A stretch of DNA of 32,993 nt from positions 1-32,993 of the forward strand of contig PWVB01000134.1 in the NCBI GenBank assembly GCA_003562365.1. Reading direction: 5' to 3'. The stretch is from Anaerolineae bacterium (GTDB taxonomy: Bacteria; Chloroflexota; Anaerolineae; B4-G1; SLSP01). Below are positions 1 through 32,993 of this stretch, piece by piece. Position 1 is the first letter of the stretch; each line of letters begins with the position of its first letter. The notes under the pieces were generated by a model. The model was not told the origin of the DNA, did not search any database, and worked only from the letters and a program-made list of their open reading frames with translations. Made by a program: the position numbers and the translations under genes.

Positions 1-1
1 C

Positions 2-373
2 TACACTGAGAAGGGCGCCCTTCCTCAAGGGCCCTATTCACAAGCGATCGTAGCGGAAGGGCCGTTGGTCTTCGTCTCGGGCCAGGGACCGGTTGATCCT
101 GCCACGGGCGAGATGCAGTTCGGTAGCTTTCGCGAGCAGGCTGAGCTGACCTTTCAGAACATCACCACCCTCCTGGAGGAAGCAGGTACGTCGTGGGCCA
201 ACGTCGTGCGAGTCGGGATTTTCCTCGCCGATCTAGGCGATTTTGCGGAGCTGAACGAGGTCTACGAGCGTTACCTCACCAAGCCCTATCCGGCACGCAC
301 CACGGTGGGCGTGACGCTGCCCGCTAAGATGCGGATCGAGGTAGACTGCTTCGCCGTGATCCCGCAGGCATAG
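2..373 (+). CDS. RidA/YjgF family protein (5' truncated by window edge)
   Basis: The frame continues upstream of the listed ORF: YTEKGALPQGPYSQAIVAEGPLVFVSGQGPVDPATGEM..., matching the RidA GPYSQAI and SGQ motifs. Stop at 371-373. Confidence 0.9.
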   Translation, partial: YTEKGALPQGPYSQAIVAEGPLVFVSGQGPVDPATGEMQFGSFREQAELTFQNITTLLEEAGTSWANVVRVGIFLADLGDFAELNEVYERYLTKPYPARTTVGVTLPAKMRIEVDCFAVIPQA

Positions 374-377
374 GACT

Positions 378-1427
378 ATGCACGTCAACGCGCTGGAGAC
401 CCCGGTCGTGGTCGTGGACCTCGACCGGATGGAGGCCAACATCGAGCGACTGCAGCGCTATCTGGATGCTCACCACATCGCCAACCGTCCTCACATCAAG
501 ACCCATAAGGTCTCTGAGATCGCTCGGAAGCAGGTAGCAGCGGGCGCGGTAGGGATCACCTGCCAGAAGGTCAGCGAGGCTGAGGTTATGGCTGACGCGG
601 GGATCGAGGATCTCTTCATCCCCTACAACATCCTGGGCGAGGCTAAGCTGCGGCGCCTGATGCAGCTGGCAGCCCGAGTGCCGGTGCAGGTGACCGCCGA
701 TTCGGCCTACGCCATCAAGGGCTATGCGGGCGCCGCCCAGCAGGCTGAGCTGACGCTGCCGGTGTTGGTGGAGTTTGATACCGGCATGCACCGCTGCGGG
801 GTGCCGTCTCCGGCGGAGGCTGCGGCGCTGGCACGCCTGATCGCGCGCTCGGCGGGCCTGGCCTTCAACGGTCTGATGACCTTTCCCCATAATGCCGCCA
901 GCGATGCCTTCGTCCGCGAGGTGCGAGGGTTGCTGGCGGCGGAGGATATCTCCATACCCCACGTGAGCTACGGCGGCACGCCCGGGATGTGGAAGGCACA
1001 CACTCGCACGGAGGTCACCGAGTACCGCGCCGGCACCTACGTCTATGGGGACCGGTCGATCCTCAAGTCTGGCGCGCTGAAGCTGGAACAGATTGCGCTG
1101 CACGTGATCACCACCGTCGTCAGCCGCCCCACGGTGGAGCGCGCCATTCTTGACGGCGGGAGCAAGACCTTTTCCTCGGATCTGGGAGGCCTCGAGGGCC
1201 ACGGCATGATCCTCGAGTATCCGGAGGCCCGCTTCTATGGAATGTCGGAGGAGCACGGACACGTCGATGTCGGTGCCTGTCCGCGTCGCCCGGAGATCGG
1301 CGAGCGGGTCACGGTGATCCCCAACCACGTCTGTCCTGTCAGTAATCTGTTTGACCAGGTAGTGGGGGCGCGGAACGGCAAGGTCGAGGTTGTCTGGCCC
1401 GTCGCGGCGCGTGGGACAGTACAGTAG
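378..1427 (+). CDS. D-threonine aldolase / D-serine dehydratase-like (alanine racemase N-terminal fold) PLP enzyme
   Basis: TPVVVVDLDRMEANIERLQ...RPHIKTHK (Schiff-base Lys context) and C-terminal EEHGHVDV...IPNHVCPVSNLFDQ (metal-site-like H and C) are typical of the family. Starts 4 nt after ridA. Confidence 0.85.
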   Translation: MHVNALETPVVVVDLDRMEANIERLQRYLDAHHIANRPHIKTHKVSEIARKQVAAGAVGITCQKVSEAEVMADAGIEDLFIPYNILGEAKLRRLMQLAARVPVQVTADSAYAIKGYAGAAQQAELTLPVLVEFDTGMHRCGVPSPAEAAALARLIARSAGLAFNGLMTFPHNAASDAFVREVRGLLAAEDISIPHVSYGGTPGMWKAHTRTEVTEYRAGTYVYGDRSILKSGALKLEQIALHVITTVVSRPTVERAILDGGSKTFSSDLGGLEGHGMILEYPEARFYGMSEEHGHVDVGACPRRPEIGERVTVIPNHVCPVSNLFDQVVGARNGKVEVVWPVAARGTVQ

Positions 1428-1432
1428 CCGGC

Positions 1433-2278
1433 TTACACTGGTGGGGGTGCGTCGGGAAGCAGCGCTCGGGAGAAGATGAGATAGCCGGTGTGGGCAACCA
1501 TGCGGTCAAACGGGCGCAGGCGCTGCGGCACGGCCTTATAGGGGCGCAGCAGCAGCTCCTCCACCTCGGTGAAGCCGAAGGGCCCCCGCTCCAGATGGCG
1601 CAGCAGGACGCCCACCTGGTTGACGGTGGGCACCAGGCTGCAGAAGAAGCCGCCGCCGCACAGCGCCGCGTGCGTCTGCTCAAGGTAGAGCCAGGGCTCG
1701 CGGACGTCGAGGATCGCGGCGTCGATGCCTCGCTCGTCAAAGCCTTCCTCAATGTCGCGAACCTGGAAAGTGACGGCGGCGTCGAGCCCTACGCGCGTCA
1801 GGTTCTTCTGTGCCACAGCCTGGATCTCCGGACGCACCTCGTAACTATAGACGTGGCCCGTGGGATGGACCATACGGGCCAACGCCAGCGTCAAGCCGCC
1901 GCTGCCGGTGCCGGCCTCCAGGACCCGGGTGCCAGGGCCGATGTTCATCTTCATCAGCATATAGCCGATTTCCTTAGGGTAGATGATCTGCGTGGCACGG
2001 CGAATGTCGCGAATGAGTTCGTCCAAAGAGGGCGGCAGGACCATATAGGTGTAGCCCAGATGGGTGTCGACCGTCTCTCCCCAACGGCAACCGACCACGG
2101 CATCATGCTCGAGAACCCCGTGATGCGTTTGGTGCTGGATCCCCGGCTGCATTCGCACGATGGCGGTCTTCCGGTCGTTGCCCACCAACAGCACGAGGTC
2201 GCCGGCGGCGACGGTGCTGGTGCTGCTTGCCGGCGCGGGGTCGCGCATCGGATTGTCGTTCGGTTTGGGTGGGTGCAC
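1433..2278 (-). CDS. trmI: tRNA (adenine-N1)-methyltransferase, TrmI/Gcd14 family
   Basis: MLMKMNIGPGTRVLEAGTGSGGLTLALARMVHPTGHVYSYEVRPE SAM motif I and family context. The listed ORF starts at 2389, but AAGGA followed by GTG at 2278 is the likelier start. Confidence 0.85.
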   Translation of the reverse strand: MHPPKPNDNPMRDPAPASSTSTVAAGDLVLLVGNDRKTAIVRMQPGIQHQTHHGVLEHDAVVGCRWGETVDTHLGYTYMVLPPSLDELIRDIRRATQIIYPKEIGYMLMKMNIGPGTRVLEAGTGSGGLTLALARMVHPTGHVYSYEVRPEIQAVAQKNLTRVGLDAAVTFQVRDIEEGFDERGIDAAILDVREPWLYLEQTHAALCGGGFFCSLVPTVNQVGVLLRHLERGPFGFTEVEELLLRPYKAVPQRLRPFDRMVAHTGYLIFSRALLPDAPPPV

Positions 2279-2321
2279 GTTAGATTCCTTTGCGGGCCTG
2301 CCGGCTGCAAGGCCGATAGCT

Positions 2322-2350
2322 TTTACAAAACCACGCAAAGGCATTATAAT
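2322..2350 (+). promoter_or_regulatory. Sigma70-type promoter for the CdAR operon
   Basis: TTTACA (2322-2327), exactly 17 nt spacer, TATAAT (2345-2350), about 39 nt upstream of ATG 2389. Confidence 0.75.
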
Positions 2351-2388
2351 GAACTTGAGATAGACATGCAACTTCACGGGGGATACCA

Positions 2389-2730
2389 ATGCCTGATGAA
2401 AGCATCGATCGTATGGCCATCACCATTGTCGACGGGGGCCAGTCGCGGGACCTCCTGAAGGCACTCAACGCCCGCCATTTTCCGGTCACGACGCTGGATG
2501 CGGTAGGAGGATTTCTGCATGAGGCGATGGTGACCTTGATGGTTGGCATGTCCGAGGCGCGCTTGCCGCTCTTTTTCACCCTGCTCCGCGAGAAGTGCCC
2601 CAGCCGTACCCGCTACATTCCGATGGGCGTGGAGCTTTCGCTCTCCCCAGGATATCCGATGATGATTGAGGCGCGGGTGGGTGGCGCTACGGTTTTTGTG
2701 CTGCCGGTGGAACGCTTTGTGCAATTATAG
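2389..2730 (+). CDS. Cyclic-di-AMP receptor-like PII-like protein (CdAR/DarA/DUF970 family), copy 1 (diverged)
   Basis: Family pattern ...VTTLDAVGGFLHEAMVTLMVG...ARVGGATVFVLPVERFVQL; adjacent paralog. Confidence 0.8.
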   Translation: MPDESIDRMAITIVDGGQSRDLLKALNARHFPVTTLDAVGGFLHEAMVTLMVGMSEARLPLFFTLLREKCPSRTRYIPMGVELSLSPGYPMMIEARVGGATVFVLPVERFVQL

Positions 2731-2742
2731 AGGAGAGCCGAG

Positions 2743-3012
2743 ATGAAATTGGTCGTCGCGATTGTCAAAGACTCTGATGCTATGGACGTCTCAGACGCAC
2801 TGGTGGAAAACGACTTCCGGATGACGCGCATCGCGAGCACCGGCGGGTTCCTACGCCGCGGCAATGTCACGCTGTTGATCGGTCTGGAAGAAGAACAACT
2901 CGAAGCGTGCTTTGCCACGATTCAGGCTGCCTGTCGTCCCCCGCAGAATCCCGAGGAACACAAGGCGACGATCTTCGTACTGCCGGCGGAGGACTTTGTC
3001 CAACTAGGGTGA
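2743..3012 (+). CDS. Cyclic-di-AMP receptor-like PII-like protein (CdAR/DarA/DUF970 family), copy 2 (canonical core)
   Basis: MKLVVAIVKDSDAMDVSDALVENDFRMTRIASTGGFLRRGNVTLLIG...ATIFVLPAEDFVQL; RBS AGGAG upstream. Confidence 0.85.
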   Translation: MKLVVAIVKDSDAMDVSDALVENDFRMTRIASTGGFLRRGNVTLLIGLEEEQLEACFATIQAACRPPQNPEEHKATIFVLPAEDFVQLG

Positions 3013-3069
3013 GTTATCGGACTTCCTGCGGTCGATTTCGAATGAGTGCGACCTAGTAGCAATTGACGT

Positions 3070-3095
3070 CAAGGGGGCCAGATCGTGCCCCCTTG
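3070..3095 (+). terminator. Putative intrinsic terminator after the CdAR pair
   Basis: CAAGGGGGC - cagatcgt - GCCCCCTTG, perfect 9-bp stem, followed by TTTGCTTG (weak U-tract). Confidence 0.6.
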
Positions 3096-3141
3096 TTTGC
3101 TTGATCACGGCAGTTGCGGAGATGGAGGAGGTGTCGCTTTG

Positions 3142-3564
3142 ATGACAGGAGAGCGGCGGGCGATTCGCGTTCTGATTGCCAAGCCTGGCTTGGATGGACA
3201 CGACCGTGGTGCAAAGGTGGTAGCACGCGCCCTGCGGGATGCGGGCATGGAGGTGATCTATACGGGTTTGCGCCAGACCCCCGCGATGGTCGCTGAGGCC
3301 GCCCTGCAGGAGGATGTTGATGTCGTAGGGCTTTCGATTCTCTCCGGCGCCCATATGGCCTTGGTCCCCCGGATTATGGACGAGCTGGCCCAACGCGACC
3401 TCGAGGATCTGCCGGTCTTCCTGGGTGGGATTGTGCCGCAGGACGATGTTGTCGCGTTGCAGGAACTGGGGATCGCCAGCGTCTTCGGGCCGGGGACCGA
3501 GACAAAGACGATCATCGCCTACATCCGCGAGACGGTGGAGCAGGAGCTGCTTGAGGAGGCGTAG
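3142..3564 (+). CDS. Cobalamin B12-binding domain protein, methylmalonyl-CoA mutase small/C-terminal subunit-like
   Basis: [39 protein letters not shown]...LSGAH...[14 protein letters not shown] (base-off His) and GGIVP motifs. Start chosen at ATG 3142 after GGAGGAGGT. Confidence 0.9.
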
Positions 3565-4585
3565 ACGCCGTCCGGATGGTGCCGCGCTGGCTGAGCGGGC
3601 GCTGGGGGGCAGCCGAGGCGCCTTGGCCCGGTTACTGACCTTAGTGGAGAATGGCCATCCCGAGGGACAAGTTGCCCTCTCTAGACTCTTTCCACGTTCG
3701 GGGCAGGCTCATATCGTGGGCTTCACGGGCGCCACTGGCGCCGGGAAGAGCACCCTGGTCAACCAGGTCGCTTGCGAGCTGCGCGACCGTGACCTAAGCC
3801 TCGCGGTGGTTGCTGTCGATCCCAGCAGTCCCTTCTCCGGTGGGGCGGTGTTGGGCGACCGCCTGCGGATGCGCGACCTGGCTGAAGATCCCGCTATCTT
3901 TATCCGCAGCATGGCTTCCCGGGGGCATCCTGGGGGCGTCGCCCAAGCCACCCGGGACGTGGTGACCGTGCTCGATGCACTAGGGACGCCCGTGATCCTG
4001 GTGGAGACTGTGGGTGCTGGCCAAGCACAGGTCGAGGTGGCGCAGATCGCCCACACCGTGGTGCTGGTGGAGGCGCCCGGCATGGGCGATGACGTGCAAG
4101 CCCTCAAAGCGGGGCTGCTGGAGATCGCCGATATCATCGTGATCAACAAGGCCGACCGGCCTGAAGCCAAGCAGACCCTGCGGGCCATCCGGAGCGCGCA
4201 CCTGGAGGGACTGCGCTTTGGTGACGCTGGTGGACCCGCTGACCTTGGTGAGGAGACCCAGAAGGACCGGTGGACGGTGCCGGTGTTGGAGACCAGTGCG
4301 CTGGAGGGGCGTGGGATCGTCGAGCTGGTGGATGCCATGGGTGCTCATCGGGAGGCTTTGAAGGCCCAAGGGATCTGGCGGGGGCTGCGGGAACGCCACG
4401 CTCGCGCCCAATTGGCGGCGTGGCTGCAGCAGCATCTTCAGGCGCTCATCGACACACACCTGGCAGCTGAGGACCTGGAGATGGCCGTGCAGTCCATTGT
4501 GCGCCGTGACGCTGACCCGGCCTCAGCCGCCCAGGCGCTGGTGGATCGTCTTGTCGAAACCTTGATCGCTCGAGATAGCGGCTGA
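3551..4585 (+). CDS. meaB: Methylmalonyl-CoA mutase-associated GTPase MeaB/ArgK
   Basis: [51 protein letters not shown]...[23 protein letters not shown]...INKAD. Listed ORF start at 3425 overlaps the preceding gene; TTG at 3551 is a plausible start overlapping its stop. Confidence 0.88.
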
Positions 4586-4620
4586 GTCAGCCGATGGAGA
4601 TCCCAGAGGAGAGGAATTCT

Positions 4621-5589
4621 ATGGTGGATGGCGAATGCTACGGTCAGATCGTCCTGTATGGCGGCACCGGATCCCCGGACCTGGCCTCCGAGATTGCCGA
4701 TCATCTTGAGCTGACATTGTGTCCGCGCGAGGTCATCACCTTTCCCAACACGAACCTCTTTGTCCGTTTGGGCTCCAGTGTGCGCGGACAGGACGCCTTT
4801 ATCATCCAGACAACCTCGGCGCCGACCAACGACAACCTGATGGAACTGCTGATCTTCATCGAGACCCTCAAACGGGCTTCGGCGGGGCGCGTGACGGCGG
4901 TAATCCCCTATCTAGGATACGCCCGTTCGGACAAAAAGGATCAGCCCCGGATTCCGATCACGGCGCGTCTGGTTGCCGATATGATTCAAAGTGCTGGCGC
5001 CGACCGCTACATCACCCTGGATCTGCACGCCGGGCAGATCCAGGGTTTCTTCAGCATCGCCGGTGACGTCATCACGGCCTTCCCGCTGTTGGCGGACTAC
5101 CTGCGCAAAAAGGACCTGCAGCACGCCGTTGTCGTAGCTGCCGATTTGGGGTTTGCCAAGAAGGCCCGAGCCTTCGCCACCGAACTGGATCTCCCGGTGG
5201 CCTTTGTCGAGAAACGCCGGGTGGACACCCACACCGAGGCGCTGACGGTCATCGGTGATGTGAACGGTATGGACGCGATCATCGTGGATGACGAGGTCGA
5301 TACGGGCGGCACGGTGTGCGACACGACCTCGGCGCTGGTGGAGGCCGGGGTCAGGGATATCTACGCCTGTTTTGTTCATCCGATTCTCTCGTCCGACGCT
5401 GCCGCGCGGCTGCGTTCGCAGCCGATCCGCGAGATCGTGACCACTAACTCGGTGCCCATCCCGCCGGAAAAACGACTGCCGAATATGACGGTGATCTCCG
5501 TCTCGTCACTGCTCTCCGGCGTGATCCAGCGGGTCCACGCCGGGCGCAGCGTGGGCGAGATGTTCGCTCCCTATCACGGCTACAGTTAA
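4621..5589 (+). CDS. prs: Ribose-phosphate pyrophosphokinase (PRPP synthetase)
   Basis: VIPYLGYARSDKKDQPRIPITARLVADMIQSAGADRYITLDLHAGQIQGFF and PRPP loop AIIVDDEVDTGGTVCDT. Start at ATG 4621 after GAGGAGAGG. Confidence 0.9.
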   Translation: MVDGECYGQIVLYGGTGSPDLASEIADHLELTLCPREVITFPNTNLFVRLGSSVRGQDAFIIQTTSAPTNDNLMELLIFIETLKRASAGRVTAVIPYLGYARSDKKDQPRIPITARLVADMIQSAGADRYITLDLHAGQIQGFFSIAGDVITAFPLLADYLRKKDLQHAVVVAADLGFAKKARAFATELDLPVAFVEKRRVDTHTEALTVIGDVNGMDAIIVDDEVDTGGTVCDTTSALVEAGVRDIYACFVHPILSSDAAARLRSQPIREIVTTNSVPIPPEKRLPNMTVISVSSLLSGVIQRVHAGRSVGEMFAPYHGYS

Positions 5590-5614
5590 TGTCAGCTACT
5601 TTGCGGTGTAGGCT

Positions 5615-5646
5615 CCCGAGCGCGCAGCGTCTGCTGCGCGCTCGGG
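5615..5646. terminator. Strong hairpin between convergent genes (bidirectional terminator candidate)
   Basis: CCCGAGCGCGCAGC - gtct - GCTGCGCGCTCGGG, perfect 14-bp stem; no U-tract. Confidence 0.55.
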
Positions 5647-5687
5647 GTTGGATGCGTTCCCACGTGGAGCAGCCCCAGTGGGCGAGC

Positions 5688-6239
5688 TTATTGGTGGGCG
5701 TTCACCATCGCCGTCGCTGCTTCACGGATGGCGATGAGTTTGTAGGGGCGACTCCAGCGGTTGACCGGCAGAAGGTCCCAGGTCTTGCCGCGTAGATGGT
5801 GGATCCAGCGCTCCATGCTGCCCAGGCAGGTAATCATTCCGTTGCCGCTGCCGCCGGCGGCGGCGACGGCTAGGATGGGCTTGCCGGCCAGGCCGCTGGC
5901 GTCGCCGCGCGTGGCCTCGCAACGCCGCAGGCGGTCGGTCAGCGCTTTGGCGGACTCGCTCATCTCACCGTAATAGACAGGCGTGATCAGAATCAGGGCA
6001 TCGGCAGCACAGATGCGAGCCTGCAGAGCCTGAAAGCCGTCCAAGACCTGGCAATGGTGCTCGGGCAAGCAGGTGCCCCAGCCGTTGTCGCAGGCCTGGC
6101 ACAGACCCACATCCAGGTCGTTGAGTCGCACGTTCTCGACTGCGCCTCCGGCGGCCCGGGCTCCCTCGGTTGCTGCGGCAGCACACGCCGCCGTCAGGCC
6201 ATCGTGGTTGGGGCTGGTATGGATCACCAAAACGTCCAT
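5688..6239 (-). CDS. NAD(P)H-dependent FMN reductase / flavodoxin-fold protein with Cys cluster
   Basis: MDVLVIHTSPNHDGLTAACAAAATEGA...GLCQACDNGWGTCLPEHHCQVLDGF...ADALILITPVYYGEMSESAKALTDRL. Start at ATG 6239 after AAGGAGGGT. Confidence 0.8.
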   Translation of the reverse strand: MDVLVIHTSPNHDGLTAACAAAATEGARAAGGAVENVRLNDLDVGLCQACDNGWGTCLPEHHCQVLDGFQALQARICAADALILITPVYYGEMSESAKALTDRLRRCEATRGDASGLAGKPILAVAAAGGSGNGMITCLGSMERWIHHLRGKTWDLLPVNRWSRPYKLIAIREAATAMVNAHQ

Positions 6240-6296
6240 GGCACCCTCCTTTTCATGTTCCCGATCTCGTGATTGTCGCTCAATGTTTCTGACGTG

Positions 6297-6306
6297 AGTG
6301 TACACT
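6297..6306. promoter_or_regulatory. 10-bp perfect palindrome AGTGTACACT, candidate operator
   Basis: Perfect inverted repeat about 58 bp upstream of the flavoprotein start codon (minus strand). Confidence 0.35.
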
Positions 6307-6327
6307 GAAGCGCTCCGATTTGCACGT

Positions 6328-6344
6328 CGGCGCGCGGCGCGCCG
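6328..6344. terminator. GC-rich hairpin immediately after the trpA stop
   Basis: CGGCGCG-cgg-CGCGCCG abutting the trpA stop codon at 6345-6347; no U-tract. Confidence 0.35.
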
Positions 6345-7151
6345 TCATGGGGCGCTGCGGGCGGCATCCAGCGCCACCCGCAGCGCCTCGACAAAGCGCG
6401 CGGCGGCTTCTGCCGGGGCATCGGCGTAGCTGATGGCATCGATCAGGGCGCTGCCCACGATCACCCCATCAGCAATGCGGGCTACCCTGGCAGCTTGAGC
6501 CGGGGTGCTGATTCCGAATCCTACAGCCAGCGGTTTGTCCGTTGCAGACCGGACCCGGGCGACAAAGGTCGCTAGATCCTCCGAGAGATGATCGCGTGCG
6601 CCGGTCACACCGACCAGCGAGACCAGGTAGACAAAACCGTCGGTGCACGCCGTCACAATGTCAATGCGCGCCGTGTCGGCGGTAGGCGCCAGGAGGAAGA
6701 TGAGATCCAGCCCGTGCGCCGCACAGGCCGCGCGGACGGCAGCGGCCTCCTCGGGCGGGAGATCAGGGACGATCACCCCGTCGATGCCGGCGCGTGCGGC
6801 TTGTGCGGCGAAAGCGGCCACACCCAACTGCAGGATGGGATTGTAGTAGCCCATCAAGACGAAGGGAACGGTGACGCCCTGATGCCGCAGCGCGGCGGCC
6901 TGCTCGAGGCACCGTGTCAGCGTGATCCCGTTGCGCAGCGCCTGCTGTCCGGCTGCCTGAATCGTCGGACCGTCGGCCAGCGGGTCGCTGAAAGGAACGC
7001 CCAACTCGATCAGATCGGCCCCTCCGTCCACGAGGGCGGGAATCAGCGTAAGCGCGCTGTCCCGCTCCGGATAGCCTACCGTCAAATAGGGCATCAGGGC
7101 TGTCCGATCGGCCTGCCGCAACCCTCTAAGTGTGGTCTCGATGCGACTCAT
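6345..7151 (-). CDS. trpA: Tryptophan synthase alpha chain
   Basis: [59 protein letters not shown]...FLLAPTAD...[12 protein letters not shown]. Confidence 0.97.
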
Positions 7152-8398
7152 GCCCGCCTCCCTGAGTGGGGTTGGTCCGATGATAGCTTGTCTCCCAGCA
7201 TCTCGGCGACGGTCTGCATGTCCTTGTCGCCACGCCCGCTGACGTTGACGATGATGAGGGCATCCGCCGGAAGCTGCGGCGCGCGCTTGATGGCCTCGGC
7301 GACGGCATGAGCGCTCTCCAGTGCGGGGATGATGCCTTCAAGCTCACTGAGTCGCTGCAGGGCATCCAGCGCCTCAGCGTCGGTGGCGTAAGTGTAGGCC
7401 GCGCGCGACACCTCGCGCAGCCAGGCGTGTTCGGGGCCCACCGCCGCGTAGTCGAGCCCGGCAGAGATGCTGTCTGTCAGGGCGATCTGACCGTCGGGGT
7501 CCTGCAGGACGTAGGTCTGCGTGCCGTGGAGCACGCCCAGACGGCCTCGCTCCGGATCGGCGAAACGGGCCGCGTGCTGGCCTCCGTCGATCCCGCTGCC
7601 GCCGGCCTCGACGCCTACCATAGCCACAGCTTCGTCGTCCAGAAACGGATGGAAGAGGCCGATGGCGTTAGAGCCGCCGCCGACGCAGGCGATCAGGAGA
7701 TCGGGCAGGCGCCCCTCGGTGGCGAGGATCTGTACCCGGGCTTCCTGACCGATGACCCGCTGGAAATCCCGCACGATCCGTGGGTAGGGGTGGGGCCCTA
7801 GCGCTGAGCCTAGCAGATAGTGGGTGGTGCGTACGTTGGTCACCCAATCGCGGATCGCTTCGTTGATCGCGTCTTTCAGGGTGCAGCTGCCGGCGTCTAC
7901 CGCACGCACCTCGGCCCCCAGCAGCTGCATACGCAGGACGTTGAGCGCTTGGCGTTCGATGTCGGTTGTCCCCATATAGATGACGCACTCGAGGCCCAGG
8001 AGTGCGCAGACGGTGGCGGTAGCTACCCCGTGCTGTCCGGCGCCTGTCTCGGCAACGATGCGCTTTTTTCCCATACGCCGTGCCAGCAGGGCCTGTCCCA
8101 GGGCGTTGTTGATCTTGTGGGCGCCGGTATGTGCCAGGTCCTCGCGTTTCAGATAAATACGCGCGCCGCCCAAAGCATCGCTCAGTCGGTGGGCCGGGGT
8201 AAGCGGCGTAGGCCGGCCGGCGTAGGTTTGGAGCGTCGCATCCAACTCGGCCTGAAAAGCGAGATCGGCGCGGGCTGCATCGTAGGCCGCCTCCAGTTCC
8301 TGAATGGCTGGTGCCAGTATCTCAGGGATGAAGGCGCCGCCAAAGCGACCGTAGTAGGGCCCGTTGGATGGGATGACGGCTGGGTGCGAAGATGACAT
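7148..8398 (-). CDS. trpB: Tryptophan synthase beta chain
   Basis: [20 protein letters not shown]...[49 protein letters not shown]...[15 protein letters not shown]. Start moved from 8539 to ATG 8398 ([11 protein letters not shown]). Confidence 0.97.
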
Positions 8399-8411
8399 AG
8401 GATCTCCTCTA

Positions 8412-9110
8412 CTAGTTATGATCGGGTGGCTGCCCGGTTGCGCGGACGGCTCGGATAAAGGCGCGCACCCGCTCGTGGTCCTTCCGCTTCTGCTTATGCT
8501 CCACGCCAGTGGAGACATCCTCCACGCCAGTGGAGACATCGACTCCCCACGGCTTGATGTGGGCGATGGCCTCCCCCACGTTTTGGGGTGTGAGCCCGCC
8601 TGCCAGCAGCAGGCGACAGTGTGACGCCAGCCACCGGGCGATAACCAGATCGACGCTCAGCCCCGTACCGCCCTTCTGATGAGGTGCGTAGGCGTCGACA
8701 AGCAGTTGGGGTGCGGATGGGTCGGCCGTCAGCCGGCCACGGCGGTAAGTGGCAAATGCTGTTCGGGCCTCCGAGAGACTCTGGGGGCGGAGCGCCTTGA
8801 ACGCGTAGGGGTAGAGCGCCTCTAATAAGAGCAGAGGCTCGGACCCGTGGAGCTGGACGAAGTCCAGTCCGGCTTGAGCGCGGATGGCGCGGATACGCGC
8901 CTCGGGGCTGTCGACGAAGACCCCCACAAAACGTGGCGCCGTTGCCCCCAGGTCAGCGCGGAGCGCCGCGACGATGGCGCCCGCGGCTTCCGGTGCGATA
9001 TACCGTGGGCTCGGAGGATAGAAGATGAAGCCCAGGAAATCGGCACCGGCATCGCTGGCGCACCGGGCGTCCTCCAGATGGGTGATGCCGCAGATCTTAA
9101 TATAGGTCAT
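8412..9110 (-). CDS. trpF: Phosphoribosylanthranilate isomerase
   Basis: [36 protein letters not shown]...[16 protein letters not shown]...GVDVSTGVE; position in trp operon. Confidence 0.95.
8499..8540. repeat. Two perfect 21-bp tandem copies within trpF
   Basis: CTCCACGCCAGTGGAGACATC x2 (8499-8519, 8520-8540), duplicating DVSTGVE in frame. Confidence 0.95.
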
Positions 9111-9946
9111 CGGTCGCCCTTCGGTTCACTCGAAGGCCGGCGGCGGGGCACGGCCTTTCCGGCCCGGACCAGTGCCTGTGCATAGGCACCCGGATCGGCA
9201 GCGGTCACCAGAGCCGTTCCGACCAGCATGGCATCCACGCCGGCGTCGACCAGGCGGGCGACATCGCTGGCGGTGTGGATGCCGCTCTCCGCGACCACGA
9301 TCACCCCTTCCGGGATGCGCGGGCGGAGGGCGAGGGTTGTGTCGAGGCAGACCTCCAGGGTGTGCAGGTTGCGGTTGTTGATCCCGATGGGGGAGGCTCC
9401 TGCCGCGAGCGCGCGCTTTAGCTCGCTGTCATCGTGTACCTCGACGAGCGCCGCCATCCCCAGATCCCTCGCCAGAGCCTGCAGCGTTTGCAGTTCATCA
9501 TCGTCCAGGGCCGCGACAATCAGCAGGATGGCATCGGCACCGACTGCACGGCTTTCGTAGACCTGAAAGGGATCGAGGATGAAATCCTTGCGCAGCACCG
9601 GTACCGGCGTAGCACGCCGGGCGGCGCTCAGGTCATCCAGGCTTCCTCGAAAGAAGCGCGCATCCGTGAGCACGCTCATTGCGCTGGCCCCGTTCACGGC
9701 GTACGCTTCGGCGAGTGCTCTCGCATCGAGCCCGGGGCGCAGAGAGCCTCGGCTGGGTGACGCCCGCTTAATCTCGGCGATCAGCGATACGCCGGGGGCG
9801 CGGAGGGCAGCGCTGAAGTCCCGGTGCGCGTTAAGCGGAGCGGGGAGAGCGGCCTGGGCCTCCCCTCGTCCTGCGGCTTCCTTACGGCGCTGGATCTCCT
9901 GGCGCTTGTGGGCGACGATCCTGTCTAAGACGGTTTCAGCTTGCAT
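9107..9946 (-). CDS. trpC: Indole-3-glycerol phosphate synthase
   Basis: VSLIAEIKRASPSRGSLRPGLDARALAEAYAVNGASAMSVLTDARFFRGSLDDL...VPVLRKDFILDPFQVYESRAVGADAILLI...INNRNLHTLEV. Confidence 0.97.
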   Translation of the reverse strand: MQAETVLDRIVAHKRQEIQRRKEAAGRGEAQAALPAPLNAHRDFSAALRAPGVSLIAEIKRASPSRGSLRPGLDARALAEAYAVNGASAMSVLTDARFFRGSLDDLSAARRATPVPVLRKDFILDPFQVYESRAVGADAILLIVAALDDDELQTLQALARDLGMAALVEVHDDSELKRALAAGASPIGINNRNLHTLEVCLDTTLALRPRIPEGVIVVAESGIHTASDVARLVDAGVDAMLVGTALVTAADPGAYAQALVRAGKAVPRRRPSSEPKGDR

Positions 9947-9949
9947 AGG

Positions 9950-11011
9950 TCACGCGGCATCCGGGGCCGGTGCTTCGGCCTGCCGGTAGTGCTGGCTCAG
10001 CGCCACGAGGTCCGCCAACTTGGCTGCCGCAGCGCCGCTGTCAAGGCTCTCAGCGGCCTTGGCGATTCCCTCTTCAAGATCGGCCGCGGCACTGCCCACG
10101 GTGAGCGCTGCGGCAGCGTTAAGCAGAACGACATCGCGTCGGGCCCCGTGTTCCGATCCCTCAAGGATTGCGCGGGTGATCCGAGCATTTTCCATTGGTT
10201 CTCCCCCTCGCAAGGCTGCCAAGGGTGCCACGGCAAAGCCAAGTGCCCCCGGATTGAGGTCCTCCGTCACGACCTCGCCGCTTGAGCGGCCCACACCGAA
10301 GTAGCTCACCCGATTCGGGCCGGTGGTCGAGAGCTCGTCGAGGTGCCCGTGGCCGTGCACGACGTAGGCCGCTCTGGATCCCAGTCCCCGGAGCGTCTCC
10401 GCCAGCACTTCGGTCAGGTTCGGGTCGTAGACTCCCAGCAGTTGGGCCTGGGCGCCGGCCGGATTGGTGAGCGGGCCCAGGATGTTGAAGATGGTGCGGA
10501 CGCCCAGTTCGCGGCGGGGGCCGATGGCGTGGCGCATAGCCGGATGGAGTTTGGGGGCGAAAAGGAAGCCGATGCCGACCTCATCGATGCAGGTCGCGAC
10601 CTGGTCTGGGCTGAGCTCAAGGTTGAGCCCCAGGGCCGTGAGGACGTCGGCGCTGCCAGACTTGCTGCTGACGCTGCGGTTGCCGTGTTTGGCGACGCGC
10701 AGCCCGGCACCGGCGACCACAAAGGCGGTGGTGGTGGAGATATTGAAGGTGCCGGCTCGATCACCGCCGGTGCCGCAGGTGTCGATAAGATTCCGGCTCC
10801 GGGGCCTCACTCGAGTGGCCGCCCGGCGCATGGCCCGCGCGCAGCCGGTGATCTCATTCACGGTCTCGCCTTTCGTACGCAGTGCGATCAGGAATCCGGC
10901 GATCTGCGCATCGGTGGCCTGCCCGCCCATCACCTCATCCATGACATTCTCGGCCTCTTCAACGGAGAGCGACCTGCCATCCAACAGCTGTGCGATGGCT
11001 TCGCGGATCAT
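9950..11011 (-). CDS. trpD: Anthranilate phosphoribosyltransferase
   Basis: [59 protein letters not shown]...[34 protein letters not shown] overlap with trpG. Confidence 0.97.
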
Positions 11012-11589
11012 GATGTCCTCCTGGTGGTTTGGTATCTGAGAAAATTCTCTAGTATCGTTTTGCCGTGCTCGGTCAGAATGCTCTCCGGATGGAACTGCAC
11101 CCCTACGACCGGCGCGGTCCGATGCTGCAGTGCCATGATCTCGCCTTCTGTGGTAAAGGCCGTGACCTCTAGCGCGGATGGGAGCGGCTCGTGGACGATG
11201 AGGCTGTGATAGCGCATGCCGCTGAAAGGGCTGGGCACTCCGTCAAAGATAGGGCGTTGTGCGTGGTAGATAGGGCTGGTTTTGCCGTGCATCAGGCGTG
11301 GGGCGGCGCTCACCCGCCCGCCAAAGGCCGTAGCGATGCATTGATGGCCCAGGCAGACGCCCAGGATTGGCGTCGTGGTGTACAGGGCCTGGATGAGCGA
11401 CACTGAGATGCCGCCGTCCTGGGGCGTCCCGGGACCCGGGGAGATGATGACCTGACTGGGGTGTAGGGCATGGACTTCGTCCAGGGTGATTGCGTCGTTG
11501 CGGTGGACCTGCGGGTCGGCCCCCAGCTCGCCTAGGTATTGCACCAGATTGTACGTAAACGAATCGTAGTTATCGATGACCAGTAGCAT
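11008..11589 (-). CDS. trpG: Anthranilate synthase component II (glutamine amidotransferase)
   Basis: [24 protein letters not shown]...[12 protein letters not shown]...[17 protein letters not shown]...[14 protein letters not shown]. Confidence 0.97.
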
Positions 11590-13106
11590 TAGACTCCCTC
11601 CTCTGCCATCGCTATGGCAACGCTCAGCGCCTTCGCCTTGTGCAGCGTCTCCTGATATTCGCGGGTGGGGTCGCTGTCGGCGACGATGCCGGCGCCGGCT
11701 TGTAGATAGGCGGTCTTGCCGCGCATCACGATCGTGCGGATGGTGATGCAGGTATCCATATTGCCGTTGAAGCCAAAATAACCGACGGCGCCGGCGTAGG
11801 GCCCGCGCCGTAGCCCTTCGAGCTCGTCGATGATCTCCATCGCCCGGACCTTGGGGGCGCCGCTGACGGTGCCCGCCGGCAACGTGGCCCGCAGCAAATC
11901 GAAGGCGTCAAGCTCGTCGCGCAGGCGTCCCTCCACATGGCTGACCAGGTGGATCACGTGGGAATAGGTCTCGGTGGTCAACATCTCCGGGATGTGCAGC
12001 GAGCCGAACTCACACACGCGGCCCAGGTCATTGCGGCCCAGATCTACGAGCATCACGTGCTCCGCGTGCTCCTTTGGATCGGCCAGCAGCTCGGCTGCTA
12101 GTGCCTTGTCCTCTGCGGGCGTCTTGCCTCGCGGTCGGGTCCCGGCGATGGGCCGCACCGCCGCGGTGCGGCCCTCCAGACGCACCATAACCTCCGGCGA
12201 TGAGCCGATCAAGCAGGTGGGATCGTCACCACCCAGGTTGAGAAAGAACATGTAAGGTGAGGGATTGATCCGCCGCAGCGCCCGGTAGATGCTGAAGGGT
12301 TCGGCCTCGGTGGGACGGATCAGGCGTTGGGAGAGCACGACTTGGAAGATGTCCCCGGCGCTGATATAGGCCTTCGCGGCGCGGACCGCCGATTCATACG
12401 CAGTCTGGCTCATCGTGGATGTCGGAGCCTGCCCGCTGGGGCCGGGGGCCGCGGATTGAGAGGGAAGGGGGGCCTGAAGACGGGTTTCAAGGGCGTCCAG
12501 GTGGGCCAGCGCCTCATCGTAGGCGCGATCCAGGTCCTGTCCTGAGGCGACGGGCGCATTGGCGATGAGCAGCAGCCGATGCTGCACGTGGTCGAAAACG
12601 ACGAGGGTATCGGTGATCAGGAGATGGAGATCGGGCAGCCCCAGTGGATCGTGCGCCACCCCAGGCAGGCGCTCGAAGAACCGTACCAGATCGTATCCAA
12701 GGTAGCCGACGGCTCCGCCGAAGAAGCGCGGCAGGCCGCCGGTGCCGCCTTGGATCGGCGCGATCGGCTGGTAACGCTTTAGCTCGGCCTTTACCACATC
12801 AAGGGGATCCTCGTGTAGCCCCAGATGGCGGGTCTCGATTCCATTATGGTTGCGCAGTATGACTTTACGTTCCCGTGCGATGATCTGCCGATGGGCGTCG
12901 AAGCCCAGGAACGAGTAGCGCCCGATCTGTTCGGCCCGCTCGACGCTTTCCAGGAGGAAACTAGGCCCCAGCTTCCGCAGTTTGAGATAGACCGAGACTG
13001 GCGTCTCCAGATCGGCCGGCAACGCCCGGATGACGGGTACCAGAGCCCCCTGTGCTGCACTTTCGTAGAATTGATCCCTCGACAGCGTGTGCCTTTGTGG
13101 TGTCAT
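11589..13106 (-). CDS. trpE: Anthranilate synthase component I
   Basis: [19 protein letters not shown]...[12 protein letters not shown]...[13 protein letters not shown]...[47 protein letters not shown]...[16 protein letters not shown]. Start moved to ATG 13106 behind GGGGAGGAG. Confidence 0.97.
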
Positions 13107-13141
13107 CTTGTTCTCCTCCCCTTGGATTCCCGACGTTACGA

Positions 13142-13182
13142 CAAAAAAAACGCCCCTCGTCCCCATAGGGACGAGAGGCGTT
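13142..13182 (-). terminator. T-box-associated intrinsic terminator
   Basis: Minus strand: AACGCCTCTCGTCCC tatg GGGACGAGGGGCGTT TTTTTTG; near-perfect 15-bp stem plus U-tract, located between the T-box motif and trpE. Confidence 0.9.
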
Positions 13183-13237
13183 AGGCTTCCCGTGGTGCCA
13201 CCCTGATTGAGCCTGATGTTCCGGGCCTTCCCGGAAC

Positions 13238-13263
13238 AAAAAAATCGCGTCCTGTGACGCGAT
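13238..13263 (-). terminator. Second terminator-like hairpin inside the T-box leader (or T-box stem III with U-rich linker)
   Basis: Minus strand: ATCGCGTC-acag-GACGCGAT followed by a T7 run (13244-13238), upstream of the T-box motif. Confidence 0.55.
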
Positions 13264-13502
13264 CAGCCAGCTCCACTCTTGCAAGTACAGGCTATGTCAC
13301 ATACGGATTATGCATAACCGATACCCTCAGCCTTGATAACGGCGGCGCTCCCGGCCGGCCCTACCCAGGTCCCCCTGCTCGGGCTGGCAACTCCCCGGCC
13401 CATTCACCCCTGCCGTCTGCGAGTGAGCTCGCACCTCAAGGCCCACCTCTCTGACGCACGTACACGGGCTACTCTTCCGGATCGACGTTATGTCATATTT
13501 GG

Positions 13503-13540
13503 ATTATAGACATCTTACCTGATAATCTGCGACGTGTCAA
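13503..13540 (-). promoter_or_regulatory. Promoter region of the trp operon leader
   Basis: Minus strand: TTGACA (13540-13535), 17 nt spacer, TAAGAT (13517-13512); an overlapping TATAAT at 13508-13503. Confidence 0.65.
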
Positions 13541-13702
13541 GGTCTCGACGATTCTAATCTTTGTTCACTGCCGGTTTGTCACCCCCAGCATTGTGGGCTA
13601 TGCTACCAGCATGGGCGCCGCTACAGGCGCTGCGGCCTGCGAGCTTGTGCAGGTTGGTTGAGCCGTTGGTGGGATGTGTTAGTCAAGACGGAGGGATCTA
13701 TT

Positions 13703-14227
13703 ATGCCGTTCAACGTCAAAAAGCGTGGGAAGCTGACCTATTATTATCACGGAGAGCATCCGGTGTTGTCATCGCTGGTCACTGAGGAACTGCCCGATGG
13801 GGACCTAAAGATCTCCTTTGCGGGCTTGACGGGCGGGTATTCGGCGAAGGGGGTGCTGGGCCTAGATGAGCTGGTGACGATGGAGCCCGAGCAGGAGATC
13901 CCGCTGGTCTTTAAGAGCTGGGAGCTATGGCTGCAGGAGGCCGGCATCTGCGATTCCCTGGAGGATGTGGACTTCATCGAGGTCCATGCCTTCGGCTGCC
14001 AGCCCAAGTCCCCGAACCCGTTAGTCGATCCGCAGGGTTACGCTGCGGAGCTGGGGCGGTTGCGCAAGGCCTACGCCGAGGCTTATCGGGGCTTCTTCAG
14101 AGACTATCTTCCGAACAACGGAGTACCGGCCCGCTTTACAGTCCACGTGGTCGATGTGCCCGACACAGCGGCCTCGTACGAATTTTACGCGACAGCACTC
14201 TACCAGAGAGCCCTCCAGGAGGACTAG
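13703..14227 (+). CDS. Conserved-looking hypothetical protein, 174 aa, no family recognised
   Basis: MPFNVKKRGKLTYYYHGEHPVLSSLVTEELPDGDLKISFAGLTGGYSAKGVLGLDELV...; GGAGGG RBS upstream of ATG 13703; codon usage consistent with coding. Confidence 0.75.
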   Translation: MPFNVKKRGKLTYYYHGEHPVLSSLVTEELPDGDLKISFAGLTGGYSAKGVLGLDELVTMEPEQEIPLVFKSWELWLQEAGICDSLEDVDFIEVHAFGCQPKSPNPLVDPQGYAAELGRLRKAYAEAYRGFFRDYLPNNGVPARFTVHVVDVPDTAASYEFYATALYQRALQED

Positions 14228-14346
14228 ACCTTTGGACGGTTTTACCCTTCCTGGTCCAGCACGGATGGGTGGGGTTGCGGCCGTTGTAAGCATCAAGCGC
14301 TCCAGCCGAGAAACGTTGTACAGTGTGTCGCGAAGGGAGGACGTGC

Positions 14347-15597
14347 GTGGCGAGCAACTCAGAAGACCAACCAACACCGTTTGACCTGCTGCTGAAAGGA
14401 GGGCACGTCATCGATCCCGCCAACGGGATCGATGGGCTCTTCGATGTGGGCGTGAAGGCAGGCAAGATCGTCGGGGTAGCTCCCGATCTCGCTATTGGTG
14501 GGGCGGCTACAATTGTGGATGCCTCCGGCCTGATCGTGACCCCGGGTATCCTGGACATCCACACGCACGTCTATCCCTTCGTGGCGACCGAGACGGCCTA
14601 TGTGGGAGGCGTTGATGCCGACGCCCATCTGCTTGCTTCGGGGGTGACGACGACGGTCGACGCCGGGACCGTTGGCTGGAAGGATTTCCTGAACTTCAAG
14701 GCGCACTACATCGACCGCGCCCAGGTCCGCATTCTGGCCTTTTTGAACATCGCTGCCGGCGGCATGGTTGACGCCGCATCGGAGCAGGATTACCGTGCGA
14801 TGCAGCCGCAGGTCGTTGCGGCGCTCGCCGAAGCCTATCCGGAGGTGATCGTCGGTATCAAGACGGCCCACTATTGGACGCGGCAGCCGTGGGATGTGGA
14901 GCATCCACCGTGGGCTTCGGTAGAACGGGCCGTTGAGGCCGGTGAGCTGTGCGATCGGCCGGTAATGGTCGACTTCTGGCCCCGACCGCCGGAGCGTTCC
15001 TACCCCGACCTGATTCTGAAGAAGCTGCGTCCCGGCGACATCCACACCCACGTCTTTGCGCAGCAGTTTCCTATCATCGATCCGGACGGCAAGGTCTATG
15101 ATCATCTATTCCAGGCCCGTGACCGGGGCGTGATCTTCGATCTGGGCCACGGTGCCGGGAGCTTCTGGTTCCGCAACGCTGTACCCGCGCTGAAGGGTGG
15201 CTTTCCTCCAGACTCCATCAGCACCGACCTGCATATGGGCAACATCAACGGGCCGGTGCTGAGTATGCTGAACACGATGTCCAAATACTTGAGCCTGGGG
15301 ATGCCGCTCCAGGAGGTGATCATGCGTTCCACGGCGGCGCCGGCACGGGAGATCGGACGCCCCGCACTGGGGACGCTGAGTGTTGGCGCCGAGGCCGATA
15401 TCGCCCTGTTCAGGCATCTGAAGGGTACTTTTGGATTCACCGACTGCGGCGGCGCTAGGATGATGGGCACAGAGAAGCTGGCGTGTGCAATGACCTTGAG
15501 GGCCGGCGAGATTGTCTACGATCCGACCGGATTGAGCATGCCAGACTGGGAGCACGCGCCGGCGTCCTACTGGCGTGTACCTGATCTCCAGGCTTGA
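14347..15597 (+). CDS. Amidohydrolase/deacetylase family metallohydrolase (dihydroorotase-like)
   Basis: FDLLLKGGHVIDPANGIDGLFDVGVKAGKIVGVAPDL...VTPGILDIHTHVYPF...VGIKTAHYW (Lys-like ligand context)...STDLHMGN...STAAPAREIGRPALGTLSVGAEADIALF. GTG start at 14347 behind GGGAGG. Confidence 0.88.
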   Translation: MASNSEDQPTPFDLLLKGGHVIDPANGIDGLFDVGVKAGKIVGVAPDLAIGGAATIVDASGLIVTPGILDIHTHVYPFVATETAYVGGVDADAHLLASGVTTTVDAGTVGWKDFLNFKAHYIDRAQVRILAFLNIAAGGMVDAASEQDYRAMQPQVVAALAEAYPEVIVGIKTAHYWTRQPWDVEHPPWASVERAVEAGELCDRPVMVDFWPRPPERSYPDLILKKLRPGDIHTHVFAQQFPIIDPDGKVYDHLFQARDRGVIFDLGHGAGSFWFRNAVPALKGGFPPDSISTDLHMGNINGPVLSMLNTMSKYLSLGMPLQEVIMRSTAAPAREIGRPALGTLSVGAEADIALFRHLKGTFGFTDCGGARMMGTEKLACAMTLRAGEIVYDPTGLSMPDWEHAPASYWRVPDLQA

Positions 15598-15663
15598 AAC
15601 ATGGGGGCCGCCGGCGAGCGGAAGCGCTGGCTTCCCCGAGGTTAACGAGCGCTTTCGCAGGAG

Positions 15664-16791
15664 ATGATAAGTGTGAACACAGACATCTACGACGAACTGG
15701 GCGTTACCAAGGTAATCAACGGCGCGGCGACGTTGACTCGTTTGGGCGGTTCTCTAATGCCGCCGGAGGTCCTCGACGCGATGGCCCAGGCCGCTCAACA
15801 CTTCGTCGACATCGACGACCTGCAGCAGAAGGCTGGGGAGCGTCTGGCGGCGTGGACGAAGAACGAGGCGGCCTACGTCTCCTGTGGCGCGGCCGCTGGC
15901 CTCGCACTGAGCACCGCCGCCTGCATCACTGGCCTGGATCCGGACAAGCGCGCGCGGCTGCCCTACACTGAGGGTATGAAGAACGAGATCATCGTCCACC
16001 GGCGCGGCTACGTGGGCTACGCCTTCGCCATCCGCCAGGCCGGCGGCCGGCTCGTCCAGGTTGGTACCCCGGAGGGGGCAACGCCCAGTGACATAGAACG
16101 GGCGATCAACGCGCGGACCGCAGCCCTCTTCTACTTTTACAACCCTAGCCTGATGCCGGGGCAGGTTCCCTTGGCCCAGGGCATCGAGATTGCCCGTCAG
16201 GCGGGGATTCCTGTGATCGTGGATGCCGCTGCACAGATCCCGCCGGTCGAAAACCTGTGGCGCTTCACTCAGATGGGTGCCGATCTGGCGCTCTTCAGCG
16301 GCGGCAAAGGCCTCTGCGGCCCGCAGAGCAGTGGTCTCATCCTGGGGCGCAAAGAGCTCATCGAAGCTTGCGCCTTCAACGCCTGTCCCAGGCCCTTTAT
16401 CGGCCGACCCATGAAGGTGGGCAAGGAGGAGTTGGTGGTGCTGATGGTGGCGGTGCGGCATTACCTCGATCTGGACCACCAGAGGCTTATGCAAACCTAC
16501 GAGGACCAAGTGCAGACGGTGATTGCCGCTTTTGGTGATCACCCACACATCTCGGCCCGTCGCAGTTTCCCCAGCGAGGCCGGACAGCCGATGCCGCGCG
16601 CCGAGATCATCTTTGACCCGCAGGGCTTGGGCCTCACACGGGATGAGATCCTCGGGCGGCTGCAGGGCGGACATCCCAGCGTGATCTTGGCTGAGGCGGG
16701 TGAGAGCGGCCTCTTTGTCAATCCCCAGACGCTCAAGCCCGGACAGGAACAGATCATCGTCGACCGGATTATGCAGGTCGTCGGCGCATAG
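15664..16791 (+). CDS. SelA-like (DgaE/YhfS-type) PLP-dependent enzyme
   Basis: YDELGVTKVINGAATLTRLGGSLMPPEVLDAMAQAAQHFVDIDDLQQKAGERLAAWTKNEAAYVSCGAAAGLALSTAACITG...FSGGKGLCGPQSSGLILGRKELI (PLP Lys). Confidence 0.85.
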   Translation: MISVNTDIYDELGVTKVINGAATLTRLGGSLMPPEVLDAMAQAAQHFVDIDDLQQKAGERLAAWTKNEAAYVSCGAAAGLALSTAACITGLDPDKRARLPYTEGMKNEIIVHRRGYVGYAFAIRQAGGRLVQVGTPEGATPSDIERAINARTAALFYFYNPSLMPGQVPLAQGIEIARQAGIPVIVDAAAQIPPVENLWRFTQMGADLALFSGGKGLCGPQSSGLILGRKELIEACAFNACPRPFIGRPMKVGKEELVVLMVAVRHYLDLDHQRLMQTYEDQVQTVIAAFGDHPHISARRSFPSEAGQPMPRAEIIFDPQGLGLTRDEILGRLQGGHPSVILAEAGESGLFVNPQTLKPGQEQIIVDRIMQVVGA

Positions 16792-16795
16792 TGTT

Positions 16796-17133
16796 GGGAT
16801 TGACCTTCGGTTTCCGCCCTGGTGCGGCACGAGATGGCGAGGCGCCGACGCTGAGCTGCTTGCGGATCCGGAAGAGGACCTCGGCAGGCTCCTTAGGATG
16901 CCCGAGCACTTTGTGCCTGACACCTGGGCCGTGTTGGCCTTGCCTCGAAAGTGAGCCAGTGGCCGTCTGCGTGAGGGAGCTCCTGGATTAGGCGCAGGCC
17001 GGCGACCGCGGAGGAGCTGAAGGCAGCTTTATTCATCGGCGATCCGGGACGTAACGCGGTGGTCACCTCGCTGCAGGTAGAGCGCCTGACGCACATTCGC
17101 CGCCGAGTGGAAAACGGAGCAGGCCTGCGGTAG
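16796..17133 (+). pseudogene. Possible degraded coding remnant with frameshifts and an in-frame stop
   Basis: Protein-like segments in different frames in succession: AELLADPEEDLGRLLRMPEHFVPDTWAVLALPRK*, SEPVAVCVRELLD*AQAGDR, EELKAALFIGDPGRNAVVTSLQVERLTHIRRRVENGAGLR*. No intact ORF. Confidence 0.4.
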
Positions 17134-17158
17134 CTTGGTGTGCCGTTTCCCGGCTGTG

Positions 17159-17188
17159 CTGAGGTCCGGCGATGCCGCCGGACCTCAG
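17159..17188. terminator. Strong hairpin between convergent transcription units
   Basis: CTGAGGTCCGGCG-atgc-CGCCGGACCTCAG, perfect 13-bp stem, no U-tract; 15 bp beyond the aldo/keto reductase stop. Confidence 0.5.
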
Positions 17189-17202
17189 GTGCGCCGCTAA
17201 GC

Positions 17203-18195
17203 CTACTGCTGGACCTCGCGGTCGTAGACAGGGTCCCTCCCAACCCAACGCCCGGGTCCGATAGCCGGCAAGGCGTCCCGTTCCTCCGGCGTCAGCTCCA
17301 GGTCAAGGCCTCCCAGTGTGTCATCTAGCTGTTCCAGCGTTCGCGCTCCAATGATGGGTGCCGTGATGCGCGGTTCGGCGAGGACCCAGGCCAGCGCCAG
17401 CTGCGCAGGCGTCACGCCGTGATTCTCAGCTGCCGCGACGAAGGCCTCGACGATGTCAAAAGTCGTCTCGGTGTAGTAACGCTGGCGGTAGGCTTCCGAG
17501 TCGCTCAAGCGGGTCTCCTCCGGAAGCGGCTGCCCGCGCTTATACTTTCCCGTCAGCACCCCGCCGGCCAGCGGATTGTAGGGGATCACGCCCAGCCCCT
17601 GCCGATCGCAGTAGGGCAGGATCTCGCTCTCAATGCTGCGGTTGAGGGCGCTGTAGAGGGGCTGGAGGCTGACGAAGCGCGACCAGTGGTGGGTGTCCGA
17701 TATCCGGAGGTACTCCGCGATCTGCCACGCCCGCAGATTCGAACAGCCGATGTAGCGTACCTTACCCTGGCGCACCAGGTCATTCAGCGCCTCCAGCGTC
17801 TCGTCAGGCGGCGCGTCGAAGTCCCAGCGGTGAATCTGGTAGAGGTCGATGACCTCTGTCTGCAGGCGGCGTAGGCTGTCCTCGACGGCGCGTTGGACGT
17901 GAATTCGCGACAGTCCGCGCTCGTTAGGCGCCGGTCCGGTGGTGCCGTAGACCTTCGTGGCCAGTACGATCTTATCGCGGACGCCGCGTTCCTTGATCCA
18001 CCTGCCGACGATCTCCTCTGTCAGACCGCCGTTGTAGACGTCGGCGGTGTCCAGGAAGGTGCCGCCTGCCTCCATAAAGCGATCCATGATCGCGAAGGCC
18101 GTGGCTTCGTCGGCGCCGGCGCCGAAGGTCATCGTGCCCAGACAGAGTTTGGACACCTTAAGCCCTGAACGTCCCAATCGTAGAATCTGCATCAT
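17203..18195 (-). CDS. Aldo/keto reductase
   Basis: MMQILRLGRSGLKVSKLCLGTMTFGAGADEATAFAIMDRFMEAGGTFLDTADVYNGG...IDLYQIHRWDFDAPPDETLEALNDLVRQGKVRYIGCSN...GARTLEQLDDTLGGLDLELTPEE. Confidence 0.95.
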   Translation of the reverse strand: MMQILRLGRSGLKVSKLCLGTMTFGAGADEATAFAIMDRFMEAGGTFLDTADVYNGGLTEEIVGRWIKERGVRDKIVLATKVYGTTGPAPNERGLSRIHVQRAVEDSLRRLQTEVIDLYQIHRWDFDAPPDETLEALNDLVRQGKVRYIGCSNLRAWQIAEYLRISDTHHWSRFVSLQPLYSALNRSIESEILPYCDRQGLGVIPYNPLAGGVLTGKYKRGQPLPEETRLSDSEAYRQRYYTETTFDIVEAFVAAAENHGVTPAQLALAWVLAEPRITAPIIGARTLEQLDDTLGGLDLELTPEERDALPAIGPGRWVGRDPVYDREVQQ

Positions 18196-18353
18196 GGTCT
18201 CCTTTTCTAGTGCCCGCTTTCTTGCGGGGCAGTTTCTACCACACAATCTGCTCAAACACGTCTTCCCCACCGGGGCATCGCTGCGTGGACTCGCCATCGA
18301 TGAGCGCCGCGCCGGATCTGCGCTTCGGCGCCGGACGAGCCTTGCCGAGGCGG

Positions 18354-19592
18354 CTATGCCTCCAGCAGCTCGCCTGAAGCTGCCTGTACCTTTGCCACCG
18401 CTGCGACGATGTCGTCCATATCGGCTGATGTCCCTAGAAGCATCGCTTGGGTGAACCAGATGCCCTCCTCGGCGCATGCCCGTTCGGTGACCGGACAGTC
18501 GGGCAGCGTCTCAGGGTAGGCGCCAGGCCAGTCCACGGCCGCCTTCAATCGTTGCACGCCGCCCTGAATCGCCGGCATGCGGTAGAGGGGCACGTAGCCC
18601 TCGCTGCAGGGGATGCCTTCAGCCTGCAGGGCCGCCAGGAACTTGTCCCGCGGCAGCCCAGAGAAGGCCACCGGCGTATAGCGGCTGATGAACAGGTGAT
18701 AGCCATGCTGGGTCACCCGTTCATCCCGTTCCTGGGGTTGCAGGCCGGTCTCCTGGGCGAGCCTCTTGGCCAGGTAGCGTCCGTTTTCCTCTCGGCGTCG
18801 CGCGAGATCCTCGAAGCGGGTGAGCTGGGCCAGGAGGATCGCGGCTTGCCACTGGGTCATCCGGTAGTTGCTGCCCAGGACCTCGTGCTGATACCAGCGA
18901 CCGTCGCGAATGCGTCCGCAATTGTGCACCGACCAACAGCGTTCTGCCAGCGCCTCATCGTCGGTGACGATGAGGCCCCCCTCACCGGCGTTGATGTTCT
19001 TCGATGATTGGAAGCTAAAGCAGCCCAGGTGACCGATGGCGCCAACGCGCCGTCCTTTCCATGCGGCGCCGTGGGCCTGGCAGGCGTCCTCCAGCACTAT
19101 GATACCGTGCTGTGCTGCGATGGCCTCAATGCGATCCATATCAGCCGGGAGTCCTCCGATGTGCACCGGGATGACCGCTCGCGTCCTCGGCGTGATCGCC
19201 ACCTCCATTGCCGCCGGGTCCATATTGTAGGTTCCCGGTTCGATGTCGACGAAGACCGGGATCGCGCCGACCATCAGACAGGCGGTCGCTGTCGCCATGA
19301 AGGTGTAGGCCGGAATGAGAACCTCGTCCCCATAGCCGATGTCGTTGGCCCGCAGCGCGACGCCCAGCGCCACCGAACCGTTAAAGACCGCCTGTCCATA
19401 GGCGGCGTCGTGGGTCTCGGCAAAGGCTTGCTCAAAGGTCGCGATCCTCCCACCGTCCGCGGTAATACCCCAGTCGCCTGACTCGAGCGTCTCCATCAGG
19501 GCCGTACGCTCCTCCGCCCCCCAGATCGGCCACGCCGGAAAAGGACGCGTTCGCACTGGCGGGCCGCCGAGAGCTGCCAATTTCTCTGTCAT
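18354..19592 (-). CDS. DegT/DnrJ/EryC1/StrS family aminotransferase
   Basis: YGDEVLIPAYTFMATATACLMVGAIPVFVDIEPGTYNMDP...VIPVHIGGLPADMDRIEAIAAQHGIIVLEDACQAHGA...GCFSFQSSKNINAGEGGLIVTDD; RBS AAGGAG. Confidence 0.93.
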   Translation of the reverse strand: MTEKLAALGGPPVRTRPFPAWPIWGAEERTALMETLESGDWGITADGGRIATFEQAFAETHDAAYGQAVFNGSVALGVALRANDIGYGDEVLIPAYTFMATATACLMVGAIPVFVDIEPGTYNMDPAAMEVAITPRTRAVIPVHIGGLPADMDRIEAIAAQHGIIVLEDACQAHGAAWKGRRVGAIGHLGCFSFQSSKNINAGEGGLIVTDDEALAERCWSVHNCGRIRDGRWYQHEVLGSNYRMTQWQAAILLAQLTRFEDLARRREENGRYLAKRLAQETGLQPQERDERVTQHGYHLFISRYTPVAFSGLPRDKFLAALQAEGIPCSEGYVPLYRMPAIQGGVQRLKAAVDWPGAYPETLPDCPVTERACAEEGIWFTQAMLLGTSADMDDIVAAVAKVQAASGELLEA

Positions 19593-19610
19593 TATCGCTC
19601 CTTAGCTCTG

Positions 19611-19649
19611 TGGATGTCTACACTGGATGTCTACACTGGATGTCTACAC
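19611..19649. repeat. Three perfect tandem 13-bp repeats (TGGATGTCTACAC), iteron/operator-like
   Basis: Copies at 19611-19623, 19624-19636 and 19637-19649 in the intergenic region between divergent DegT and MFS genes. Confidence 0.95.
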
Positions 19650-19715
19650 TTGCCTATCTGCCCATTTCAGTAACATGGGTCCATCCTACACCCGCTTGCC
19701 AGGAGAGAAAGTCCG

Positions 19716-20981
19716 ATGAAGCTTCAGGGCTATGCCCTCGTCACGATGAACGTCTATTGGTTCGGCCTGGCCTTTATGTGGAATGCACTGCATCCGATAG
19801 TGCTGCCGGCGCTGCTCCTGGATTTGGTGCCCGATGTGCTCAAGAATACCTACCTGGGCGCTATGACATTTGTTGGATTGCTGTCGGCCATAGCGATCCA
19901 GCCGTTGGCGGGGGCCTTGAGTGACCGCACCCCGACCCGCTGGGGCCGGCGGCGCTCCTGGATGGTCTCCGGCACCCTTGCCAGCATGCTCATCCTCGGC
20001 TTGATGGTTTGGGCGCACCGGCTGTGGGAGTTGATGATCGCCTATCTCATCCTGCAGGTCGTATCCAATATGGCCCACGGCCCGGCTCAAGGACTGATCC
20101 CCGACCTGGTGCCGGCGGAGCACCGGGGGCTGGCTGCGGGGATTAAGAACCTCTTCGATATGGGCGGCCTGATCGTGACCTCGTTGGTAGCCGGGCAGGT
20201 GATGCAGAACGGCAACCCACGCCTGGCCTTCGCCATTATCGGCGCCGTGCTCCTGACGGCAACGGCGGTCACTGTGACGACGACGCGCGAGCCTGTCCCG
20301 GATCGTGCCTTCGTCGCCAAGGACCGCTGGGCGGGCCTGCTGCGTCCCGGCCTCTCGCGCCACCCCACCTATGCCAAGCTGCTGGTTGGGCGCTTCCTGA
20401 TTCTGCTCGGCGTCTATGTGGTGCAGAGCTTCTCCCAGTACTACATCCGCGATTGGATCGGCGTCCCCAATGCGGCCGCGGTCACCGGCAACCTGATGGC
20501 GGCGATCGGGGTGACCCTGATGCTGCTGGTCTCGCCGGCCGGATGGTTGTCAGATCGCGTCGGGCGCTGGCCGCTCAACGTGGGTGCTGGAGGGCTGGCC
20601 GCGCTGGGGATCGTGCTTCTGGTGCCGGCGCGCAGTGTCCTCGCCGTCTACGCTTTCGGTGCCATCATCGGCATGGCGACGGGCACCTTTCTGAGCGTCA
20701 ACTGGGCGCTGGCGACCGATCTGATCCCGCCGAACGAAGGGGGCAAATACCTGGGGCTGTCTAATCTGGCGACGGCTGGCGCCGGTGCCACCAGTCGCCT
20801 TGCCGGTCCGCTGATTGACGGGCTGAACGCCGCGTGGCGGGGGTCTTTTGTGGGCTATCCGGTGACCTTCGCCTTGGCGGCGCTGGCCACGTTTGGTGGC
20901 GCGTTGCTGCTGGCCCGGCTGTGGCAGCGCCAGCGACATCTCGATCCACTGCCCGAAGTGCAGAATCAGGGGGCACTGTAA
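19716..20981 (+). CDS. MFS / sugar:cation symporter-like transporter
   Basis: Multiple hydrophobic TM segments; LAGALSDRTPTRWGRRRSWMVSGTL loop 2-3 motif; RBS AGGAGA. Confidence 0.88.
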   Translation: MKLQGYALVTMNVYWFGLAFMWNALHPIVLPALLLDLVPDVLKNTYLGAMTFVGLLSAIAIQPLAGALSDRTPTRWGRRRSWMVSGTLASMLILGLMVWAHRLWELMIAYLILQVVSNMAHGPAQGLIPDLVPAEHRGLAAGIKNLFDMGGLIVTSLVAGQVMQNGNPRLAFAIIGAVLLTATAVTVTTTREPVPDRAFVAKDRWAGLLRPGLSRHPTYAKLLVGRFLILLGVYVVQSFSQYYIRDWIGVPNAAAVTGNLMAAIGVTLMLLVSPAGWLSDRVGRWPLNVGAGGLAALGIVLLVPARSVLAVYAFGAIIGMATGTFLSVNWALATDLIPPNEGGKYLGLSNLATAGAGATSRLAGPLIDGLNAAWRGSFVGYPVTFALAALATFGGALLLARLWQRQRHLDPLPEVQNQGAL

Positions 20982-21008
20982 CCGCCGAGCGCCCCCTGGG
21001 ATGCGCTG

Positions 21009-22061
21009 CTAACCGAGATGGCGCCTGAAGAAAGCCTCTGATCGGTTGCCGGCCCAGCCATGCTCCCCGGGATGCAGATCCAGCTCGAGGCGGTCGCTGG
21101 CGCCGGCGGCGGCGTAGATGTCGGTCAGCTGCTCGTAGCACTGCAACGCCGTGTCGACCTTGAAGCAGGTGTCGTTGGCGCCGATGGTGATCAGCAACGG
21201 ACGCGGCGCTACCAGCCCCTGCAGGTCGGGCAGATCCACGAGCTTGAAAAGCCCGGGCGCGACCTGCATGCCACAGTAGTTTGCGTCACGCATCCCGAAG
21301 GCCCACCACAGATCGCTATAGCAGATGATCTCACTGGCCTTGAAGCGCTCATCGCAGAGCGTCATCCAGAGCGTCATCGCCCCCCCGCCGCTGAGACCCA
21401 TCACGCCGAGGCGCTCGGGGTCGACCTGGGGCATGGCGCTGACCACATCGGTGGCGGCCTTGCCGTGGGCCACATTGATGGAGAGCGACGTCATCCCGAG
21501 CATTGTGGCGTGCAGGTAGTAGAGGTTGCACCAGTCGCGCTCCCGCGCTACCGAAAGATGGTTAGGCTTCTGGCGGTCGTCGCGCTCCCCGAAACCAATC
21601 CAGTCGATGGCGTAGGTGACAAACCCTTTCTGGGCCATCACCTCCCCGTAGTTATAACCGTGATCCTGGATTGCCTGGCGCAACGCCGGGCTGGAGTCGT
21701 TGCCCATCACCGGCTCCTTACCGAACTGCCCGTGCCCGTGGCAGCAGAGGATGGCCGGGCGCTGTTCCCCCTTAGCCGTGCCCTGGGGAAGGGCAACACG
21801 CAGGGTAGCCGACAGATGGGGCTGGACGTCGATGATCCAGCGCTGGTGCGTCAAACCTTTGTCCTCCCATTGGGCCAGCAATTCCGGATTGGGGTCAACG
21901 GACGGCGGATCGTCTCCCAGTGTGGCCAGCACCTTGGGCAATGCTTCCGCTTTCCAGCTTTCGAAGTCTTCCGGCGATGTGCCGGTGAAGCCATAAAGGG
22001 GACGGTGGCTTTTCGCCATCTCGACGAACATCCGGTTGGGGCTCAAGTTTCGTGTCGTCAT
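21009..22061 (-). CDS. Alpha/beta hydrolase, acetyl(xylan) esterase / dienelactone-hydrolase-like
   Basis: RPAILCCHGHGQFGKEPVMG...VTYAIDWIGFGERDD...RLGVMGLSGGGAMTLWMTLCDERFKA (GLSGGG nucleophile elbow)...APRPLLITIGANDTCF...HPGEHGWAG. Confidence 0.85.
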   Translation of the reverse strand: MTTRNLSPNRMFVEMAKSHRPLYGFTGTSPEDFESWKAEALPKVLATLGDDPPSVDPNPELLAQWEDKGLTHQRWIIDVQPHLSATLRVALPQGTAKGEQRPAILCCHGHGQFGKEPVMGNDSSPALRQAIQDHGYNYGEVMAQKGFVTYAIDWIGFGERDDRQKPNHLSVARERDWCNLYYLHATMLGMTSLSINVAHGKAATDVVSAMPQVDPERLGVMGLSGGGAMTLWMTLCDERFKASEIICYSDLWWAFGMRDANYCGMQVAPGLFKLVDLPDLQGLVAPRPLLITIGANDTCFKVDTALQCYEQLTDIYAAAGASDRLELDLHPGEHGWAGNRSEAFFRRHLG

Positions 22062-22171
22062 AGCCTCTCTCCTGGGCTGGGTTCAAGAGTCGCGTCTTAG
22101 CGGTTACGATGTATGATCAGTGTAGTGCTGGATAGATAGGGATGCAAATGGCTAGTGCAATAGGAGGCTAT

Positions 22172-23152
22172 ATGATTCAGATCGCCGAAGTTTTCCACCC
22201 CAACGACCGCTCGCTCTGGACGCTGGTCAAGCAGTGTGGCGTCAAGCATGTTGTAGGCGGCTTCGGGCTGCAACCTATAGAGGGCGCGGACCCGGAGCGG
22301 CAGCCTTGGAGCTATATGTCGCTGCTGCGCATCAAGACTGCCTACAACGACGCCGGCTTCGAACTGGCGGTGATTGAGAACCGCCCACCGATGGAGCGGA
22401 TCAAGCTGGGCCTGCCCGGCCGTGACGAAGAGATCGAGGTCGTCAAGGAGTTGATCCGCAACATGGGCCGGCTGGGGATTCCCGTGTGGTGCTACGAGTT
22501 TATGCCCATCGTGCGGGTCGTCCGTACCTCGGCGACCATTCCAGCCCGCGGGGGTGCGCTGGTAACGGGCTACGATCACGAGCTGATGGCCGACGCGCCC
22601 CTAACGGCCTACGGCACCTACACTGACGAGCAGATTTGGGAGAACCTCAAGTATTTCCTGGAACAGGTAGTGCCCGTCGCGGAAGAGTACAACGTCAAGT
22701 TGGCGGCCCATCCGGACGATCCGCCACTCTCGCCGCTGCGGGGTATGGCGCGGGTGTTGCGCAGCATCGAGAACTACCAGAAGCTCATCGATCTAGTGCC
22801 CAGCCCGGTCAACGGGGTTGCGCTCTGCCAGGGCAACTTCACGCTGATGACCGATGATCTGCCGGCGGCTATCCGCCACTTCGGCAGCCAGGAGAAGATC
22901 TTCTTTGTTCACTTCCGCGACGTCCGCGGCACCCCAGAGAAGTTCGTCGAGACCTTCCACGACGAAGGGAAGACCGATATGCTCGCATGTATGCGCGCCT
23001 ACCGAGAGGTCGGCTACGCCGGTGTCTGTCGCCCTGATCACGTGCCGACGATGGAGGGCGATGACGAGGGCACCCCGGGCTACACCAAGATCGGGCGCCT
23101 CTTCGCGATCGGTTATATCAAGGGTCTGCGCGAGGCCGTTTACCGCGATTGA
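22172..23152 (+). CDS. Mannonate dehydratase (UxuA)-like / sugar isomerase TIM-barrel protein
   Basis: VKLAAHPDDPPLSPLRGMARVLRSIENYQKLIDLVPSPVNGVALCQGNF...IFFVHFRDVRGTPEKFVETFHDEGKTDM...CRPDHVPTMEGD. Start at ATG 22172 behind AGGAGG. Confidence 0.85.
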   Translation: MIQIAEVFHPNDRSLWTLVKQCGVKHVVGGFGLQPIEGADPERQPWSYMSLLRIKTAYNDAGFELAVIENRPPMERIKLGLPGRDEEIEVVKELIRNMGRLGIPVWCYEFMPIVRVVRTSATIPARGGALVTGYDHELMADAPLTAYGTYTDEQIWENLKYFLEQVVPVAEEYNVKLAAHPDDPPLSPLRGMARVLRSIENYQKLIDLVPSPVNGVALCQGNFTLMTDDLPAAIRHFGSQEKIFFVHFRDVRGTPEKFVETFHDEGKTDMLACMRAYREVGYAGVCRPDHVPTMEGDDEGTPGYTKIGRLFAIGYIKGLREAVYRD

Positions 23153-25605
23153 TGAACCCCACCCCCAACGATTCCGTGCAGCGTATCGCGCTCGAGCTCA
23201 GCCTCAAGCCCTTCGGGCGCGATAACGGTGTGAGCTACGCGGCGCGCGCGCGCCAGGTCATCATGGCCTGGCGCCCGCTCTTGGAGGCCGCGTCCGAGGT
23301 GAGCTTTGTGCTCTGGGTGGCTGACGGGAGCGAAATCCTCGAGTGGCGCGGTGATATGGCACAGTCTCTGGAGTGGGCGCGCTACATCGGCTTCTGTAAC
23401 CGGGCATACGGCGTCTACGCCGCGGGTCACCATCCGCCCAGTCGGGATGCGATTCCCTATGCCGAGTCCCCGCGGCCGATGCGTTATGCAGATCTGCAGG
23501 AAATTGTCGCCGCCTTGCGCGCCGTGGGCGCCGAGCTGTTGGGGCGGCGTATCACCATCGGCGCCACCTTCGATCCGGGGCCGGAGTTCGCTGAGTCGCC
23601 CTTCAAATACGAGCGGCATCGAGAGATCATCGTGCCCCAGCGGGTGAGTGGTCGGCCTACCTTTCCTATGGCGGATGCGGGCGCGACCTTGGACGCCGAC
23701 CCTCAATCCTACGCGGCCTATCCGAAAGGGATCCCCCAGGGTGAACCCTTCGCCCTCTTCCTGGGTCGGCAGATCGCCGCTTTCTGCCGCGACCTTGACT
23801 TTGATTATGTCTGGCTCTCCAACGGCTTTGGCTTCTCCGCGGTGGCCTGGGACTACCTGGGCCCCGGATTTGACGGTGAACGCTTTCTGCCCGAGGCCCG
23901 TGCCGAACAGCTGACGCGCTTCAAGCGCGCGTGGGAGGCGCTGCACAGCGGTAATCCGGATGTGCCGATGGAAGTTCGCGGCTCTAACTTCGCTGCCGGG
24001 ATGGATATCGCCAAGGACGGTGTTGACTTTGCCTGGCTTTACGAGACAGGCTATATTCGCCTGCCGCCGCCTAACTCTCCGTGGGGGGTGCTCAACTTTG
24101 ACTACGGCTTGGAGATCGCCGGCTTTCTCTCCCGTGCAGTGCGCAGCCCGCGGGGGCAGTATCTCTTCCGCTACTATCCCAACGATCCGTGGTTCTGGCA
24201 AAATCCCTGGACTGACATTTTCTACGGCGAGGCCTACGACATCTACGTCCCGCTAGCCACCGGCGTCATCGGTGCGGCGGGGGAGATCACCACGCCGTCG
24301 GCAATCAACATCCTGACGGGAGACACCGAGTTCGGTGAGGTGGATCCGCTCACCGGTGTCCAAGTCGGGGCGCATATCCGCACGGCGCTGAGCCACCGGC
24401 CCGACGACGTGGGGTTGGTCACCTGGATCTATCCCTTTGAGGCTTACCATCAGCTCGCTGCGAGGGACGCTGCAGGGCAGGCCGAGGTCTTTTTCGGTGA
24501 CTGGTTCGTACGCAGCGCCATTAACAACGGCCTGCCCGTGGCGACGGTGGGCACGCCGGCGGCCTTCGATGCACGCGTTGGAAAGCCAGGACCTCCTCCT
24601 GAAACGGTGGCCTTCCTTCCCTCCGCCGCCGTTCACACCGCCGAGGGCGCCGCGCGGCTCCTGGCCTGGCTGGCTCGAGGCATCCCGGCGATCGTATACG
24701 GGCCGGCATCGTCGCTGCATCCTGCCCTTCTACGCCGCCTCGGTCTCGAGCTGGATGACCCGCTGCACGGCGAGATGGTGCTGCGGTGTCTCGATGGCCC
24801 GGGCGGTTTGCTGGTCCACGATCCAATCGGTTCGGCCGGCCCCATTCGGGCCAAGTTCGTGGGCGACCGGCAGGCAGGGGGCAAGGTCACCTTGCGCTAC
24901 AGCGTGGCAGCTGGTGCCGCGACGCGGGCCTACTGCGTCGCCTCTGCTGCTGCTGGTGACGGGTCGCTGATCTGGATTCGGGGCACCAACCCCTTCGAGA
25001 CCCGCCCCGACAAGACCCGGCTGGCGCTCAAACCGCGCCCGCGCGATGACCGCTGGTTTGACGCCAGCCGTCTGTGTGTTGAGGCCCTGGGTCGCCTCGG
25101 TTATACAATCGATGTCCTGGACGATCTGCCGCCACGAACAGGGTTGTCGCAGACGATGGAGCCGTCGCGGACGGTAGAGCCGTCCGCTGCGCTGATGCTT
25201 TTTGCGCGCCATGACAACGCCTGGTTTCTCAGCGGCTATAGTGCTGCGCCGGTGGGCTTTGCCAGGTTTCGTTTTCCCGCGGGGGCACCGATCTTCCATA
25301 CTACCTTTACCCGCATCGAGGATGGCGCGGCACACTACCCACTGGCCCGCACTATGCACCAAGAATGCCGGGTCTTCGTGCGCCAACGACGTGGCGTGGT
25401 GGGCTGTGATCCGCGGGCGCGAAACGAGCACCACCGGGTGCTGACGCTGCGGATCACGGGACTGGTGGATGCGACGGTGACATTCCTGCCCCCACCGGGG
25501 ATGGCGGTCACCTTTGAGCACGCCGGCAGGCAAACCCGCTTTTCGCCCAGCGAGACGTCCGTGTCACAGTCGGGCCTTTCCGGTGAGCTGTTGATCCACT
25601 GGTGA
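23152..25605 (+). CDS. Large uncharacterised protein (817 aa), glycoside-hydrolase-like TIM barrel suspected
   Basis: Start overlaps the preceding stop (TGATG). Aromatic/acidic-rich N-terminal half (LALELSLKPFGRDNGVSYAARARQ, DFDYVWLSNGFGFSAVAWDY, YPNDPWFWQNPWTDIFYGEAYD) and a later GATase-like segment (AAVHTAEGAARLLAWLARGIPAIVYGPASSLHPALL). Confidence 0.7.
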   Translation: MNPTPNDSVQRIALELSLKPFGRDNGVSYAARARQVIMAWRPLLEAASEVSFVLWVADGSEILEWRGDMAQSLEWARYIGFCNRAYGVYAAGHHPPSRDAIPYAESPRPMRYADLQEIVAALRAVGAELLGRRITIGATFDPGPEFAESPFKYERHREIIVPQRVSGRPTFPMADAGATLDADPQSYAAYPKGIPQGEPFALFLGRQIAAFCRDLDFDYVWLSNGFGFSAVAWDYLGPGFDGERFLPEARAEQLTRFKRAWEALHSGNPDVPMEVRGSNFAAGMDIAKDGVDFAWLYETGYIRLPPPNSPWGVLNFDYGLEIAGFLSRAVRSPRGQYLFRYYPNDPWFWQNPWTDIFYGEAYDIYVPLATGVIGAAGEITTPSAINILTGDTEFGEVDPLTGVQVGAHIRTALSHRPDDVGLVTWIYPFEAYHQLAARDAAGQAEVFFGDWFVRSAINNGLPVATVGTPAAFDARVGKPGPPPETVAFLPSAAVHTAEGAARLLAWLARGIPAIVYGPASSLHPALLRRLGLELDDPLHGEMVLRCLDGPGGLLVHDPIGSAGPIRAKFVGDRQAGGKVTLRYSVAAGAATRAYCVASAAAGDGSLIWIRGTNPFETRPDKTRLALKPRPRDDRWFDASRLCVEALGRLGYTIDVLDDLPPRTGLSQTMEPSRTVEPSAALMLFARHDNAWFLSGYSAAPVGFARFRFPAGAPIFHTTFTRIEDGAAHYPLARTMHQECRVFVRQRRGVVGCDPRARNEHHRVLTLRITGLVDATVTFLPPPGMAVTFEHAGRQTRFSPSETSVSQSGLSGELLIHW

Positions 25606-25639
25606 CCGTCTTTATGATGTGACACGGAGGTTCGAGCTT

Positions 25640-27097
25640 ATGCGCAGGTTGAAGGCCGTTGCCCCACCGCAGGATCGCGCACAGGTCTTCGCGTCCAATC
25701 CGTACTACATCCAGTACCGTGGTCGCCCCATCTTCCTGGTGGGGTGCAACCAGGGTTGGACGGCGTCATTGCAGAATCTGGATCATGATTATCGGGCGGA
25801 ATTCGACCGGTTGGCCGAGGTCGGGGGAAATCTGGTGCGCATCACGCCTTTTATCTGTCCCAAAGTCGACGCTGCGGAGCGCTTCGATGATCGAGCGAAC
25901 AACCTGCCTTGGCGGCGAGAGGGCCGGCGTTATCGTCTGGATCTGGCACGTGGTGGGGGCAATCCACGCTTCTGGGATCGGTTGGCCGAGTTGGTAAGGT
26001 ATGCATACGAGCGCGATGTCCTGATCTCCTTTGAGTATTGGGACCTCTATGGGCCGGCACGGGGGCCGGGGGGCAATCTAGACTTCAAGACACCGCCTGG
26101 TGACCGTTGGAGCGCTCATCCCTTTTTCCCCGGCAACAGCCCCGATCTGATCGGTGAGGAGCAACTGCCCGCAGCGACCCATATGAAGTATATCGCCTTC
26201 TGCCGCCCGGTGACCCGGGGGGGCTACGATGCGGCCTTACGGCTTCAGCGGCAATACGTGCGGCGCCTCTTGGACACGCTGAGCCCCTATCCTAATGTAA
26301 TCTACTGCATGGTCAATGAGACCTCGGCCGAGAAATCCTGGAGTGATTACTGGTTGACCTACACGCACCAGTACTTCAGGGATGTCTGGGACGGCGCGCC
26401 CCATCTGGCCGGCGAGATGCCGCGCGAGTTCTCCTTCACCGAGAACTTCACGGTTGAAGCGATGATCGCTGACCCTCGCTATGACTTTGCCGATGCCTCG
26501 CAATACTATACTGGAAGTGGGCTGGTTGAGATGCGGAAGGTGAAGGACAACCTGGTTCGTTTTCGCGCTTACTGCGAGGCGGCCGGCTACGTCAAGCCGT
26601 TGACGTGTATGAAGGTCTACAATCGCCTCGCCGCCGAGGTGCTGTGGATGCGGCTGCTGGCAGGGTCGGCGTCGGCACGCTTTCATCGTGTCTTGAACAG
26701 CAACTACCAACCGACTGAGGATCTCGCCGATCTGGCGCGGCGGCAACTCGGCTTCGTCGGTTGCCTGGCCTCTTTCCTGCAAGAGACTGGATTCAGCCCT
26801 TGGGAGATGCGGCCCGACCACGATGTGGTCTTGGCCACTCAGCAGGTTGACGAGGTGCTGGCGATGTCGGCCCCGGACCGCCGGGCCTGTGCGGTTCTGG
26901 CCTTCAGCGAATCTCGTCACCCGGATCGTCAGATTACGTTGGCTCTGCCGGTTCATCCGACAAGGGCTTTCTGGCTGGATCCTGCCACGGGCACAAGGAC
27001 CGCCGCGGTGTCGGTTTGTGGCGATGATGTAGGCCAGGTGACCTGGCGCCTGCCCATGGCCTTCGAGCAAGCCGTACTCTATTGTGTTGTTGAGTGA
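25640..27097 (+). CDS. Cellulase-fold / clan GH-A-like putative glycoside hydrolase
   Basis: NPYYIQYRGRPIFLVGCNQGWTASLQNLDHDYRAEFDRLAEVGGNLVRITPF...PYPNVIYCMVNETSAEKSWSDYW (N-E acid/base-like). Start at ATG 25640 behind GGAGG. Confidence 0.7.
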   Translation: MRRLKAVAPPQDRAQVFASNPYYIQYRGRPIFLVGCNQGWTASLQNLDHDYRAEFDRLAEVGGNLVRITPFICPKVDAAERFDDRANNLPWRREGRRYRLDLARGGGNPRFWDRLAELVRYAYERDVLISFEYWDLYGPARGPGGNLDFKTPPGDRWSAHPFFPGNSPDLIGEEQLPAATHMKYIAFCRPVTRGGYDAALRLQRQYVRRLLDTLSPYPNVIYCMVNETSAEKSWSDYWLTYTHQYFRDVWDGAPHLAGEMPREFSFTENFTVEAMIADPRYDFADASQYYTGSGLVEMRKVKDNLVRFRAYCEAAGYVKPLTCMKVYNRLAAEVLWMRLLAGSASARFHRVLNSNYQPTEDLADLARRQLGFVGCLASFLQETGFSPWEMRPDHDVVLATQQVDEVLAMSAPDRRACAVLAFSESRHPDRQITLALPVHPTRAFWLDPATGTRTAAVSVCGDDVGQVTWRLPMAFEQAVLYCVVE

Positions 27098-27126
27098 TGC
27101 GCCAATTGGCTAGTTAGGAGGAAGAG

Positions 27127-28143
27127 ATGCAGGCCTTAAGAAAAGCGGCCGCGGGCGTCGGCCACGTCGAGCTGTGTGCGGTGCCCGAGCCGGAGATCGG
27201 TCCCCAAGACGTGCTGATGAAGGTCTATGCCGCCGGTGTGTGCGGGAGCGACCTGCTGATCCAGGAGGACCGCCACTTCTACGAGGCGCCGGTGACGCTG
27301 GGACACGAGTTCTCCGGGGTCGCCTCCCAGGTGGGCGAGGCCGTCACGCGCGTCAAGGAAGGCGACAAATTCGTGGCCGATATCGAGTGTGGACCAGGCC
27401 GCTGGCTGGGGGTCACCGTCGATGGGGCGTATGCGCCCTACATGCGCGTGCCGGAGCACGTCATCTATCGGATTCCGGATCATGTCTCCCTTGACCACGC
27501 CTGTCTGGCCGAGCCGATCGTCGCAACCCACCATTGGATCCAGGAGCGCGCTCAGGTTAAGGTCGGGGATGATGTAGTGGTCGTTGGCCCTGGTCCGATG
27601 GGCATCATGGGCTGCCATTACGCCAAGGTCTGTGGTGCCCGGCGGGTTTTTCTCATCGGCCTCAAGAGCGACGCAGGACGGCTGCAGATCGGCAAGCAGA
27701 TGGGCGCCGATTACGTCCTTTACTCTGAGGAGGACCCTGACAAGGTGGTGCTGGACGTCACGGGCGGCAAGGGTGCCGAGGTGGTTCTGGAGTGCTCGGC
27801 CAGCGAGATGGGGGTTCGTCATGCCCTCGATTGTGCGCGCAAAGCTTATGAGGGGCCCGGGGGCAAGGGCGTGGTGGTCTTCATCAGCCTTTGGGGGCAG
27901 AAGCTCTCCATCAACCTGGATGAGATCAGCCTTGGCCAGCTTGACATTCGCGGCAGCTGGAGCTGGAATGGGCCCGAGACGTGGGAAAGCGCTGTCGACT
28001 TGCTGGATCGCGGCGTTTTCGATCTTGATCCACTGATCACCGCTCACTACATGCTCGATGAATGGGAGACTGCCTTCGCCAACCTGCGCGCCAAGCGGGA
28101 TGTCAAGGCCCTCATTCATCCCAACGGCAGGGGATGGGAATAG
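27127..28143 (+). CDS. Medium-chain (zinc-type) alcohol/polyol dehydrogenase family protein lacking the structural-zinc lobe
   Basis: VYAAGVCGSDLLIQEDRHFYEAPVTLGHEFSGVASQVGEAV...VVVVGPGPMGIMGCHYAKVCGARRVFLIG; the usual CxxCxxCx7C region is absent. Confidence 0.9.
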   Translation: MQALRKAAAGVGHVELCAVPEPEIGPQDVLMKVYAAGVCGSDLLIQEDRHFYEAPVTLGHEFSGVASQVGEAVTRVKEGDKFVADIECGPGRWLGVTVDGAYAPYMRVPEHVIYRIPDHVSLDHACLAEPIVATHHWIQERAQVKVGDDVVVVGPGPMGIMGCHYAKVCGARRVFLIGLKSDAGRLQIGKQMGADYVLYSEEDPDKVVLDVTGGKGAEVVLECSASEMGVRHALDCARKAYEGPGGKGVVVFISLWGQKLSINLDEISLGQLDIRGSWSWNGPETWESAVDLLDRGVFDLDPLITAHYMLDEWETAFANLRAKRDVKALIHPNGRGWE

Positions 28144-28167
28144 GCAAATATGACGAGGAGGTGCCAA

Positions 28168-29094
28168 ATGCGACCGCTGAGCAAGGTTGCGCCTGACTGG
28201 TGGGACTACACGACGCTGGACCGCGAGATTCTGGATGATGCGGCCCGCCTGACGCCGGAGGATCTCTTGGCGCTCAGCAGGCCCGGATTCCAGGTGGTTT
28301 TCTATGATACGCTAGAGGACTTCTACCTTGCCGAGGCTCTGGAATATGTCACTGCCTGGCGGCAGGCGACAGAGGCGACGCCCGCCGGAATCTGTGGCCC
28401 GATCGGCCCGACGGAGCAGCTGCCTCTGGTGGCGCGGCTGGTGAATGTCCTGGAGCTGGATCTGCGCCACGCACACTTCTGGGCGATGGATGAATGGATT
28501 GTGGAGGGTCAGGAGGTTCCCGTGAGCCATCCGCTGAGCTTCGAACGGGCCAACCGCGCCCTCTGCTTCGATCGGATCCAGCCCCACCTGCGCATGCCCG
28601 AAGAGAACCTGCATTTCCCCAAGGCCGACCTGACATCCTATAAAGCCAGCTGGGAGCAGGCACGTTGCGTTGTGATGCAGGGGGGGCAAGGAGAGGTAAA
28701 GCACTGGGCCTTCAACGACCCGCCAAAGCGACGGGCATCCTATCGGGAGACGCCGCCCAGCCCGGCTGAGTATCGTGAGCTGACGGCCCGGGTGGTCGAT
28801 CTGCATCCTATCACGCTGATCCAGAACGCGCGGACCTCGGGTGGTGGCGTGGTGCAGAATGTGCCCAGCCAGGCGTTGACGGTAGGGCCGGTCGAGACCT
28901 GGAAGGCCGAGAAGGTTTCCATCTGGCACGCTGGCGCTCACGACAATCCCTTTGGTATGCGGCTCACCACGTTGATGATCGGCAAGCAGGTGCCTGACAG
29001 CGCTGTGCCGATGTCGCTGCTGGCAGACCATCCCGACGTGCAGTTTAATTTCTATCGGGGCGGTATCGGCACCTGCGAAGCCGAGATGCACTGA
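28168..29094 (+). CDS. Glucosamine-6-phosphate deaminase/6-phosphogluconolactonase (NagB)-like protein
   Basis: [12 protein letters not shown]...[21 protein letters not shown] compared with the NagB FxMDEY and GxGxxGHIAFNEP signatures. Start at ATG 28168 behind GAGGAGG. Confidence 0.75.
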
Positions 29095-29104
29095 CGGAGG
29101 TAGC

Positions 29105-29887
29105 GTGATGACGAAGCAGCGGCGGGCCTTCGCGGTCGCGGCACACCCCGATGACATCGAGTTCTTGATGTCGGGTACTTTGATGCTGTTGGGACGCGCC
29201 GGCTATGAGCTGCACACCATGACCATCGCCAACGGATCTTGTGGGACGGCGCATCTGAGCCGTGAGGCCATCGTGCGCATCCGTGAGGCCGAGGCGCAAG
29301 CGGCGGCCGCCTCCATCGGCGCGCAGCACCACGATAGCCTGGTTGACGACCTGGCCATCTTCTACGAGCCGCAGCTGCTGGCTCGCGTCGCCGCGGTGAT
29401 GCGCGAGGTCGCCCCGGAGATCCTATTGCTCCCCTCCCCCGTGGACTATATGGAGGACCACCAGAACGCAGCGCGCCTGGGCGTCACGGCTGCCTTCGGG
29501 CGCGGCATGCCCAACTTCGCCACCGCCCCGCTCCGCCCGCCTGTGGATCAAGCCATCACCCTCTACCACGCCCAGCCCCATGGTAACCGTGATCCGCTGC
29601 GACAGTTGATCGTTCCGGAGATCGCCGTTGACGTCACCGACCTGATGGCCGAGAAGCGGGCGATGCTGGCACATCATGCGAGCCAGAAGCGCTGGCTGGA
29701 TCAGACCCAGGGCATGGACTCCTACCTCGACGCGATGAGCACGATCTGCCGGGAGATCGGCGAGCTCTCCGGGCGCTTCACCTATGCCGAGGGCTGGCGC
29801 CGGCGGCTGCACTTCGGCTTCTGTGCTGCCGAGGCCGACCCGCTTTCGGCGGCCTTAGGTGAGCGGGCCTGGATGCTTCCGACCTGA
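29105..29887 (+). CDS. PIG-L/LmbE family de-N-acetylase
   Basis: AVAAHPDDIEFLMSGTLMLL...REAEAQAAAASIGA...LLLPSPVDYMEDHQNAARLGVTA: AHPDD and HxxH-like metal motifs. Confidence 0.93.
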   Translation: MMTKQRRAFAVAAHPDDIEFLMSGTLMLLGRAGYELHTMTIANGSCGTAHLSREAIVRIREAEAQAAAASIGAQHHDSLVDDLAIFYEPQLLARVAAVMREVAPEILLLPSPVDYMEDHQNAARLGVTAAFGRGMPNFATAPLRPPVDQAITLYHAQPHGNRDPLRQLIVPEIAVDVTDLMAEKRAMLAHHASQKRWLDQTQGMDSYLDAMSTICREIGELSGRFTYAEGWRRRLHFGFCAAEADPLSAALGERAWMLPT

Positions 29888-29935
29888 GGTACAGTCGACT
29901 CTAGATCAGAGCCGTCTTGCTGAGGTGATCAGGCC

Positions 29936-31459
29936 TCACCAGCGTTTGATGTGCTGATTCTCCACCGCGGCACGGCCGTGAAGATTGGCTTCACCGGGCA
30001 TGGGCCAGCGCATCGTCGTATGCCGGGCCCGGGTGCGGCGGTAGCCGGCGTTCCAGTAGGTGCTGCTGGCGAGCCAGCTGAGTAGGTCGAGCTGTAGGCG
30101 TGTTTTGACCTCTGCGTAGGTCGGATCGTCCCAGCGGTTGAGCAGCTCGTTGGGATCGGCTTGCAGGTCGTAGAGCTCGCCGGCCTCCTGTCCGATGTAG
30201 GTAACGAGCTTGTGCGTGGGGCTGCGCATCATAATCTGGTAGTTATCCTCGCAGAAGACATAAGGATGCGGTGGGCCTGCCTCACCCATCAGGTAGGGTA
30301 GCAGCGAGCGCCCCTCGAAGTAGGTGGGGATCGCGATCCCAGCGGCCTCCAGCAGAGTGGGGCCGATGTCGAGCAACGAGACGAGGTCGGTGACCGTACT
30401 GGGCTGCGTCCCTTGTGTTTCAGCCCGGCGATCCCAGATGATCAGCGGCACGTGGACGACAGGGTCGTACATCAGCCACTTATAGGCCATTGCGTGGTCG
30501 CCGAGCATCTCACCGTGGTCGGAACAGAAGACCACCAGGCTGTTGTCCAGGTAGCTCCGCGCCTCCAGCGCGTCCAGCACGCGCCCAATCTGCTCGTCCA
30601 CCGTGGTGATCTTGGCGTAATAGTGCCGCCGCATCTCGGTGATCTGCTCCGTTGTCGCGCCCTCCAGGTCGATCTGAGACTCATGCCAGGTGGTAGCGTG
30701 GTGTTCGCGGATACGAGCTTGTTGGGGGGGCTTCTCCGTCAGCTCGCCCTCGCGCCAGGTGGCCGACGGCAAGTCGCGGCCCTCGTAGAGTTTCAGATGA
30801 CGCGGCAGGGGATCCCAGGGCTCGTGGGGGCCGGTGAACCCCACCTGCAGAAAGAGCGGGCGCTCACCGCGGTGGCTGCGGATCCAGGCCACCGCGGAGT
30901 TGCCGATGAAGACATCACTGTGCAGGTGCTCGTCGAGGTGCCACGGGACTCCTTGGTGACGGTCCAGCCACTCGGGATCCGACTGGTTACGGGCGTTGGG
31001 GCGTTCGATACCGTGGAGGCTCAGGTAGCGGCCCCAATCGTCGTCAGCACCGCCCTGGGCTGCCGTCAGGTTCGTGGGGTTCTCGACGATCACCCGCTCG
31101 TGGAATCCCCCTGGTACGTCCCGCGGGCTGAAGTGCATTTTGCCGATGCTGGCGCACCAGTAGCCGGCGTCAGCAAGATCCTCAACCCAGTTGCGGTGCT
31201 TGGCCCAGGGGTCGAAGCTGTAGACGCCGGTGGTATGGGGCCACATCCCAGTGAACATCGCGGCCCGCGACGCGACGCAGGTCGCGCCGGGAGAGTAGGC
31301 CTGGCGGAAGGAGACTCCGGCCTGGACCAGGCGGTCTTGGTTAGGTGTGATCATGTGATGGTGGCCCCATGCAGCGATGGTGTCAAAGCGCTGCTGGTCG
31401 GTCATAATCAGGATCAAGCTGGGACGATTAGGATCCGCGGCTGTGCGACTATCTGCCAT
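29936..31459 (-). CDS. Sulfatase (alkaline phosphatase-like fold, Cys-type)
   Basis: SLILIMTDQQRFDTIAAWGHHHMITPNQDRLVQAGVSFRQAYSPGATCVASRAAMFTGMWPHTTGVYSF: sulfatase signature CxAxR; FCSDHGEMLGDHAM. Confidence 0.95.
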   Translation of the reverse strand: MADSRTAADPNRPSLILIMTDQQRFDTIAAWGHHHMITPNQDRLVQAGVSFRQAYSPGATCVASRAAMFTGMWPHTTGVYSFDPWAKHRNWVEDLADAGYWCASIGKMHFSPRDVPGGFHERVIVENPTNLTAAQGGADDDWGRYLSLHGIERPNARNQSDPEWLDRHQGVPWHLDEHLHSDVFIGNSAVAWIRSHRGERPLFLQVGFTGPHEPWDPLPRHLKLYEGRDLPSATWREGELTEKPPQQARIREHHATTWHESQIDLEGATTEQITEMRRHYYAKITTVDEQIGRVLDALEARSYLDNSLVVFCSDHGEMLGDHAMAYKWLMYDPVVHVPLIIWDRRAETQGTQPSTVTDLVSLLDIGPTLLEAAGIAIPTYFEGRSLLPYLMGEAGPPHPYVFCEDNYQIMMRSPTHKLVTYIGQEAGELYDLQADPNELLNRWDDPTYAEVKTRLQLDLLSWLASSTYWNAGYRRTRARHTTMRWPMPGEANLHGRAAVENQHIKRW

Positions 31460-31483
31460 TTGCTGCCTCCTATCGGGATTGTC

Positions 31484-32791
31484 CTATCGTTTGCTAAAGC
31501 TCTCTACGCTTCGATCAGTCTCTGCGGCGATCCTGAAGCTCCAGAAAAACAGGGCGGCGGCTGCATGGACGCCTCCGGCGACGAAGAAGACGGATCGGAT
31601 GTCGATCCAATCGGCCAGCAGGCTGCCCAACAAAGGGGCGGTGAAGAGAGTGAGGCTTGCCAGCATCATGTTGACGGCTATGAAGCTGGGACGCCGGTCG
31701 GAAGGGCAGACCGCCAGCAGGGTATCGAAGAGCGAGAGGTTGACTCCAGTGATGAAGAACCCCTGTACAATGGCGATCAATGGAAGCCATACCTGGCTCG
31801 TTGCCAGCGCAGTGAGAACGGGGTAGAGGCCGAGGCCCGCGGTGCAGATCAGCAGCGGGGCGCTGTAGCCCTTGCGGCTGATGAACCGCCCCCAGATCGT
31901 GTAGCCGAAGATCAACGCGAGCTGACTTGCGGTGGTCTGCCAGCCGATCCAAAGATCCGAGGCGCCCAGCTCGCGGATCCAGTAGATGCTGTAGAGAGCG
32001 GCAGGAATGTGCATCCCCAGTCGAAAGACAGTCGCCGTGAGCTGGTAGCGCATAAAGCTGGGCACCTGCAGACTGTGCCAGTAGGCACGAATCTGCTCTC
32101 TGATAGGGCGCCGCACCGTCTCCTGCGCCTCTGCTTTGCTGGTGTCGGCGAGCCGCAGTTTGCCCCAGAAGAGCATGCCGAGCGATCCACCGACGAAGGA
32201 GATCAGGAAAACGATCTGGTAGTTCAACGGGAACGGCAGGCGATCCAGCATATAGCCGAAAATGGCCACGGCAACAGCGGTGACGATGCTGAGGATCGTC
32301 CAGCGCAGTCCATTGACGCGGGCGCGTCGATGGGCGGGGATGACCTCGGCGACCACCGCCATCCACGACGACTCGAGCAAGGAGTTGACGATGGCTTTGA
32401 GCGTCCAGGTCACGATGATCACTGTGATGATATGCTCTGAGGCAAAGAAGGGTAGCAGTGCGGCGAAGAGAATCGCGCCGCGGTGGAAGGCGCGCACCTG
32501 GTTGGTGAAGCGCACGAGATCGCGCTGTTTCTGCACCAGCTGGCCGGCAGGGAGCGCCGCGAAAACCATCATCAGCGCCGGGAGCGAGGTAAGCAGGCCT
32601 GTCTCGTATTTCGTGGCGCCGAGGCGCACGATAAAAACTGAAAGAAAGCTGAAGATACCGCCCATCATCAGCCCTTGGAGAGCGGTGTCGATGGTAAAGT
32701 AAAGGATGTTCCGGTTTTCAAGTGAGAGCTGATTGGGTCGTAGCCACTCTCCTCGCGTGCGCAGGGCAGCCCGGGCATTGTATAAGGCCAT
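31484..32791 (-). CDS. MFS transporter
   Basis: Multiple TM segments (TALQGLMMGGIFSFLSVFIVRLGATKYETGLLTSLPALMMVFAALPAGQLVQKQRDLVRFTN...). Start moved from 32980 to ATG 32791 behind GAGGT. Confidence 0.85.
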   Translation of the reverse strand: MALYNARAALRTRGEWLRPNQLSLENRNILYFTIDTALQGLMMGGIFSFLSVFIVRLGATKYETGLLTSLPALMMVFAALPAGQLVQKQRDLVRFTNQVRAFHRGAILFAALLPFFASEHIITVIIVTWTLKAIVNSLLESSWMAVVAEVIPAHRRARVNGLRWTILSIVTAVAVAIFGYMLDRLPFPLNYQIVFLISFVGGSLGMLFWGKLRLADTSKAEAQETVRRPIREQIRAYWHSLQVPSFMRYQLTATVFRLGMHIPAALYSIYWIRELGASDLWIGWQTTASQLALIFGYTIWGRFISRKGYSAPLLICTAGLGLYPVLTALATSQVWLPLIAIVQGFFITGVNLSLFDTLLAVCPSDRRPSFIAVNMMLASLTLFTAPLLGSLLADWIDIRSVFFVAGGVHAAAALFFWSFRIAAETDRSVESFSKR

Positions 32792-32993
32792 AGGTATAGG
32801 ACCTCGTTGGTGAGATAGGCTGATGGTACCACAAGCCCGCGGCTTGGGAAGCGGCATTTGTTTCTTGGTCGGAATAGGGGGTAGGACCACACTAAACCGT
32901 GGTCGGCAGGCAATTTGACAAGAGAGGATCCATGAGCACAATCCGATTTGGCAATCAAGTGAAACGGAGCGTGAACTCATAGATCCTCAAGCC

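Follow-up and report, generated by a model that had tools for sequence, protein, structure and literature searches.

T-boxes with duplicated terminator-antiterminator elements, in which one sensor is followed by two such units, were reportedly described by Vitreschak and colleagues in 2008. For trp genes, tandem T-boxes with full sensors have been seen only in Bacillota (PMC12452182), and in Chloroflexi a trpE T-box was reported from Dehalococcoides (Wels et al. 2008, PMC2494555), so that a Trp T-box is in itself ordinary and to be expected in the genome considered here. The RRRxG motif is known from T-box structures, and the 2020 review that covers it lists lineage-specific T-box insertions and elaborations among the open questions (PMC7583486). 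Among the papers covered by a word search, none joins T-box, riboswitch and Anaerolineae.

The trpE leader and its operon

On the minus strand of the window (the whole stretch of 32,993 nucleotides that was analysed), positions 13494-13164 form a class I transcriptional T-box, matched by RF00230 at full length (Infernal, positions 1-219) with 88.5 bits and E = 6.5e-20; UGG falls in the specifier region, as the sequence-only reading had proposed. The score lies just below the Rfam gathering threshold for RF00230 (93 bits), and the Rfam search at that threshold gave no match for the trpE leader, whereas the T-box is clear at the E-value threshold. Six T-boxes were found in the genome at E <= 10 and, judged by their specifiers and downstream proteins, they precede ileS, thrS, trpS, trpE, pheS and valS; since four of the six score below the 93-bit cut-off, a silent default Rfam search means little here. 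The sub-threshold score might be held to favour a mere chance assembly of T-box-like words, but the E-value across the full model and the conservation of the T-box ahead of trpE and trpS in the class leave that explanation with practically no credence.

A sigma70-type promoter (TTGACA-17-TAAGAT, 13512-13540, minus strand) scored 10/12 in the terminator/promoter scan, the mean promoter score of the relatives' Trp leaders being 10.5/12 vs. 7.3 in shuffles. It is followed on the same strand by Stem I (13403-13494), in which the RF00230 alignment places the loop E strand AGUA, the AG bulge AGAGAG and the distal loop GGUGCGA, and the leader DNA reads AGAGTAG, then AGAGAG...GAGGTGCGA. The specifier UGG, a Trp codon within GAA-UGG-G, occupies 13400-13402 according to both the sequence and RF00230, and the F-box CCGUUA of the Stem IIA/B pseudoknot is aligned with 13337-13342. 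The order GAGUG...Stem III...AA corresponds to the RRRxG - Stem III - AA arrangement. Downstream lie the T-box sequence AGGGTGGCACCACGG / AGGGUGGCACCACGG (13190-13204, minus strand, from sequence and RF00230), with the bulge UGGC-ACC at 13200-13194, and the final terminator, a 15-bp hairpin with U8 (13143-13182, minus strand; hairpin at 13182-13149). The 5' arm of this hairpin, CUCGUCCCU, is also the 3' strand of the antiterminator in the RF00230 alignment, so that the two structures exclude each other. In the fold of the leader, the final terminator is the minimum-energy structure; when its 3' arm is left out, antiterminator helix A2 (ACGGG/CUCGU) appears, helix A1 being absent from the minimum-energy fold of this shortened RNA. 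Re-reading the minus strand thus located every T-box element that had been named. The leader has a single RF00230 match and hence one Stem I/specifier domain, not the two of a tandem T-box.

Two other features of the leader were observed. An extra helix, GGGUAUCG...CCGUACC, lies between the F-box and Stem III (window 13335-13282, minus strand); it is common to the class's Trp leaders and absent from the non-Trp T-boxes looked at. An imperfect direct repeat on the minus strand consists of TATAATCCAAATATGACATAACG near the promoter (~13509-13487) and CATAATCCGTATGTGACATAGCC midway along the leader (~13317-13295).

Pfam identified all seven genes of a complete trpE-G-D-C-F-B-A operon behind the T-box, as had been read from the sequence. 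All are on the minus strand: trpE (11589-13106), trpG (11008-11589, GATase), trpD (9950-11011), trpC (9107-9946, IGPS), trpF (8412-9110, PRAI), trpB (7148-8401, PALP, with a putative start codon) and trpA (6345-7151, Trp_syntA). Records from Caldilineaceae, Chloroflexi and Anaerolineae supply the nearest named TrpE proteins, which makes Chloroflexota the most likely phylum of the genome. Elsewhere in the window (3085-5589, plus strand), the translations suggest by eye a row of B12-binding small-subunit-like, MeaB-like GTPase and ribose-phosphate pyrophosphokinase-like proteins.

As to tRNA specificity, UGG stands ahead of trpE, and the relatives have GAAUGG ahead of both trpE and trpS. Taken alone, the codon register is ambiguous, the trpE leader having GAA-codon and most other leaders GAA-N-codon, and the alternative register would give GGG (Gly). 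With U73, the usual discriminator of tRNA-Gly, an A would be expected in the bulge. We adopt the Trp register because the downstream gene is trpE and the bulge base is C. Two tRNA-Trp(CCA) genes are present in the genome (contigs C394 and C283) and both have the expected discriminator, G73, which pairs with the C of the UGGC bulge. The C283 copy (L014 1501-1574) is divergent, without an encoded CCA and with an acceptor stem unlike that of the canonical copy, and its contig looks phage- or plasmid-like by eye.

Among the T-boxes of about 60 relatives' genomes, those with a Trp specifier have bulge C in 51/54 cases and U in 3/54, the 65 non-Trp T-boxes being divided between U (45) and A (20) without a single C. 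In TBDB, 46% of Trp T-boxes have bulge U, which is read as a G:U wobble (PMC7778990). The genome's own trpS T-box (L003 1501-1826, contig C199) has UGGU despite the G73 of tRNA-Trp, nearly all trpS T-boxes of the relatives having UGGC. This U would form a G:U wobble, possibly with a sensitivity differing from that of the trp operon; recognition of another tRNA was rejected in view of the G73 in each tRNA-Trp gene and the common occurrence of U among Trp T-boxes. Codon and bulge had been advanced as two agreeing pointers to tRNA-Trp: UGG, UGGC and G73 do match, but the trpS bulge and the TBDB figure make the bulge a softer argument than was claimed. With the RF00230 match, the Pfam genes and the G73 of tRNA-Trp in its favour, the assignment of a Trp-specific T-box ahead of the complete trpEGDCFBA operon is nearly certain.

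The internal hairpin and the pairings of the purine string

This account of the leader, correct as to the Trp T-box, was incomplete in that it missed another terminator-like hairpin, which lies within Stem III and is followed by U7; the terminator scan lists both the internal and the final hairpin. On the minus strand, the Stem III purine string GAGUGGAGC (13270-13278) is followed directly on its 3' side by an extra UGGC (13266-13269), complementary to the acceptor end GCCA of tRNA-Trp. The internal hairpin, AUCGCGUC-ACAG-GACGCGAU with U7, extends over 13238-13263, the hairpin also being listed at 13243-13264 (terminator scan and leader comparison); its apex GCGUCAC (13254-13260) complements the purine string and is a putative internal antiterminator. 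At 13207-13212 lie the conserved AA and the 3' side of the Stem III base, whose GCUC is the partner of 13273-13270 (leader comparison). The last seven nucleotides of the purine string (13276-13270) are the strand common to two exclusive helices. Two terminators thus stand behind one sensor as far as the sequence goes, the internal unit having UGGC only and not a full T-box sequence (AGGGUGGNACC) of its own; its predicted antiterminator is without ACC and helix A2.

In the relatives, the trpE and trpS leaders have a long linker between F-box and T-box sequence, with a GC-rich hairpin and then about 5-7 U, mostly followed by GUU. Under strict criteria, an internal terminator was found in 38/54 Trp T-boxes vs. 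0/65 non-Trp T-boxes of the same genomes, and in 5 of 1080 shuffled Trp linkers (0.5%); relaxed criteria gave an internal hairpin in 46 of the 50 leaders that carry the purine-string/UGG motif. The purine string (consensus GAGUGRNRY) lies directly 5' of Stem III and holds the RRRxG motif of ordinary T-boxes, so that its own conservation is expected anyway. Every one of the 38 Trp T-boxes whose internal terminator passes the strict criteria has UGGC (37) or UGGU (1) next to it. In six other Trp T-boxes, which lack the internal terminator (L090, L091, L120, L129, L157 and L162), UGG is absent from this place as well. A few have UGG without the strict hairpin; in L075, a trpE leader, and in L172, purine string and UGG are present and the internal terminator is absent, possibly a lost or an ancestral state.

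A pattern for the arrangement matched 31 of 399 Chloroflexota genomes, i.e. 30/54 of the source's class and 1/345 of the others, and the reversed pattern matched none; by this pattern the arrangement is largely confined to one Chloroflexota class. In 299 genomes from the phylum to which a Paenibacillus genome belongs, the pattern, tuned as it is to Chloroflexota sequence, had no match. The arrangement is present in, among others, a Caldilineaceae MAG (L187) and Leptolinea sp. HRD-7 (L220); Trp T-boxes without the arrangement occur in a Dehalococcoidia MAG (L205), Sphaerobacter sp. (L217), a Thermoflexales MAG (L191) and an Ardenticatenia MAG (L192).

Pairing of the last seven purine-string bases was analysed in 72 distinct leaders, selected on UGG and a T-run. 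In 63 leaders, the last four bases find full pairing immediately upstream of the conserved AA, vs. a mean of 37 and a maximum of 46 with permuted purine strings; the leader comparison strongly supports this pairing, which forms the base of Stem III. With the internal-hairpin apex, all seven nucleotides considered form at least 6 bp in 57/72 leaders (20% with shuffled apices). For this second pairing, 0/500 permutations reached the mean energy of the 72 leaders themselves, and the count was 3/2000 in an earlier set of 45 leaders; like the other permutation figures given here, these treat related leaders as independent and retain the kinship between sequences. Paired changes keep the purine-string/apex helix in L089 (GAGAGGU/GUCUCUC) and L094 (GUGGGGC/GUCCCAC). 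The purine string pairs better with the internal-hairpin apex than with that of the final terminator (-6.41 vs. -3.65 kcal/mol), a comparison by which a general tendency to match terminator apices was rejected.

In fold predictions for the trpE leader itself, the nascent RNA ending at the hairpin loop adopts precisely the pairing of purine string and apex (-5.9 kcal/mol), the loop of this helix containing UGGC; the internal hairpin alone, once its 3' arm is made, reaches -12 kcal/mol; and at full length this hairpin becomes one arm inside Stem III. RNAalifold on a MAFFT alignment returned only pairs between the purine-string/UGGC region and the T-box sequence, none changed on both sides, because hairpins of differing length were misaligned. 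The model R1 built from that alignment was set aside and per-sequence statistics were computed in Python instead.

One sensor and two possible decisions

The comparison of leaders inclines us to the reading that a single tRNA sensor here serves two successive terminators, of which the first has its own, reduced antiterminator, so that the decision would seemingly be taken twice. The elements, their conservation, the exclusive pairings and the matching tRNA can be read from the sequences directly. Because the purine-string/apex helix precedes the internal terminator, adjoins UGGC and shares bases with that terminator, we infer that helix and hairpin make up an inner antiterminator/terminator pair answering to the same tRNA, with a hairpin that would terminate transcription under tRNA control.

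The course of events could be as follows. The anticodon of uncharged tRNA-Trp would pair with the UGG specifier of the single Stem I/II sensor. On arrival of the polymerase at Stem III, a helix would form between the purine string (GUGGAGC) and the GC.UCAC of the internal-hairpin apex, and the UGGC left beside this helix would take the GCCA end of the uncharged tRNA-Trp; the inner helix, with its bound tRNA, would then keep the internal hairpin, with its U7, from forming. If the tRNA is charged, this hairpin would form and transcription would stop early. Should the polymerase read on, the purine string would swap the apex for GCUC, so that Stem III is closed; the T-box sequence would bind the same acceptor end through its UGGC, and the antiterminator would thereby be stabilised relative to the terminator at 13182-13143. 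Repression of the trp genes may be tighter with two serial stops than with one, which is taken to be the point of the Bacillota tandem T-boxes too.

The internal hairpin might instead belong to an ordinary Trp T-box with a single decision and a long Stem III, hairpin and U-run being structural and non-terminating, which we regard as unlikely. The strong support for the pairing at the base of Stem III agrees with it, as do the Stem III insertions reported for translational T-boxes (PMC7583486) and the position of the hairpin as an arm in the full-length fold; in many leaders UGG also falls within a region of possible Stem III pairing and may have a structural role. A mere arm, however, has no need to keep at least five U directly behind a GC-rich stem, nor would it account for a hairpin found in 38/54 Trp and 0/65 non-Trp T-boxes, and it offers no explanation for the adjoining UGGC/U in 38/38 cases or for the pairing with the apex. 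Constitutive partial termination, or pausing that allows the tRNA time to bind, would be subject to no tRNA control of its own and appears distinctly unlikely: terminators and pauses do share a hairpin with a U-run, and the predicted energy of the internal hairpins has a median of about -13 kcal/mol (vs. about -34 for the final module of the trpE leader itself), but the complementarity of apex and purine string, as well as the association of UGG with the terminator, would then be accidental.

Ribosome-mediated attenuation, with a Trp-rich leader peptide controlling the internal terminator, draws on the trpE leader itself, and on that one sequence only, in which ..Q-E-W-S-W-L.. is encoded just before the hairpin (TTG CAA GAG TGG AGC TGG, ORF 13284-12961). 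Across the leaders, a start codon in the reading frame of the internal UGG is missing from 66/71, and in 56/71 a stop lies at most three codons upstream of it. No conserved, short, Trp-rich ORF was found in this set, and the explanation, very improbable as it is, was rejected. Serial termination under one sensor is the preferred reading.

Comparison with known systems

If this reading is true, it would show how a single tRNA sensor can govern two stops with no second copy of the sensor, and Stem III, besides presenting the purine string, would take part in regulation. Leptolinea sp. HRD-7 offers a complete-genome example open to direct testing.

The trpE leader shares with the Trp class I T-boxes of RF00230 its Stem I, UGG specifier, F-box, purine string, T-box sequence and antiterminator/terminator, as well as its place ahead of trpE/trpS; it differs from them by a second terminator-like hairpin, a second UGGC, an alternative pairing of Stem III and the helix between F-box and Stem III. 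Phylum, gene and mechanism are those of the Dehalococcoides trpE T-box, although the Dehalococcoidia trpE leader compared has no internal terminator. With the tandem trp T-boxes of Bacillota, it has in common at least two serial stops ahead of trp genes, driven by tRNA-Trp, but there each stop has a complete sensor, whereas one sensor would serve both stops here. As a whole, the Trp T-box is a further case of a known type. Similar in plan are the duplicated terminator-antiterminator T-boxes said to combine one sensor with two units, of which the trpE leader would be a variant, its first unit having no full T-box sequence and being folded into Stem III. More tentatively, this unit may be a reduced T-box decision module, peculiar to the Trp T-boxes of a Chloroflexota clade, in which the purine string doubles as antiterminator strand beside a second UGGC and one bound tRNA-Trp is tested twice.
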